Shown in pieces: positions 1 to 64,000 of a stretch of DNA of 64,000 nt. A program made the position numbers and the translations under genes. The stretch comes from Rothia dentocariosa ATCC 17931 (lineage in GTDB: Bacteria > Actinomycetota > Actinomycetes > Actinomycetales > Micrococcaceae), in the NCBI RefSeq assembly GCF_000164695.2, contig NC_014643.1:2232001-2296000 (forward strand), written 5' to 3'. Numbering within the stretch: position 1 is the stretch's first letter; the number at the start of each line of letters is the position of its first letter. The notes beneath the pieces are model-generated. The model ran no database searches, was not told the DNA's origin, and saw nothing but the letters and a program-made list of their open reading frames with translations.

Positions 1-400
1 GAGTCGGTTTTACCTGGCGCAGCTTATCCAAAAGACCGTTAACAAATTTCGGTGAATCGTTTGTAGAGAGCACACGCGCCAAACCGGTTGCCTCCGAGAT
101 AGCAACCGCATCTGGAACATCATCATTATAGAGAAGTTCCCACGCGCCGATCCGCAAAATTACGCGGTCGACAGCTGGCATACGCTCAAACGACCAGTCA
201 CGCGCATAGGTCTCAAGGTATTCTCGAATCTCGTCATCATGTTCACGTACGCCGCGCACGATCTCTTCAGCATAAGCCGAGATCTGAGCGGCAGTATGCA
301 GACGGCGTCGCTTCAGCACATCAATAATGTCTTCTTGACGCTGATCGGCTTCAAAAAGTACCTCGACGGCACGTAAGCGGGCTTTGGTACGAGAGTTCAT
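1..400 (-). CDS. nusB: Transcription antitermination factor NusB (partial)
   Basis: The minus strand reads from an ATG at 400 off the left edge of the window, so only about 133 N-terminal codons are present. The start [20 protein letters not shown] and the stretch ERMPAVDRVILRIGAWELLY are typical of NusB, the RNA-binding protein that works with NusE (S10) in antitermination of rRNA operons. Its ATG overlaps the efp stop codon by one base (TAATG), so the two are translationally coupled, as in many actinobacteria. The C-terminus is outside the window. Confidence 0.93.
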   Translation of the reverse strand, partial: MNSRTKARLRAVEVLFEADQRQEDIIDVLKRRRLHTAAQISAYAEEIVRGVREHDDEIREYLETYARDWSFERMPAVDRVILRIGAWELLYNDDVPDAVAISEATGLARVLSTNDSPKFVNGLLDKLRQVKPT

Positions 401-963
401 TAGTCGTTAACACGGCCCAGGTAATCGCCGGTACGGGTATCAACCTTCACCTTGGTTCCTGTCTCCAGGAATAGTGGAACCTGAATTTCATAGCCGGTCT
501 CAAGAGTTGCAGGCTTATTGCCACCAGTGGAACGGTCACCCTGCAGGCCAGGCTCGGTGTAGGTAATTTCAAGAACAACAGAGGCAGGAAGCTCAACATA
601 TAGCGGAGTACCCTCATAGAGGGCTACAGTCGCGGTCTGCGACTCCAGCATGTAGTTAGCAGCATCGCCCACCACAGCTGCAGGAACATTAATCTGATCA
701 TAGGTCTTCAGATCCATGAAGACGTAGTCTTCGCCGTCCTGGTAGAGATACTGATAGTCGGAACGATCAACAGTAGCAGTCTCAATCTTAGCGCCAGCAT
801 TGAAAGTGCGGTCGACAACCTTACCGGAGGTTACGTTACGCAACTTGGTACGCACAAACGCACCACCCTTACCGGGCTTTACATGCTGGAACTCAACAAC
901 GGACCACAGACCGCCATCAATCTTGAGGATTGCACCGTTTTTAATATCAGTGGTAGATGCCAT
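400..963 (-). CDS. efp: Elongation factor P
   Basis: 187-residue EF-P, which binds between the ribosomal P and E sites and relieves stalling at polyproline stretches. The start [13 protein letters not shown], the [15 protein letters not shown] loop with the modifiable Lys at its tip, and the C-terminal GDYLGRV ending are all present and the length is normal. I chose the ATG at 963 over an in-frame one at 1041 because AAGGAGA lies about six bases upstream and family members start here. It is the last gene before nusB and follows the aro cluster after a gap of about 210 bases. Confidence 0.96.
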
Positions 964-1173
964 ACGGCTCTCCTTCGTATTGTCGACGCTTACACACAAC
1001 ACGATGCGTGTTGCCGCAGGCGCTAAGTTATCAATGAGCAAATAATGTCGCCCTTTAGTTTACACTATGGCACCGCTACTATGACATATCTAAGTAAAAT
1101 TCCCATCACGTTCTGCATGTTTGACTGCCTAGACATGGGTACCCCCCTGTAAAAGCACCTAAATTGCAGTTAG

Positions 1174-2331
1174 TTATTCGGCGATTTCTTGGTATGTCAT
1201 ATACAGGATGGAGTCATCGGGAACCTCATAAACACGCGGTTTACCCAGTTCTTCCAAAACGATAAAACGCAAAAGCGAGCCGCGCGCTTTTTTATCCCGA
1301 CGCATAGTTTCGAGAAGCTCTTTCCAGCGATCCCCCCGGTATCCCACTGGAAGATTCAAAGATTTGAGAATGGCACGGGTGCGATCAACAATTGTTTCAT
1401 TAAGATACCCAGCGGCAAGCGCGAGCTCGGCCGCATACACCATCCCCACCGCAACGGCTGCGCCGTGGCGCCACTGGTATCGCTCGGCACGTTCAATAGC
1501 GTGCCCTAAGGTATGCCCGTAATTGAGAATTTCGCGGCGACCGGATTCGCGCAGGTCTTCAGAAACAACCTCCGCTTTCACCCGAACGGCACGCTCAACC
1601 AGGTCACGCACTATTGACGACTGAGAATCCCGAATCTTTTCTGGGTTAGCCTCAATACTGTCAAGAATCTGTGGGTCAGCAATGAACCCACACTTTACGA
1701 CCTCCGCCATACCTGTTAAAAGCTCATGCTCCGGCAAGGTACGCAGCGTACCAATCTCGCAGAGCACTGCAGAAGGTGGCCAAAATGCCCCCACAAGATT
1801 CTTTCCCTCGGCGGTGTTAATACCTGTTTTTCCTCCCACAGCGGCATCGACCATGCCAAGAAGAGTGGTCGGAATGTGAATCACACGTACCCCGCGCAGC
1901 CAGGTTGCCGCCACAAAACCGGCAACATCAGTAATGGCTCCGCCGCCCACTGAAATAATTGCATCCGTGCGTGTAAAGTCGTTCTGACCTAAAACCTGCC
2001 AGCAAAATGCGGCCACTTGATGGTGCTTAGCTTCTTCAGCATCAGGGATTTCAGCGCTAAAAGACTCGTAGCCAACTTTACGCAGATCTTCCATAACAAG
2101 CTCGCCGGTAGCCCGTAGGGCGCGCGGGTGGATCACCAAGATTTTATGCGCTGTGTTACCTAGAATATCGGGGATTTTCTTAAGCAAATTATGCCCCACC
2201 AGAACATCGTAGTTCTCGCGTGGTGAGCTGCCTGTGACGGGTATATAGGTAATGTCTTCCTCACCGGAAGCTCCGAAAGTTGGAGCCACAGAGGTTTCGG
2301 ACTCAGCGGCGTGATGTGACTGTTCAATCAT
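1174..2331 (-). CDS. aroB: 3-dehydroquinate synthase
   Basis: 385-residue AroB, which converts DAHP to 3-dehydroquinate in step two of the shikimate pathway using NAD and a divalent metal. Visible hallmarks are the NAD-binding SVGGGAITDVAGFVAATW, the PTTLLGMVDAAVGGKTGIN segment, and metal ligands in MAEVVKCGF, RHGAAVAVGM and YGHTLGHAIE. The ATG at 2331 is preceded by AAGGAA at good spacing and lies inside the last codons of aroK, giving an 8-base overlap that suggests coupling. A more upstream in-frame start (2355) lacks support. Confidence 0.95.
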   Translation of the reverse strand: MIEQSHHAAESETSVAPTFGASGEEDITYIPVTGSSPRENYDVLVGHNLLKKIPDILGNTAHKILVIHPRALRATGELVMEDLRKVGYESFSAEIPDAEEAKHHQVAAFCWQVLGQNDFTRTDAIISVGGGAITDVAGFVAATWLRGVRVIHIPTTLLGMVDAAVGGKTGINTAEGKNLVGAFWPPSAVLCEIGTLRTLPEHELLTGMAEVVKCGFIADPQILDSIEANPEKIRDSQSSIVRDLVERAVRVKAEVVSEDLRESGRREILNYGHTLGHAIERAERYQWRHGAAVAVGMVYAAELALAAGYLNETIVDRTRAILKSLNLPVGYRGDRWKELLETMRRDKKARGSLLRFIVLEELGKPRVYEVPDDSILYMTYQEIAE

Positions 2332-3592
2332 GAGAGTGTTCCTTTCGGAAGGCAAGAACGAAGTTCTGAATTTCGGCGGTCATAACGCTAATATTTTTTT
2401 CTCCACGCGCATCCAAAGTATGCTGTGCAAGTTCCTCGTACCGATGCTGCCTATGCTCAAAAATCTCAGACCAGCGCTCTACCGGGTTAGGCTCTAGAAG
2501 CGGGCGGGTTTTATTGCCTGTAATGCGCGGCTCAACCGTATCTACATCGACCAGAATGTAAACCACGCATTCGTCACGCAAAAGGTCAGCAACCGCATCA
2601 GTCATAGGGGCACCGCCACCCAGCGAAAAAACTGTGTTGCGATAGGTTGGCGAGGTCAGCACCTCTTCAATAGTCTTGCGTTCAAGTTCCCGAAAATAGG
2701 CTTCACCAAAGATTTCAAAAATCTCGGATACCTCACCATAACGTTCCACAATCAGCTGGTCGGCGTCAAGAAACTCATAGCCGTAAAACCGTGCAAAATG
2801 GGTGCCAATATAGGTTTTTCCCGCCGCCATAGGACCGATGAGAACTACCGGACGGGCACGTTCGGCAAATTCTTCCTGAAGCTCACGTACCTGCTGCGGA
2901 TGTATGCGAAGGGTATTTTCCTCGCTTTTCTCCTTGGAGACGCCTTCGCGCTCTGATTCTAAACTAGCAACGCTGTGCCTCAGGTGTGCAGCCCGTGCCA
3001 TACGCGCTGTAATCGCGGCAAAACTTGCGGATTCATGCTGCTGTTCAGACACAGGCGCCCGTTCCAAGTCCTCATTTTTACGTGATGCCTGTTCCGCAAC
3101 GATGCGCGGGTGTGCGAAAATTGCGGGCGTCGGTATAGTGTCTGATTGCTGACCGCGTGCAGCCTTGCTCATCTCCGATACTTCAGACTCTTCAGGAACT
3201 TGAGGACTCCCCTGTTCGTCCTGCGGTTTATGAGGTTCTACAGTAAAGCCCGCCAATTTTTCACGAAAAACGTTTGAAGCGAGAGGAGCGGGTGTGTCCG
3301 AATCGGATGAAGCATATACCCGTACCTTCGATGCAGCACGCGGGGCAGCTTTCCCAAATTTCCCAAAAACCGTGAGTGGGCTGGGAACAGCCGCTTTGCG
3401 AGCAGAATGAAGTTCTTGAGTGTGTGGGCCTACCTCATGTTGTTCAGCCGTGTTCTCCTCAGGTTCCGAAAGCTTTGACTGCGGGCGCGATGCATTCCCC
3501 TCTCGGGCACGGCGCGCTGCTTCCGCTATGCGAGAGAAAGGGTTCGCCCCCGACGATGGGCGGCCGGAAGGCGCTGGATCCTCAGCAGCCAC
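2324..3592 (-). CDS. aroK: Shikimate kinase with a long N-terminal extension
   Basis: 422 residues. Only about the last 175 form shikimate kinase: Walker A GPMAAGKT, DAD, YFRELE, SLGGGAP, TRPLL in the lid and HRQHRYEELA, so all key catalytic and substrate residues are present. It phosphorylates shikimate at the 3-OH. The preceding roughly 245 residues are Ser/Glu/Pro/Ala-rich and probably disordered, which the usual ~170-residue AroK lacks. The GTG start lies three bases after the aroC stop and the frame is open throughout, so the extension is probably translated; internal starts have no better ribosome binding site. It resembles no domain I know. Confidence 0.9.
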   Translation of the reverse strand: MAAEDPAPSGRPSSGANPFSRIAEAARRAREGNASRPQSKLSEPEENTAEQHEVGPHTQELHSARKAAVPSPLTVFGKFGKAAPRAASKVRVYASSDSDTPAPLASNVFREKLAGFTVEPHKPQDEQGSPQVPEESEVSEMSKAARGQQSDTIPTPAIFAHPRIVAEQASRKNEDLERAPVSEQQHESASFAAITARMARAAHLRHSVASLESEREGVSKEKSEENTLRIHPQQVRELQEEFAERARPVVLIGPMAAGKTYIGTHFARFYGYEFLDADQLIVERYGEVSEIFEIFGEAYFRELERKTIEEVLTSPTYRNTVFSLGGGAPMTDAVADLLRDECVVYILVDVDTVEPRITGNKTRPLLEPNPVERWSEIFEHRQHRYEELAQHTLDARGEKNISVMTAEIQNFVLAFRKEHSHD

Positions 3593-3595
3593 AGT

Positions 3596-4813
3596 CTAGG
3601 AATCCCATCCCGCAACATTAGATTCCCAAGCCAACGATTCGGGAATCTCTGCCAGATAAGAGTCCATATTTCGACGTGTCTCGCTGATGGAATCGCCACC
3701 GAATTTCTCCAGTGCTGCCTGTGCGAGTACAAGGGCGACCATAGCCTCCGCCACCACACCGGCGGCTGGTACAGCACACACATCAGATCGCTGATGATGC
3801 GCCTTCGCGGGTTCCCCGGTTGAAGTATCAATAGTTTTGAGTGCCTTGGGAACGGTAGCGATAGGCTTCATAGCGGCACGAACACGCACAAGATCGCCTA
3901 TACTCATACCGCCTTCAATGCCGCCGGCTCGGTTCGTATCACGAGTTACGCCATGTTCACCGACCGAAATCTCATCGTGTGCGGCGGTACCAGGACGGTC
4001 GGCAGTCGCAAAGCCATCGCCAACTTCGACACCCTTAATAGCTTGAATCCCCATCAGGGCCGCGGCAAGGCGGGCATCCAGACGACGGTCCCAATGCACA
4101 TATGACCCGAGTCCTGGGGGCATACCATAAGCCAAAACCTCGACGACACCGCCAAGTGTTTCTCCATCTTTGTGCGCCTCATCAACCCGGGCGACCATAG
4201 CATCTGAAGTAGCTTTATCGAAGCACCGAAGAGGATCAGCATCAAGAGCAGCAACATCACAGGGAGCAGGCACCGATGCTCCATCGGGCGCATGTACGCC
4301 GCCCACTGCAACAGTATGCGATACAAGCTCAACACCGAGTGCTTTTAAAACCTGAGCGGCGACCACGCCTAGAGCTACCCGAGTCGCGGTTTCACGTGCC
4401 GATGCGCGCTCAAGAACAGGACGAGCCTCCGAAAAGTTGTATTTCTGCATACCCGTAAAATCCGCGTGACCGGGGCGCGGGCGTGTCAGGGCAGCATTGC
4501 GGGCACGCCCTTCAATAAGTGCGGGATCTACCGGATCTGAGCTCATCACATCAACCCATTTAGGCCATTCAGTATTCGCGATTTCAAGTGCTACGGGGCC
4601 ACCCTGCGTCAGGCCGTGCCGTACCCCGCCCAGAATACGCACTTTATCTTCTTCAAACTTCATACGAGCGCCGCGGCCGTACCCTAGACGGCGGCGAGCC
4701 AGCGCATCACGCACCATCTTGCTGGTAAGCTCCACGCCGGCGGGGACTCCTTCGATAATACCGACCAACGCTTCACCGTGAGACTCCCCCGCGGTCAGCC
4801 AACGTAGCTCCAT
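3596..4813 (-). CDS. aroC: Chorismate synthase
   Basis: 405-residue AroC, the FMN-dependent last step of the shikimate pathway (EPSP to chorismate). It begins [19 protein letters not shown], and has [12 protein letters not shown], the [12 protein letters not shown] motif and [12 protein letters not shown], all signatures of the family. I prefer the ATG at 4813, with GAGGAAA just upstream, over the ATG at 4825, whose Shine-Dalgarno sequence would abut it. It sits between aroE and aroK in one minus-strand run, so the four aro genes here are likely cotranscribed. Confidence 0.95.
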
Positions 4814-4896
4814 GTATTTCCTCATCTCCGTTTTGCCGTCCTGAGAGTTCCGGCACCGTCAAAGTTTGAATCTGTATATAAATTCTAACGTCTCTT

Positions 4897-5811
4897 TTAG
4901 CGCACAATGTCAGGAAGCTGTTCACGCGGAGCAAGATTGACAGCGGCACACATCGCATTGAGCACATCAAGCTCGTGCGGGAGACGCTGATCTGTAGCAT
5001 GCCCGGTAAAAACGCGCACCTGGTCGAGAGCCTGATAGAGAAGCATTTCAAGGCCTGATACGACGCACCCGCCGCGCCGCTCCCAAATCTGCGCTAGCTG
5101 AGACGGCCACGGATCATAAGCTACATCCAGTAGAACAGCGTACGGGTAGACCTTGTGTATGTTTTCAGTAAAATCATCTGCAGCATGAGCGGGGAGAGTC
5201 GAGATCACCGGGTAATACGCGGCGCAGTCTTCCGGAAACCGGGTAAGAGGCTCTGCCTGGACCTCAAGACTCAGACGTTTTGCTGCGTCATATATGGCAG
5301 AGAGCTTATGCAGTGAACGCGCGTACACCGTCACACGAGTGTACCCCAAACGATGTAAGGCGGCTAGAGCAGAAATAGCGGTTGCCCCGCCGCCCAGGAT
5401 AGCCGGTTGTGTTGTTGCTTGGTGAGTTTCAAGCCCAGCATGTAGAAGTGCATTGACGATGCCGCCGACATCTGTATTATGGCCATGCGGCAACGGCGCT
5501 TCGGTATCTTCTGTCTTTCTCCAGAAAACGGTGTTAACCGCCCCAGTCACCCGAGCCAATGCGGTTGTTGAGTGCAGATACCGAATAATATCGGTCTTAA
5601 GCGGCATCGTGACCGAAAACCCGCAGATTGCTTCTCCAGCCTCTGCCTCGTCCATGAGAGCCGGAAGATCCGCGGAGAGTGTGTCACGACGGGCATACGT
5701 AATGTTCTCTTTGAGTACCTGGTACGCAGCGGTATGTAAAACTGGCGAGAGCGAATGCGCTATAGGATGGCCCAGCACATAGGCTCGTCGTGCTGCCGCT
5801 GCTTTAGTCAT
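4897..5811 (-). CDS. aroE: Shikimate dehydrogenase
   Basis: 304-residue AroE-type NADPH-dependent reductase of 3-dehydroshikimate. The shikimate-binding SLSPVLHTAAYQ, the catalytic Lys in TMPLKTDII, the NTDVGG Asp motif and the nucleotide loop GGGATAIS are visible. The ATG at 5811 follows GGAAGGG at six to seven bases; 17 more in-frame upstream codons look untranslated. It is the first aro gene after mltG, from which it is separated by about 160 bases and a hairpin at 5874-5907. Confidence 0.9.
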   Translation of the reverse strand: MTKAAAARRAYVLGHPIAHSLSPVLHTAAYQVLKENITYARRDTLSADLPALMDEAEAGEAICGFSVTMPLKTDIIRYLHSTTALARVTGAVNTVFWRKTEDTEAPLPHGHNTDVGGIVNALLHAGLETHQATTQPAILGGGATAISALAALHRLGYTRVTVYARSLHKLSAIYDAAKRLSLEVQAEPLTRFPEDCAAYYPVISTLPAHAADDFTENIHKVYPYAVLLDVAYDPWPSQLAQIWERRGGCVVSGLEMLLYQALDQVRVFTGHATDQRLPHELDVLNAMCAAVNLAPREQLPDIVR

Positions 5812-5873
5812 GGTATTCCCTTCCCACGCGATGCCATTTAGGTTGTCCGTCAGTTTACACACATAAACGAAAC

Positions 5874-5907
5874 GGATGCTCCTTCCAGTTTAGTGGAAGG
5901 AACATCC
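5874..5907 (-). terminator. Hairpin between mltG and aroE
   Basis: A 14-bp stem with one mismatch (GGATG.TCCTTCCA paired with TGGAAGGA.CATCC) and a six-base loop. On the minus strand it is followed by a broken T-rich stretch (GTTTCGTTT), so it could partly terminate or attenuate transcription entering aroE from mltG. Confidence 0.55.
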
Positions 5908-5974
5908 ATTCCGTCTTACGAAGAACCGTACAGAACCTACAAATACGGTGCCTCAGTACTGACCACGCAGTATC

Positions 5975-7186
5975 TTACTTACAGCGACCTGAGTGTTCCT
6001 CACACCACTGGTTGTACTCGTCAACGTACTTCTGGTGTTCCTTGTAGGTGCGCGAGTACTTCGTCTCACCCGTATCAAGGTCAACCGTTACCCAGTAGTA
6101 GTACGGGTTGTTCTCGGGATTTGCTACCGCTTTGATTGAGGACAACCCTGGCGATGCAATCGGGCCTGCAGGCAGCCCCGTATTCGCATAGGTGTTGTAC
6201 TTATTATTCTTATCAGCCTTTTGCTCTTCCGTGAGGTGATATGAACGTACACCCAAGCCATAGGTCACGGTAGCATCGGACTGAATCAAACCGTTAGTCT
6301 CACCCTTGGGGTTATTAAGGCGGTTATTGATAATGCCCGCAACGGCCACATAGTCCTTAGGCTGTGCTTCAAGCTCCACGATAGAAGCCTTAGTCAGGAC
6401 CTCAAAGGTTCGTTGGTCTCCGCTAACTCCTGCTTCCTGCAGATCAGCCTTTGTTCGCGAAACCATAGCCTCAATGATTTTCTTGGCGTCGGTTCCTTCC
6501 TTCGGAATTCGGTATTCGCCCGGGTGCAGCCAGCCTTCCATTGAGGGGAAGTTCTTCGGGATACCGTATTCTTCAGGGTGAGACATAGCAGCCTCAATAT
6601 CACGACGGCTTATCTTGCCTTCGGTAGCTTTAGCGATAATATCGACCGTCTCGTTCATGCGCTTACCCTGCTGAACCGCGATATAGAAAATATTATTATC
6701 GCTATCTACCAGGTTCTTCACGACCGAAGAGCTGCTCATTTGCTTCTGCAACTCATAGGTACCAGCTTTAAGAGTTTTACCGTTAGCCTCTTTCTGGTAC
6801 ACGTCAATGAACTTGCCAGGATCGGCAATAATGTCTTTTTCTTTGAGCGCCTGCGCAATCTGCGCGGTACTCTCACCCTGCTCAATCGTGAAGCTTACCG
6901 GCTCGCCATTTCCCGATCCCGAGTAGTCACGATTTTTGAAGGGGTTAATGTCGTAACGCTGCACGAAGACCACCCCAAGCACAATAAGTACCACGGCAAA
7001 GACGCTCAAAGCTGTTGCCATGATGGTGTGGCGGCGACGCTTACGCGCGCGTAGCTCCCTAGCGGTTACCACCTCATCCTCAAGGGTGATACCGCGAATG
7101 CCAGCCTGGCTTTCGGCGAGTGTCGGACTGAGAAGCTCGCTTAAGCTACTCTCTCGCGTCCGCTGTTTTGTAGGTTCTTCGGTCAC
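5975..7186 (-). CDS. mltG: Endolytic murein transglycosylase MltG (YceG-like)
   Basis: 403 residues. A cytoplasmic N-terminus of about 55 residues is followed by one membrane segment (TIMATALSVFAVVLIVLGVVF) and an extracytoplasmic YceG domain. The region FTIEQGESTAQIAQALKEKD resembles a LysM-like fold, and IVELEAQPKDYVAVAGIINNRL carries the presumed catalytic Glu. MltG cleaves nascent glycan strands and sets their length. The GTG start overlaps the ruvX stop by four bases (GTGA), so it is coupled to ruvX. Confidence 0.92.
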   Translation of the reverse strand: MTEEPTKQRTRESSLSELLSPTLAESQAGIRGITLEDEVVTARELRARKRRRHTIMATALSVFAVVLIVLGVVFVQRYDINPFKNRDYSGSGNGEPVSFTIEQGESTAQIAQALKEKDIIADPGKFIDVYQKEANGKTLKAGTYELQKQMSSSSVVKNLVDSDNNIFYIAVQQGKRMNETVDIIAKATEGKISRRDIEAAMSHPEEYGIPKNFPSMEGWLHPGEYRIPKEGTDAKKIIEAMVSRTKADLQEAGVSGDQRTFEVLTKASIVELEAQPKDYVAVAGIINNRLNNPKGETNGLIQSDATVTYGLGVRSYHLTEEQKADKNNKYNTYANTGLPAGPIASPGLSSIKAVANPENNPYYYWVTVDLDTGETKYSRTYKEHQKYVDEYNQWCEEHSGRCK

Positions 7187-7737
7187 TGAAGGTTCTCCGT
7201 TTCGTTGACGGGGCCGTCTATAGTCTCTTGCAGATGGGAATCTTCGCGAGGTGATTCATGCACCAGATATCCAGCGACAGCTTGCCCAGCTTTAAGAGCA
7301 TCCAGACTGTACTGCAATATGTTAACAGCAGCAACCTGGTCAACCATAGTCTTGAAATTTCGGCTGGATACACCAGCCTCGTGGAGGGAACGATGCGCAC
7401 TCACCGTGGTGAGACGCTCATCGACCAGCCAAATGTTGATGTGTGTATTTCCTTCTGCATCCAATTCGGAGCGCAAAGCGTGGGCGTAATCCCGTGCCAT
7501 GCGGGTGGAGTCCGACTCTCCTCCCCGCATGGTTTTGGGAAGCCCCACAAAGATCTCTTTCACGTCGTTAACCTCCACAAGTTTGCGGAGAACTCGACGG
7601 TCCGAGTTCTTCTTGCTGTCACGACGGAGTGTCTTGAGCGGAGTCGCCAGAATGCCGTCTGGGTCGCTCAATGACGTGCCAACGCGGGCATTACCCACGT
7701 CAACACCCATCCGTACTCCTCGTTGAAATTCAGTCAA
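7183..7737 (-). CDS. ruvX: Putative pre-16S rRNA nuclease / Holliday junction resolvase-like RuvX (YqgF)
   Basis: RNase H-fold protein of 184 residues with the N-terminal RGVRMGVDVGNARVG strand carrying the first catalytic Asp, SDPDGILATPL, and LVDERLTT with the acidic residue. In E. coli the family matures the 16S 5' end. The start is ambiguous: TTG at 7737 lies one base after the alaS stop and retains the conserved RGVR residues, while ATG at 7710 has a GAGGAG sequence five bases upstream but would begin inside the first strand. I keep 7737. It is coupled to mltG downstream. Confidence 0.9.
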   Translation of the reverse strand: MTEFQRGVRMGVDVGNARVGTSLSDPDGILATPLKTLRRDSKKNSDRRVLRKLVEVNDVKEIFVGLPKTMRGGESDSTRMARDYAHALRSELDAEGNTHINIWLVDERLTTVSAHRSLHEAGVSSRNFKTMVDQVAAVNILQYSLDALKAGQAVAGYLVHESPREDSHLQETIDGPVNETENLQ

Positions 7738-7738
7738 G

Positions 7739-10420
7739 TTATGCCTGCGCTATCGCGTTGCGGATAGCATCCAGTGCTTCTGAAACCTTCGAAGCATCCT
7801 GTCCGCCGCCCTGTGCAACATCGTCCTTGCCGCCGCCACCGCCGCCGAGTATACCTGCTGCGAGTCGCACCAAGGCACCGGCTTTAATGCCAGCTTCACG
7901 GGCACCTTCATTTGTGGCGACAAGAATAACCGGGCGACCATTGGCCACGCCAGTCACCGCCACAACGGCAGCTTCAGAGCCGAAGCGTGAACGTAAATCT
8001 AACGCTAGCGAACGAACACCGTTGGCGTCCAGCTCTCCCGCATGATGTGTAAGAACTCGTACGCTGCCGATGGTTTGCGCGTTTTCTAAAAGCTTACCAG
8101 CCTCAGCCTGAAGCTTCTCGCGGCGCAGCTTTTCAAGTTCTTTCTCAGCTGACTTTAGTTTCGCCAACGTCTGGTTTATTTTCTCGGGTAGTTCAGCCGA
8201 GGACTGCACTTTCATCATGCCGGTCAGCTGATTGACTAGGGTACGCTCAGCGGCAAGATGCTCGAAAGAATTCATACCGACCAGTGCCTCAACGCGGCGG
8301 TTACCCGAGCCCACAGACTGTTCAGTGAGCAGAGTCAGAGAACCAATTTCAGATGAAGTTCCTACGTGGGTGCCGCCACAAAGCTCACGCGAGAACTCTC
8401 CACCGATTTCGACCATACGCACGATGTTGCCATACTTCTCGCCGAAGAGGCTCATAGCGCCTAGGGCTTTAGCCTCGGCAAGAGGCATCTCACGCGCAAT
8501 AACTTCGTGATTATCCCGGATAGCGAGGTTTGCTACCTCTTCGACTTCACGCTTAGCGGAGTCAGATAGGCTCTCACCCCATGCGAAGTCAAAACGCAGG
8601 TAGCCTTCCTTATTGAAGGAACCACGCTGAGTTGCTTCATTACCCAATACCTGGTGCAAAGCCGCATGAACAATATGGGTACCCGAATGGGCTTTTTCAC
8701 CATCTCGACGTCGCTGCACATCAACCTGCGCCACAACTTCAGCGCCCGGATGCGCTTCACCTTCACGAACAACGGCGCGGTGAACACTCAAACCCTTGAC
8801 AGGCTGCTGCACGTCCTGAACATCAATCACGAAACCGTTTCCAGTAATCACGCCGGTATCAGCTGCCTGTCCGCCGCCCTCCGCATAGAACGGGGTTTCA
8901 TCCAAAACAACCTCAATCTTATCGCCCGCTTTAGCTACGGGAACGGAAACCCCATCCTTCAGCAAAGCACGAAGATGAGTCTCAGTGCGAAGTTCGGTGT
9001 ACCCGGTAAAGATAGAACCACGTTCATCCACGAGCTTACGAAGCTCAGAGAGATCTGCGAAAGAACCTTTTTTAGCCTTAGCATCAGCCTGAGCACGGTG
9101 ACGCTGCTCAGCCATCAGTTCGCGGAACGCCTTCTCATCAACCTTTACGCCTGCTTCAGCGGCCATTTCAAGGGTCAGGTCGATTGGGAATCCGTAGGTA
9201 TCGTGCAGCGCAAATGCTTCTGCCCCAGAAACAGAGTTTGACCCGTCTTTCTTAGCCGTAGCAACGGCTTCTTCCAAACGCTCGGTGCCGGTTTCAATCG
9301 TATGCAAAAATGCCTTTTCCTCGGCATAAGCGATGCGGGAAATACGCTCGAAATCATCCGCCACGTAGGGGAAAGCACCAGCCATCGCATCGCGAGAAGC
9401 GGGGAATAGGATAGGCAGGCACGGTTCAGTAACGCCCAGCAGACGCATCGCACGAATAGCGCGGCGCATCAGGCGGCGTAGAATATAGCCGCGTCCTTCG
9501 TTGGAGGGAGTCACACCATCGGCAATCAGCATGAGAGAAGAGCGAATATGGTCCGCGACCACACGCATGCGCACATCGTCTTCATACCCCGGATCTTCGG
9601 GAGATTCAGAGCCGTGGTATTTTTTCCCGGAGAGCTTCGAAGCGGCGTCAAGTACCGGGCGCACCTGATCGGTTTCGTAGAAGTTTTCAACACCCTGCAG
9701 AAGCATCGCCAAACGCTCAACGCCTAAACCGGTATCGATATTCTTCTTGGGCAATTCACCCAGAATCTCGAAGTCTTCCTTACCGATCCCTTCACCACGC
9801 TGATACTGCATGAACACAAGGTTCCAGATCTCAATATAGCGATCGTCATCTACCGCCGGACCGCCTTCTTTGCCGTATGCGGGTCCGCGGTCGTAGAAAA
9901 TTTCGGAATCGGGGCCTGCAGGACCAGGCTGACCTGTAGACCAGTAGTTTTCCTTCATGCCCATGCGTTGAATACGTTCTTCTGGGAATCCTACGGTTTT
10001 AGTCCATACGTCGAAGGCTTCATTGTCTCCTTCGTAAATGGTCACCCACAGACGTTCCGGATCTAACCCGTAACCGCCTTTATCCTGGCTAGCGGTGAGT
10101 AGTTCGTAGGCGAAAGGAATAGCTTGCTCTTTGAAATAGTCACCGAATGAAAAGTTACCCGCCATCTGGAAGAAGGTGCCATGACGGGCGGTCTTACCTA
10201 CTTCTTCAATGTCGAGGGTACGAATACACTTCTGAACGCTTGTTGCACGCGAGAACGGAGGGGTCTCTCGTCCAAGAAAATAAGGGATAAAGGGCACCAT
10301 ACCGGCAATGGTAAACATGGCACCGGGTTCGTTTGAGATGAGTGATGCAGAAGGCACCACGGTATGTCCGCGCTTCTCGAAAAATTCGATCCAACGCTTA
10401 GAAATTTCCTGTGAGAGCAT
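7739..10420 (-). CDS. alaS: Alanine--tRNA ligase
   Basis: 893-residue AlaRS, full length. It starts MLSQEISKRWIEFFEKRGHTVV, has the class II catalytic core, the editing-domain zinc motif HSGTHIVH together with ELCGGTHVGTSSEIG, and the C-terminal oligomerisation/C-Ala domain containing the glycine-rich GGGGGGKDD loop. It charges tRNA-Ala and edits mischarged Ser/Gly. It lies between the DUF948/DUF6167 pair and ruvX in the conserved actinobacterial order. Confidence 0.97.
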   Translation of the reverse strand: MLSQEISKRWIEFFEKRGHTVVPSASLISNEPGAMFTIAGMVPFIPYFLGRETPPFSRATSVQKCIRTLDIEEVGKTARHGTFFQMAGNFSFGDYFKEQAIPFAYELLTASQDKGGYGLDPERLWVTIYEGDNEAFDVWTKTVGFPEERIQRMGMKENYWSTGQPGPAGPDSEIFYDRGPAYGKEGGPAVDDDRYIEIWNLVFMQYQRGEGIGKEDFEILGELPKKNIDTGLGVERLAMLLQGVENFYETDQVRPVLDAASKLSGKKYHGSESPEDPGYEDDVRMRVVADHIRSSLMLIADGVTPSNEGRGYILRRLMRRAIRAMRLLGVTEPCLPILFPASRDAMAGAFPYVADDFERISRIAYAEEKAFLHTIETGTERLEEAVATAKKDGSNSVSGAEAFALHDTYGFPIDLTLEMAAEAGVKVDEKAFRELMAEQRHRAQADAKAKKGSFADLSELRKLVDERGSIFTGYTELRTETHLRALLKDGVSVPVAKAGDKIEVVLDETPFYAEGGGQAADTGVITGNGFVIDVQDVQQPVKGLSVHRAVVREGEAHPGAEVVAQVDVQRRRDGEKAHSGTHIVHAALHQVLGNEATQRGSFNKEGYLRFDFAWGESLSDSAKREVEEVANLAIRDNHEVIAREMPLAEAKALGAMSLFGEKYGNIVRMVEIGGEFSRELCGGTHVGTSSEIGSLTLLTEQSVGSGNRRVEALVGMNSFEHLAAERTLVNQLTGMMKVQSSAELPEKINQTLAKLKSAEKELEKLRREKLQAEAGKLLENAQTIGSVRVLTHHAGELDANGVRSLALDLRSRFGSEAAVVAVTGVANGRPVILVATNEGAREAGIKAGALVRLAAGILGGGGGGKDDVAQGGGQDASKVSEALDAIRNAIAQA

Positions 10421-10505
10421 CGCTTTCCTTAGACAATTCTGTGTGAAATTCTACGAAATCTATCAAGTTCGTCATGCCGTCATTACGGCTACGTTACAGT
10501 ACCGG

Positions 10506-10985
10506 CTAGTTAAAGAAATCTTCACCCAGCTCTCGGTCACGTTGGATGCGGGCGGAGCGAAGTTCCTCCTCTGTAGCGGCAATCCGCGATTCCACGTCGA
10601 GCAGTTCCCGCTCGGCAGCAGCCCGATTTGTGGAAGCAATTTCTTGCTCACTCATCTGACGGTCCCAGGTATCTATAGAACCAGGACGTATATCCTGTTT
10701 CTGTCGCTCAACTTTAGCATGAAGTTCAGCTTCTTTTTCCTGCATGCCTTCACGAACACGCGCAGCAAATTCGACAGCTTTAAGCGCATAGGGTTGAAGA
10801 GGCTTACCAACGGGTGAATCGAAAAACTTTCCCACCTGTGACTCCGGGTTAAGAGCGAGTGTACCCTGTTGGTACTGAACAAGAGCGCCTGTTTTCTTTT
10901 CGGGCGATGCGCTGGCACGTTTTGACGCGAAATAGCCTACCGCTGCGCCCGCTCCCACAAGAAGAACTGACCGAAATAAACCCAA
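10506..10985 (-). CDS. Hypothetical membrane-anchored coiled-coil protein (DUF6167-like position)
   Basis: 159 residues: an N-terminal glycine/alanine-rich hydrophobic segment (RSVLLVGAGAAVGYFA) followed by a charged helix-rich region and a C-terminal stretch predicted as coiled coil (AAERELLDVESRIAATEEELRSAR). A gene of this kind sits between the DUF948 gene and alaS in many actinobacteria (annotated DUF6167); the assignment here is from position and shape, not from a clear motif. The start is TTG at 10985 with a strong GGGAGGTG about eight bases upstream, and it abuts the DUF948 stop codon. Function unknown. Confidence 0.75.
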   Translation of the reverse strand: MGLFRSVLLVGAGAAVGYFASKRASASPEKKTGALVQYQQGTLALNPESQVGKFFDSPVGKPLQPYALKAVEFAARVREGMQEKEAELHAKVERQKQDIRPGSIDTWDRQMSEQEIASTNRAAAERELLDVESRIAATEEELRSARIQRDRELGEDFFN

Positions 10986-11381
10986 TTACTGTTCACCTCC
11001 CTGTGAAGTACCAGCTGCACGATCGTCGTCACCAGGCTTCTTACCGCGGAATGCCTGACGGACACCGTATGAGAACGAAGCAACTTTAATAAGGGGCTGC
11101 CCCACAGTTGAGGTCACCAAAGAAGACAGGGCAGAAACGTTCGCGGAAGCATCGGATACGTTAGAGGTGATACCGTCTACCTTCTCAAGCTGCTCATTCG
11201 TGGTAACGACTGTTTTAGTAACTTCGTCGATCAAAGGCGATGTGCTCTGGTTGAGTGAACGAATGGTCACGATAAGTTCATCGAAAACTTTAGTCAGGCG
11301 AATAATAGGTAAAGCAAGTAACGCCACAAGAATTGCGAAAACACCGGCAGCTATCAGACCTGCAATGTCTCCACCACTCAT
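10986..11381 (-). CDS. DUF948 domain-containing membrane protein
   Basis: 131 residues with an N-terminal transmembrane helix (GDIAGLIAAGVFAILVALLALPII) and a polar heptad-like region (LNQSTSPLIDEVTKTVVTTNEQLEKVDGI) typical of DUF948 proteins, which precede alaS in actinobacteria. The ATG at 11381 has GAGG five bases upstream; a GTG one codon earlier is less well spaced. It is followed directly by the coiled-coil gene. No biochemical role is known for the family. Confidence 0.82.
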   Translation of the reverse strand: MSGGDIAGLIAAGVFAILVALLALPIIRLTKVFDELIVTIRSLNQSTSPLIDEVTKTVVTTNEQLEKVDGITSNVSDASANVSALSSLVTSTVGQPLIKVASFSYGVRQAFRGKKPGDDDRAAGTSQGGEQ

Positions 11382-11384
11382 CAC

Positions 11385-11793
11385 GACCTCTTTCCTATAT
11401 CAACCAGTAAAACACAGTGGGCGCCCGCGAGAAACGAGCTTTGAAGCGAGCACACAGAAAAACCGTACCCACGGCTTACTCCATCATAAATGAAAAACCT
11501 TGTGCATGCCCATTTTGAACGCCGCTTGTCGTCAAAATATACAGCTCTACCAGGGGTTTTATAAAAAATTTACACTTACTGCGGCATCTCGTTACAGTTC
11601 AGATTCCACGTTTATTACCCTCATCAAACTCTATAAGACATGCATAAGATGCAACAACATTGAGGAATAATCCTCAGGTTTAGTCATACACCACCGACCT
11701 GGATTTTGGGTTCCGAAGCAAGTAAACACCTTCAATAAATGTTGTACCGTCTATTAAACCGGTAATAGCTCACAAGACATCATGCAATAAAAA
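11385..11793. other. Gene-free stretch upstream of the DUF948 operon
   Basis: About 410 AT-leaning bases between the DUF948 start and the rpsD terminator. I found no open frame with a ribosome binding site, no tRNA-like fold and no riboswitch core. The promoter for the DUF948-alaS run is probably here, but I cannot place its boxes with confidence. Confidence 0.5.
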
Positions 11794-11829
11794 TAACCCC
11801 TCCTACAGCCGAACCGTAGGTAGGGGTTA
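11794..11829 (-). terminator. rpsD terminator
   Basis: Stem TAACCCCT/CCTAC against GTAGG/AGGGGTTA with a single-base bulge and a nine-base loop. On the minus strand it is followed by TATTTTTATTG, a T-rich tract, 20 bases after the rpsD stop codon. A good intrinsic terminator. Confidence 0.85.
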
Positions 11830-11848
11830 CCTTCTCGAAAATTCGAGA

Positions 11849-12481
11849 TTATGCTAGGCGTGAGTAGTACTCAACAACCAGCTGCTCATCGCAGACCACA
11901 GGGATCTCTTCGCGCTTGGGGGCGCGTTCGAGCTTAGCGTGCAGCTTCTCGATTTCGACGTTCAGGTATGCCGGAACCTCAGGCAGAACTGCCTGGTTCT
12001 CGCCCGCAGCTGCGACCTGGAAAGGAGTGGTCTTCTCAGACTTCGGGTGAACGTGAATCAGCTGGCCGGGCTTAACACGGAACGAAGGACGATCCACGCG
12101 CACACCGTCAACCATAATGTGACGGTGTACAACCATCTGACGAGCCTGTGCAATGGTGCGAGCAAAGCCCGAACGCAGAACCAGAGCGTCAAGACGGGTC
12201 TCAAGGTGCTCAACCAGGTTCTTACCGGTCTGACCCTCGACACGCTTTGCTTCAAGGTATGCGCGGCGCATCTGTGCCTCACGAATGTTGTACTGAGCGC
12301 GCAAACGCTGCTTTTCCTTCAGCTGGGTAGCATAGTTAGAATCAGCCTTCTTGCGGGCACGACCATGCTGACCGGGGCCGTAAGGACGGCGCTCAAGGTA
12401 CTTTTCTGCCTTCGGGGTCAGTGCGATGCCCAAAGCACGGGACTGACGCACGGTACGGCGGGTGCGGTTATTTTTAGCCAC
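11849..12481 (-). CDS. rpsD: 30S ribosomal protein S4
   Basis: 210-residue S4, which nucleates 30S assembly by binding 16S rRNA. It has the N-terminal NRTRRTVRQSRALGIALTPKAEKYLERRPYGPGQHGR segment and the S4 RNA-binding domain (LETRLDALVLRSGFARTIAQARQMVVHRHI). The N-terminal zinc-binding cysteines of the C+ form are absent, so this is the zinc-independent C- form. The start is a GTG preceded by AAAGG. It is monocistronic, with its own terminator. Confidence 0.97.
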   Translation of the reverse strand: MAKNNRTRRTVRQSRALGIALTPKAEKYLERRPYGPGQHGRARKKADSNYATQLKEKQRLRAQYNIREAQMRRAYLEAKRVEGQTGKNLVEHLETRLDALVLRSGFARTIAQARQMVVHRHIMVDGVRVDRPSFRVKPGQLIHVHPKSEKTTPFQVAAAGENQAVLPEVPAYLNVEIEKLHAKLERAPKREEIPVVCDEQLVVEYYSRLA

Positions 12482-12916
12482 AATTACCTTTCATAGTGCA
12501 GAACCCTCATGTATTCACGCTAAGGGCTCTTATCTTTTTGGAGCTGGCCTCCTCGGTTTACCCGCACCGGGTGGTGGGGCGGAGAGTTTGGGGCAGAGTA
12601 CCCCAGCACTACGTCAGCGTTATTCCTAAACCAAAACACAATATACTGCGCTATATAGTGGGTATAACGAGACTGCCAGACCCATCAAGTCTACCGTGGT
12701 TCGCATTCAGAATCTAGCTGAGTACCGCACAAATTTTGTGTTCTCAACCATGCGCAAGAACACATTATGACACTCCCTCAAAACTTTATGACAGAAGTTC
12801 CTTTACCGAATCTTTACCATGTCATAGAATAAAGGCAGTACACCGGATGTGCGACCGACTTCCGGGCTCATAAGAGTCTGGTGCGCATTCGGAGTTTATC
12901 TATCACATCTCACTCT
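12482..12916. other. Intergenic region between rpsD and rarA
   Basis: About 435 bases. It must hold the rpsD promoter and leader on the minus strand. There is a GC-rich imperfect repeat around 12540-12610 (ACCCGCACCGGGTGGTGGGGCGG) that may fold in the rpsD leader, but I see no defined regulatory RNA, no tRNA and no coding frame of convincing quality. Confidence 0.45.
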
Positions 12917-12953
12917 AGCGGTATACACCACGGCCGAGGTGGTGCATACCGCT
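12917..12953. terminator. Hairpin after rarA
   Basis: A 15-bp stem with one mismatch (AGCGGTAT.CACCAC with GTGGTG.ATACCGCT) and a short loop, 12 bases past the rarA stop. The T-run (CGCTTTTC) lies on the plus-strand side, so it would terminate plus-strand transcripts best; for rarA it may act mainly as a 3' stabilising structure. Confidence 0.6.
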
Positions 12954-12964
12954 TTTCTGTTCGG

Positions 12965-14410
12965 TTAGCTATCGGCTCGATTCAGAATTTCTCGGATACG
13001 TTCGCGCCGTTCAGCCAGGGTTCGTTCAAATCCATACTGAGTCGGCTCGTAGTAGACCTTATCCCGCAAGGTATCCGGCAAATACTGTTGAGCCGCCACA
13101 TGCCCCGGCTCATCGTGCGCATAAATATATCCGTCGCCGTGTCCCAAATTGGCGGCGGCCGCATAGTGGGCGTCTCGAAGATGAGCTGGAACCTGCCCCG
13201 AAAGCCCAGATCGTACATCCGCTATTGCCTTATTAATAGCCACATATGCCGCATTTGATTTGGGCGCTAAGGCACAGTAGATCACCGCCTGCGACAGAAT
13301 AATACGTGCCTCTGGCATGCCGACCAACGCCACCGACTGGGCGGCGGCGGTCGCTACTTGAAGCGCCTGCGGATCGGCAAGACCGATATCTTCACTCGCC
13401 GCAATCATAATGCGCCGCGCCACAAAGCGTGGGTCTTCGCCGCCTTCGAGCATGCGCGCTAGATAGTGGACGGCGGCATCAGCATCGGAACCGCGTATAG
13501 ATTTAATGAAGGCGCTAATCACGTCGTAGTGCTGATCGCCGCCTTTATCGTAGCGAACGGCAGCACGGTCAACAGCTTCCTGGGCATGTGCCAGAGTAAT
13601 GCGCACGGGTTCTCTAGGGTTTACCTCTCCCCCAGATTCCGCGTTCTCATCCGGGGATTCGACCTGTTCATGCTCGCTGAAGGCTATGGCGGCGGCCGCT
13701 TCTAAAGAAGTCAGCGAGCGGCGTGCATCGCCACCGGAGACTGCGGCAAGGTGGGCACGAGCATCTTCATCAATCACAGCAGCACCGTTGAACCCGCGAG
13801 GGTCTTCGAGCGCTCGGTTAATTAAAGACTCAATATCGGCTGGCTCCAAAGAATGCACCCGGAGCAAAAGTGAACGTGAAAGAAGAGGCGAAATCACGCT
13901 GAACGAGGGATTTTCCGTCGTTGCCGCCACAAGAATAACCCAGCGGTTTTCGACTCCGGGCAACAGCGCATCTTGTTGAGCCTTCGTAAACCGGTGAATC
14001 TCGTCAAGAAAAAGCACTGTTGTGGTGCCGTACATGTCACGGTCTAAAAGTGCTTGGTCCATAACAGCGCGAACGTCTTTAACTCCGGCGGTAATAGCGG
14101 AAAGTTCGACGAATTTACGCCCCGGCGCACGTGCGATGACATGCGCCAATGTGGTTTTCCCGGTGCCGGGAGGGCCGTATAAAATAACAGATGAAGGTCC
14201 TGCTGGTCCAGACTTATCGGCACCAGCAAGCACACGAAGCGGAGACCCTGGGGTCAGCAGATGGGCTTGTCCAAAAACTTCATCGACGTGACGCGGGCGC
14301 ATACGTACTGCCAAGGGTGCTTGGGATGCGGTACGTGAAGACGGTGTGGACGCAAATTTTACGCGATCTTCGTCGTCTGGAAGGTCAAGGTCAAAAAGCG
14401 AATCTGCCAT
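12965..14410 (-). CDS. rarA: Replication-associated recombination protein A (RarA/MgsA AAA+ ATPase)
   Basis: 481 residues. Walker A GPPGTGKTT, Walker [11 protein letters not shown], sensor 1 VAATTENPSF and the C-terminal tetramerisation region (YDKGGDQHYDVISAFIKSIRGSDADAA) are those of the RarA family, a clamp-loader-like ATPase acting at stalled forks with SSB. A short acidic insert (ESPDENAESGGEV) interrupts the middle. It lies downstream of dtd in the same direction with a 31-base gap; no strong Shine-Dalgarno sequence is visible. Confidence 0.94.
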   Translation of the reverse strand: MADSLFDLDLPDDEDRVKFASTPSSRTASQAPLAVRMRPRHVDEVFGQAHLLTPGSPLRVLAGADKSGPAGPSSVILYGPPGTGKTTLAHVIARAPGRKFVELSAITAGVKDVRAVMDQALLDRDMYGTTTVLFLDEIHRFTKAQQDALLPGVENRWVILVAATTENPSFSVISPLLSRSLLLRVHSLEPADIESLINRALEDPRGFNGAAVIDEDARAHLAAVSGGDARRSLTSLEAAAAIAFSEHEQVESPDENAESGGEVNPREPVRITLAHAQEAVDRAAVRYDKGGDQHYDVISAFIKSIRGSDADAAVHYLARMLEGGEDPRFVARRIMIAASEDIGLADPQALQVATAAAQSVALVGMPEARIILSQAVIYCALAPKSNAAYVAINKAIADVRSGLSGQVPAHLRDAHYAAAANLGHGDGYIYAHDEPGHVAAQQYLPDTLRDKVYYEPTQYGFERTLAERRERIREILNRADS

Positions 14411-14441
14411 ATTTCAACTCTACCGTGCGTACACGCGGTAT

Positions 14442-14876
14442 CTAGAGGGTTTCGCTATCGAGAATGAGGGTTACCGGTCCGTCATTAACGAGTTCAACCT
14501 GCATATCGGCGCCGAAAACTCCTGTTTCAACACGGAGCCCGATAGCGCGAAGCTTCTGGACAAAAGCCTCAAAAATCGGCTCGCTGACAGCGCCCGGAGC
14601 CGCTTTCGACCACGACGGGCGCCTGCCTTTTTTCGCATCTCCGTAGAGCGTGAATTGACTAACGGCGAGAACGGGCGCATCAACCTCAAGCGCGGATTTT
14701 TCGCCATCAAAAAGGCGCAGGTTAGCGGTCTTATCCGCCATTTTCGCCAGTTGGGCCTCGCCGTCCTCATGGGTAATACCGACGAGTGCAAGATACCCGG
14801 TTTCTTCAATCACCCCAACGATTTTATTCTCTACACGCACGGATGCGCGGCTTACACGCTGCAAAATAACTCGCAT
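14442..14876 (-). CDS. dtd: D-aminoacyl-tRNA deacylase
   Basis: 144-residue DTD, a homodimer that hydrolyses D-amino acids (and Gly) from tRNA. It begins MRVILQRVSRASVRV and has the two active-site motifs: SQFTLYGDAKKGRRPSW and the NDGPVTLIL cross-subunit loop. The ATG at 14876 matches the family start; the longer in-frame reading to 14960 overlaps sequence with no family support. It follows the P-loop gene by 34 bases and precedes rarA. Confidence 0.94.
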   Translation of the reverse strand: MRVILQRVSRASVRVENKIVGVIEETGYLALVGITHEDGEAQLAKMADKTANLRLFDGEKSALEVDAPVLAVSQFTLYGDAKKGRRPSWSKAAPGAVSEPIFEAFVQKLRAIGLRVETGVFGADMQVELVNDGPVTLILDSETL

Positions 14877-14910
14877 GGGTATGCTCTGCCTTTCAATGTT
14901 TATAAGACGT

Positions 14911-15438
14911 TCAGATACTTCCGCGAAGCTGTACCGCTTGCAGAAATTTCTCTGCTTCACGGGGTGTTCGGAATTCGATATATCGTTTGTCAGGGTGATT
15001 TCTGCGTGCTTCGGCCATCAGAGGCGCATATTTAGGGTAGCTGCTCCAGGTGTAGCGAATCATATTTTCGGGGTCGGTAAAAACGCTCCACAGGGGCGGC
15101 TCAGTATTTCCCGCCCAGAGTTTTTCACGAGTCACTGCCCGGTGTAGGGTTCTTCGAATAACCCGCTGCTCAACAAACCATCTCGGATAATGCAGGTAAA
15201 TGACGGTATCAGCACGCTCTAGAAGACGCTCACGTACCTGCGAATACTGCCATTCTGTAATCCACGAATCCTGCGCCGCGAGCTCATCCACATCTGCTTC
15301 AAAACTGGGGCGGGGCGTCCAGTTCTCGCCCCAGTGCAAAGAATCCATTTCGGTATGCGGTATGCCTAAAATCGCGCCAAGTCTTCCGGCAAATGTGGTT
15401 TTACCGCTGCCACTGGCGCCTGTCATGAGGATGCGCAT
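14911..15438 (-). CDS. P-loop ATPase of the adenylate kinase-like / topology-modulation (FlaR-like) type
   Basis: 175 residues with an N-terminal Walker A (MRILMTGASGSGKTTFAGRLG), a Trp-rich segment (MDSLHWGENWTPRP) and a basic lid-like region (YPRWFVEQRVIRRTLHRAVTREKLWAGN). Such proteins are annotated as shikimate kinase-like or DNA topology modulation proteins; the real substrate is unknown. The ATG at 15438 has GGGAGGAG just upstream. It starts a small minus-strand run with dtd and rarA. Nucleoside or small-molecule kinase activity is an inference from fold only. Confidence 0.78.
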   Translation of the reverse strand: MRILMTGASGSGKTTFAGRLGAILGIPHTEMDSLHWGENWTPRPSFEADVDELAAQDSWITEWQYSQVRERLLERADTVIYLHYPRWFVEQRVIRRTLHRAVTREKLWAGNTEPPLWSVFTDPENMIRYTWSSYPKYAPLMAEARRNHPDKRYIEFRTPREAEKFLQAVQLRGSI

Positions 15439-15508
15439 AGCTCCTCCCTTTCGTACGAGGACTCTTTCCAGAATAGCTAACCCATACACGAATACGCACC
15501 GAAACGAC

Positions 15509-15554
15509 GAAAGCGGGCTGCATATACACCGTGGTGTATCTACAGCCCGCTTTC
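15509..15554 (-). terminator. aspS terminator
   Basis: A long stem: GAAAGCGGGCTG pairs with CAGCCCGCTTTC, with an inner stem ATACACC/GGTGTAT. It lies 37 bases past the aspS stop. The tail is short in T, but stability is high. Confidence 0.75.
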
Positions 15555-15591
15555 CTCTCAGCGATCACGCACCGAGGCTTTCAAGCAAGAA

Positions 15592-17364
15592 CTACTTCTC
15601 GTCGTCCTTCTTCGGCTTGAAATCAACGCCTGCTTCCTTGCGCTGCTGCGGCGTAATCGGCGCGGGTGCGGCAGTCAGCGGGTCATAGCCGTTACCGGTC
15701 TTCGGGAAGGCAATAACCTCGCGAATTGAATCTACCCCCGCAAGAAGCGAGATAATGCGATCCCATCCAAATGCGATACCGCCCATCGGAGGTGCGCCGT
15801 ACTTGAAGGCGTCCAGCAAGAAGCCGAACTTCTCCTGTGCTTCTTCCTCGCCAATTCCCATGACCGCAAAAACACGTTCCTGCACGTCACGGCGGTGGAT
15901 ACGGATAGAACCGCCACCGATCTCGTTACCATTGCAGACAATATCATAGGCGTATGCCAGCGCCGAACCGGGGTCCTTGTCGAAGGTATCCAAGAACTCG
16001 GGTTTTGGCGCCGTGAAGGCGTGGTGCACGGCAGTCCATGCTGAGTGCCCCAGCGCGACATCTCCTGACTCGGTGGCCTCTGCGGCAGACTCGAAGAGAG
16101 GCGCATCCACAACCCACAGGAACGACCACTCGCCGTCCTTGATAAGGCCGGTACGGTGACCGATCTCAACACGGGCAGCGCCCAGCAGAGCACGCGCCTG
16201 TTTAGCTTCACCGGCGGCGAAGAAGATGCAGTCCCCGGGGTTGGCGCCGGTTGCTGCAGCAAGACCTGCACGTTCCTCATCAGTGATATTCTTCGCAACA
16301 GGACCAGTCAGTTCGCCGTCTTCCTGCACGAGTACATAGGCCAGGCCCTTCGCACCGCGCTGCTTTGCCCATTCCTGCCATGCATCCAGGGTGCGGCGCG
16401 GCTGAGAAGCACCGCCGGGCATCACCACGGCACCCACGTAGGGAGCCTTAAACACCCGGAAAGTGGTGTTGGCAAAATAATCGGTAAGTTCGGTCAGCTC
16501 AAGACCAAAACGCAGATCTGGCTTGTCGGTACCGTATTTCTCCATCGCTTCGGTATAGGTCATACGGCGAATAGGACGGGGAATCTGCACATCAATCAGG
16601 TTCCAGACAGCCTCGACAATGCGTTCGCCCAAGTCAATAATGTCGTCCTGATCTACGAAGGATGCCTCAATATCGAGCTGAGTGAACTCAGGCTGACGGT
16701 CCGCACGGAAGTCCTCATCGCGGTAGCATCGAGCAATCTGGTAGTACTTTTCAATGCCGCCCACCTGCAGGAGCTGTTTAAATAGCTGGGGTGACTGCGG
16801 CAACGCATACCAAGAACCAGGTGCCAAACGCGCAGGAACCAGGAAGTCACGGGCACCTTCGGGTGTTGATCGGGTAAGAGTGGGGGTTTCAACCTCTAGA
16901 TAACCGTCATCAGCAAGCAGGTTGCGTGCCGCGCGGTTAGCGTCGGAACGCAGGCGCATGATGCGAGCGGGTTCGGGGCGGCGAAGATCGAGATAACGGT
17001 AGCGCAGACGCGCCTCTTCACCAACTTCAACATGCTCGTCAATCTGGAATGGAAGCGGTGCCGCAGTATTAAGAACCTCGACCGCAGAAACTTCAACCTC
17101 AATTTCGCCGGTTGCAAGATTCGGGTTTTCATTTCCCTCAGGGCGCTTGGTCACCTGACCGGTTACACGCAGAACGTACTCATTGCGTAGGTGCTCAAAA
17201 TCATCTTCGTTATGGAACACGCATTGGGTAACGCCCGCGCGATCACGCAAATCGACGAAAGCTACGCCGCCGTGGTCACGACGACGAGCTACCCAGCCGG
17301 TGAGGGTTACGGTTTCTCCGATGTTGGCGGCGGTGAGCTCGCCATTGGTATGGGTGCGAAGCAC
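15592..17364 (-). CDS. aspS: Aspartate--tRNA ligase
   Basis: 590 residues, bacterial-type AspRS. N-terminal OB-fold anticodon domain ([27 protein letters not shown]), class II motif 2 ([19 protein letters not shown]), the bacterial GAD insertion and motif 3 ([13 protein letters not shown]). It charges tRNA-Asp; in actinobacteria lacking AsnRS the enzyme is often non-discriminating, which cannot be judged here. It follows hisS by 142 bases on the same strand. Confidence 0.97.
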
Positions 17365-17506
17365 TGCATTCCTTTCATTGCAGGCACCTCACGACTATAG
17401 ACAGTAGCCGGGTGCATGCGCTTGATTTTTAAGATACGCACACTGCGTGCGCATTTTCCCATTGTAATGCCGCCACTCACTATAGTGTGGCGACACCCGC
17501 AATATT

Positions 17507-18874
17507 TTATGAGCCGATGCTCTCGGCAGGCACTACACGCACGTTCAGGTCTTCTTCTGGCGGCATCCAGATCGCGGGGTCCGCAGCAACTTGTTCCCCC
17601 GAACGAATATCCTTGACCTCGTGCGCCAGCTCGCCGTCATCCTCCGTCGAAATAAACCAGACGAAGGGAATACCGCGTTTTTCAGCATATTTGATTTGCT
17701 TACCAAATTTTGCTGCGTTCGCCGAAACTTCACAAGCGATACCGCGCGACCGGAGTGCATCGGCGACATCATTAGCGGCAGACCAGCCTTCATCATTAGT
17801 GAGGGCGATAAATACCGCAGAGGGAACCTTACGGGTAGCCTGCGCAAACCCCTGCGAGAGGATGCGCGCCACCAGGCGGGTTACCCCAATTGACAGCCCA
17901 ACTCCGGGATAGGTTTTCTTCCCGTTCGAGGCTAGTGACTCGTACCGACCGCCCGAACAAATCGACCCTAACGATTCATGCCCCACAAGCACAGTCTCGT
18001 ATACGGTACCGGTGTAATAATCCAGCCCGCGCGCGATAGAGAGATCAGCAAGAACTTTTCCGGGGGCACGGCGGGCAGCCTCATCAATAACTTCGGCAAG
18101 CTCGATAACACCCCGATCAAGAAGTTCATGCTCAACCTTGTACTGCTCAGCGAGTTCACGGACCTGAGCCGCAAAAGATGAATCCTCAGTACGAATCTGC
18201 GCAAGCTCTAGGGCTGCTTGAGCCTGCTCTTCAGAGGCACCAGCTTCACGCTGAAGTTCCTGCGCCACCGCATCCGCACCAATTTTTTCAAGTTTGTCAA
18301 TGGAACGCAGCACCGCGGCTGTATCGGTAAGTCCTAGCCCACGATAAAAACCCTCCGCAAGTTTGCGATTGTTCACCCGAAGTTTGAAATCGGGAATAGG
18401 AAGTTTTGAGAGTGCATCCACGACAACGAGAGCGAGGGTCACGTCATAGCGGAAAGGCAGTTCACCATCACCCACAACATCAATATCAGCCTGGGTAAAC
18501 TCGCGTGCACGCCCCTCCTGCGGGCGCTCGCCGCGCCAAACTTTCTGAATCTGGTAGCGAGAGAACGGGAAATTCAGGTACCCAGCGTTCTCAACCACGT
18601 ACCGCGCGAAAGGCACGGTCAGATCGAAATGCAGAGCAAGTTTTTCTTTAGCTTTAGTGGCGTTATCATCCAGCAGGCGAGAGATCGAGTAAACTTCCTT
18701 ATCAATATCACCCTTGCGAAGAAGCTGCTCAATAGTCTCAACCGAACGGGTCTCAATCGAAGAAAAACCGTGAAGCTCGAAGGTCTTACGCAGAGTGTCA
18801 AGAACATGGTTCTCAACAAGTCGTTCAGCCGGTAAATACTCCGGAAAACCAGACAGCGATGCCTTGCGAGCCAT
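17507..18874 (-). CDS. hisS: Histidine--tRNA ligase
   Basis: 455-residue class II HisRS. It begins MARKASLSGFPEYLPAERL; motif 2 region GERPQEGRAREFTQADID, the histidine-specific ARGLDYYTGTVYE motif and the C-terminal anticodon domain are present. The ATG at 18874 is preceded by AAGGAGAG; the longer frame to 18931 has no support. It is transcribed away from the DUF349 gene, so the 267 bases between them hold divergent promoters. Confidence 0.96.
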   Translation of the reverse strand: MARKASLSGFPEYLPAERLVENHVLDTLRKTFELHGFSSIETRSVETIEQLLRKGDIDKEVYSISRLLDDNATKAKEKLALHFDLTVPFARYVVENAGYLNFPFSRYQIQKVWRGERPQEGRAREFTQADIDVVGDGELPFRYDVTLALVVVDALSKLPIPDFKLRVNNRKLAEGFYRGLGLTDTAAVLRSIDKLEKIGADAVAQELQREAGASEEQAQAALELAQIRTEDSSFAAQVRELAEQYKVEHELLDRGVIELAEVIDEAARRAPGKVLADLSIARGLDYYTGTVYETVLVGHESLGSICSGGRYESLASNGKKTYPGVGLSIGVTRLVARILSQGFAQATRKVPSAVFIALTNDEGWSAANDVADALRSRGIACEVSANAAKFGKQIKYAEKRGIPFVWFISTEDDGELAHEVKDIRSGEQVAADPAIWMPPEEDLNVRVVPAESIGS

Positions 18875-19141
18875 ATGCTTCTCTCCTTGAAATCGTGGTA
18901 TCAGATGTGCGCCATATTGTGTGACGCGCACAGCCTTTTAATCATAACAAGGATGCGCCCACAGCGAACCGCAAAACTTCGCGCCTATTCTGGCGCGTCA
19001 CATGCCGCTATAGGATGTATAAACCGTATACACCCGCTATGCTGTATAGATGCGCTATATGTTTCGGACTATAGCCATGAGACGTTTCCCCGGCATGACA
19101 TAGAGCCTATTCTTCCGATGGGTTTTTCATGCCCCTAGTGA

Positions 19142-20428
19142 ATGAGAGTTATAGCGGTGACTATTAAATCCGACGACACCCAGGTAAACCTTGAGCAGGC
19201 ACGTAAGTTTGGTCGTGTATCCGATGACGGTCATGTTTTTGTGATTGTTGAGGGTGAAGAGTACGCCGTAGGGCAGTTGCCCGGTGCATCCGAAGAAGAA
19301 GCCCTGGCATATTTCGCCCGCAAGTTCGAGAACGTTGAGGCACAGGTCTCTCTGCTCGAATCGCGTGTTGAGAATAATTCCCCGGCGGCAGATCTGCAAA
19401 AGGGTATCACCTCCATCGGTGCGCAAATTGGTGTGCGCAATATGGTGGGCGATTACGCAAGCTTGCAGGAGCGCCTGTCCGCATTGAACGAACGCATTAT
19501 TAAGCTGGGCGAGGCTCAGCAGCAGGAACGTGCCGAGAACCGTGAACGTGCTCTGGCGGCGCGCGAAGAGATCGTTGCTGAGGCTGAGCAGATTGCGGCT
19601 CAGGATGTTGAGAAAATCCATTGGAAGAATTCTCATGCCCGTATGAACGAGCTCTTCGATGCGTGGAAACAAGCACAGCGTGAAATTCATTTGGCAAAAT
19701 CAGTTGAAGACGAGCTGTGGAAACGATTCCGCGCCGCCCGCACCACCTTCGACCGCAACCGTCGGGCGCATTTCTCGCAGCTTGACGACCGTAACGCCCG
19801 CATCAAACGCGCGAAGGAAGAGTTGATCGCTCGCGCTGAACAGCTGTCTTCTTCAACCGATTGGTCTGAGACCTCACGTGAATACGGCAAGTTGATGCGT
19901 GCTTGGAAGGAAGTTCCGCGCGGTTCTCGCCGTGAGGACGATAAACTGTGGGCGCGTTTCCGTGCCGCTCAGGATGTCTTCTTTGATGCCCGCAACGCCG
20001 CCGAAGCACAACAGGACGAAGCATATGCCGAGAATCTCAAGGTTAAAGAGGCTCTCCTAGTTGAAGCTCGCGCCCTGTTGCCGGTAACCGACATTTCTGC
20101 CGCTAAAAAGGCTTTTGAGAAGATCCTTGATCGTTGGGATGCAGCCGGTCGAGTTCCGCGCGCAGATTTGCGCCGTATAGATTCTGAACTTCGTAAGATT
20201 CAGGATGAAATCAACGGTGCAGAAGCCGCTAAATGGAAGAAGAACGATCCCGCTAAGGCAGCCCGCGCAAACTCGCTGCTCACCCAGATCCAGGATTCGC
20301 TCGCCGAGCTTGAGTCTGAGCTACAGGCAGCACAGGCCTCCGGCGATGCTAAGAAGATCGCCAAGGCGCAGGAGGCTTTGGAGGCGCGCCGCGCCTGGGC
20401 AGCGACCCTTGAAGGTTTCAACGCCTAA
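19142..20428 (+). CDS. DUF349 domain-containing protein
   Basis: 428 residues, highly charged and helix-rich. The centre and C-terminal half contain DUF349 repeats (W-rich helical units such as ELWKRFRAARTTFDRNRRAHF and KLWARFRAAQDVFFDARNA). Family members neighbour relA in actinobacteria; no activity is established. The N-terminus is uncertain: ATG at 19142 and GTG at 19157 are both possible and neither has a strong Shine-Dalgarno sequence. It converges on rsh. Confidence 0.88.
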   Translation: MRVIAVTIKSDDTQVNLEQARKFGRVSDDGHVFVIVEGEEYAVGQLPGASEEEALAYFARKFENVEAQVSLLESRVENNSPAADLQKGITSIGAQIGVRNMVGDYASLQERLSALNERIIKLGEAQQQERAENRERALAAREEIVAEAEQIAAQDVEKIHWKNSHARMNELFDAWKQAQREIHLAKSVEDELWKRFRAARTTFDRNRRAHFSQLDDRNARIKRAKEELIARAEQLSSSTDWSETSREYGKLMRAWKEVPRGSRREDDKLWARFRAAQDVFFDARNAAEAQQDEAYAENLKVKEALLVEARALLPVTDISAAKKAFEKILDRWDAAGRVPRADLRRIDSELRKIQDEINGAEAAKWKKNDPAKAARANSLLTQIQDSLAELESELQAAQASGDAKKIAKAQEALEARRAWAATLEGFNA

Positions 20429-20458
20429 AGCTTGTTCCTTCCTTTCTTACGAAGGTAC

Positions 20459-20501
20459 AAAAATTCCGGGTGGTTCCCAATCGGGAGACCCCGGAATTTT
20501 T
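20459..20501. terminator. Bidirectional terminator between the DUF349 gene and rsh
   Basis: AAAAATTCCGGG pairs exactly with CCCGGAATTTTT around an 19-base interior that also pairs in part (TTCCC/GGGA). With A-tracts on one side and T-tracts on the other it can end both converging transcripts. Confidence 0.9.
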
Positions 20502-20575
20502 GTGTTTATCTGCCAAGCTATGCCCTGCTTACACGCTTTACACCCTGCGCAGATTTTCACGCACCTACTGTAAGA

Positions 20576-22981
20576 CTATGCAGCCGCTGGCTTGGCACCG
20601 GTGAGACGATACGCCTTATAGACGCCCGCAACGTTGCGCACAACGTTCAAGACATGCTCCAGCATAAACCTGTCCCCTAGCTCAACCGCAAACCGGTCGA
20701 TGACGGTACGATCCTCAGAGGTGTGCACGCGCGCATCCAGAATGCTTACTCCGGCCTCTGAAATAGCTCGGATGAGGTCGCTGAGCAGACCCTTACGGTC
20801 CAGGCCCTCCACCTGAATCTGCACGCGGTACATGGCGTCCGGGGATGAAGCCCACTCCACCGTGGTAATACGGGGCTCCTCATCGGCATTACGCATATTG
20901 GGGCAGTCGCGCCTATGTACTGAAATACCGTTATACCGAGTCACCATGCCAATGATGTCATCGGGCGGAACCGGTGTGCAGCATCGTGCAATCTTCGTCA
21001 GCACGCCCTCGGCACCTGGAACGACCACGCCGTTATCGCTGACGGCACGGTGAGTCTGCTTAAGCAGGGTCTCATCAAAGTCGCTAACCTCAACCTCAGA
21101 TTCTTCAATCTGGTCGCCATTATAGAGCTCGACAAGAGAGTCAATCACCTGCTTTGGCGATATTTCGTTCTCACCAATTGCTCGGTACAGCGTTGCAACG
21201 TCATTCTTGTGCAGCTGTTGAGCTACCTGCGTCATGAGCTCTGGGCTCATCATCTTCTGCAGCGGCAGCTCATTATTGCGCATGCTCTTAGTGAGAGCTT
21301 CACGCCCGCGATCCAGAGCCTCAAGACGGCGTTCTTTTGCGAAATGCTGACGAATCTTTGTTCGCGCTCGCGATGAACGCACGAATTTGAGCCAGTCCTC
21401 GCTAGGGCCAGCGTCCTCATTTTTGGTGGTCGTAATTTCGACTGTTGAACCCGTGGGCAGCACTGTATGAAGTGGCACTAGGCGCCCATTCACCTTAGCG
21501 CCAACGGTACGATCCCCCACTTCAGAGTGAATAGCGTAAGCAAAATCTACGGGGGTTGACCCGGCGGGAAGAGCGATTGCTTCACCGTCGGGGGTGAGCA
21601 CCACGATCTCATCGGTATCGAGAGTTTCCGCCAGAGACTCGTAGAATTTATCTGACTCAGGGTTGGAATTAGAGATTTCGGCAATAGACTGCAAAATCCC
21701 CACATTCATGGCAGAGGTATGCGCTCCCGGCTCGTGTTTCTGCTGGGTTATTTTCTCACCCCGCGAAGCCGCTTTATATCGCCAGTGCGCGGCAACACCG
21801 TATTCCGCTTCCTCATGCATCTTATAGGTGCGGATTTGAATTTCCAACGGTAAATTACCCGGCCCATAAACCGTCAAATGTAATGATTGATAATTGTTAT
21901 TTTTAGGATTCTTAATATAATCTTTGAAACGCCCCGGCATAGCAGGCCAGAGTGAAAGTATATGCCCTAAAACGGTGTAACATTGTTCATCCGTTTCGAC
22001 CATAATGCGCACCGCGAGAATATCGTTAATCTCGTCAAAACTACGCCCTTTGGTTTTCATTTTTTGATGAATGGAATAGTAATGCTTCGGGCGGCCCGTC
22101 ACCGTAGCCTCAAGCCCCACCGAGTCTAAACGCTCTGTAATCTTGCTACGTGATTCATCAAGAAATTTTTCAAGTTTAGGAGTACGCTCCCCCACCATAC
22201 GCACAATTTCGGCATATATTTCGGGGCTCATCGCGGCAAATGACAGGTCCTCAAGCTCCCACTTGATGGTGTTGAGTCCCAAGCGATGGGCCAGCGGAGC
22301 ATAAATTTTAAGAGTTTCTTCAGCTTTCCGCGCCGCCGACCCTGCAGCCACAAAACGCCAAGTACGTGCATTGTGCAGACGATCGGCAAGTTTGATAAGA
22401 AGCACGCGAATATCTTTACTCATCGATAGCACGAGTTTGCGAATAGTCTCGATGGATGCGTGCTCGCCATAAGTCATTTTGTCGAGCTTTGTCACACCAT
22501 CAACAAGGTAAGCAACCTCTTCGCCGAACTCCTCTGTGAGCTCTTCCATGGTGTATTCGGTGTCTTCGACTGTGTCATGCAGAAGCCCCGCTGCCAAGAC
22601 AGGACCGGTCGCGCCCATTTCAGCAAGAATCGCGGTCACGGCAACGGGGTGGGTAATATACGGATCGCCACTTTTACGCTTTTGACCTTCGTGATATTTA
22701 TTCGCTATTTCAAAGGCACGCTGCAGAACTTGAATATCTTCATCGGGGTGATATTTCCGCACGGCGCGTACAACAGGCGCTAAAAGCGGTGAGAAACGTA
22801 CGGACGCGCTTTCGTTGGCTCCCCCAGATGTTGAAAGCATGCGGCGACCAAAAACCAAACGGTTAGGCACACGTCCGGATGCCGCCATCACACGGTGAGA
22901 GCCACGCACAATTTTCTTAGGCGGCTGCGTCTGCATGCCGCCTTCGTTATCGGGGATTACGGGAGATCCTGCTGCGCTCAT
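20576..22981 (-). CDS. rel: Bifunctional (p)ppGpp synthetase/hydrolase Rel
   Basis: 801 residues in the order hydrolase HD (GLLHDTVEDTEYT around residue 140), synthetase (DILAVRIM, RFKDYIKNPKNNNYQSLH), TGS, the Cys-containing helical/ZFD region (ARCCTPVPPDDIIG) and a C-terminal ACT domain. RFKD in the synthetase, rather than the EFDD/EXDD form of monofunctional RelA, together with an intact HD site, indicates both synthesis and hydrolysis. Roughly 55 extra basic N-terminal residues precede the conserved domain. It is the stringent response regulator. Confidence 0.95.
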   Translation of the reverse strand: MSAAGSPVIPDNEGGMQTQPPKKIVRGSHRVMAASGRVPNRLVFGRRMLSTSGGANESASVRFSPLLAPVVRAVRKYHPDEDIQVLQRAFEIANKYHEGQKRKSGDPYITHPVAVTAILAEMGATGPVLAAGLLHDTVEDTEYTMEELTEEFGEEVAYLVDGVTKLDKMTYGEHASIETIRKLVLSMSKDIRVLLIKLADRLHNARTWRFVAAGSAARKAEETLKIYAPLAHRLGLNTIKWELEDLSFAAMSPEIYAEIVRMVGERTPKLEKFLDESRSKITERLDSVGLEATVTGRPKHYYSIHQKMKTKGRSFDEINDILAVRIMVETDEQCYTVLGHILSLWPAMPGRFKDYIKNPKNNNYQSLHLTVYGPGNLPLEIQIRTYKMHEEAEYGVAAHWRYKAASRGEKITQQKHEPGAHTSAMNVGILQSIAEISNSNPESDKFYESLAETLDTDEIVVLTPDGEAIALPAGSTPVDFAYAIHSEVGDRTVGAKVNGRLVPLHTVLPTGSTVEITTTKNEDAGPSEDWLKFVRSSRARTKIRQHFAKERRLEALDRGREALTKSMRNNELPLQKMMSPELMTQVAQQLHKNDVATLYRAIGENEISPKQVIDSLVELYNGDQIEESEVEVSDFDETLLKQTHRAVSDNGVVVPGAEGVLTKIARCCTPVPPDDIIGMVTRYNGISVHRRDCPNMRNADEEPRITTVEWASSPDAMYRVQIQVEGLDRKGLLSDLIRAISEAGVSILDARVHTSEDRTVIDRFAVELGDRFMLEHVLNVVRNVAGVYKAYRLTGAKPAAA

Positions 22982-23173
22982 CTTTCTGCCTTCTTCCTCG
23001 TGCCCTCCACGTATTGAGAATCATCGTCGACCCACGCATCACCATAAAACCTGCGATATCACGATATCTTGAGTGAGACTCTCATGTGTTTATTTATCCT
23101 ACTCACTGTTGTGCAAGTGCGGCAAACTCATGTAGTGAAACTTTCAAGATTTATTGTAGGTGTTACATAAACC

Positions 23174-23205
23174 ATAAGGGGCGCTCTTGTGAGAACGCCC
23201 CCTAT
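23174..23205 (-). terminator. Hairpin after secF
   Basis: GGGGCG pairs with CGCCCC, extended outward by ATA/TAT past one mismatch, 29 bases after the secF stop. The T-tract is poor, so strength is uncertain. Confidence 0.55.
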
Positions 23206-23233
23206 GATTATTCACTTATATGCCCCAGTCAAG

Positions 23234-24331
23234 TTATTGGTCTGCGTTTATAACGTTGACTTCAAAACTCGGTTTACGGCGTTTACGCGGTTTATCATCG
23301 TCATCCTCAGATGCGGCATCCGCCTCTGCCTGACCACTCGCGCGGTATTCCTCAACCTTACGTGTGTGGGCGAGAATCTTCCGCTCGCCCAAACGTAGGG
23401 TTCCATAAAGCGGCGCCGATACGAAGAGTGTACCGACCATGCCGACCAGAATACCGACGAACAATGACAGCGAGAGATCTTGCAGAGTACCGGCGCCCAG
23501 CATAAACGCGCCGATAAAGAGGATCGAACCCACCGGAAGAACACCAACAATAGCGGTGTTAATTGAACGTACCAACGTCTGGTTCACCGCAAGGTTAATG
23601 TCTTCCGCAAATGTCCTGTCTTTACGGGAGAAAGCATCCTCGGTGTTCTCACGGATCTTATCGAAAACCACCACCGAGTCGTACAGTGAGTAGCTCAAAA
23701 TCGTCAAGAAACCGATGATCGCACTCGGGGTAATCTCGAATCCGAGAGCCGCGTAAATTCCTACCGTAACAACCACGGTAAAAAGCAACCCAGCTATAGA
23801 GGCCAGCGACATCTTCCACGTGCGGAAATAGAACGCCATGCCGATCAGGGCAAGGATCACGAACACGATCAACCCGAAGAACGCCTGGCGAGTTACATCT
23901 TCGCCCCAGGTAGGACCAACATAAGAAGAGGTTACGTCATTCTCGCTCACGCCATAAGCATCTTGCAGAGCTTTCTTAACACTGAGGGTTTCGTTATCAG
24001 AGAGCTTGCTCATTTGAGCGCGGATAGTTCCAGGGGCGATATTTGTAACACGCACATCCGATGCCGAGGGCGCATGCTCTTTCACGGCGTTTTCGCCCTC
24101 AGATACCTCAGTATGAGTGGTTCGAGATACCACAAATTCCGAGCCACCACGGAAATCAATACCCAGGTTAAATCCACCGCTTACAAGCGGTATGGCAACA
24201 GATACCGCCATCAGTAGAACCGCAAGTAAGAGCCAAAGGCGGCGCTTGCCGATGAAAGGATAAGACCGGGCACCCGAGTGCAGGTCATTACCGAAGCGCG
24301 CAAAAACATTAGGCTTAACTTCAGCAGCCAT
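23234..24331 (-). CDS. secF: Protein translocase subunit SecF
   Basis: 365 residues. First membrane segment near residue 30, an extracytoplasmic domain opened by NLGIDFRGGSEFVVSRT, then five membrane segments including the conserved GFLTILSYSLYDSVVVFDKIRENT. It partners SecD in proton-motive-force-assisted export with SecYEG. It starts two bases after the secD stop with AAGGAGG upstream. The C-terminus is a charged tail (DDDDKPRKRRKP). Confidence 0.96.
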   Translation of the reverse strand: MAAEVKPNVFARFGNDLHSGARSYPFIGKRRLWLLLAVLLMAVSVAIPLVSGGFNLGIDFRGGSEFVVSRTTHTEVSEGENAVKEHAPSASDVRVTNIAPGTIRAQMSKLSDNETLSVKKALQDAYGVSENDVTSSYVGPTWGEDVTRQAFFGLIVFVILALIGMAFYFRTWKMSLASIAGLLFTVVVTVGIYAALGFEITPSAIIGFLTILSYSLYDSVVVFDKIRENTEDAFSRKDRTFAEDINLAVNQTLVRSINTAIVGVLPVGSILFIGAFMLGAGTLQDLSLSLFVGILVGMVGTLFVSAPLYGTLRLGERKILAHTRKVEEYRASGQAEADAASEDDDDKPRKRRKPSFEVNVINADQ

Positions 24332-24333
24332 AA

Positions 24334-26028
24334 TTACGCCTCCTTCTCATCATTTGTTGCTTCTTCAGCAGTGGCGGCGCGCTCAGCACGTCGACGCTCC
24401 GCAATACTGAGTGTAGATTCCTTTGACGAGCGGAAACGACCGGCGCCTCGGTATAGGGGTGCTGCCCCCAAGGATTCCGGTGAAAGCCCGGAATGGCGGT
24501 GCCCCTCGCCAAAGTATCGTGTATTTGCAAGCAGAGTAAGCGCGGGGTGGGTGAAGAGATACACCACAACCAAGTCGGCGATCGCGGTAAGACCCAAGGT
24601 AAATGCGAAGCCCTTCACCGAACCGACTGAGACAACGTACAGCACTACTGCCGCCAGAAGGTTCACAGCCTTAGAAGCCAGGATAGTTCGGGACGCGCGC
24701 TTCCACCCGTGACTGACAGCCGCCGGTATTGTACGTCCGGCCCGAATCTCATCACGAATACGCTCGAAGTACACAATGAAGGAGTCTGCCGTCGCACCAA
24801 TTGCCACAATCAAACCGGCAACACCCGCCAGGGAGAGGCGATAGTTTAGGGCCCATCCCAAAAGCACAATGGCTTCATACGAGATAATGCCCGCGACCAC
24901 CAGAGAAGCCATGGTCACAAACCCGAGCAGACGGTACTGGAACAGTGAGTACACGAAGACCAAAAGCAGACCAATCAGACCGGTCAGAATACCCACTTTA
25001 AGCTGTTCTGCACCCAAAGTTGCAGAGATCTGCTGCTCTGATTGAATAGAGAAGCTAATCGGGAGAGCACCGTACTTCAGCTGATCGGCAAGATTCTTAG
25101 CTTCCTGCTCTGAGAAGTTACCGGTAATCTGCGGCTTGCCGTCTGCAATAACCGCCTGCGAGACTGGCGATGACAAAACCTTACCGTCGAGCATAATAGC
25201 AAAGCGGCTGCGGGGATCGTTCGGGCTCTGACCGCGAATAGCGTTCAGACGAGTCGTCACTTTCTTAAAAGTTTCACGGGCCGAGTCGTTGAACTCAATA
25301 TTCACGGTCCAGCGACCGGTGTTAATGCCCTGCCCGCTAGTTTCTTGCGAGTGACTTGCCGTCGAAATATCGTTACCGTTGAGTTCTACCGGGCCCAAAA
25401 TGAATTTCTCGTTGCCATCGGTAGAGCACGCCACGATAGCTTTCTTGGGGTCTGCCGCTTCCGCATCTTCATTATTGCCCGCGGAGCAATCTTTAGCCTC
25501 AAACTCTTTATAAAGCTCGGGAGTAATCCAGTTGGTATCTGAACCGTTATCCTCCTGTGGCTCTGCGGTAGGCTTTGGGAGTTTATCGTCAGGAGTGCGT
25601 GATTCCTCAGGTACTGCTGTACCGGGCGATGAGGATTGCAGCACCGCGCGGAAGGTCATGTTGGCGGATGCCTGAATAAGCTCACGGGTTTCTGGGCTGA
25701 TATTTCCAGGAACCGAAACCACAACGTTGTTTCCGGAGCCGAAAGACGTTGTAACTTCTGCTTCCGAAACGCCCGCACCGTCAACGCGCTGACGAATAAT
25801 TTCAACGGCCTGTTTCAGCTGCTCCTGGCTAACGTTGGTGTCGTTCGACCCGTTCACTTTGGGTGAGAGGATCATCTGGGTACCACCAGATAAATCAAGT
25901 GCTAGTTTTGCTCCCCACGACCCACCGGCTTGCGTGGTACCGAAAATACCAGCGGCCATAAGGATCATGAGCAAAACCATCGAGACGAGGGCGCCTCGCG
26001 CGGCTGCAAGCGGTGAACGCCTAGCCAT
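24334..26028 (-). CDS. secD: Protein translocase subunit SecD
   Basis: 564 residues. N-terminal membrane helix, LALDLSGGTQMIL motif, large periplasm-type P1 domain with an acidic/Pro-rich insert (PDDKLPKPTAEPQEDNGSD), then the RND-like membrane part with GVAGLIVAIGATADSFIVYFERIRDE. It is upstream of secF and downstream of yajC, the classic yajC-secD-secF arrangement. The C-terminal tail of about 60 residues is basic and Ala/Glu-rich. Confidence 0.96.
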   Translation of the reverse strand: MARRSPLAAARGALVSMVLLMILMAAGIFGTTQAGGSWGAKLALDLSGGTQMILSPKVNGSNDTNVSQEQLKQAVEIIRQRVDGAGVSEAEVTTSFGSGNNVVVSVPGNISPETRELIQASANMTFRAVLQSSSPGTAVPEESRTPDDKLPKPTAEPQEDNGSDTNWITPELYKEFEAKDCSAGNNEDAEAADPKKAIVACSTDGNEKFILGPVELNGNDISTASHSQETSGQGINTGRWTVNIEFNDSARETFKKVTTRLNAIRGQSPNDPRSRFAIMLDGKVLSSPVSQAVIADGKPQITGNFSEQEAKNLADQLKYGALPISFSIQSEQQISATLGAEQLKVGILTGLIGLLLVFVYSLFQYRLLGFVTMASLVVAGIISYEAIVLLGWALNYRLSLAGVAGLIVAIGATADSFIVYFERIRDEIRAGRTIPAAVSHGWKRASRTILASKAVNLLAAVVLYVVSVGSVKGFAFTLGLTAIADLVVVYLFTHPALTLLANTRYFGEGHRHSGLSPESLGAAPLYRGAGRFRSSKESTLSIAERRRAERAATAEEATNDEKEA

Positions 26029-26117
26029 ATGTGCCCCTTACTAGTTCTATGTTCTAGATATTCTTATGTGCATGAGATAAGGAGCTCCCCCTTTTAGCGG
26101 CGAAACTCCTTGACCAG

Positions 26118-26456
26118 TTATTCTTTGGTCTCTGAAACGTCAGAGCTTGTTTCTTCGGATGCGCCAGCACCTTCGACAGAATCTTCAGCAGCCGTAATAA
26201 CCTGCGCAATCGAGTGTGGGTTAATGGTGATGACGGTGCCTTGAGCAATCTCAAGTTTGGCTTTCTGCGCCTCAGCATCAACGGAGACAATTTTGCCGTA
26301 CAGACCCCCACGTGTCATGACTTCGTCCCCGGGTTTAAGCGAAGCGATCATATCCCGCAGCGCTTGGAACTGACGCTTCTGCCGCCTAAAACTGCTGTAA
26401 ATCAAAAACCCAGCAAAGACGACGACAAGAATCATCATAAGCGAATTGACGTCCAT
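26118..26456 (-). CDS. yajC: Preprotein translocase subunit YajC
   Basis: 112 residues: one N-terminal membrane helix (MMILVVVFAGFLIYSSF), then RRQKRQ, the KPGDEVMTRGGLYGKIVSV motif of YajC and an acidic C-terminal tail. YajC associates with SecDF. The ATG at 26456 has GAGAGGA upstream, and secD follows after 89 bases. Confidence 0.93.
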   Translation of the reverse strand: MDVNSLMMILVVVFAGFLIYSSFRRQKRQFQALRDMIASLKPGDEVMTRGGLYGKIVSVDAEAQKAKLEIAQGTVITINPHSIAQVITAAEDSVEGAGASEETSSDVSETKE

Positions 26457-26731
26457 GTGTTTCCTCTCCGTAGGCGCAAGCCCACCGCCGCAGGTTGGTA
26501 ATTCCTACGGATATTTTGACGTTTTATCTGTGCACTACCTATCCATCCTACGCGAGAGGGCTGTGTTTCCCTACTCGTTTCATGATCTGCGTGTAGGTTT
26601 TCTCAAGCATTATTCGCCGCTTTGGCGATACTCAGGCATCTTTTATGCGGATAGCTAACGCACCATTTTTAGCTCATAACCCACACAAAGGTATATCCCG
26701 ACAAAGACAGTGCCTGTACCTAGTCTCCGAT

Positions 26732-26750
26732 CTCGCTGAGCAACAGCGAG
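26732..26750 (-). terminator. Small hairpin directly after ruvB
   Basis: CTCGCTG pairs with CAGCGAG around a five-base loop, two bases beyond the ruvB stop. There is no T-run. It may be a weak terminator; the remaining 275 bases to yajC contain nothing else I can define. Confidence 0.35.
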
Positions 26751-26752
26751 TA

Positions 26753-27817
26753 CTAGAGGTTAATTTCAGGTGCCTCAAGCCCCAAGTGTTCCCAAGCCGC
26801 AGGCAGTGCTACGCGCCCGCGCGGAGTGCGACCGATCAAACCCTCACGCACCAGATAAGGTTCAGCGACAGTTTCTACAGTCTCGGTTTCTTCCCCCACC
26901 GCAATAGCAAGAGTTGAAAGACCCACTGGTCCCCCACCAAATTTGTGGATAAGAGACTCTAAAACAGCGCGATCTAGACGGTCGAGGCCGCGCGCATCCA
27001 CCTCATACATATCAAGGGCGGTCGCGGCGTCATGAGAGTTGATATCGTGAACATCATTGACGAGCGCCCAGTCTCGCACACGGCGCAGCAAGCGGTTTGC
27101 GATACGCGGGGTTCCGCGCGAACGACCGGCGATCTCGGCATATCCTTCACTTGTGATACGCATATCCATCAAACCGGCGCTTCGGCGAAGTACAAGTTCT
27201 AACTCAGGCACAGAATAGAACTCAAGGTGCCCGGTAAAACCAAAACGGTCACGCAGCGGACCGGGAAGCAGACCTGCCCGGGTTGTGGCACCTACCAACG
27301 TAAATTGAGGAAGCTCAAGCGGAATCGAAGTTGCTCCGGCACCTTTGCCAACCACAATATCCACACGGAAATCTTCCATCGCCATATAGAGCATTTCTTC
27401 TGCTGGGCGGCTCATACGGTGTATTTCGTCAAGAAAAAGTACCTCGCCCGGTGTGAGCGAAGACAGAATCGCAGCCAAATCTCCCGAATGTTGAATTGCT
27501 GGCCCGGAGGTAATACGAAGCGGTGCCTCCATCTCAGCGGCAATAATCATTGCTAGGGTGGTTTTGCCCAGCCCGGGAGGGCCGGAAAGCAATACATGGT
27601 CGGCACTGCGCCCACGCATTTTTGAGGCTTCGAGCACGAGAGAAAGCTGTTGACGCACACGCTTTTGCCCTACAAAGTCGTCAAGCGACTTAGGGCGCAG
27701 TGCCGCCTCAATCATTTTCTCCTCAGGTTCTTCTTCCATTGCAACCAGACGTTGCCCAGGAACCTGCCCTGGCGCGTATCCGCCGGATGTAGCGTTATCG
27801 TATGGATTCTGAGTCAC
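26753..27817 (-). CDS. ruvB: Holliday junction branch migration ATPase RuvB
   Basis: 354 residues. AAA+ motor with Walker [10 protein letters not shown], Walker [10 protein letters not shown], sensor [18 protein letters not shown] and a C-terminal winged helix ([17 protein letters not shown]). It pumps DNA through RuvA at Holliday junctions. I prefer the GTG at 27817, with AAAGGA seven bases upstream, over an in-frame start at 27847 with no ribosome binding site. It follows ruvA and ruvC, in the order ruvC-ruvA-ruvB. Confidence 0.95.
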
Positions 27818-27877
27818 AATATCGTCCTTTATGGAAGAGAACACCAAGTCTTCTTAGCCTACGGTACTGGCGTACCG

Positions 27878-28498
27878 CTAATGCCGCCCCACCGTATTCT
27901 GTGCCCCCAGAGAGGCAAGTACCCCTCGCAGGGCAGCACTAACGGCTTCCTTTTCTGCATCTGGGTTATGCTGCACGTAAGCGTCGATTGCGGCATCTGC
28001 GTCTTTTTCGCTCCACCCTAAAGAGGTGAGCGCATCCATAACCTGGGGCTTCCATGCGATGCCTTGGGCGGGAGCGTTTTCTTCGGCCTGATCTTTACTC
28101 AAAATGAGTTTACCAGCCAGTTCTAGCACAATGCGCCGCGCACTTTTCGGCCCGATCCCCGGAACTTTGGTAAAGGCTTTATCATCGCCGGTTGCAACGG
28201 CTCGCTCAACCTCGGTGGCAGTATGCACGCTCAAGACGGCAAGGGCGATACGCGGGCCAATCCCCGAAACCGAGAGCATCATTTCAAAGACCTCTCGCTC
28301 TGCAGGTTCTGCAAACCCATAGAGAGTCATGGAGTCTTCGCGCACGATCATAGAGGTCAACAAGGTTGCAGTGGATCCCGTGCGCAGATTTGAGAGGGTG
28401 CGTGCTGTGGCCCGAACGAGCATACCAAACCCATTGACATCAAGAATTGCGCTCTCTAGCCCTACATGGGTTACATGCCCCGTTAACGACGCAATCAT
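27878..28498 (-). CDS. ruvA: Holliday junction branch migration protein RuvA
   Basis: 206 residues. N-terminal OB-fold (MIASLTGHVTHVG), two helix-hairpin-helix motifs (MLSVSGIGPRIALAVLS and FTKVPGIGPKSARRIVLEL) and the C-terminal RuvB-binding UBA-like domain (DALTSLGWSEKDADAAI). The ATG at 28498 has GAGAGGGA upstream. ruvB follows after 60 bases. Confidence 0.95.
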   Translation of the reverse strand: MIASLTGHVTHVGLESAILDVNGFGMLVRATARTLSNLRTGSTATLLTSMIVREDSMTLYGFAEPAEREVFEMMLSVSGIGPRIALAVLSVHTATEVERAVATGDDKAFTKVPGIGPKSARRIVLELAGKLILSKDQAEENAPAQGIAWKPQVMDALTSLGWSEKDADAAIDAYVQHNPDAEKEAVSAALRGVLASLGAQNTVGRH

Positions 28499-28621
28499 CT
28501 TTTCCCTCTCTTGTTACCTTGCGGACCCTGCCAACGTGGGTGCCATCATCCAGTATATTAGAATATTTTTCTGAATGTACAGTTTATAGCAATCTTTATC
28601 GAAAATATTTCCGATATAAGT

Positions 28622-29287
28622 TTAGCGTCGTGTCTTTGCCTCAGCTTCAAGCCAGATTCGCTGTGCCGGCGTCAGCTTTGCATGCTGTGCGCGCACGGGG
28701 CGTGATCCCTGGTGAGTCTGCGTATTCGCTGACATATTAATGCCAGAACCAATGCCGCCACCGCGCCAACCATGACAGATTGCGATCGCTAAGGCGTCTG
28801 CTGCATCAGCGGGTTTAGGAATTTTTTCCAGCCCCAAAATCTTGGTAACCATACGACCGACTGAGGCTTTATCTGCACGCCCCGAGCCGGTAACGGCGGC
28901 TTTCACTTCAGAAGGTGTATGAAAGAAGACCGGAATGCCGCGTACTGCTGCGGCAGAAATAACCGCCCCAGAGGCATGGGCCGTACCAATCACCGTATTG
29001 ACCTGCTCCTGCGCAAAAATGCGTTCAATAGCAAGAGCATCAGGTTGATAGGTATCAAGCCAGGTTTGCGTCACGGTAAAAATCCGCAGAATGCGCTCGT
29101 CAAGAGGCTCAGCGGCGGCGGTTCCCGCGATCCCCACGTTGATGAAGCTGGCTTTGCGGTTGGCGGTCATGTCAATCATGCTAAGCCCGCAGCGGGTAAG
29201 CCCCGGATCTACACCCATAATGCGGGTGGCGCCAGCAGAGCGCGGCTCATTACGAAGAGGATGGTTTTCTTGCGTAGATGCGTTCAT
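28622..29287 (-). CDS. ruvC: Crossover junction endodeoxyribonuclease RuvC
   Basis: 221 residues. RNase H fold with the acidic catalytic residues in [12 protein letters not shown], the [11 protein letters not shown]lu motif and [12 protein letters not shown] near the end of the core. It resolves Holliday junctions. There is an N-terminal extension of about 22 residues before the first strand and a basic, probably disordered tail of about 40 residues. AAAGAGGA precedes the ATG at 29287. Confidence 0.94.
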
Positions 29288-29327
29288 TGTCCTCTTTCGT
29301 TGTTGCGCTGGTGGGGCTGTATATAGT

Positions 29328-29389
29328 TCATGCCCGAGTGGCTGCGATGCCGGTGTTTGGTACCGTATCGTAACCGTGCTCGGGCATGA
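29328..29389. terminator. Branched palindrome between yebC and ruvC
   Basis: TCATGCCCGAG pairs exactly with CTCGGGCATGA. The 40-base interior can fold again (GATGCCGGT with ACCGTATC, imperfect), giving a cross-like structure 14 bases after the yebC stop. It lacks a T-run but is a likely 3' boundary for yebC. Confidence 0.5.
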
Positions 29390-29402
29390 GATTAAAAGGC
29401 TT

Positions 29403-30161
29403 TTACTCTGCCTCTAGCTGTTCCATGACGTCAGCAGAGACGTTGGCGTTGGAGTATACGTTCTGCACGTCGTCGAGTTCTTCGATGGCGTCTGCAAGTT
29501 TGAGGAATTTCTTGGCGCCTTCGAGGTCGAGGTCTACCTGCATGGTAGGGCGGAATACGGGGTCGTCGTTGTTGTAATCAAGTTCCGCTTCATCCAGCGC
29601 TTTGCGGATTTCGGGCAGATCAGTGGGGGCGGATACAACCGTGAAGACATCGCCTTCATCGAGTACTTCTTCGGCGCCTGCGTCAAGCACAGCCATAAGA
29701 ACATCGTCTTCGGTCAGACCGTCGGTCTTGGTAACTTCGGCAACACCCTTGCGTTCAAAGAGGAAGGCGACCGAACCCTGATCTGCCATGGTGCCGCCGT
29801 TACGGGTGACTGCCAGGCGAACATCTGACGCCGCGCGGTTACGGTTGTCGGTAAGGCACTCTATGTAGAGTGCGGTGCCCTGAGGCCCGCGAGCTTCGTA
29901 CAGGATCTCGGTGTAATCGATGGTTTCACCAGTGAGCCCAGCGCCACGCTTAATAGCACGGTCAATGTTGTCGTTGGGTACAGAGTTTTTCTTTGCCTTG
30001 GAGACGGCTAGGTCGAGTGCGGGGTTACCAGAAATATCTGCGCCGCCCATACGAGCCGCAACTTCAATAGCTTTAATGAATTTTGCGAAAGCCTTCGCGC
30101 GCTTAGCGTCAATTGCGGCTTTCTTATGCTTTGTAGTGGCCCATTTAGAGTGACCCGACAT
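29403..30161 (-). CDS. yebC: YebC/PmpR family transcriptional/translational regulator
   Basis: 252 residues. It starts [23 protein letters not shown], and has [35 protein letters not shown] and [23 protein letters not shown], diagnostic of the family. Family members bind DNA, and some are reported to help translation through difficult sequences. The ATG at 30161 has AGGGAG upstream; the 20 codons before it are not family-like. It lies upstream of ruvC, as in most actinobacteria. Confidence 0.95.
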
Positions 30162-30279
30162 TCGTATCTCCCTTGTCTCTTCTTCGCCCGTGGCGGCGTA
30201 CTTGCCCTGTTGCCACGTCACAATACTTTTACACTATACCGGTTTCGCGCGGTTCTCGGATAGTTTCATACCTGCGTTT

Positions 30280-30320
30280 CGCGGGGTGCATACCGTCAAA
30301 GTTTTGGTGTGCACCCCGCG
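30280..30320 (-). terminator. gatD terminator-like hairpin
   Basis: CGCGGGGTGCATACC pairs with GGTGTGCACCCCGCG with one mismatch around an 11-base loop, 32 bases past the gatD stop. The T-tract on the minus-strand side is weak. Confidence 0.6.
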
Positions 30321-30351
30321 GTTTGTTTGGATGTTGTGGCGAGTATCTGTT

Positions 30352-31113
30352 CTAGCGGGGGCGTTTCATAGCGGATGCGCGCGCTTTTTCGACCATCGAG
30401 TCATCAATTTTTTCAGGGGTGAACTCCCCATATTTGCGTTGTGCTGCCGCCTCAATCAGATAGTCCGAAATCTTCGGGTTCTTCGGCAGAAGCGAACCGT
30501 GCAGGTAAGTACCTACCACGTTGTGCACGCGAGCGCCTTCATGATGATCTGTCGAGTTGTTCCCTACGCCTTTGGTCACGGTTGCCAGGGGCTCGCATCC
30601 TGCGCCGAGGTAGGTTAGTCCCGAGTGGTTTTCAAATCCCACGATGGTGCCGAATTCTTGTGAATCTTCAACGATGTTGCCAATCAGACGTTCGTTGCCG
30701 CCGACCGTGTAGGCATCAAAGATGTTGATACCTTTGAGGGTTTCGCCTTCGTGGGTGCGGAATTCTTTGCCGAAAAGCTGGTAGAGCCCGCAGATCACGA
30801 GCATGGGCATGCCGTCTTCTGCGTTTTTTTTGAGTTTTGCCCCTATGGCGTGCAGGTCTTCTTGAATTACGGTTTGTCCGGAGTCTTGGCCGCCGCCTCC
30901 GATAATAATATCGACATCGTCGGGGAAGGTATCTCCGGGGTTGTAGTCGAGAATTTCAACGTCGAACCCGTGGGCGTGTGCGCGGCGTGCCAGGGCTAGG
31001 GTGTTTCCCCAGTCCCCGTAGATGTTCATGTCTTTGGGGTATAGCTGAAGGATGCGCAGGGTTTTGCCGTTATTGGGGCTTGAAACCGGTTCTCCTGCAA
31101 TGGTGTGGGTCAT
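30352..31113 (-). CDS. gatD: Lipid II isoglutaminyl synthase, glutaminase subunit GatD
   Basis: 253-residue class I glutamine amidotransferase of the CobQ-like type. The nucleophile is the Cys of LVICGLYQLFG, and the catalytic His is in VVGTYLHGSLLPKNP; the fold start (LRILQLYPKDMNIYGDWGN) is typical of GatD. It supplies ammonia to MurT, which amidates the alpha-carboxyl of D-Glu in lipid II. Its ATG overlaps the murT stop codon by one base, consistent with a stable MurT/GatD complex. Confidence 0.93.
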   Translation of the reverse strand: MTHTIAGEPVSSPNNGKTLRILQLYPKDMNIYGDWGNTLALARRAHAHGFDVEILDYNPGDTFPDDVDIIIGGGGQDSGQTVIQEDLHAIGAKLKKNAEDGMPMLVICGLYQLFGKEFRTHEGETLKGINIFDAYTVGGNERLIGNIVEDSQEFGTIVGFENHSGLTYLGAGCEPLATVTKGVGNNSTDHHEGARVHNVVGTYLHGSLLPKNPKISDYLIEAAAQRKYGEFTPEKIDDSMVEKARASAMKRPR

Positions 31114-32390
31114 TACGAAACCCTTTCGACGTCGGTGAATTTGGTGAGCTCTTCGCGTAGGGCGAGCATTGCGGTGTAGGTGCAGAAGATTCGCATGGGT
31201 GCGTCGCCGCTGGTGGTGATGAATTTCCTGAGGGCTTCGCTGAGGTTTTCGTTGACGTCATCCACTCGTACACCGTCGTGTTCAAGGCGCAGCGCCATAT
31301 CCCAGGCGCGTACCCCTGAGACCATGTCTACACCGGTGTCGCTCAGCGAGTCGAAGTCTACGTCCCATAGCCAGGAGACATCACGGCCGTCTGCGTATTG
31401 GTCATTGATGGTGATCATGGTGGCGTAGTCGTCTGCGCTGGCGCTGGCGAGTGAGAGGCGGAATCCGCTGGGATTCTTAACAAGCAGAAGCTGCAGCGGG
31501 CGGCCATTGATGTTGAGGGTTTCGCCGCGACCGAATGCCGGGGTGATTTTAGCGAGTTCGTCAATAAGGGCTTGTTTGTTGAGTTTTTCACCCAGAACCG
31601 CACGGGTGAGGGCAATGGCACCGGCGGCATTGTAGATATTGTAAATACCGTAGAGGTTGATGTTTCCTTTGCAGGTTTCACCGGCGAGATCGAAGGTTGC
31701 GCTGGTACCTGAGAACGCGGTGAGGGTAACGTCTGCGGAGGGAAGTTCACCGCGGTTGTTATTGATTCCGGCGCGCATTTCGTCGTCCGAGGGGAAGAAG
31801 GAACGCAGCGTTTCGTTGAGCCCAAAGTAGCTGATGTTTGTTCCGGTTTTTACTGATTGCGCAAGCGAGAGGATGCGCGGGTCTTCCCGGTTAAGCACCA
31901 CAGTATCAGTGGTGGCTTCAGCTACAGTGGAGAGCATGCGGCGGGTTGTGTCAATTTCGCCGAATCGGTCGAGCTGGTCTCGCAGTACGTTCAGCAACAA
32001 TGCGTAGTTTGGTTTGACGGCTTTGACGAAGTGCACAGCATGGGCTTCGTCAAGTTCCAGTACGGCAATGTCTGCGTCGAGTTTGCCGCTAAGGTCCATG
32101 GCTCCGAGCAGTGCCGCCGCCACACCGCGCACGAAGTTTGATCCAGTGCGGTTGGTGAAGACTTTGAGTCCCTGTGCTTCGAGGAGCTGCACAGCCATTT
32201 TGGTGGTGGTTGTTTTGCCGTTGGTTCCCGAAACGACGACGACGCCATAGGGCAGTTTGGCGAGTTCTTCGGCAACAAATCGTGGGTGTAGTTTTTCCAT
32301 CACGAGACCGGGGAATGCTGATCCGCCGCCGCGCAGCGTGCTGGCGTAGCGAATGCCCTGTCCGAGAAGGCGAATTAGGGGTTTTGACAT
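31113..32390 (-). CDS. murT: Lipid II isoglutaminyl synthase, Mur ligase subunit MurT
   Basis: About 425 residues. Mur-ligase central domain with VVVVSGTNGKTTTTKM, LELDEAHAVHFVKAVKP, NVLRDQLDRFGEID and a C-terminal DUF1727 domain. It activates the D-Glu carboxyl with ATP. The central domain has only one Cys (GETCKGN) and another near the end, so the four-Cys zinc ribbon described in staphylococcal and pneumococcal MurT is missing. Starts at 32390 or three codons earlier are both possible. It is coupled to gatD. Confidence 0.92.
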   Translation of the reverse strand: MSKPLIRLLGQGIRYASTLRGGGSAFPGLVMEKLHPRFVAEELAKLPYGVVVVSGTNGKTTTTKMAVQLLEAQGLKVFTNRTGSNFVRGVAAALLGAMDLSGKLDADIAVLELDEAHAVHFVKAVKPNYALLLNVLRDQLDRFGEIDTTRRMLSTVAEATTDTVVLNREDPRILSLAQSVKTGTNISYFGLNETLRSFFPSDDEMRAGINNNRGELPSADVTLTAFSGTSATFDLAGETCKGNINLYGIYNIYNAAGAIALTRAVLGEKLNKQALIDELAKITPAFGRGETLNINGRPLQLLLVKNPSGFRLSLASASADDYATMITINDQYADGRDVSWLWDVDFDSLSDTGVDMVSGVRAWDMALRLEHDGVRVDDVNENLSEALRKFITTSGDAPMRIFCTYTAMLALREELTKFTDVERVS

Positions 32391-32561
32391 GTTCACCATT
32401 CTATACCGTTTGTGGTGTATTCCTGTGCGAGGGTTCTTCGCAACGCAGCACCGGCTATACACCGGGCTGGATACCGCCTCCCTACTATAAGGGCTAAGTA
32501 CGCTACGATATTCCCCTGTGTGAGATCCCCTCAGAGAGCTTTGAACACGACGACCTAGAAA

Positions 32562-33602
32562 CTAGAAAAGCGAGGTCTGTACCGTGACGGCGCTGAGAGT
32601 ATCCGTCGGTTCCACCACATAGTTAGCGAGTTCTGCGGTGTTGATCAGCACGGCGGCATCCGGGTCTCCAACGTGAGCAGTCACGAATTTTCCTGCGGCT
32701 CCGGTGCAGAAGAAACCTGCTTCGCGAGTTTTGAGGATGCTGGGGAATGCGTCGAGTGGTTCCGGGTTTTGCGCACGCAACGCCGCGTAAGGGCGGTTCA
32801 TTGCCACGGAGGGAACCCAGGATTCATCTAGGGCGGTAAGCTGCGTTAATAGCCCGGATTCGGTAAGTGCTTTATGTGCGCGCTCCACTGTGTTTTGATG
32901 CGCCGCCCGCAGTTGAGCCCCGGGCAGCGGCTCAGTCCAGGCTCGGTATTTACTCGCTACCTGTTTGACCTGCGGAATATTGGCGATGCGAGTTACCGCA
33001 TCCTCAGCTTCACGAATCAGCAACCCATCGGGCGCCTGGGCTATATAGGTTGCGGTGGCGACGGCCTGCTCATCCAGACGACGCGGTGTTGAGTGTTGCG
33101 AGCTGGTGCCGACTTTAGAGCTTCCGTCAGGAAAAGTGGCGATATAAAGCCTGTGGGGTTGCTGTGCGTAGGCGCGCATTCCGGGTGTCAGCGTTCCCGT
33201 GTAAAGATGCGCGGTATGCAGAGCCGTGAACTCGTCATGCGCAGCGCAATATTCGCATTGTTTCCCGCTCTCTAGGTGGTTTCCCTGTGGGCACGCTACA
33301 CGCTGTATCTGTCCGGTTTCTGTATTGCCGCGTGTGTATCCGGCGCAGAACTTTTGGAGGTTCCCAGCGCCGTCCAGCGCGAGCCGCAACCCAAGAAACG
33401 CACCCGGAGTCACGGGAACGCTCATAACATCGCCGCTGGGTTTTATGCTTGTGCCGCCTGAGGCATCCGCCAACACCACGGGTTCAAGGCGCAGAAAAGG
33501 CTGCCTTTCACGCCACTGCACATCACGCCAGATAAGGGCATGTTCGTGTTCGACTGCTGTGGAAACATCAAAAATTGAGTCCAGCAGGTTGGGGTACCTC
33601 AT
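32562..33602 (-). CDS. DUF2797 domain-containing protein
   Basis: 346 residues. The central part has a Cys cluster (VACPQGNHLESGKQCEYCAAH) followed by HRLYIATFPDGSSKVGTSS and a REAEDAVTR helix, the pattern of DUF2797 proteins, which has some resemblance to GIY-YIG nuclease folds. The cysteines probably bind zinc. The function of the family is not known. It is a single gene upstream of murT by about 170 bases. Confidence 0.75.
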   Translation of the reverse strand: MRYPNLLDSIFDVSTAVEHEHALIWRDVQWRERQPFLRLEPVVLADASGGTSIKPSGDVMSVPVTPGAFLGLRLALDGAGNLQKFCAGYTRGNTETGQIQRVACPQGNHLESGKQCEYCAAHDEFTALHTAHLYTGTLTPGMRAYAQQPHRLYIATFPDGSSKVGTSSQHSTPRRLDEQAVATATYIAQAPDGLLIREAEDAVTRIANIPQVKQVASKYRAWTEPLPGAQLRAAHQNTVERAHKALTESGLLTQLTALDESWVPSVAMNRPYAALRAQNPEPLDAFPSILKTREAGFFCTGAAGKFVTAHVGDPDAAVLINTAELANYVVEPTDTLSAVTVQTSLF

Positions 33603-33659
33603 ACGTTCAGTGTAACCCTGCCTTTCAGACGCGAATAGAGCTGCCGTTTTCCTCTGAGG

Positions 33660-34538
33660 CTAATACTCCTCATTCTTGAAGAATTCGTCGCTGCTGAGCG
33701 AGACGGAGAGCTTTTTCAAAACTTCGAGTTCTTTAATTTTCCAGCCTTCGCCCTTCACATAGACAAATGTGGCTTTCATTTCTCGGTTCATACCGCGGTT
33801 GCGATAGATTTTGTTGTTTTGCAGGCTTTCCTCGTTATACCAGGCGTAGCGGTTGCGTTTGTAGGAATACGTCACCACCCATTCGGCAGAGTCCCCGGAA
33901 CCGACTTTTTCCGAGCTTAGAATCTCTACCTTATAGAGCGGGTTCACAGGCCAATATCCCGCCAAGGTCATATCGTCAAACTTCATGGACTCTTCGGGCG
34001 TATCCCCGCGGTCTTCGGGGGTGCGGGTGTCAAACGTCGAAGGACGCTCAGTAAATTTATAGTCTTTGGTGAAGAATTGCAGCGACTCTTCATCAGTCAT
34101 TTCGTGATTCGTAAGAATCTCATATTCATGGAATTTTGCAAGACGTTTAAGCAACGTTTCTGGTCCTTCAATACCCTGCTCTTTGACTTTAGGGTCGAAT
34201 TCAGGCTCGTGAACGTTATACGCGGGGTGCTCTTCGGTAGCGGCGACAAATTCTCCATTGTCATAACGGTTCTGTTCACTGGGTGTCAGAGGTGCTTGTG
34301 CGCCGCTGGGCAAGAGTGCAGGCCCGCTGGGTTTGATCTTAGCGGGGGAAGGTTCTGCTGTTGGCGTCGGGTTGCCGCTGGCGTCGTCATAGGAGTTTCG
34401 GTTGTCCTCAGAGGCCGTGGAATTTCCGCCGCTGTGGCTCATAGGGGAAGATGCCACGCATCCAGGCGTAGCTAGAATGCAGCCCGTGAGAGCGAGAGAT
34501 AAAAGGGTACGCTTGTACCCAGCGGCGGATGTTGTCAT
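33660..34538 (-). CDS. Lipoprotein, possibly DUF6318-like
   Basis: 292 residues. Signal peptide YKRTLLSLALTGCILATPGC with a plausible lipobox (TPGC), then a Ser/Pro/Thr-rich linker of roughly 90 residues and a compact C-terminal domain (residues ~120-290) rich in Tyr and Lys. The overall build is like that of the second lipoprotein at 48248-49000 and of actinobacterial lipoproteins called DUF6318; that family link is tentative. The ATG at 34538 is preferred to two upstream TTG codons. Role unknown; it should sit on the outer face of the membrane. Confidence 0.7.
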   Translation of the reverse strand: MTTSAAGYKRTLLSLALTGCILATPGCVASSPMSHSGGNSTASEDNRNSYDDASGNPTPTAEPSPAKIKPSGPALLPSGAQAPLTPSEQNRYDNGEFVAATEEHPAYNVHEPEFDPKVKEQGIEGPETLLKRLAKFHEYEILTNHEMTDEESLQFFTKDYKFTERPSTFDTRTPEDRGDTPEESMKFDDMTLAGYWPVNPLYKVEILSSEKVGSGDSAEWVVTYSYKRNRYAWYNEESLQNNKIYRNRGMNREMKATFVYVKGEGWKIKELEVLKKLSVSLSSDEFFKNEEY

Positions 34539-34843
34539 CAACAAACCAGCTTTCGAGAGTGGTTGGTATGCGGTTAATGTTGAAGCCGGAAGAGCGCTTC
34601 AAGCGGTGATGTTGCTATCTCTATCCTGCCACATGCACACGCTAAAAGCATTAATGTACCAGATCATGGTTTAGTGTGGAGGATTTCAAGAGCAATTTTG
34701 CGATTAAAGATCAGGTCACGAGCGTATTTTTACGTCGCATTAAGACTTCGGAACACTCATGAAGTATACCTGCATACGCGGTTTAACGTGAATGTTTCAT
34801 GACCCCTCAAAGTAACATAACTGTCGGAAACGTTCAGGCGGGG
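34539..34843. other. Gene-free stretch between the lipoprotein and HIT genes
   Basis: About 300 bases with no convincing frame, RNA fold or repeat. It presumably holds the lipoprotein promoter on the minus strand and the 3' end of the HIT transcript. Confidence 0.4.
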
Positions 34844-35413
34844 CTATGAGGGCATGCGAGCGAACCCGTCAGCGATAATCTGGCGCATGTCATCAAGGGT
34901 TCGAGACATGGTTTTCGTGTGGGCAATAATGGGCAGAAAATTGGTGTCACCGCTCCAGCGAGGAAGAATATGCTGATGTAGGTGATCAGCTATACCCGCG
35001 CCCCCAACTTTGCCCTGATTCATGCCGATATTGAACCCGTCATTATGGGAAACTTCGCGCAAAACCCGCATCGCACGCTGAGTCAGGCGTGCCATTTCGA
35101 GAGTTTCTTCCTCATTCGCCTGATCGTATAGAGGAATATGGCGGTACGGGCAGATGAGCAGATGCCCCGGGTTATAGGGGTACAGGTTGAGCAGAGCGAA
35201 GGCGTGCTCTCCACGATAAACAATGAGCGATTCTTCATCGCTGCGCGAAGGAGCCGTGCAGAATGGGCAGGTTTTCTCAGTATGGTCCTGCTGCCCACCG
35301 CTCACATAAGCGGTACGATGCGGTGTCCAGAGCCGCTGGAACGCATCGGGCACACCGGGCAGCTCGAAGTCATCGGTGACGTTCGTATTCTGGGCATTCT
35401 GGTTTTCGCTCAT
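34844..35413 (-). CDS. HIT family nucleotide hydrolase
   Basis: 189 residues. A zinc-type Cys motif near the N-terminus (CPFCTAPSRSDEE) and the histidine triad GIADHLHQHILPRW place it in the HIT family, probably hydrolysing diadenosine polyphosphates or AMP conjugates (Ap4A-hydrolase-like). In many actinobacteria this gene sits between thrS and pgsA; here thrS is about 6 kb away and pgsA is absent from the window. The C-terminal half includes SHNDGFNIGMNQGKVGG. Confidence 0.9.
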   Translation of the reverse strand: MSENQNAQNTNVTDDFELPGVPDAFQRLWTPHRTAYVSGGQQDHTEKTCPFCTAPSRSDEESLIVYRGEHAFALLNLYPYNPGHLLICPYRHIPLYDQANEEETLEMARLTQRAMRVLREVSHNDGFNIGMNQGKVGGAGIADHLHQHILPRWSGDTNFLPIIAHTKTMSRTLDDMRQIIADGFARMPS

Positions 35414-35461
35414 ACCCCTATTAAACCGTATATTTAACTCCGCGAGCGGCTCACGTGCGCT

Positions 35462-36481
35462 CTAATCTGAATCACGCCCCAGGCGCACCGCGATCTTCTG
35501 ACGAATCACCGTGAGCGTCTGCTTAGTCTCTTCCAGCAGTTCCATTGGTTGTTCGGGCTCGTGGTTGTCTTCTTCGTTATCAGCATCATGATTGCGGTGG
35601 GAGGCGAGAAATTCCTGGGTGAGTTCTTCGGGTGGATGGTGTACCGTGCCGTCTCCCATGCGGATGGCGAGCATCGCCTTCAGCTCGGCGATTTCGGCGT
35701 GAAGTGTCTCAATATCGGCCTTCGTTGCGGCGTGGTCTTCTTCGGTGACTCCGCTAATTTTTTCGATCACCCAGGTAGCAAGCGCACCGGTAATCACGCC
35801 GAACAGGCCAACCCCGTAAATCATGACAACCACGGCAATAACCCTGCCGGGTACGGTCACGGGGTATACGTCGCCATAGCCCACGGTCGCCAGTGTTGCG
35901 AGAGTCCACCAATACGCCGTCCAGATATCTTTGATGAGGGCACCTGGGGCGCCTTGCTCAATGGAAAAGATAGCGAGAGCCGCCATGATCACGAAGATCA
36001 GTGTGTATCCAAAGAGTTTAACGGCCAGTTCTGAGAGCAGTTTGTACTGGCGGTTGGCGGTCATGTGGAGCATCGCCAAGAAACTCACAATACGCCAGGC
36101 TGGCAGAAGCACAATGGCGAGGTTCATCAGGTTGTGCGTGAAGAAGTAGATGCGCCGGGGCGCCAGATAGAGACGCACACAATAATCGACCGCGAAAAGC
36201 GCCCACAGTATCATCTGAAAAATATTGAGGATGCCGTCAAGTGGTGCGCTAATGCGTGTGCTCACAATGGGTGCGGCGTAAGCGACAAGGTATAGGAGCG
36301 AGGCAATAAAAAGCGGTTTATCGGTGCGGCGCTCCCATTCGGTGAGTCCTTCTTCGCCGCGGGTAATCTTAGTGCGGCGCTCATTGTGTGGGCGGTCAAC
36401 TGCGGTATCGGTGAAAACGGTGTTTTCAGGCTCGGGTACAGTACGGGTGTGTGGTGTTTCTGTACCGTTTGCCTCTGCCAT
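35462..36481 (-). CDS. Voltage-gated-type potassium channel
   Basis: 339 residues. Six hydrophobic segments between residues 55 and 245, with a K+ selectivity filter at residues 196-204 (TLATVGYGD) preceded by a pore helix (DIWTAYWW). The S4-like segment has few arginines, so voltage sensitivity is doubtful. The cytoplasmic C-terminus has a short coiled coil (ATKADIETLHAEIAELKAML) and an acidic, His-rich tail. It conducts K+ across the membrane. Upstream of HIT by 48 bases, same strand. Confidence 0.9.
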   Translation of the reverse strand: MAEANGTETPHTRTVPEPENTVFTDTAVDRPHNERRTKITRGEEGLTEWERRTDKPLFIASLLYLVAYAAPIVSTRISAPLDGILNIFQMILWALFAVDYCVRLYLAPRRIYFFTHNLMNLAIVLLPAWRIVSFLAMLHMTANRQYKLLSELAVKLFGYTLIFVIMAALAIFSIEQGAPGALIKDIWTAYWWTLATLATVGYGDVYPVTVPGRVIAVVVMIYGVGLFGVITGALATWVIEKISGVTEEDHAATKADIETLHAEIAELKAMLAIRMGDGTVHHPPEELTQEFLASHRNHDADNEEDNHEPEQPMELLEETKQTLTVIRQKIAVRLGRDSD

Positions 36482-36703
36482 ACTGCCCAGTCCTTACATG
36501 CTCTTCGTTGAAGCAGGTCTGCCGTGAATTGTCGGTTCACGTGCAAACCTTTCTACAGCCATCATATCGGTTTTCTGCAGGTATCTGTGGATGCTCCTTA
36601 CCTCACGTGGGGACACTCGCCGCTCGGGAACGTTGGTTTGTTTCGGGTGTTTGGCCCAGACCAATACGTTATAGAGAATAGCCGCATCTGAGAGACTAGA
36701 ATC

Positions 36704-38300
36704 ATGAGTTCTTCAATCTCACAGGCAATCCGTGAGCTTGCCGAACCAAAGCTGGCGGAGTTCACGGAGAAGCTGATTCCTACGGTTGATCCCGAGCGGA
36801 TTTTAGGCGTGCGTATGCCCGCACTGCGCAAGCTCGCTAAGAAGCTGCTGCGTGAACATCCGCAGGAAGTCACGGAGTTTAAGGCGGCGGTTCCGCATGA
36901 TTTTCAGGAAGAAGACCTGCTGCATGTGCTGCTTCTGAACGAGGAGCGCGACTTCGCGGCCTGGCATGCGGAAGTTACCGATTTCTTGCCATATATGACG
37001 AACTGGACTCTTACGGATGCCGTCTCCCCAGCCTGTGTGAAGGGCCGCAATGCAGCCAACCTGCCGAAGCTGGAGCGGGCCTGCCTCAACTGGATGCTTG
37101 ATGATCGCGTGTATGTGCAACGTCTAGGCGTGGTAGTGCTCATGTCTCTGTTGGGCACCGAGTATTTCTCACCGGAGCATCTGCGCAAGGAGTACGAATA
37201 CAACGGCATTGAGACCTGCGCCGTGGACGGCATGTGCCAGACCCGCTGCCCCGTGAACATTAACACTGGTGACCTGATTCGCCGCCTGCGTTCTGAGAAC
37301 CAGGACAAGCTGGCTGCTACCGGCTGGAAGGTTGCCGCACAGCAGTGGGGCATCATGGATAAGGTCGCCGGCAAGGCCCTCACCGTGGCGCAGAAGCTGC
37401 CGTTCCCCGTGGTTCACGGCACCACCAACATTGCCCGTAAGGTCATGGGTGATGACATGGTGCCTTCCTACAAGAAGGGCCTGCCGGTCGGTGGCCCGGC
37501 ACGTAAGCCGCACAAGGACGCAACCGCTGAGATTGTGTTCTTCCCCCGCCTGCGTGAACTCCATGTTCGGCGGCGTGGACGGCGACGGTAAGCATGACCC
37601 GGTCAACGCAACTCAGGCGTTCATCCGCCTGTGTGAGCGTGCCGGCGTGAAGTACCGCATCCCGGACAATATTGGCGAGATGTGCTGTGCTACCCCGTGG
37701 AAGTCGAAGGGCTTCACCAACGGCTACTCGATCATGAGCGACCGTGTACTGAAGTCCCTGTGGGAGGCTACTGACGGTGGCCGCCTGCCGGTCGTGTGCG
37801 ACGCTTCGTCCTGTACTGAGGGTCTTGAGGTGATGCGCAAGAAGGTTATTGAGGCGCTTGAGCACAAGATTGTGAACGGTCTGAAGCCGGGCGAGCCGGA
37901 CTTCTCGCGTCTGCGCATGTACGACGCGGTTCAGTTCGCCGCGCACAACATGCTGGATAAGCTGACCGTATCTGCTCCCCTGCCGTCGATTGCACTGCAC
38001 CCGACCTGCTCCATGACTCACCTGGGTACTCAGCCTGCGTTTGAGAAGATTGCGAACGCGATGAGTGCCGACGTGTACGTACCGAAGCACTGGGGTTGCT
38101 GTGGTTACGCGGGTGACCGCGGTATGCTGCACCCCGAGCTGACGGCGAGCGCTACGGAGGCGGAGGCTGCGGAGCTGAGCGAGCAGAAGCAGTTCGCCGC
38201 ATACATTTCGGCGAACCGCACCTGCGAGCAGGGTATGACGGAGGCGACCGGCCACACCTACCAGAACGTGCTGCAACTACTGGAACGCACCACCCGCTAA
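36704..38300 (+). pseudogene. Chimeric remnant: AlkD-like N-terminus fused to the C-terminal third of a YdiJ-like FAD/Fe-S dehydrogenase, frameshifted
   Basis: Residues 1-160 (36704-37183) match a short AlkD-type DNA alkylation repair HEAT-repeat protein (VRMPALRKLAKKLL, FLPYMTNWTLTDAVSP, VQRLGVVVLMSLL) and stop before its C-terminal third. From 37181 the frame continues directly into a copy of the C-terminal part of the dehydrogenase at 43685-46588 (EYEYNGIETCAVDGMC, second 4Fe-4S cluster, both Cys-rich domains). A run of five C at 37543-37547, where the intact gene has a shorter C run, shifts the frame, so translation ends at 37591; the other frame stays open to 38300 and ends at the same stop as the intact gene. 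The first 4Fe-4S motif and all FAD domains are missing, and one CCG motif reads CCA. Confidence 0.85.
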
Positions 38301-38330
38301 AGGGGCTGAGCGCGTAGCAACGGTATAAAG

Positions 38331-38375
38331 AAGGGACCCGGCGGGCTATCTGATGGATAGTCCGCCGGGTCCCTT
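38331..38375 (+). terminator. Terminator after the chimeric remnant
   Basis: A 20-bp stem with one G-T wobble (AAGGGACCCGGCGG.CTATC with GATAG.CCGCCGGGTCCCTT) around a short loop. It lies 30 bases after the stop at 38300 and looks intact. Confidence 0.85.
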
Positions 38376-38380
38376 GCTAA

Positions 38381-38963
38381 TCATTTATTTTTGAACGACC
38401 ACATTCCGCTAAATATCGCAATAAATACAAGTGGTATATACACTACATAAACCCCTATATAGAATATCAGCACAATCATGCTCTCCAATACTTCAGAACG
38501 CGACTTCTTATCCCGTAAACATATCGGATTCTGCTCTGAAAAAGATAAAGCCGCCAGAAAAATTAAAGAAAAAAATCCCCAAAAAATTAAAAGCATGAAA
38601 ATCCCACAGTACAAACACCCATAGCGTAAAGGCTACAATCTGCAGCCCTCCGCTCCTAATCTGCTTCATGAAAATAGCACTAACAAGCATGCATATCCAT
38701 CCCACAATACAAATTATATTCTGCGACCCGGACAAGGGTTCTTGCTGAAGGAAAGTAGCAACATCGGCAAATGGCTTGGCTAGAGCATCAAAATGAACCC
38801 ATTCAAGAAAATTTGAAATACCCATGAGGCCGCTCAGTTCTGTATGGTTCCATAGAGAGTAAATTACCGACATAGAGTACGCAGATACGAAAACACAGAA
38901 AGCTTTCGAGAAAAGATCTTTGTCTACGATATATTTTACTGTGGATTCCATATTGATAGCCAA
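38381..38963 (-). pseudogene. Frame-disrupted hypothetical membrane protein
   Basis: Two overlapping minus-strand frames, one from 38963 to 38508 and the next from about 38614 to 38381, together read like one membrane protein of roughly 190 residues with four to five hydrophobic segments (AFCVFVSAYSMSVIYSLW, IICIVGWICMLVSAIF, IVAFTLWVFVLWDF, then LIFLAALSF and IVLIFYIGVYVVYIPLVFIAIF). The switch must fall in 38508-38614, where the minus strand has T-runs of six, seven and five. GAGGAG precedes a TTG at 38963. No homologue is recognised. Slippage, sequencing error or two genuine overlapping genes are all possible. Confidence 0.45.
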
Positions 38964-39027
38964 CCAAATTCTCCTCAATATACAGAATAATAGAAATTCT
39001 TGAACTATAGCGCAGATATTTATATAT

Positions 39028-39285
39028 CTACATTGAAGAGGCGGGCGTAAAGCTCCCGTTAGCCTCAGTCACGATAATGACCGGACTGCCGCCCGCAATC
39101 TTGTATGCGCGGTGGAGCACTTCAGCATCATCTTCGCCGGGAGCAACCGGGATAACATGACACTCCCCTCCCGCCTGCTGCGCAGCGAGCGCAACAAGCG
39201 CCCTGTGTTCCGGGTTTCGGCGAGCAGACAGGTTGAAACAACCCGCAATACGAGCCCGCTCCTTCATCACCTCGACGCTTGCCAT
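39028..39285 (-). CDS. Small hypothetical protein
   Basis: 85 residues (MASVEVMKERARIAGCFN... GGSPVIIVTEANGSF). AAAGGG lies about eight bases upstream of the ATG at 39285, and its base composition is higher in GC than the AT-rich genes on either side. I recognise no family. It may be a short real gene or a surviving fragment of a larger one; nothing in the flanks continues it. Confidence 0.4.
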   Translation of the reverse strand: MASVEVMKERARIAGCFNLSARRNPEHRALVALAAQQAGGECHVIPVAPGEDDAEVLHRAYKIAGGSPVIIVTEANGSFTPASSM

Positions 39286-39549
39286 ATCTCAACCCTTTCA
39301 AATGCGCCTTCTTACGATAAAGGCTATTGCTTCTTCGTAAGTGGCGTTGCTTTCCATAATACTATTCAGGGATCGATTCTCTTCGACTACGGAACAGTCA
39401 CTGCGGTACTTGTAGCGGTGGTAGTGGAAGTTCCGATGGGAGGAACAGCCACGAATTACCTACCAGTATTTATCCTGCTCCTTTTTCGTCACTGCTGGAT
39501 AGGGCAATGTTGAAGTTGTACGCCATGTCTCGAGCCGGATCGAGATACA
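39286..39549. other. Gene-poor stretch beside the palindrome
   Basis: About 260 bases. A plus-strand frame runs through 39112-39513 but starts inside the small minus-strand ORF and has no ribosome binding site. The part from 39340 to 39513 encodes a hydrophobic run (TVTAVLVAVVVEVPMG) that could be debris of a membrane protein gene; I cannot name it. Confidence 0.3.
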
Positions 39550-39611
39550 TATAGGAAAGGTCCTGGTAGAGGCTATCCAGTTGGATAGCCTCTACCAGGA
39601 CCTTTCCTATA
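39550..39611. repeat. 62-bp palindrome with perfect 30-bp arms
   Basis: Arms 39550-39579 and 39582-39611 are exact reverse complements (each includes GGAAAGGTCCTGGTAGAGGC or its complement) with a two-base GT centre. Neither flank has a T-run, so this is not a classical intrinsic terminator, although it lies 92 bases after the stop of the minus-strand ATPase/STAS gene. No other copy was noticed in the window. Confidence 0.9.
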
Positions 39612-39703
39612 AATTAATAACTTATCATGCCTATAATCAAGGATGGGGATAACAATTTTCCAGTTTTATCCATAAAGAAAATTTATAAACAAGAAACATC
39701 TAA

Positions 39704-40927
39704 CTAAATTTTCTTACGGTCATTACGCGCATACTTGAGCACAAGATCAATATCATCATTTTGATTCATAAAAAATATTTTACGATGATACAATATTTCA
39801 GCTTTAATTATCTCGTCAGCAAAACTTGATGATATAACATCAATTGACTCAAAGTCTAAAACGACATATTCTGCACCATCATTTACTAAATTTCCAATAA
39901 TATTAGAAATTTTGGTTCCGCCATTTCTGGTCGCCACATTAGCTGCATATTGATGCATATGAATAACATGCCCCTGAAGATCTTCATCATAATATTCATC
40001 TGTCTCATCCGAAATATAGTCAATATTTAGAATACTGCTCATGCGCACAGGTTTAGAGACATCCAGACTCCAATTGACACATGTTAAATACTTAACATCA
40101 TCATTATCTCTATTCTTAAATTCAATCGGTGATTTTCCAAAATTATAAGTATCGATGGGCTCATCTTTTGCCTTATTATTCTCATAGGCACCTTTACCGG
40201 AGTCAATCATGAACGTACCACCATTTCGCCTAACAGATTCAGTTAGGCCATAAAGACCCATGCCTTTATTTCTGTTGCCTTTAGAAGTAACTCCCTTATT
40301 CACTGCATATTTAATGATTTTCCCATACTCACCCTTGCTGAAATAATCCATAAAAATACCGGAATCAACCTTGGAATCAGCTACCCCAACCCCCTCACTC
40401 ATACTCCTAATAATTCCTTTTCCAATATCCGTAACTGCTATATTCAACCTCTTTGAGCTAACATGATACTGCATAGAAACATATCCATAGTCAGCCCCGC
40501 TGTGCTGAAAAACATTATCCATGACCTCGTATAGACTCCACGCAAATGTCTGTAGCAACCCCTCTTCCAGAACAATATTGGACATTATCCAATTTTTATA
40601 CTTATCAACAATAAGGCTAATGTTTTCCTCTGTATATTTAAATACAGTATAAAGAGAACTGTGCATTTTTATAGATATATCATTAACTACCACAGGATTA
40701 TTGATTGAAGCCCCCATCTTCACAGCCTCAGGATTGGCGAGTATAACATCCAGACCAAATTCACTCTTATAATAATCAGAAATGGCTGCCAGCCAAGTTG
40801 CCCTGTCTTGAAATACAGGAGCTCCTTTTGCAATAGTTATCTCAACACTAGAATCATCAGAAGATTCGATTCTTTTGACAATTCTTCCAAATTCTTTCAT
40901 TCTCTTTGATTCCATATATATTTCCAT
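39704..40927 (-). CDS. GHKL-type ATPase fused to a C-terminal STAS-like (DUF4325-like) domain
   Basis: 407 residues. N-terminal ~120 residues are not recognised. Residues ~125-245 form a GHKL/HATPase fold: N-box YEVMDNVFQHS (Glu134, Asn138), G1 box TDIGKG (Asp167) and G2 box NKGMGLYG. The last ~75 residues (GTKISNIIGNLVNDGAEYVVLDFESIDVISSSFADEI) resemble STAS-like DUF4325. This joins, in one chain, elements seen in anti-sigma kinase and anti-anti-sigma partners; there is no transmembrane segment. GGAGG precedes the ATG at 40927. The gene is clearly richer in AT than the backbone, suggesting transfer. Its target is unknown. Confidence 0.8.
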   Translation of the reverse strand: MEIYMESKRMKEFGRIVKRIESSDDSSVEITIAKGAPVFQDRATWLAAISDYYKSEFGLDVILANPEAVKMGASINNPVVVNDISIKMHSSLYTVFKYTEENISLIVDKYKNWIMSNIVLEEGLLQTFAWSLYEVMDNVFQHSGADYGYVSMQYHVSSKRLNIAVTDIGKGIIRSMSEGVGVADSKVDSGIFMDYFSKGEYGKIIKYAVNKGVTSKGNRNKGMGLYGLTESVRRNGGTFMIDSGKGAYENNKAKDEPIDTYNFGKSPIEFKNRDNDDVKYLTCVNWSLDVSKPVRMSSILNIDYISDETDEYYDEDLQGHVIHMHQYAANVATRNGGTKISNIIGNLVNDGAEYVVLDFESIDVISSSFADEIIKAEILYHRKIFFMNQNDDIDLVLKYARNDRKKI

Positions 40928-41259
40928 AAGAACCTCCAAAGTTGTAAAATTTTTTGGTCAAATTCGAAAAATAAGAATTATTTATATGCAACACAATCTT
41001 ATGTAAGTTTGTTAATCACCTCCACATTAGAAACCGTGGGCCAGCACATCCCGCAGGGACAGCAAATACAGTGCTTACCTGCCGCTCAGACGTCCTTATC
41101 CGAATCGTACAATTACCGGCACCTCCGAACGGCAACGAACGTAAGTACCATCATTCACATTAGCACGAAGACACCCGCCCGGACTAGGAAAAACTCCCGC
41201 GCAACACAACTTTCTGCACCCCACCGTACTCCCCCACCCGCGCCTCCTCAAGGCATATA
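40928..41259. other. Gene-free stretch between the ATPase/STAS gene and thrS
   Basis: About 330 bases. The composition changes abruptly near 41020 from AT-rich (the promoter side of the ATPase/STAS gene) to ordinary backbone sequence, which may mark the right edge of the acquired segment. No gene or RNA was seen. Confidence 0.4.
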
Positions 41260-41304
41260 AAAACCACCCCCTCCGCAGCTTGTCACCGCAAAGGGGGTGG
41301 TTTT
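41260..41304 (-). terminator. thrS terminator
   Basis: AAAACCACCCCCT pairs exactly with AGGGGGTGGTTTT around a 19-base loop, 33 bases after the thrS stop. The A-tract on the plus strand is a T-tract in the thrS transcript. Confidence 0.92.
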
Positions 41305-41336
41305 CTATATAGCTAGGTTAGAAGCCTAAACCCTTA

Positions 41337-43373
41337 TTACTCAGCAGCCTCGGTGCTGGGCTTGGGGTCTTCGTTCACGCGGTTGCGGATATGCTCCACA
41401 ATACGTGCCACAGCCTCATCAACGGGCACACCGTTTTCCTGTTTGTTGCCGCGGAAGCGGAATGAGACTGCGCCAGCCTCCGCATCCTCGCCGCCAGCAA
41501 TCAGAATAAACGGCACCTTCTCGGTAGAAGCGGTACGAATCTTCTTCGTAAACCGGTCCGAACCGTAATCAACCTCAACGCGCACGCCCTGCTCACGCAG
41601 CTTATCCGCAATCTCGGTCATATAGTCGTTAAAAGCCTCCGCCACAGGCACACAAATCACCTGCACTGGCGAGAGCCACGCCGGGAACGCGCCCGCGTAG
41701 TGCTCAGTCAGCACGCCCAGGAAACGCTCAATCGAACCGAACTTGGCCGAGTGAATCATCACCGGCTCCTGAATTGAACCGTCCGCAGCCTGGTACTCCA
41801 AACCAAACCTGCTGGGCTGGTTGAAGTCATACTGCACGGTGGACATCTGCCAGGTGCGGCCAATCGCGTCCTTCGCCTGCACCGAAATCTTCGGGCCATA
41901 GAACGCGGCCCCACCCGGGTCAGGCACCAGTTCAAGGCCGGTCTCTTGCGCCACCTGCTCCAGCACGGCGGTAGCCTGCTCCCACTGCTCATCGGTGCCG
42001 ATAAACTTATCCTTCTTATCGCCCTCAGTGTCGCGGGTTGAAAGCTCAAGGTAGAAGTCCGTCATACCGAAATCTTCCAGCAGGCTCAGCATGAAATTCA
42101 GCAGGTGCCGCACCTCATCGGGTGCCTGCTCCTTCGTTACATACGAGTGGGAATCGTCCTGCGTAATCATGCGCACACGGGTCAAACCCTGCAGCACGCC
42201 CGACTTCTCGTCACGGTACACGGTGCCGAACTCGAAGAAACGCAGCGGCAGCTCACGGTACGAACGCCCACGCGAACGGTAAATCTCGTTATGCATGGGG
42301 CAGTTCATGGCCTTCAAACGGTAGTTGCCATTATCGAGCACCATCGCAGGGAACATGCCGTCCGCGTAATACGGCAGGTGCCCGGACGTGTAGAACAGGT
42401 CTTCCTTTGAGATGTGCGGGGTGCTCACGTACTGGAAGCCCTCAGCAATATGGCGGGCGCGCACATAATCTTCCATCTCACGCTTAATCACGCCGCCCTT
42501 AGGATGAATCACCGGCAGGCCGGGGCCAATATTCTTGGGGAACGAGAACAGGTCAAGCTCCTTGCCCAGGCGGCGGTGATCGCGGCGCTCAGCTTCGGCA
42601 ATACGGTGCTTATACTCCACCAGCTCATCCTTCGTGGGCCAAGCGGTACCGTAAATACGCTGAAGCATGGGGTTCTTCTCAGAACCGCGCCAATACGCGC
42701 CACCGGCACGCATGAGCGCGTAACCGTTAGCAATCAGCTTGGTATTCGGCAGGTGCGGACCGCGGCACAGGTCATTCCACAACACCTCACCGGTTTTCGG
42801 GTGCACATTGTCATAAATTGTAATCTCGCCCGCGCCAACCTCAACCGAGGCACCCTCTGCGGCATCAGCACCCGAACCGGGGCCTTGGCTAAGCGAAAGC
42901 AGTTCGAGCTTATATGGCTCGTTCTTCATCTCTTCAACCGCTTCATCGTGGGTGACCACGCGGCGGCGGAACAGCTGTCCCGACTTGATGATCTTAATCA
43001 TCGACTTCTCGATCTTCTTCAGATCCTCGGGGGTGAAGGGCTCAGCCACATCAAAATCAAAATAGAAGCCATCCGTAATATAGGGGCCAATGCCCAGCTT
43101 GGCATCTTTGCGGTACTCCTGCACCGCCTGCGCCATCACGTGCGCCGCAGAATGGCGCAGCACATTCAAGCCATCAGGTTCGTCAATGAAAACGGGCTCA
43201 ACGGTATCGCCCTCAGACAGCTTGTGAGAAAGGTCGACCAGCGTGCCATTCACGCGGGCAACCACAATCTTCGCGTTATCCGCAAAGAGTTCAGCGGCGG
43301 TGGCGGCAGTAACCTCGCGCTCCTCACCGGATACGCTGATCTTAATAGGTGCTGACAGTTCAGCGGCAGACAT
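41337..43373 (-). CDS. thrS: Threonine--tRNA ligase
   Basis: 678 residues. TGS domain ([21 protein letters not shown]), editing domain with the [12 protein letters not shown] metal motif, class II core with motif 2 (FRYRDEKSG-like [20 protein letters not shown]) and zinc-site residues ([13 protein letters not shown]), and the anticodon domain ending in [11 protein letters not shown]. It charges tRNA-Thr and edits Ser. AAAGGAG precedes the ATG at 43373. I looked for a T-box leader upstream and found none. Confidence 0.97.
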
Positions 43374-43684
43374 GTGTCTCCTTTAGGTTAGGCACGGGGC
43401 CTACTCCCCCAGAGTACGGGGCCAGGATAGGCGCAGCCGTGCAGACTAATCCGCACTGTACAGGTGCACGGACATCACTATTCTACGGCGTTCACAGCAA
43501 ATTTTCAGGTAATGGCTCAGGGTGGACACAATATCAACGATAGTTTCCCTTCATAATGCCTCAGTAAAACGTGTATTTCGGCGTGTAAGCCTAGCCAAAG
43601 CTAAGCAGACATAACGTGTGCAAAAGCACATACTGGAAGGATAGGAAGAGAACTATGCCTACACCGGTAAGGAGATTAAGGCCC
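43374..43684. other. Divergent promoter region of thrS and the YdiJ-like gene
   Basis: About 310 bases between two divergent genes. On the thrS side, repeats such as GTGCACCTGTACAGTGC and GGGGCC.TACTC/GAGTA.GGGGCC could fold, but no T-box specifier or AGGGTGGNACCGCG element is present. Nothing else is defined. Confidence 0.4.
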
Positions 43685-46588
43685 ATGACAGTTGTATCCA
43701 ATACATCCGAAGCTCTGAACTCCCCCTACGCCAAAGCCCTTGAGCATATGCTCGCCGAAACCCGCGCGCACGCCCTCGATTCCAGTGTTAAAGAAATTGA
43801 CAGGCTCGCTATCTCGCACGATGCTTCGCATTACCTGCTGGTACCCGCTGGAATCGTACGCCCCGATTCAGCGGAGGCGGTTGCCGATATTTTCCGTGCT
43901 GCCAGCGCCTTCAACCTGCCGCTCACCTTCAGGTCGGGCGGCACCTCTCTATCAGGGCAGGCAAGCGGCGATGGGCTGATGGTCGATACCCGCCGTAACT
44001 TCAAGAAAATTGAGGTGCTTGACGGCGGCAAGAGGGCGCGCGTTCAGCCCGGCGCCACGGTGATGGCGGTCAATAATATGCTGGCGCCCTACGGGTACAA
44101 GCTCGGGCCTGACCCGGCCTCATGGTCGGCATGCACTATCGGCGGGGTGGTTGCCAATAACTCCTCGGGCATGTCTTCCGGCACCGAATTCAACACCTAC
44201 AACACGCTGGAATCTATGGTATTCGTGCTCCCTAGCGGAACCGTTATTGATACTTCTGCGCCCGATGCCGATGACCGCCTGCGCGCTCTCGAACCCGAAA
44301 TTCACGAAGGGCTGCTGCGTCTGCGCAAGCGCGTGGTCGAAAACCCGGAATCGGTAGCGCGCATTCGCCAACAGTACTCCATGAAGAACACCATGGGCTA
44401 CGGCGTAAACTCCCTGCTGGATTACAGCACGCCGATTGATATTCTGCAGCACCTTCTGATCGGTTCCGAAGGAACACTCGGGTTCGTGGCGTCTGCAACC
44501 TACCGCACCTTGCCCATTCATAAATTCGTTTCAACCGGTCTGCTCGTGTTCGATAACCTCTTAGACGCAACCCGTTCCGTGCCCGAGCTTGTGGCTAACC
44601 ACCTGGCGACGGTTGAGCTCATGGATGCCACCAGTATTCGTGTGGCGCAGCGCACCGGGCAGGCAGCGGAGGCTCTTGCTGCTATTGATGTGCGCGAGCA
44701 TGCGGCTCTGCTTGTGGAATTTCAGGGAAACTCTGAGCAGGAGCTCACCGATCTTGCCGCTTCCGCCGCACCTATGTTTGATGCTCTCCCGGTGGTGTCG
44801 CCGGTCGAAATGACCAGCAAACTTTCTGAGCGTAATGCGCTCTGGGCTGCGCGGCGCGGGCTGTACACCACGGTCGCGGGCAACCGCCCCACCGGCACGA
44901 ATGCGCTGCTTGAGGATGTGGTGGTCCCGGTGGACGTGCTCGGTACTACCTGTCGCGATCTGACCGCGCTCTTTGACGCCCACGGCTACCAGGACTCGGT
45001 CATTTTCGGGCACGCAAAAGACGGCAATATTCACTTCATGCTCAACGAGCAGTTCCGCGACGCCAAACAGCTTGTGCGGTACCGCGACTTCACCGAAGAA
45101 ATGGTGCAGCTCATTCTGGAGGCTGACGGCTCGCTCAAGGCAGAGCACGGAACCGGGCGTATTATGGCACCGTTTGTGCGCCGTCAATTCGGTGACGAGC
45201 TCTTCGAGGTCATGCGCGAGATTAAACGCCTGATCGACCCGAAGGGTTTCTTGAACCCGGGTGTGGTTCTTGCCGAGGAAGACACCGATTACGCCACCGA
45301 CCTGAAAGTTGCCGAAACCGTTGAAGAAGAAGTCGATCGGTGTGTGGAATGCGGGTACTGCGAACCGGTGTGCCCGTCTAAAGATTTGACGTTGACCCCG
45401 CGCCAGCGCATTGTGCTGCGCCGCGAAATTGCTGCGGCAGAAGCTAATGGTGATACTAAACTTGCCGAACGCCTACGCCAAGAATACGAATACTACGGTG
45501 TGGATACCTGCGCGGTAGATGGCATGTGCGTTACGCGCTGCCCGGTGCAGATCAACACGGGTGATTTGGTGCGCCGTCTGCGTGCCGAGAACCAGGATGC
45601 CCTCGGTGCCGCCGGGTGGAAATTCGCCTCGAAACACTGGGGTGCGGTCGATAAAGTGGCGGGTAAGGCTCTCACGGTCGCAAAAATGCTGCCGTTCCCG
45701 GTGGTACGCGGAGCCACCGATATTGGTCGTAAACTCTTCGGTGACGATATGGTGCCCGCCTATAAGAAGGGGCTGTCTGCCGGTGGGGCGCCGCGCGTTC
45801 CTCATGCGGAAGCGAATCCCGATATCGTGTTCTTCCCTGCCTGTGTGAATGCCATGTTCGGCGGTGTTGATGGTGAAGGTAAGCACGACCCGGTGAATGC
45901 GACTCAGGCGTTTATTCGCCTCTGTGAACGTGCGGGCGTGAAATACCGGGTTCCCGAAGGTATCGACCAAATGTGCTGTGGCACGCCGTGGAAGTCCAAG
46001 GGGTATACAGACGGCTACTCGATTATGAGCGACCGCGTGCTCAAAGCGCTGTGGCAGGCGACCGACGGCGGGCGCATCCCGATTGTGTGCGATGCTTCCT
46101 CGTGCACTGAGGGCCTTGAGGTGATGCGTGCGAAAGTTGCAGCTGCCGTAGAGCATAAAATCACGCAGGGTCTGGGGGCAGGCGAAGCCGATTACGCTCA
46201 GTTGAAACTTATTGACTCGGTGCAGTTCGCCGCCGATACGCTGCTGCCTAAGCTCACGGTATCGGCTCCCCTACCATCGCTGGCGCTGCACCCTACCTGC
46301 TCGATGACTCACTTGGGCGTGCAGCCAGCGTTCGAGAAGATTGCAAACGCCATGAGTGAGCAGGTATACGTTCCCAAGAATTGGGGATGCTGTGGTTACG
46401 CGGGTGACCGCGGTATGCTGCATCCTGAGCTTACGCAGAGCGCTACCCGTGCCGAGACCGCTGAGCTAAACGAGCACGAGTTCGCCGCATATGCGTCCTC
46501 AAACCGAACCTGTGAGCAGGGTATGACCGAAGCAACCGGACATACCTTCCAGAACGTACTGCAGCTTCTAGAGCGGGCCACTCGGTAA
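43685..46588 (+). CDS. FAD- and Fe-S-dependent D-2-hydroxyacid dehydrogenase (YdiJ-like)
   Basis: About 967 residues. FAD-binding domain (PLTFRSGGTSLSGQA, GVVANNSSGMSSG), FAD-oxidase C-terminal domain (GHAKDGNIHFML, EHGTGR), then two 4Fe-4S motifs (CVECGYCEPVCP near residue 554 and CAVDGMCVTRCP near 609) and two Cys-rich CCG domains (FFPACVN, MCCGTPWKSKG; LHPTCSMTHLG, WGCCGYAGDRGMLHPEL). E. coli YdiJ of the same build oxidises D-2-hydroxyglutarate; other relatives act on D-lactate or glycolate, so the substrate is open. AAGGAG is ten bases upstream of the ATG at 43685; ATG 43655 is an alternative. A degraded partial copy lies at 37181-38300. Confidence 0.88.
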   Translation: MTVVSNTSEALNSPYAKALEHMLAETRAHALDSSVKEIDRLAISHDASHYLLVPAGIVRPDSAEAVADIFRAASAFNLPLTFRSGGTSLSGQASGDGLMVDTRRNFKKIEVLDGGKRARVQPGATVMAVNNMLAPYGYKLGPDPASWSACTIGGVVANNSSGMSSGTEFNTYNTLESMVFVLPSGTVIDTSAPDADDRLRALEPEIHEGLLRLRKRVVENPESVARIRQQYSMKNTMGYGVNSLLDYSTPIDILQHLLIGSEGTLGFVASATYRTLPIHKFVSTGLLVFDNLLDATRSVPELVANHLATVELMDATSIRVAQRTGQAAEALAAIDVREHAALLVEFQGNSEQELTDLAASAAPMFDALPVVSPVEMTSKLSERNALWAARRGLYTTVAGNRPTGTNALLEDVVVPVDVLGTTCRDLTALFDAHGYQDSVIFGHAKDGNIHFMLNEQFRDAKQLVRYRDFTEEMVQLILEADGSLKAEHGTGRIMAPFVRRQFGDELFEVMREIKRLIDPKGFLNPGVVLAEEDTDYATDLKVAETVEEEVDRCVECGYCEPVCPSKDLTLTPRQRIVLRREIAAAEANGDTKLAERLRQEYEYYGVDTCAVDGMCVTRCPVQINTGDLVRRLRAENQDALGAAGWKFASKHWGAVDKVAGKALTVAKMLPFPVVRGATDIGRKLFGDDMVPAYKKGLSAGGAPRVPHAEANPDIVFFPACVNAMFGGVDGEGKHDPVNATQAFIRLCERAGVKYRVPEGIDQMCCGTPWKSKGYTDGYSIMSDRVLKALWQATDGGRIPIVCDASSCTEGLEVMRAKVAAAVEHKITQGLGAGEADYAQLKLIDSVQFAADTLLPKLTVSAPLPSLALHPTCSMTHLGVQPAFEKIANAMSEQVYVPKNWGCCGYAGDRGMLHPELTQSATRAETAELNEHEFAAYASSNRTCEQGMTEATGHTFQNVLQLLERATR

Positions 46589-46610
46589 AGCTTTGCTCCG
46601 TTAAAACTGT

Positions 46611-46654
46611 AGGGCTGTGGGTGCAGCATCTTGCGATGCTGTACCCACAGCCCT
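46611..46654 (+). terminator. Terminator of the YdiJ-like gene
   Basis: AGGGCTGTGGGT.CAGCAT pairs with ATGCTG.ACCCACAGCCCT, a 19-bp stem with one wobble and a six-base loop, 22 bases after the stop. Confidence 0.88.
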
Positions 46655-46723
46655 ATGTTTGTAATGCTTCTTATTTCGACAGCTCAGAAGGCCAGTTTAT
46701 ATTCTGCCTCCCCCCGGATATAC

Positions 46724-46781
46724 AAAAACGCTATGTCCTGTTTCTAGCGTCAGAGCTAAATCTTCAGGACATAGCGTTTTT
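46724..46781. terminator. Bidirectional hairpin in the 46.6-47.1 kb gap
   Basis: AAAAACGCTATGTCCTG pairs exactly with CAGGACATAGCGTTTTT around a 24-base loop that can itself pair (TAGCG/CGCTA-like elements). A and T tails on both sides allow termination in both directions. It probably ends minus-strand transcripts from the 47-49 kb operon, about 300 bases past its last stop. Confidence 0.8.
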
Positions 46782-47079
46782 AGCGAAATCGCTAATAATC
46801 GTGTTGTGCGGTGCGATATAAGAGCAACCCGGAAGTCTTGTTGCCCAAGGTAACCCTTCAGAACTACCTCACTTCTAACATTAGCCTTATCTGTAAGCGA
46901 ACTTCAAAGATATTCGGAAATTGTAACCAAATCTTTATGTTTAGCGAAAAGTTCAACCTTTTATCAACATTTTGGTAGTGTCATACTAATTTTCACGACA
47001 GGGGTATGTGAGACTTTCTCCTGTACAATAAAACAGTTTTTATATGTGAGGTATTACTCTTTATATACTGACAATCTGT
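46782..47079. other. Untranslated stretch downstream of the secreted-protein gene
   Basis: About 300 AT-rich bases between the hairpin at 46724-46781 and the stop of the 47080 gene. No frame or RNA family is recognisable. If the hairpin is the terminator, the minus-strand mRNA has an unusually long 3' end. Confidence 0.4.
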
Positions 47080-48258
47080 TTACATGTTGGGCCAGGTCGG
47101 GTGCAACCGACCCTCACTATCCCCCACCCCCACATCATCCAAATGCCACCGCTGACCCGTATACACATCCACCTTACGCAACTGCGGATTCGGATTCCCA
47201 ACATCAGGCTCATCCGCATGCCCTGGACACCCCTTCGCCCCCGGATCCTCAGTACAAGTCTTACCCACCGAATGCACCTCAGACTCCCACACCCGCACCA
47301 GCACCGGCTCACTAACACGAGACACCTCGGTTCCGAAAAACTGCCACGGCCCACCATCAATACTGTACTGACCCGCATACGTCACCGTGACATAGGCATG
47401 AAAATTCCCCACCTGCGGATACGCATAACTCGTCGACGTCTCCTTCACCCCCGAAGAGGAGGAAGTGGTGGTACTACTGCTGCTGCTTCGGGGTGTACCA
47501 GCTTGATGAGTTCTCAGCTCCTGCCCGTCTCCGTACTCATACCGGTACGCCACCGGTACCGCCCGAATCCTGGTACGTCCAATCGGTAAGTCCCCTTCAA
47601 ATAAGTTGGAACTGCCTTCTAGAGTGGTGTAGAAATTCGTTTCCTCACCCTTGCTCGTGTGTGGCGGATGCGCACTATCCAGGGTCAGGTGCGGATGTGC
47701 CGGGATCAGCTCCAGCAAATGGGTGCGCATCTCGGTGATAATCCGCTCATACTCACCCTGGGCTTGCTGTGCTGCTTCCGGGTCGTTCAGGGTGCAGGTA
47801 TCACCGAACAGATGATTCGTAATCGTCTCCCCGACAGGTTTAGCCTGACCATCATCAGTAAATTCTTTATACTGGCCCACACGCCCATCCCGACTAACAC
47901 AGTACGAACCATCATTTGCAACATCAAATCTAAATGACTTATGAGCACCACTTTTATCTTGAGCGAACCCAAGATTCCCATGATGATGCTCCCGATACCA
48001 TCTCGTCCACTCATCTTGCCGACGTTCATTATTTTCCTGAGACGTGTGCAGATCGGCATTTGGATACTGTCCTATATTTTGCTCTGGCGCTTGTCCCCCG
48101 CCGCGCCACTGTTGACTTTGAGATATCTCCTGCTCTGAACACCATAGTGAAGCATCCGAATTACCGCAGAGAGGATCACCCATAACCGGAACACTTTGAA
48201 AAAGTGAGGCACATACCAATGATGCAATCATTAGGCATGGAAGAGCTCTATTCTTCAT
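47080..48258 (-). CDS. Secreted hypothetical protein with a PKD-like C-terminal region
   Basis: 392 residues. Signal peptide MKNRALPCLMIASLVCASLFQSVPVMG, then a Gln/Glu/His-rich region, a Cys-containing middle, a Ser/Thr linker (SSSSSTTTSSSSG) inserted in a PKD-like beta domain (AYRYEYGDG... SYAYPQVGNFHAYVTVTYAG), and a Cys-bearing end (GKTCTEDPGAKGCPG). PKD-like domains often mediate surface binding; this is a structural guess. The ATG at 48258 has AAGGG eight bases upstream and overlaps the end of the lipoprotein gene by 11 bases, so both are probably made together. No anchor motif is visible. Confidence 0.72.
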   Translation of the reverse strand: MKNRALPCLMIASLVCASLFQSVPVMGDPLCGNSDASLWCSEQEISQSQQWRGGGQAPEQNIGQYPNADLHTSQENNERRQDEWTRWYREHHHGNLGFAQDKSGAHKSFRFDVANDGSYCVSRDGRVGQYKEFTDDGQAKPVGETITNHLFGDTCTLNDPEAAQQAQGEYERIITEMRTHLLELIPAHPHLTLDSAHPPHTSKGEETNFYTTLEGSSNLFEGDLPIGRTRIRAVPVAYRYEYGDGQELRTHQAGTPRSSSSSTTTSSSSGVKETSTSYAYPQVGNFHAYVTVTYAGQYSIDGGPWQFFGTEVSRVSEPVLVRVWESEVHSVGKTCTEDPGAKGCPGHADEPDVGNPNPQLRKVDVYTGQRWHLDDVGVGDSEGRLHPTWPNM

Positions 48259-49000
48259 TCTTCTCACCCTTCATATCCAAGAACTCAACGCTATCGATAA
48301 GCCACCGATTCCCATCATGGTGAAGAGTCATCATATACCAGTTATTCTCGTAATCTTTATTAACAACTTCCTTATAGTGCTCTCCATCAGCCTCAATATA
48401 GATGAGATGTGGCCAAGCCATGAAGAACTTCCACTTATATTTACCACCACCGTGGTTAATAGGCTCACCATGGAACTCGTAGCCATGCACATCTCCGCCT
48501 ACAATCCACCCACCCTTTTTATAAAGACGAGTATCAAAATCATAGGTCTTCTGTTCATCTGTGAAGTTCTTACTGATAAATTTATAGGCCTCTTTGAAGT
48601 CCCCAGTCTGAAGCCCGTAGTTACGCCATTCCGTCCAGGCTTTTACCGACTTAGTCATCCCTTCTAAGGAAGCGTTCGTATACCCCTCCTCCGTCTTCGG
48701 TTTCGGGACATTCTGCGCAGGACCATACACATCAGCGGCGCGGAATTCTCCATCTGGTGCTTTCGAGTTCCCCGAATAATGCTGTGGCGCACTCGACGAC
48801 GGCGACGGATTCTCACTTGAGGAAACAGAAGCAGAACTGGAAGCATCAGCACTTTCCGCACTAGAAGAACTCGGGCTCTCAACAGACGTTCCAGCTGGTT
48901 TTGCATCTTCCCCACACGCAGATAACAACACAGCAAACCCAGAAACGCCCAAAGCACTCATAAGGGCACGACGAGACAAAACAGGGATACGAGTATTCAT
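48248..49000 (-). CDS. Lipoprotein with a twin-arginine-like signal, possibly DUF6318-like
   Basis: 250 residues. The signal (LSRRALMSALGVSGFAVLLSAC) has a twin Arg and a lipobox LSAC. A Ser/Ala/Pro-rich linker of about 60 residues leads to a folded domain (YTNASLEGMTKSVKAWTEWRNYGLQTGDFKEAYKFIS, then a beta-rich part with many aromatic residues). The build is like actinobacterial DUF6318 lipoproteins and the lipoprotein at 33660-34538. The ATG at 49000 is the natural signal-peptide start; upstream in-frame codons are not. It is the first gene of a two-gene operon with the secreted PKD-like protein. Confidence 0.72.
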   Translation of the reverse strand: MNTRIPVLSRRALMSALGVSGFAVLLSACGEDAKPAGTSVESPSSSSAESADASSSASVSSSENPSPSSSAPQHYSGNSKAPDGEFRAADVYGPAQNVPKPKTEEGYTNASLEGMTKSVKAWTEWRNYGLQTGDFKEAYKFISKNFTDEQKTYDFDTRLYKKGGWIVGGDVHGYEFHGEPINHGGGKYKWKFFMAWPHLIYIEADGEHYKEVVNKDYENNWYMMTLHHDGNRWLIDSVEFLDMKGEKNEE

Positions 49001-49343
49001 CGATGAACAACACATCCTCAAAATAATTGTGGCTGGGTGAATAAGATAAGACCAATTCTGAAAACCACACGTTCCATGCGCCATTCCTCCAATGGAACAG
49101 CTTATTCGCACGTACTAAATGGAATCAGAAGAAGTCATATCTATTACTCTACGATGATTCAAAATATTTAGCGATTTACCCTCGACATATATAACCATTT
49201 ATTAATAAACAACTCTGTGGATTTTATTCAAAACATTAAAGATATTAGACTTTCGAGTTTACATTTAAAAACTCAACTTCCACACAGAACTACCCCTAAG
49301 AATTGCACCTATACATTTTGAATAGAACAGAGACCCTTATACA
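49001..49343. other. Promoter region of the lipoprotein operon
   Basis: About 340 AT-rich bases, especially 49130-49330, between the lipoprotein start and the metallothionein terminator. It should hold the operon promoter on the minus strand. No gene or repeat was seen. Confidence 0.4.
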
Positions 49344-49386
49344 AAACCCGCCCGGCGTCTCCTCATAGAGTACGCCGGGCGGGTTT
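49344..49386 (-). terminator. Terminator of the metallothionein-like gene
   Basis: AAACCCGCCCGGCGT pairs exactly with ACGCCGGGCGGGTTT around a 13-base loop, 16 bases after the stop, followed on the minus strand by a T-tract (GGGTTTTGT). Confidence 0.93.
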
Positions 49387-49402
49387 ATAGTCTAAAAATT
49401 GC

Positions 49403-49726
49403 TTATGCTGCGTGCTGGCATGTGGGGCATGCGCAGTCATCACATGCGCAGTTGGCGCAAGAATCATTGCAGTGTGCGCATTCGCAAACCGCATGGTTAC
49501 AGGTCGGGCAGGTGCAGTTATCACAGGTGCAGTTTACGCACAGGTCAGAGCAGTTGCCGCAGGAGCATGCGTTGCACTCATCGTAGTGTCCTTCGTGCTC
49601 GCGGTGTGCGTGCCCGTCATGCAGGTAGTCTACGTGATCTAAGTGAATGACTGCCTGGTGACCACATGTAGGTCCGTGGGTATGTGCATGGCTTTCGGAA
49701 TGACGGTGGGGTGCAACGGTGGTCAT
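49403..49726 (-). CDS. His- and Cys-rich metallothionein-like metal-binding protein
   Basis: 107 residues with 20 Cys and 16 His. Residues 1-50 are His-rich (HTHGPTCGHQAVIH, HVDYLHDGHAHREHEGHYDE), resembling a small actinobacterial family usually lacking the Cys tail. Residues 51-107 are a Cys-rich tail with a duplicated 16-residue unit, CxNCxCDxCxCPTCxH, at 63-78 and 90-105. No aromatic residue occurs in the tail, and most Cys are in CxC or CxxC pairs, as in metallothioneins. The likely role is binding and buffering Zn(II) or other soft metals in the cytoplasm. GAGGAGAG precedes the ATG. It lies 23 bases downstream of the SmtB-type gene and shares its promoter. Confidence 0.88.
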   Translation of the reverse strand: MTTVAPHRHSESHAHTHGPTCGHQAVIHLDHVDYLHDGHAHREHEGHYDECNACSCGNCSDLCVNCTCDNCTCPTCNHAVCECAHCNDSCANCACDDCACPTCQHAA

Positions 49727-49749
49727 GATCTCTCCTCAGATAAACCGAG

Positions 49750-50073
49750 CTAATCGCCGGTGTGTTTCGTGTGTTCGTGCACATCCTTCACAATGTGACT
49801 GATGTGGTGGTCTAACAATTTGTAGATAGTGGTTCTGCCGTGCTGCTCCCCTTCAACAACATGCGCCTCTCGAAGGATGCGCAAATGATGCGAGGCGAGC
49901 GGCTGCGAAATACCCAAGCAGGTATGCAGTTCGCTCACACTATGTGGACGCTCCACCAAATGGTGTGCAATCGCAAGTCTTAACGGATTGGCGAGTGCTG
50001 AGAAAATTGCTACGGATGCACCGAATTCTTGTTCCCAGTCTCGTGGTTCCGTCTGACCTGAACCCTTATCCAT
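49750..50073 (-). CDS. ArsR/SmtB-family zinc-responsive repressor
   Basis: 107 residues, winged helix-turn-helix (FSALANPLRLAIAHHLVE, SVSELHTCLGISQPLASHHLRILREAHVV, GRTTIYKL). The last helix has Asp88-x-His90, His101 and His104, i.e. D-x-H-x10-H-x2-H, exactly the alpha-5 metal site motif of SmtB/CzrA zinc sensors; there is no ELCVCD-type Cys site in alpha-3. It should repress its own operon and release DNA on binding Zn(II) (or Co). The start at 50073 is chosen over 50079 because the -10 box would put the transcript start at about 50074-50076. The partner gene encodes a metallothionein-like protein. Confidence 0.9.
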   Translation of the reverse strand: MDKGSGQTEPRDWEQEFGASVAIFSALANPLRLAIAHHLVERPHSVSELHTCLGISQPLASHHLRILREAHVVEGEQHGRTTIYKLLDHHISHIVKDVHEHTKHTGD

Positions 50074-50080
50074 AAACATA

Positions 50081-50110
50081 ATTTTATATAAACGCCTTTT
50101 TATAGGTCAA
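50081..50110 (-). promoter_or_regulatory. Promoter and candidate operator of the SmtB/metallothionein operon
   Basis: On the minus strand TTGACC (50110-50105) is followed after 16 bases by TATAAA (50088-50083), or after 18 by TAAAAT (50086-50081). Both place the transcript start within one to three bases of the ATG at 50073, so the mRNA is probably leaderless; no Shine-Dalgarno sequence is visible. An imperfect inverted repeat TATAAA-N6-TTTATA (50087-50104) overlaps the spacer and -10 box, a suitable place for a repressor. Boxes are by eye only. Confidence 0.6.
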
Positions 50111-50329
50111 TACGCTACAAACTTCTCACCAAATTGTGACATTAACGTACTGACTAGGCGTTTTCCTCCTTTACATGAAATATGGACTGCCCAAAACCTC
50201 ACAGTCCTCTTAGACTATGCGAGCCCCATCGTTTCCGTTTATTCTCACTCTAGCAGGCTCCCTTCTCCGTCAAACCTTAGGTTACGTTTCCTAACACCCC
50301 CTTATCGCGCACAAAGGTTCAGGTCAACA

Positions 50330-50377
50330 AAAGTACCTGCATCCTCTCCTTTACATGGGTGAGGATGCAGGTACTTT
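50330..50377 (-). terminator. Terminator of the FAH-family gene
   Basis: AAAGTACCTGCATCCTC pairs exactly with GAGGATGCAGGTACTTT around a 14-base loop, 86 bases after the stop codon at 50464. The rest of 50111-50329 shows no gene. Confidence 0.85.
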
Positions 50378-50463
50378 AAATACAAAGCGGGGAACGAACG
50401 CGCAGACCATACGGTACTGCACTTTTTTGCAGCGTTTACCCAACCATCTGAATAAACCTTGTC

Positions 50464-51354
50464 TTATCCGCTATAAGGCCGCGAGCACCTGTTACTGATA
50501 GCGCCAATTCCTTCAATGCGGGTTACTAGAGTCTGCCCAGGCTTAAGCCAGTTCCGTGGGTGCAGTGAAAGCCCTACTCCGGCGGGAGTTCCGGTAGCGA
50601 TGAGGTCGCCGGGTTCTAGGGTCATGAACTGCGAGATATATGAGATAAGCTGTGCAGAAGTAAAAATCATGTCAGAGGTATTACCGTGCTGACGTATCTC
50701 GCCGTCAACTTCGCAGGTAAGATCAAGTCCGCAGGTAGGGTCAAGCTCGTCCGTCGCCACAATATAGGGACCAAACGGTGTCATGCTATCCCAGTTTTTA
50801 CCCTGGAACCATTCGCTGGTACGTCCCTGCCAGTCGCGCACCGAAACATCGTTGAAAATGGTGTACCCCAGCAGTCCAGCGAGCGCTTCTTCTTCGTCTA
50901 CCCGGCGCATCTTTTGCCCAATAACAAGGCAAAGTTCGACCTCCCAGTCTATTTTTGTGCTTCCGGTTTCGTTTGCAGAAGGCATCTGAATTTCTTCGTT
51001 GGGGCCGATGAGTGCGTTTGGATATTTCGTGAAGATGGTGGGATACTTCGGGATTTCGAGTCCCATTTCTTCGGCGTGATCGCGGTAGTTGAGCCCGGCA
51101 CAAAGGACTTTTCCAGGGCGATCCAGCGGTCGTACGAAGCGTAGGGTATTCCAGAGTTCTTCGCCGTGTCCTAGTGTTGTAGCACCGTTTTCACGGAGGA
51201 TACTCGCCGCGTTGGCAGGGTCGCCGAAGTTGGTGCGGTAACGGCTGTAGAACTGGAGTAGGGGTGAGAGTTTTGCGGGGAGTTCATAGATGGTTTTTTC
51301 GTGCATGCAGACGGCGCGGCGGCCTTTGTCGTCTTGAATTTGTCCCCAGCGCAT
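50464..51354 (-). CDS. Fumarylacetoacetate hydrolase family protein
   Basis: 296 residues. The FAH core is present: FVRPLDRPGKVLCAGLNYRDHAEEMG, the metal site EVELCLVIG with a further acidic residue in FNDVSVRDWQ, and the ending LEPGDLIATGTPAGVGL. Relatives hydrolyse C-C bonds in acylpyruvates or isomerise 2-hydroxyhepta-2,4-dienedioate; oxaloacetate decarboxylase activity is also known in the family, so the substrate cannot be fixed. AAGGAGAG precedes the ATG at 51354. No catabolic cluster surrounds it. Confidence 0.88.
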   Translation of the reverse strand: MRWGQIQDDKGRRAVCMHEKTIYELPAKLSPLLQFYSRYRTNFGDPANAASILRENGATTLGHGEELWNTLRFVRPLDRPGKVLCAGLNYRDHAEEMGLEIPKYPTIFTKYPNALIGPNEEIQMPSANETGSTKIDWEVELCLVIGQKMRRVDEEEALAGLLGYTIFNDVSVRDWQGRTSEWFQGKNWDSMTPFGPYIVATDELDPTCGLDLTCEVDGEIRQHGNTSDMIFTSAQLISYISQFMTLEPGDLIATGTPAGVGLSLHPRNWLKPGQTLVTRIEGIGAISNRCSRPYSG

Positions 51355-51512
51355 ATGCTCTCCTTGAGGTGTGAGGGCGGTCGTATTACCAGTCTACGGT
51401 GAACTTATCTTTATTGTCTTGCTAGGGGTGCCGTGCAGCTGCATGGATTATGTGGGAACCGCCGATAGTTTTAGCGGACATAAGGCGGGAACGCTGCCTT
51501 GGCGCATAATGG

Positions 51513-52241
51513 CTATTTGAAGCCGTTCTGTGCATAAATCTCTAAAATCGCGTCTTCGAGGTCTTCCATGAGCAAAGCGGGGTTTGCGTCTTCGGCGGCA
51601 CCTACAGTTGCAGGGTTCAGGGGCATGCCTAGAGCATCGTATACCCGCGAAATAACCTCGCGTAGAGATACCGAATTGTATACAACGATTCCCGTGCTGA
51701 ACCACCAGCCGCCCTGAATAACGCGCTGTGCGGTCCCCACGAGTTTGATGCGCTCCCCAGCATGTTCGCCGCCTAGTCGGGCGTATACGGAGTATTCTCC
51801 GGGGCAGTATTCTTGGGGGATTTCGCCGACCGCCGCATCCACCCCGACGAGTTGCAGGGCTTGGGCGTACATTTCTCCGAAAAGTTTGTAACGCAGGTTG
51901 TTTCCGGTTTTTGCGTCTTCGGCGGGCTGAAAATGATCGATGACGAGGCAGCCGGTGTGGTAGGCGGCCGCGTGACCGCCTACTTTACGCACGAGTATGT
52001 CGTATCCGAGATCACGGCACGCCTGGGCGGCGGCGGTAAATCCTGGATTGAGCTCATCGCGACGGCCGAAGGCGACGGTAGGGTTCGGCTGATAGATGCG
52101 CAGGGTTGCGGGGCGTTTTCCCGCTGCGACCTCGCGCAGCATTGCCACGGTATCGTCGTGGTGCATTAGGAGTTCACCGGATTTTGGGCCTTGTTCACGA
52201 AGGATTTCCACGGATTTTATTCTACCGGGTTGGCGCATCAT
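51513..52241 (-). CDS. Lipoate--protein ligase / octanoyltransferase-like protein
   Basis: About 242 residues of the BPL/LplA/LipB fold: TVAFGRRDELNPGFTAAAQACRDLGYDILVRKVGGHAAAYHTGCLVIDHF corresponds to the lipoyl-binding loop, and GERIKLVGTAQRVIQGGWWFSTGI contains the conserved Lys. It would transfer lipoate or octanoate to E2 and GcvH proteins. The GG in RKVGGHAA replaces the usual RRxTGG. Starts at 52241 and 52238 are adjacent; a longer reading to 52382 lies in the promoter region shared with the transporter. Divergent from it. Confidence 0.8.
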   Translation of the reverse strand: MMRQPGRIKSVEILREQGPKSGELLMHHDDTVAMLREVAAGKRPATLRIYQPNPTVAFGRRDELNPGFTAAAQACRDLGYDILVRKVGGHAAAYHTGCLVIDHFQPAEDAKTGNNLRYKLFGEMYAQALQLVGVDAAVGEIPQEYCPGEYSVYARLGGEHAGERIKLVGTAQRVIQGGWWFSTGIVVYNSVSLREVISRVYDALGMPLNPATVGAAEDANPALLMEDLEDAILEIYAQNGFK

Positions 52242-52463
52242 TCCCGACTGTTCAGCGAAAGTAAGGGAAACCAAGGAAGCCCTGTGTTTTTGCGGGCAAA
52301 CCCTTTTCTGAAAGGTGATTCTAGACGTAAACTTAAAACGTCTGAAGGGTATTCCCACATAAACCATCAGATACCAACACATTCACAGCATAAGAACGCT
52401 GACGAAACCGTATGCACACTGCACGTGTGCGCCTATCAAGTTTCGTTTCAAAGGAGTACGGAC

Positions 52464-53963
52464 ATGAGCCAATCGTCCTCGACATCCGAACCCGATGCCA
52501 CCGCTCGCAATGAGCAATCGCAACCTCCCGAAAAACCCAAGCAGGCTAATACTGCTCTCATCGTCAAAGTTGCGGTGATTCTCGCGGTTACTGTAGCCAT
52601 CTGGTTTATTCCCGTACCCCCGGGGGTGGAACCACGTGGAATGCATATGCTCGCTATCTTTGCCGGTACTATCCTAGGTCTTATCTTCCAGCCGCTGCCG
52701 ACCCCATCAGTGGCGCTTATTGGTCTCGGCGCTGCAATGATCACCGGTACCATGAACGCTAAAGAAGAAGCGCTTAAAGGCTTCGGCAACGACTCAATCT
52801 GGATTATTGTTGCCGCGTTCTTTATCGCCGATGGGTTCCTCATTACCGGGTTAGGAAAACGCATCGCCCTATTGTTTGTGCGCATGCTCGGTAAGTCTTC
52901 CCTCGGGCTTTCTTACGGCATGGCGATCACAGACCTCGTGCTTGCACCGGCGACTCCTTCAAATACGGCTCGCGCGGGTGGCGTGATTTACCCAATTATT
53001 CGCTCTCTTGCTGAGGTGAATGGCTCTACCAACGAGACCCCCGAGAAACGCCGCAAGCTGGGCTCTTATCTGCTCATGACTGAGGCGCAGGTCAATACCA
53101 TCACTGCCGCAATGTTCGTGACAGCAATGGCTGGTAACCCGCTGGCTCAAAAATTTGCTCAAGAAAAAGGACTGCATCTGGACTGGGGCACCTGGGCGCT
53201 TGCCGCGTTAGCTCCCGGCCTGATTGCCCTTGCTGTTATGCCTTGGTTTATCTCGAAGGTATACCCGCCGACTATCAAGCACACCCCTGATGCTCCCGAC
53301 CATGCACGCAAAGAGCTTGCCGAGATGGGCCCCTTAAGCGTGTCGGAATGGATTATGCTCGGTACCTTCGTACTGCTGTTAGCCCTATGGATTGGCGGCA
53401 CATCCTGGGGTATTAGCGCGACCAGTGCAGCCTTCTTCGGCATCGCAATTCTTCTTGTGACTAAAGTGCTCACCTGGAAAGATATGGCGAATAACTCCAG
53501 CGCTTGGTCCACCCTCATTTTTTTCGCGGTGCTTGTGGGCATGGCGGATCAGCTCAAGAAGCTCAAGGTTGTTGATTGGGTAGGTGACCGCGCTGCACAC
53601 AGCGTTGCGGGTATGTCCTGGCCGCTCGCCTTTGGCATTCTGATTCTGGTGTACTTCTACATTCACTACATGTTTGCTTCTAACACCGCGCAGATTGTCG
53701 CCCTCTATGCTGTGTTCCTGGGGGCAGCAATTTCGGCGGGTACTCCCCCAATGTTCGCCGCACTTTTCCTCGGCTTTACCGGCAACCTTATCGGCGGTAT
53801 CACTCACTATGCCTCTGGACCGGCAGGGGTGTACTACGGATCGGGGTATTTCAGTGTGGGCGAATGGTTCAAGCTGGGCTTCCTGTCTTCGCTCGTAAAT
53901 ATTATTATTTGGGGTGCTGTGGGCACCGCGTGGCTATTCGCTCTCGGATACGCTACTCCCTAG
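52464..53963 (+). CDS. DASS-family anion transporter (2-oxoglutarate/malate-type)
   Basis: 499 residues, about 12 hydrophobic segments. The family repeats are visible: APATPSNTARAGGVIYPII in the first half and MFASNTAQIVALYAVFLGAAISAGTPP in the second, the two substrate-binding SNT motifs of DASS (SLC13-like) proteins. It probably moves dicarboxylates or citrate across the membrane with Na+ or by exchange. A polar N-terminal tail of about 40 residues precedes the first helix. AAGGAG lies seven bases before the ATG at 52464; a longer in-frame reading from 52191 is not supported. Confidence 0.9.
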   Translation: MSQSSSTSEPDATARNEQSQPPEKPKQANTALIVKVAVILAVTVAIWFIPVPPGVEPRGMHMLAIFAGTILGLIFQPLPTPSVALIGLGAAMITGTMNAKEEALKGFGNDSIWIIVAAFFIADGFLITGLGKRIALLFVRMLGKSSLGLSYGMAITDLVLAPATPSNTARAGGVIYPIIRSLAEVNGSTNETPEKRRKLGSYLLMTEAQVNTITAAMFVTAMAGNPLAQKFAQEKGLHLDWGTWALAALAPGLIALAVMPWFISKVYPPTIKHTPDAPDHARKELAEMGPLSVSEWIMLGTFVLLLALWIGGTSWGISATSAAFFGIAILLVTKVLTWKDMANNSSAWSTLIFFAVLVGMADQLKKLKVVDWVGDRAAHSVAGMSWPLAFGILILVYFYIHYMFASNTAQIVALYAVFLGAAISAGTPPMFAALFLGFTGNLIGGITHYASGPAGVYYGSGYFSVGEWFKLGFLSSLVNIIIWGAVGTAWLFALGYATP

Positions 53964-54006
53964 TGAGCGCTCGCTAAGCTCTTCCGATTCTATTCAGCCC
54001 AATAAT

Positions 54007-54053
54007 CTCCGGGCGCTGAATCTTTTTCTAAGATACAGTGCCCGGAGCTTTTT
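54007..54053 (+). terminator. Terminator of the anion transporter gene
   Basis: CTCCGGGC.CTG pairs with CAG.GCCCGGAG, and the interior AATCTT/AAGAT pairs again. It is followed by CTTTTTAT, a clear T-tract, 43 bases after the stop. Confidence 0.92.
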
Positions 54054-55775
<1,722 letters not shown>

Positions 55776-55795
55776 TAAATCTTGTGAGAAATGCG

Positions 55796-55833
55796 AGGTT
55801 GGTCTTCGGGTAAGTTTTCGAAAGACCAATCCT
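55796..55833. terminator. Hairpin between the GH1 and GNAT genes
   Basis: AGGTTGGTCTTCG pairs with CGAAAGACCAATCCT allowing one bulge. It lies between two converging genes and may serve both. There is little T-tract. Confidence 0.6.
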
Positions 55834-55886
55834 GTGTTGTGCGCGCTCACTGAAATTCTCTGACTCTCACCAAAAATTTACGAACC

Positions 55887-56945
55887 TTACGATACTTCAT
55901 CGAGCGGCATATCGTGCATGCTCGTTGAGACAAACTCCCACCATGTAGGGATGAATCCGGCTGCCAAAGCCACACGCTGTGAGAGCACATGTGAAGGACT
56001 GGTTCCATAAAATGGAACACGCCCATCGGCAAGAACCATTCGGGAAAGTTCATATACAAGACGCGCAGCAAGCCCGCGTTGTCGCACCTGTGGCAGCACA
56101 TCAATACCAATTTGACGCATCAGTGGCGAATCGTCACTTGCACCCGCCATTGCTAAAGGATCTGCCAAAGCAGTGGCGGCGTCAGGGTCAAATGCTGCAA
56201 GGACCGTAATATCGGGGCGACGTTTGCTAAACCCTAAAGCGTTCGAATACCGTGGATCGCCACGAAAACGCTCGTACTGCTCGGGGTGAAGGAGCTCTAT
56301 TCGCACCGAGAATTCCGAAACCGCCGTATCATCTTCATCTGCCTCTAAAGCATCTGCCGAAGCGTTCGGTACTTTCGTCACCGTGCGAAGACCGCAAATA
56401 TGTTGCCGTAAGGATTCTCGAAGAACGCCGCTGTCTACCCGGCGCATCATACCGATTCCGGGTACCGCACATTTAACCTCTTGCGCCGGAGCATCCGGCG
56501 GAACCACAGATTCAAGCAGGTTGCGTGAAGGCGTGTAATATACGCTTGTTCCGCTCACCTGCTGGCTGTAAGGGGTCAAGAGTTCATTCAGCTGGCGTAA
56601 CGGTGCATAATCGCCCAGCCAATTTGAGAGATCCCCACGCATATACTCAGTGGCCGTTTTCAAAACCCGGGGATACTTTGCGCAAAGCAACCCCACGCCC
56701 AGATAGTTACCTACCCGAAGTTCCCAGGTATCAGCGTTGCGGCGGCGGGATGCGCTCATCTCTTCCGTTGGAAGCTGCAGTGCGCTCAGGACCTCAGCAC
56801 CCAGATTCTGTGCTTGAGAGATAGCTCCCGCAGGTAAACAGAAATCTGCCTCTAACTGAGCAGCAAGAATATGGCGTACTCTGTCGAGAGTTGTTACAGC
56901 ACCGCGTATTTGCGCTCGCGGATGATTACCTGAAATATGACTCAC
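55887..56945 (-). CDS. GNAT-family acetyltransferase-like protein
   Basis: 352 residues. The C-terminal third has the GNAT acetyl-CoA loop region ([34 protein letters not shown]) followed by [23 protein letters not shown]. The N-terminal two-thirds are not recognised and could be a degenerate second GNAT unit. The GTG start overlaps the uvrA stop by four bases (GTGA), so it is translated with UvrA. Acceptor substrate unknown. Confidence 0.75.
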
Positions 56946-59830
56946 ACCAAAAGTTCCTTGATGAAACGTCCGGTATGAGACTCCTCAACCTGTGCGACGT
57001 CTTCAGGCGTTCCTTCGGCGATTACGGTGCCTCCGCCGTCGCCACCTTCCGGACCCATATCAATAATCCAGTCGGCACATTTAATGACATCAAGGTTGTG
57101 TTCAATCGTGATAACGGTATTGCCCTTATCAACGAGAGACTGAAGCACAGTTAAGAGCTTACGGATATCCTCAAAATGCAGACCCGTTGTAGGCTCATCA
57201 AGCACATAGATCGAACGACCGTTAGAACGCTTCTGCAGCTCTGCGGCAAGTTTCACGCGCTGCGCCTCACCACCTGAAAGCGTGGTTGCGGGCTGCCCTA
57301 GACGAATGTAGCCAAGCCCCACATCAACCAGCGTGTTTAAGTGCCGAGCGATCGGGGTGAAGGCCGCAAAAAATTCTGCAGCTTCTTCAACCGGCATTTC
57401 AAGCACATCAGAAATAGTCTTACCTTTGTAATGCACTTCGAGGGTTTCGCGATTATAGCGTTTTCCCTGGCAGGTTTCGCAAGGCACGTAAACATCCGGC
57501 AAAAAGTTCATCTCAATCTTGAGGGTGCCGTCACCCGAGCATGCTTCGCATCGACCGCCTTTAACGTTGAACGAGAACCGCCCGGGCGTATATCCGCGCA
57601 CTTTAGCCTCATTCGTCTCGGCAAAGAGCTTACGAATATGGTCGAATACACCGGTGTACGTCGCGGGATTTGACCGCGGGGTACGCCCAATAGGCGATTG
57701 GTCAACGTGAATAACCTTATCCAGATGTTCCAGACCGTCTACCTTCTTGTGCCGTCCTGGAACCTGTTTTGCACCGTTGAGTTTATTCGCCAGTGAGGTA
57801 TAGAGAATATCGTTCACGAGGGTTGATTTACCCGATCCCGATACGCCTGTGATCGCGGTAAAAACACCTAGGGGGAAGGTAACATCAACATTTTTGAGGT
57901 TGTTCTCGCGAGCTCCATAGACCTTTAACACACGTTTACGGTCATGTGGGCGGCGTTTCTTTGGAACTTCAATAGAGCGCCGACCCGCCATATAATCACC
58001 GGTTATCGACTTTTTATTGGACAAAAGTTCCTTGTAAGTGCCCGAATGGACGATTTCACCGCCGTGTTCGCCCGCACCTGGACCAACATCGACAATCCAG
58101 TCGGCTTCCCGCATCGTGTCTTCGTCATGTTCCACTACGATGAGGGTATTTCCCATATCACGTAGCTTTGTCAAGGTATCGATTAGACGTCGGTTGTCGC
58201 GCTGGTGCAAACCTATAGAGGGCTCATCCAACACATAAAGCACACCAACGAGCCCGGAACCAATCTGGGTTGCCAGTCGTATGCGCTGGGCCTCCCCGCC
58301 CGAAAGCGTGCCAGCAGAGCGTGATAACGTCAGGTAATCGAGTCCTACGTCCAAGAGGAATTGCAGGCGTGCATCTAGTTCCTTGAGAACCTGGTCGGCG
58401 ATCTTAGCCTCGCGAGGGGTCAGCTTTAGGGCGCGCATAAAATCTAAGGCGGCACGAAGCGGCATAGCGGTTACATCCGCAATGGATTTACCCTCAATTT
58501 TGACGCTGAGAATAGTAGGGTTAAGCCGCGCACCGTGACATACCGGGCATGCAACTTGACGCATATATTGTTCGTAGCGATCACGCGCAAAATCAGATTC
58601 AGTTTCTTGATGTTTACGCATGATATTGGCTTTAACACCCTCAAACCCGGAGGTATAGCGGCGTTCGCGTCCAAAACGGTTGCGGTACGAGACCTCAACT
58701 TTAAAATCTTTGCCCTCCAGAATTGCTTTGCGAACCTTGGCAGGAAGATCTTTCCACGGAGTGTTAAGGTCAAATCCGAGTTCTTCGCCGAGACCTGCAA
58801 GAAGACGCAGCCAATACTCGGTGGTAGATTTTCCCTGCGACCACGGAGCAATAGCGCCTTCACCCAGAGTCATATCTGGGTTGGGTACTAAAAGATCCTC
58901 ATCAACTTCAAGCCTGGAACCAATACCATCGCAAGCCTGGCATGCGCCAAAGGGCGAGTTGAAGGAGAAGGCACGTGGCTCAATAGTGTCCACCTGCAGG
59001 GGGTGATTGTTGGGGCAGGCAAGGTTTTCACTAAATGTTCGAGTACGTTCGGGTGAATCTGCCTGTACATCTACGAATTCGATGAGCAAGCGGCCGTCGG
59101 CTAGTCTGAGTGCGGTCTCCACGGAATCGGTCAGTCGCTGGTGGATGCTCTCCTTGATTACGATGCGATCTACCACAACGTCAATGGTGTGTTTGTATTG
59201 TTTCGCTAGTTTAGGAGGATCCGAAAGTTGAACTGTTTTTCCGTCCACCCGGGCACGCGAATAGCCCTGTGTCACCAGGTCTTTGAACAGATCAACAAAC
59301 TCACCTTTGCGAGCTGATACCACGGGGGCAAGAACCTGCAAACGCGTACGCTCGGGGTATTCCAGCAGTGCATCGACAATCTGCTGCGGGGTTTGCTTGG
59401 TAATTTCTTCACCGCACACTGGGCAGTGCGCACGTCCTACACGGGCCCACAGCAGGCGCATATAATCGTAAATCTCGGTGATGGTGCCTACCGTCGACCG
59501 CGGGTTTTTTGAAGTAGATTTCTGGTCGATAGAGACCGCTGGCGATAGCCCCTCAATAAAATCAACATCAGGCTTATCTACCTGCCCAAGGAACATACGC
59601 GCGTAGGAAGATAGTGATTCAACGTACCTGCGCTGTCCCTCTGCGAAGATAGTGTCGAAAGCAAGTGAAGATTTACCCGATCCCGATAGACCCGTAAAAA
59701 CCACCATTGCGTCACGTGGAATCGTAAGATCAACGTTCTTGAGGTTGTTTTCGCGAGCACCCTGCACACGAATGCTGCTCAAGTCGTTTGACTGCAAAGG
59801 GGCGGTTGCTGATCCAGCGCGGGGAGGCAT
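56942..59830 (-). CDS. uvrA: Excinuclease ABC subunit A
   Basis: 962-residue UvrA. Two ABC ATPase units with Walker [13 protein letters not shown] and [11 protein letters not shown], signature sequences [14 protein letters not shown] and [14 protein letters not shown], and zinc-binding motifs CPVCGEE, CQACDG and [18 protein letters not shown]. It recognises DNA lesions with UvrB in nucleotide excision repair. AAAGGA precedes the ATG at 59830. The GNAT gene overlaps its stop. The uvrB and uvrC genes are not in this window. Confidence 0.98.
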
Positions 59831-60007
59831 CGAAAATCCTTTCGTCTATCTTCGAATCTACATTCTACGCTCTTTCGGCGGGGATAGCATGCTTTATGAT
59901 GCAGGTTTGACTCGTGGCGAACTTTTTCCTGGCAACTTTCGTTCCCGTTACCCCTTTATATCTTGCCGCTAGAAACGGGATATACACCGCATCAGTACAC
60001 TGGATAT

Positions 60008-60781
60008 ATGGCTACTTATCCCGAATCAACTCTTATCTTCGAAAATCCGGAATTTACGGTACGTGCCCTAAGCGTCTCAGACATGGATAACAGCGTCTAC
60101 CTGATCACGATTCGCCATACTGGTGAGCAAATGCTGATCGATCCCGCTTATGATGCGGAAGCACTGTATACCTTCACGCTTGAGGCAATCATGCAGGACT
60201 GCCCAAACCTAGCCCTTACAGAAGAAAACGACCGCCGAGTGCGCATTCTCGAATCTGAAGAAGATTTCGAGCCTATCCCCCGCCGTGCTCTTGGCGTGAC
60301 GGGCATCATGGTCACCCATGGGCATTGGGATCACATTCGTGCTCTGCGCGAGCTTGAATCTCTCACCGGTGCCATTACTTATGCAGGATCCGCGGACGCC
60401 GAGGCCATTCGTGCGCAAGAAAATTTCACGATTGAAAACGAGTTAAACGGCGGCGAAGTTTTTGATTTTTACGATACAGAGCTGCAGGTGCGCGCTATTT
60501 CCGTTCCCGGGCATACTCCCGGATCCATCGTATATTCTGTACAGACCACATGGGAAGATGGCTCCCCCGCTACCCTGCTTTTCACCGGCGATGCGCTCTT
60601 CCCCGGCGGCGTAGGCAAGACCGATTCATCCGCGCAGTTTGGCGAACTTTTCTCAAACGTTCTTGAAAAACTCTTTGGAAACTTTGATGATGAAGCGATT
60701 GTGCTTCCGGGCCACGGGCGTTCCACAACATTAGGCACCGAGCGTCCATACCTTGAAGAGTGGGGTTCACGGGGCTGGTAG
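60008..60781 (+). CDS. MBL-fold metallo-hydrolase
   Basis: 257 residues. Metal-binding motif VTHGHWDHIRAL (HxHxDH), SVPGHTPGSIVY, FTGDALFPGGVGKTD and LPGHGRSTTLGTE identify a glyoxalase II-like metallo-beta-lactamase fold hydrolase, acting probably on a thioester or related substrate. The ATG at 60008 fits the family start; the preceding 15 in-frame codons are probably not translated. It is a single gene, divergent from uvrA. Confidence 0.9.
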   Translation: MATYPESTLIFENPEFTVRALSVSDMDNSVYLITIRHTGEQMLIDPAYDAEALYTFTLEAIMQDCPNLALTEENDRRVRILESEEDFEPIPRRALGVTGIMVTHGHWDHIRALRELESLTGAITYAGSADAEAIRAQENFTIENELNGGEVFDFYDTELQVRAISVPGHTPGSIVYSVQTTWEDGSPATLLFTGDALFPGGVGKTDSSAQFGELFSNVLEKLFGNFDDEAIVLPGHGRSTTLGTERPYLEEWGSRGW

Positions 60782-60827
60782 TCCAGTACATCTTGTAGGC
60801 TTTCTAGCAGCACAAGTCTGGTTAAAC

Positions 60828-60860
60828 AAAACGACCGCGCTACCATAGCGCGGTCGTTTT
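60828..60860 (+). terminator. Terminator of the MBL hydrolase gene
   Basis: AAAACGACCGCGCTA pairs exactly with TAGCGCGGTCGTTTT around a CCA loop, 47 bases after the stop. It can act in both directions. Confidence 0.93.
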
Positions 60861-61297
60861 ATGACACCCGGGGGTATCTATCACTCACTCAAACACAAGC
60901 AACTCGAGGACAATTCATGAAACCTTCGATCACTTGATAACTCAAGTTTAGCCTACTTTTGGGTCGGTTTTCTACATGGTTTTTGCTCCCCAAACACCTT
61001 AGATAAGCTGAGCGCATATTTGTAACCATTCTGTTATTTTTACCCCGCATGAAAGCAGGGCATTTAAATACCAATTGAGATTTTATTGATTTTTATATGG
61101 CATAAATCACTAAAACTTTTTTCTGGAAGTTCCGCGTCATACAGCCATTTTTCAAGGTACACCTCTAAATAACAGTATTGTTAAACCCGCGTAATCATGC
61201 GGATTCTATACACCAATTGGTCTGTTTGAATGGTTTTTCGCAACACACGCGAAATCGGTGAAAACTACCCCTCGGTACAGCCCACGAAGACACAGAA
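60861..61297. other. AT-rich gene-free stretch
   Basis: About 435 bases between two strong terminators, AT-rich especially at 60990-61200. I see no frame with a ribosome binding site, no tRNA and no repeat. Because both flanking genes end here, the region has no obvious promoter role. Confidence 0.45.
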
Positions 61298-61344
61298 AAG
61301 GTGCCGTGCGCATCCCAACATAACGAGGATGCCCACGGCACCTT
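61298..61344 (-). terminator. fhs terminator
   Basis: AAGGTGCCGTG.GCATCC pairs with GGATGC.CACGGCACCTT around an 11-base loop, 49 bases after the fhs stop, with TTTTC following on the minus strand. Confidence 0.92.
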
Positions 61345-61392
61345 ATCAAGCTTGCCTTCGCCTTTTATGGGCGAAATATGGCACAGAAAGCA

Positions 61393-63105
61393 CTACGAAA
61401 GACCGATCATCGTACCGTTTTCATCAAAACCAATACGCTCTGCAGCAGGGCTCTTGCTCAGACCGGGCATGGTGCGCATCGTGCCGCAAATAGCGTAAAC
61501 ATAACCGGCACCTGCGGCAAGACGAACCTCGCGCACAGGCAAAGTCCAACCGGTAGGTGCACCCTTGAGGGAAGCATCAGAAGAGATCGACAGGTGGGTC
61601 TTTGCAATCACCACAGGTAGATGCGAATATCCCAGATCAGCAAAACGCTTAAGCTGCTTTGCCGCTGCGGGAGCAATCGAGATGCCGTCTGCCCCGTAAA
61701 CCTTAGTAGCAACCTTCTCAAGCTTAGTTTCGAGAGAATCCTCAAGATCATAGGTGTACTCCAGGTTCGAAACGTCGTCGCAAGCCTCAGCAACCACATT
61801 TGCCAGGTCAATCGTACCCTTGCCACCCTCAGCAACACCATGATGGATAGCTACACGAGCGCCAGCCTCTTCGGCAATACGGCGAATAGCTTCATGCTCA
61901 GAATCGAAATCGGTGGGGAACGCGTTAATAGCTACCACCGGCTGCACACCGAAGTCACGCACAATCTCAATGTGCTTCTTCAGGTTAGTAGCCCCTGCTT
62001 CAACGTCGGCAGGGTTCTCTTCAAGCATGCCTTCAGGCAGCGGCTTGCCCGGCACGATCTTGTACAACCCCGAGTGCGACTTGAGAGAACGTACGGTGAC
62101 AACCAGCACAGCAGCATCAGGCTTCAGCCCTGAGATGCGGCATTTGACGTTGAAGAAACGCTCAGCACCCATATCTGCCCCGAAGCCTGCCTCAGTAATC
62201 ACGTAGTCGGAGTATTCCAAGCCAACGTAGTCAGCGACAACTGAGGAGTTACCGGTAGCGATGTTTCCGAAGGGGCCCGCGTGAATAAGTGCCGGGGTGT
62301 GTTCGAGAGTCTGAAGCAGGTTGGGGTTAATGGCATCCGCCAGAATAACAGCCATTGCGCCGTCAGCCTTCAAATCGGCGGCGGTGACTGCCTCACCATC
62401 GTAGTTCAGACCGATAACAATCTTTGCCAAACGTTTGCGCAGGTCCTCAAAGGAGGTTGCCAGCGAAAGAATCACCATGATTTCAGAGGCACTGGTAATA
62501 TCAAACCCGGTCTGTCGGGGCACGCCATCAATACGCTCACCCAGACCGACTACGATGTTGCGCAGGGAGCGGTCGTTCATGTCGATAACGCGGCGCCACT
62601 CGATGGCACGGGGGTCGAGGCGCAGGTCATTACCCTGGTGCAGGTGGTTATCGATCATGGCGGCCAGTAGGTTGTGGGCTGCGGTAACGGCGTGGAAATC
62701 ACCGGTCAGATGCAGATTTAGCTTCTCCATGGGAACGATCTGCGAGTAACCGCCGCCAGCGGCACCGCCCTTAATACCGAAGGTTGGTCCCATGGCAGGC
62801 TGGCGAAGCGCCAGCGCAGCTTTACGGCCGGTCTGGGCGAATCCCTGTGCTAGCGAGACAGAGGTTGCGGTCTTACCTTCGCCGAGCGGTGTGGGAGTTA
62901 CAGCGGTAACGACAATGTACTTGGAACCGCGCTTTTGGGCGGTTTCTGCGTTGGTGCTTTCGTCGAGCAGGACCTTGGCAACATATTTACCGTAGGGCTC
63001 CAAACGATCTTCGCTGATGCCGTTCTCGGCGGCTATTTCGGTGATGGGCTTAAGCTCAGCAGCGAGAGCAATTTCGAGGTCGGAAGGGAAAGGCTTGTTC
63101 GTCAT
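61393..63105 (-). CDS. fhs: Formate--tetrahydrofolate ligase
   Basis: 570 residues. P-loop TPTPLGEGKTATSVSLAQG, GIKGGAAGGGYSQIVPMEKLNLHLTGD, and EAGFGADMGAERFFNVKCR are typical of Fhs, which makes 10-formyl-THF from formate, THF and ATP. AAGGA is five bases upstream of the ATG at 63105, a better fit than the ATG immediately before it (63108) or the longer reading to 63147. It is monocistronic with its own terminator. Length is close to the usual 555-560. Confidence 0.96.
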   Translation of the reverse strand: MTNKPFPSDLEIALAAELKPITEIAAENGISEDRLEPYGKYVAKVLLDESTNAETAQKRGSKYIVVTAVTPTPLGEGKTATSVSLAQGFAQTGRKAALALRQPAMGPTFGIKGGAAGGGYSQIVPMEKLNLHLTGDFHAVTAAHNLLAAMIDNHLHQGNDLRLDPRAIEWRRVIDMNDRSLRNIVVGLGERIDGVPRQTGFDITSASEIMVILSLATSFEDLRKRLAKIVIGLNYDGEAVTAADLKADGAMAVILADAINPNLLQTLEHTPALIHAGPFGNIATGNSSVVADYVGLEYSDYVITEAGFGADMGAERFFNVKCRISGLKPDAAVLVVTVRSLKSHSGLYKIVPGKPLPEGMLEENPADVEAGATNLKKHIEIVRDFGVQPVVAINAFPTDFDSEHEAIRRIAEEAGARVAIHHGVAEGGKGTIDLANVVAEACDDVSNLEYTYDLEDSLETKLEKVATKVYGADGISIAPAAAKQLKRFADLGYSHLPVVIAKTHLSISSDASLKGAPTGWTLPVREVRLAAGAGYVYAICGTMRTMPGLSKSPAAERIGFDENGTMIGLS

Positions 63106-63332
63106 CATTGTCCTTAACAAGTAGAAACCAACAGTTCCATATCCCATTCTATGCTCTAGCTCACGGATTGTCGCCTAAATTTATATGTGAGATATACGGC
63201 GAGGAAAATATGCCATCTTGCGGAAGGTCTCTTGACACAATGTTCCCAGGTCAAAGACGAAGCAACTCCCACGCTCATGATTCAGTAGTTCATGCTCGCA
63301 GGAGTTTCTTCGCTCTAAAGTAAATATAGTTA

Positions 63333-64000
63333 CTACATAGTCAGCAGCACCTTGGTCGCGGTACGCTGATCCATTACCTCATAGCCCTTGGGAGCTTCGT
63401 CGATGGGCAATACTAGGTCGAAGACCTTACCGGGTTCAATCTCACCCTTGTAAATCAGGTCAATCAGGGTCGGCAGGTATTTACGGACCGGCGCGGGGCC
63501 TCCTTCAAGATGAACTTGCTTGCCGAAGAGCACATCGGTACCGATCGAGCTGTCGTGGGGCACGCCTACGAAACCGATGTAGCCGCCGTGGCGTACGCAT
63601 CCGAGGGCTTGGTCAAAGGCCTGCTGAGTACCCACAGCCTCCACAACACCGTGCGCTCCCACCCCGTCAGTAAGCTCTAGAACCTTGGCGATGCCTTCTT
63701 CACCGCGTTCTTCCACTACATGGGTTGCTCCGAACTGCTTAGCTAACGCCTGACGCTCGGGGTTGCGAGACATTATGATGATCTTTTCAGCACCCAGCTG
63801 CTTAGCCCCAATAACTGCGCCCAGACCAACAGCGCCATCGCCTACCACAGCAATGGTCTTACCTGGGCCAGCCTTGGCGGCGTCGGCTGCATACCAGCCA
63901 GTACCCAGCACATCGGATGCCGCCATCAGATGCGGAATCTGCTCTGCGGTAGGGTATGCGGGAGTCTTAACCAAAGTGCCGTCTGCGAAAGGAATACGGG
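63333..64000 (-). CDS. Zinc-type alcohol dehydrogenase (partial, N-terminus outside the window)
   Basis: The minus-strand frame is open from the right edge (RIPFADGTLVKTPAYP) to a stop at 63333, giving the last ~220 residues of a medium-chain dehydrogenase. The Rossmann motif TIAVVGDGAVGLGAVIGAKQLGAEKII, then AVGTQQAFDQALGCVRHGGYIGFVG and a C-terminal catalytic-domain piece are visible. The zinc ligands would be in the missing N-terminal part. Substrate cannot be judged. No terminator was recognised between it and the fhs promoter region. Confidence 0.9.
   Translation of the reverse strand, partial: RIPFADGTLVKTPAYPTAEQIPHLMAASDVLGTGWYAADAAKAGPGKTIAVVGDGAVGLGAVIGAKQLGAEKIIIMSRNPERQALAKQFGATHVVEERGEEGIAKVLELTDGVGAHGVVEAVGTQQAFDQALGCVRHGGYIGFVGVPHDSSIGTDVLFGKQVHLEGGPAPVRKYLPTLIDLIYKGEIEPGKVFDLVLPIDEAPKGYEVMDQRTATKVLLTM

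Follow-up and report, generated by a model that had tools for sequence, protein, structure and literature searches.

The window analysed here, a 64,000-nucleotide stretch of DNA from Rothia dentocariosa ATCC 17931, contains a gene for an ArsR/SmtB-family repressor and, 23 bp downstream on the same strand, a gene for a 107-residue protein that joins a His-rich module to a duplicated Cys-rich unit. Judged from sequence, the pair is probably a zinc-induced, SmtB-controlled metallothionein operon, the actinobacterial counterpart of cyanobacterial smtB-smtA, and it is possibly responsive to cadmium as well. The 107-residue protein is most likely a zinc-storing metallothionein of an unnamed type that occurs in many actinobacteria. 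The features of the locus are collected in Table 1.

Table 1. Features of the putative arsR-metallothionein operon, in window coordinates
Feature	Position	Strand	Basis
Promoter-like TTGACC-N18-TAAAAT	50081..50110	-	consensus match only
Palindromic operator candidate, 32 bp, over the -10 box; its right end takes in the first two bases of the proposed arsR start codon	50072..50103	-	
ArsR/SmtB-family repressor, alpha5 motif DHHISHIVKDVHEHTKH	49750..50079	-	profile matches, relatives
Shine-Dalgarno-like AGGAGA before the metallothionein start	49731..49736	-	read from sequence
His/Cys metallothionein-like protein, 107 aa	49403..49726	-	ORF and relatives
His-rich module, residues 1-50, 13 His and 1 Cys	49577..49726	-	
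Cys unit 1, residues 54-78, 9 Cys and His78; preceded by Cys51	49493..49567	-	
Cys unit 2, residues 81-105, 9 Cys and His105; 27 residues after unit 1	49412..49486	-	
Terminator-like perfect 15-base inverted repeat behind the operon, with GC-rich stem, 13-base loop and short T run	49344..49386	-	

The initial annotation had described the ORF as a His-rich half followed by a 57-residue tail with 19 of the 20 Cys residues, and a recount showed this to be correct. The protein contains 20 Cys and 16 His residues in total, with 19 Cys and 3 His in the tail (residues 51-107), and its only aromatic residues are Tyr34 and Tyr48. The motif CxNCxCDxCxCPTCxH, which had been reported to occur twice in the tail, is indeed present in both copies (residues 63-78 and 90-105), but this 16-residue unit proved to be only the second part of a longer tandem repeat of 25 residues (9 Cys and 1 His) that recurs every 27 residues. 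At this offset the two copies, residues 54-78 and 81-105, form a gap-free alignment, with 16 of the 30 overlapping positions identical and 9 of them Cys, and this level of identity was matched in 1 of 20,000 shuffles of the tail when any offset from 15 to 34 was allowed. The protein is thus small and very Cys-rich, with CxC and CxxC motifs, few aromatic residues and conserved Cys, as is characteristic of metallothioneins as a class. No model in Pfam or NCBIfam (E ≤ 1) or in PHROGs (E ≤ 1) matched it, and a PDB profile search (E ≤ 10) returned no metallothionein and two weak matches, both to synaptotagmin-like protein 4 (best E 0.23); in the Pfam/NCBIfam and PDB profile searches the protein therefore falls outside the SmtA/BmtA-type families by sequence. 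The AlphaFold model was poor (mean pLDDT 67.7), and the structure model found no fold match in the PDB at E ≤ 0.001.

Conservation of the potential metal ligands was assessed in an alignment of 60 of the 81 available sequences. Every sequence retains 18 of the 20 Cys residues, and each of the other two occurs in 59 of the 60; His78 is kept in all 60 and His105 in 59, with one gap. The Cys and His positions of the tail are kept while most of its remaining positions vary. Since these ligands are conserved across many genera, the ORF is genuine, and a chance or false ORF was ruled out. The metallothionein-like reading of the initial annotation is supported both by the conserved Cys and by the adjacent SmtB-type regulator, which the annotation had not mentioned. 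The conserved His beside the Cys residues and the metal-sensor-type partner gene also speak against the idea that the protein is a thiol/redox buffer that binds no metal in the cell. PmtA, a bacterial metallothionein reported to act in oxidative stress management, would be a precedent for such a role; against the His ligands and the partner gene, we regard a metal-free buffer as highly improbable.

The initial annotation knew of no protein that combines such a His half with a duplicated Cys unit. In fact this combination marks a recurrent actinobacterial family, with 364 relatives in a scan of named genomes. The best 80 of the 364 by similarity to the full-length query, hereafter the 80 named loci, belong without exception to actinobacteria (Rothia, Actinomyces, Nocardioides, Cutibacterium, Kutzneria, Lentzea, Streptomyces, Alloscardovia, Dietzia and other genera), and each has both halves, with 19-22 Cys. 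Because it was ranked against the full-length query, this set is biased towards full fusions, and draws of genomes from the phylum and the class give a fairer estimate of prevalence. In the phylum-wide draw, which scored at most 12 candidates per genome, a match was found in 43 of 396 genomes. Two of the 43 matched the whole query, one of them the window's own genome; a third, G073, has a version with one Cys unit; and 40 matched no further than residue 67, essentially the His half. At least two matches, frequently adjacent to each other, were present in 31 of these 40. A profile of the tail alone matched 14 of 394 genomes of the class, the window's genome included, and the His half preceded the Cys tail in the same frame in all 14 (two Cys units in 13 genomes, a single one in the fourteenth). 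A tail-only protein search yielded no candidate, and in the searches made the Cys tail was not found in any already described family of other function. When the halves were searched separately in these genome draws, as had been proposed, the tail lay behind a His half in every case (14/14), and the His half mostly lacked a tail (40/43 genomes). This distribution suggests that the more widespread His module may also be the more ancient part, to which the Cys tail was added.

A protein search gave 33 relatives at E ≤ 0.01, among them full fusions, versions with one Cys unit (for example P0013, P0016, P0019 and, with the unit shortened, P0021), and tandem His modules without a Cys tail. P0017 is a single in-frame chain of an ArsR, a His module and one Cys unit. 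At another locus (L108, genome G073) the His module ends in DEH, as in tail-less modules, and a single Cys unit follows directly; this ending together with the one unit gives L108 the look of an evolutionary intermediate. In the records seen, named relatives are annotated as 'hypothetical protein'.

The partner repressor contains an HTH_5 domain (PF01022, 39.8 bits against a cut-off of 22; NF033788, 80 bits against a cut-off of 55), and its closest solved relatives in the PDB are an ArsR-family protein (8qkf), NmtR, SmtB and CzrA-type repressors. Comparison with relatives suggests that arsR starts at the third codon (50073). An ArsR gene lies directly upstream of the metallothionein gene in all 8 full-length loci of the genus, the window's own counted. 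In an HMM scan of the 80 named loci, 35 had an ArsR gene directly upstream and 13 had one downstream, in both groups on the same strand as the metallothionein gene, and 3 had a convergent one (L062 among them); in the remaining 29 none was found in the fetched flanks, which extend up to 3 kb and end sooner on some contigs, so the coupling of ArsR and metallothionein is not universal. The genes overlap by 17 nt in 14 of the 35 upstream loci and by 4 nt in 8, as counted from script-chosen starts. In L040 and 12 similar loci the metallothionein gene lies about 0.7-1.6 kb upstream of the ArsR gene on the same strand. A FUR-family gene stands right behind ArsR in L040, and its BLAST cluster has members in 18 loci (the L040 member was the one scanned); two zinc regulators may therefore share the locus in this smtB-zur-like arrangement.

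The alpha5 motif DxH-x10-H-x2-[E/H] was found in 50 of the 51 associated ArsR proteins, and its final residue is His in the window's repressor. The one protein without it is encoded by the R. aeria gene (L018, AP017895.1, about 2688-2992), where the arsR beside the metallothionein is split by a frameshift in the record. As a small control, the one other clear ArsR-like protein found in the genome (L105) was inspected and lacks the motif; two further HTH_5 places exist. In PMC8790569, the alpha5 signature of an SmtB-like regulator of a cyanobacterial metallothionein is given as DxHx10Hx2E, and Zn, Cu, Co and Ni are named as metals sensed by the alpha5 group; the motif alone therefore leaves the choice of metal open.

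The region upstream of arsR contains a candidate operator. A palindromic motif search in arsR upstream regions, using 30 of 36 regions (six were dropped because the anchor pattern was unmatched) and forcing one site per region, returned a 32-bp palindrome with the consensus ATnAAnAnATnTTTATATAAAnATnTnTTnAT. The palindromic model reached a log-likelihood of 414 with 60 random starts, compared with about 52 in three mononucleotide-shuffled controls run with 15 starts, and 25 of the 30 sites scored at least 14, the other five being weak. Over all 30 sites the two arms paired at 296 of 480 positions, compared with 247.7 ± 9.1 when arms were re-dealt among loci (0 of 10,000 as high), a statistic that GC differences between genomes and shared ancestry can inflate. 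Pairing was weaker in two inner blocks (185 and 428 of 10,000 as high), and part of the palindrome signal is the TATA core of the promoter itself. In a whole-genome scan allowing up to three mismatches, the palindrome occurred at the arsR promoter (0 mismatches) and at one other place (three mismatches); being nearly unique in the genome, it suggests that the repressor may be dedicated to its own operon. In loci without a directly upstream ArsR, 26 of 44 scored regions (of 45; one was too short) had the model's best place no more than 250 nt ahead of the metallothionein gene, many with weak or negative scores, which is only suggestive of an operator role there.

The promoter-like element in Table 1 is one of 2 such consensus matches in the region, compared with 1.3 expected in shuffled sequence. 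Only 7 nt separate its -10 hexamer from the proposed arsR ATG, and for this reason the arsR-metallothionein mRNA may be leaderless. At the other end of the operon, a terminator scan of the region with a loop limit of 8 listed none; the loop of the inverted repeat in Table 1 exceeds this limit.

These elements suggest how the operon could work. At low free zinc, an ArsR/SmtB dimer would occupy the palindrome, covering the -10 box and the start codon of arsR itself, and keep transcription blocked. Once zinc is in excess and loads the alpha5 site (Asp, His, His, His/Glu), the dimer would leave the DNA, and repressor and metallothionein would then be made from one mRNA. The Cys tail is predicted to form two thiolate clusters, each of about 9-10 Cys and one His and each plausibly holding 3-4 Zn, and the His-rich half would contribute weaker and faster zinc sites, the protein as a whole serving as a zinc buffer or store.

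Further indications of the metal come from the His module in other proteins. It forms the C-terminal end of the ZnuB-like ABC-3 permeases L116 and L126, of which L126 sits between an ABC ATPase and a FUR-family gene. It also lies behind a FUR domain in P0028 and behind an ABC-3 permease in P0029, both confirmed by domain scan. Four of the nine plasmid records with a match to the module carry the label 'zinc transporter permease'. These small His-rich records have the same His module as residues 1-50 but differ in having no Cys tail, as the match stops at residue 50, and the label is probably a carry-over from ABC-3 permeases that end in the module. A module common to zinc-importer-type permeases and a Fur-family protein offers a concrete hypothesis for the passage of zinc from importer to sensor to store.

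The same observations could be taken to mean that the protein works in zinc supply, as a chaperone or store, and not in detoxification, its His module docking with partners and passing zinc between transporter, sensor and Cys store. The C-terminal position of the module in ABC-3 permeases, its place behind the FUR domain in P0028 and the fact that the Cys tail was not found without it (14/14) agree with such a role; the ArsR/SmtB-type partner does not, since repressors of this type are normally released by excess metal, and we consider a supply function distinctly unlikely. In a broader proposal, the His module would be a general actinobacterial docking or hand-off domain for zinc, fused or linked to an importer (ABC-3 permease), to a sensor (Fur/Zur family, SmtB) and, in the window protein, to two Cys units that act as a vault. 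That protein would then be a two-stage zinc depot: a high-capacity store for about 6-8 Zn, under its own SmtB-type switch, and a fast His arm through which metal is exchanged with transporter or sensor. We put this forward tentatively, as a rather unlikely elaboration of the zinc-storing metallothionein.

The remaining alternative concerns the metal itself: the product could be a copper(I)-thiolate protein like mycobacterial MymT that buffers copper, with a His half that binds Cu(II). Cys-rich clusters with CxC and CxxC motifs, as in the tail, are good Cu(I) binders, and MymT is an actinobacterial precedent; however, SmtB, NmtR and CzrA, which the partner regulator resembles, are best known as Zn, Co and Ni sensors. 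The alpha5 sensors do include Cu among their metals (PMC8790569), but the His module ends ABC-3 permeases and lies behind a FUR domain, and no copper family was found among the eight window proteins scanned. Copper buffering is accordingly an improbable role for the protein. The sensor type, the Cys9His unit and the permeases ending in the His module instead point to zinc, although none of these supports amounts to proof.

The genomic setting was examined for metal functions and for signs of mobility. The other scanned neighbours (an FAA hydrolase, a DUF6318 protein, a lipoyl-ligase-like protein, a sodium:sulfate symporter-family protein, an FAD oxidase and a 395-residue protein without match) have no evident metal link. 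Two adjacent minus-strand genes lie beside the operon at 47080-49111, encoding the DUF6318 protein and the 395-residue protein, the latter matched by no Pfam family at E ≤ 1. In all 7 Rothia loci checked, the arsR-metallothionein pair has one or more of the window neighbours beside it (the FAA hydrolase in five, the FAD oxidase in two), and the orientation of the pair relative to the FAA hydrolase differs from that in the window in L020, L021 and L043, for example. In plasmids, phages and viral contigs no match extends past residue 60 or covers more than half of the query, and the 5.4-kb neighbourhood had no near match among plasmids. The partial mobile-element matches and the conserved Rothia neighbours rule against a mobile origin; on the same grounds the gene looks to have been inherited within Rothia, with losses. 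Of 35 genomes of the genus, 12 gave a match, which in 8 is the full-length fusion; in the closest named relative, R. aeria, the metallothionein is 89% identical and the neighbouring FAD-linked oxidase 97.6%.

Predictions of this kind have been made in the same phylum before. Schmidt et al. reportedly predicted metallothioneins and metallohistins in actinobacteria in 2010. A Frankia paper (PMC4531530) cites that work and itself mentions a candidate metallothionein that has several His and 3 or 4 CXXC motifs; the window protein resembles these candidates in phylum and in kind of prediction, and its family may already be listed in the 2010 paper. In the open-licence literature, no paper describing the fusion of His half and Cys tail was found.

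MymT of mycobacteria, by its usual description, is actinobacterial and Cys-rich like the window protein but is a short, copper-binding metallothionein with no His half. The Cys9His2 ligand set of SmtA resembles one window unit (9 Cys and 1 His), whereas the window protein has two such units in tandem and a 50-residue His half, and no sequence relation to SmtA emerged in the searches made. Synechococcus SmtA binds 4 Zn (PMC10612145). In cyanobacterial smtB-smtA and AzuR-NmtA, as described in PMC8790569, an alpha5-type SmtB/ArsR repressor is combined with a small Cys/His metal-binding protein and a promoter palindrome, as it would be in the window, and in Anabaena the regulator lies far from nmtA. 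The window system differs from these in the separate His-rich half and duplicated Cys unit of its protein, in its two co-directional genes and in an operator candidate that covers the -10 box and the arsR start; operators of the smtB-smtA type are 12-2-12 inverted repeats at the metallothionein promoter, and the promoter in the window has the recurrent 32-bp palindrome modelled from arsR upstream regions. With a doubled Cys9His unit behind a His-rich module, these proteins form a recurrent actinobacterial metallothionein-like family that no Pfam or NCBIfam model covers. A single operon that brings its own repressor and a recurrent operator candidate allows a direct test of zinc storage in many actinobacteria, oral commensals included. 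The family looks to work like smtB-smtA, though by sequence it matched no known metallothionein family in the searches made.
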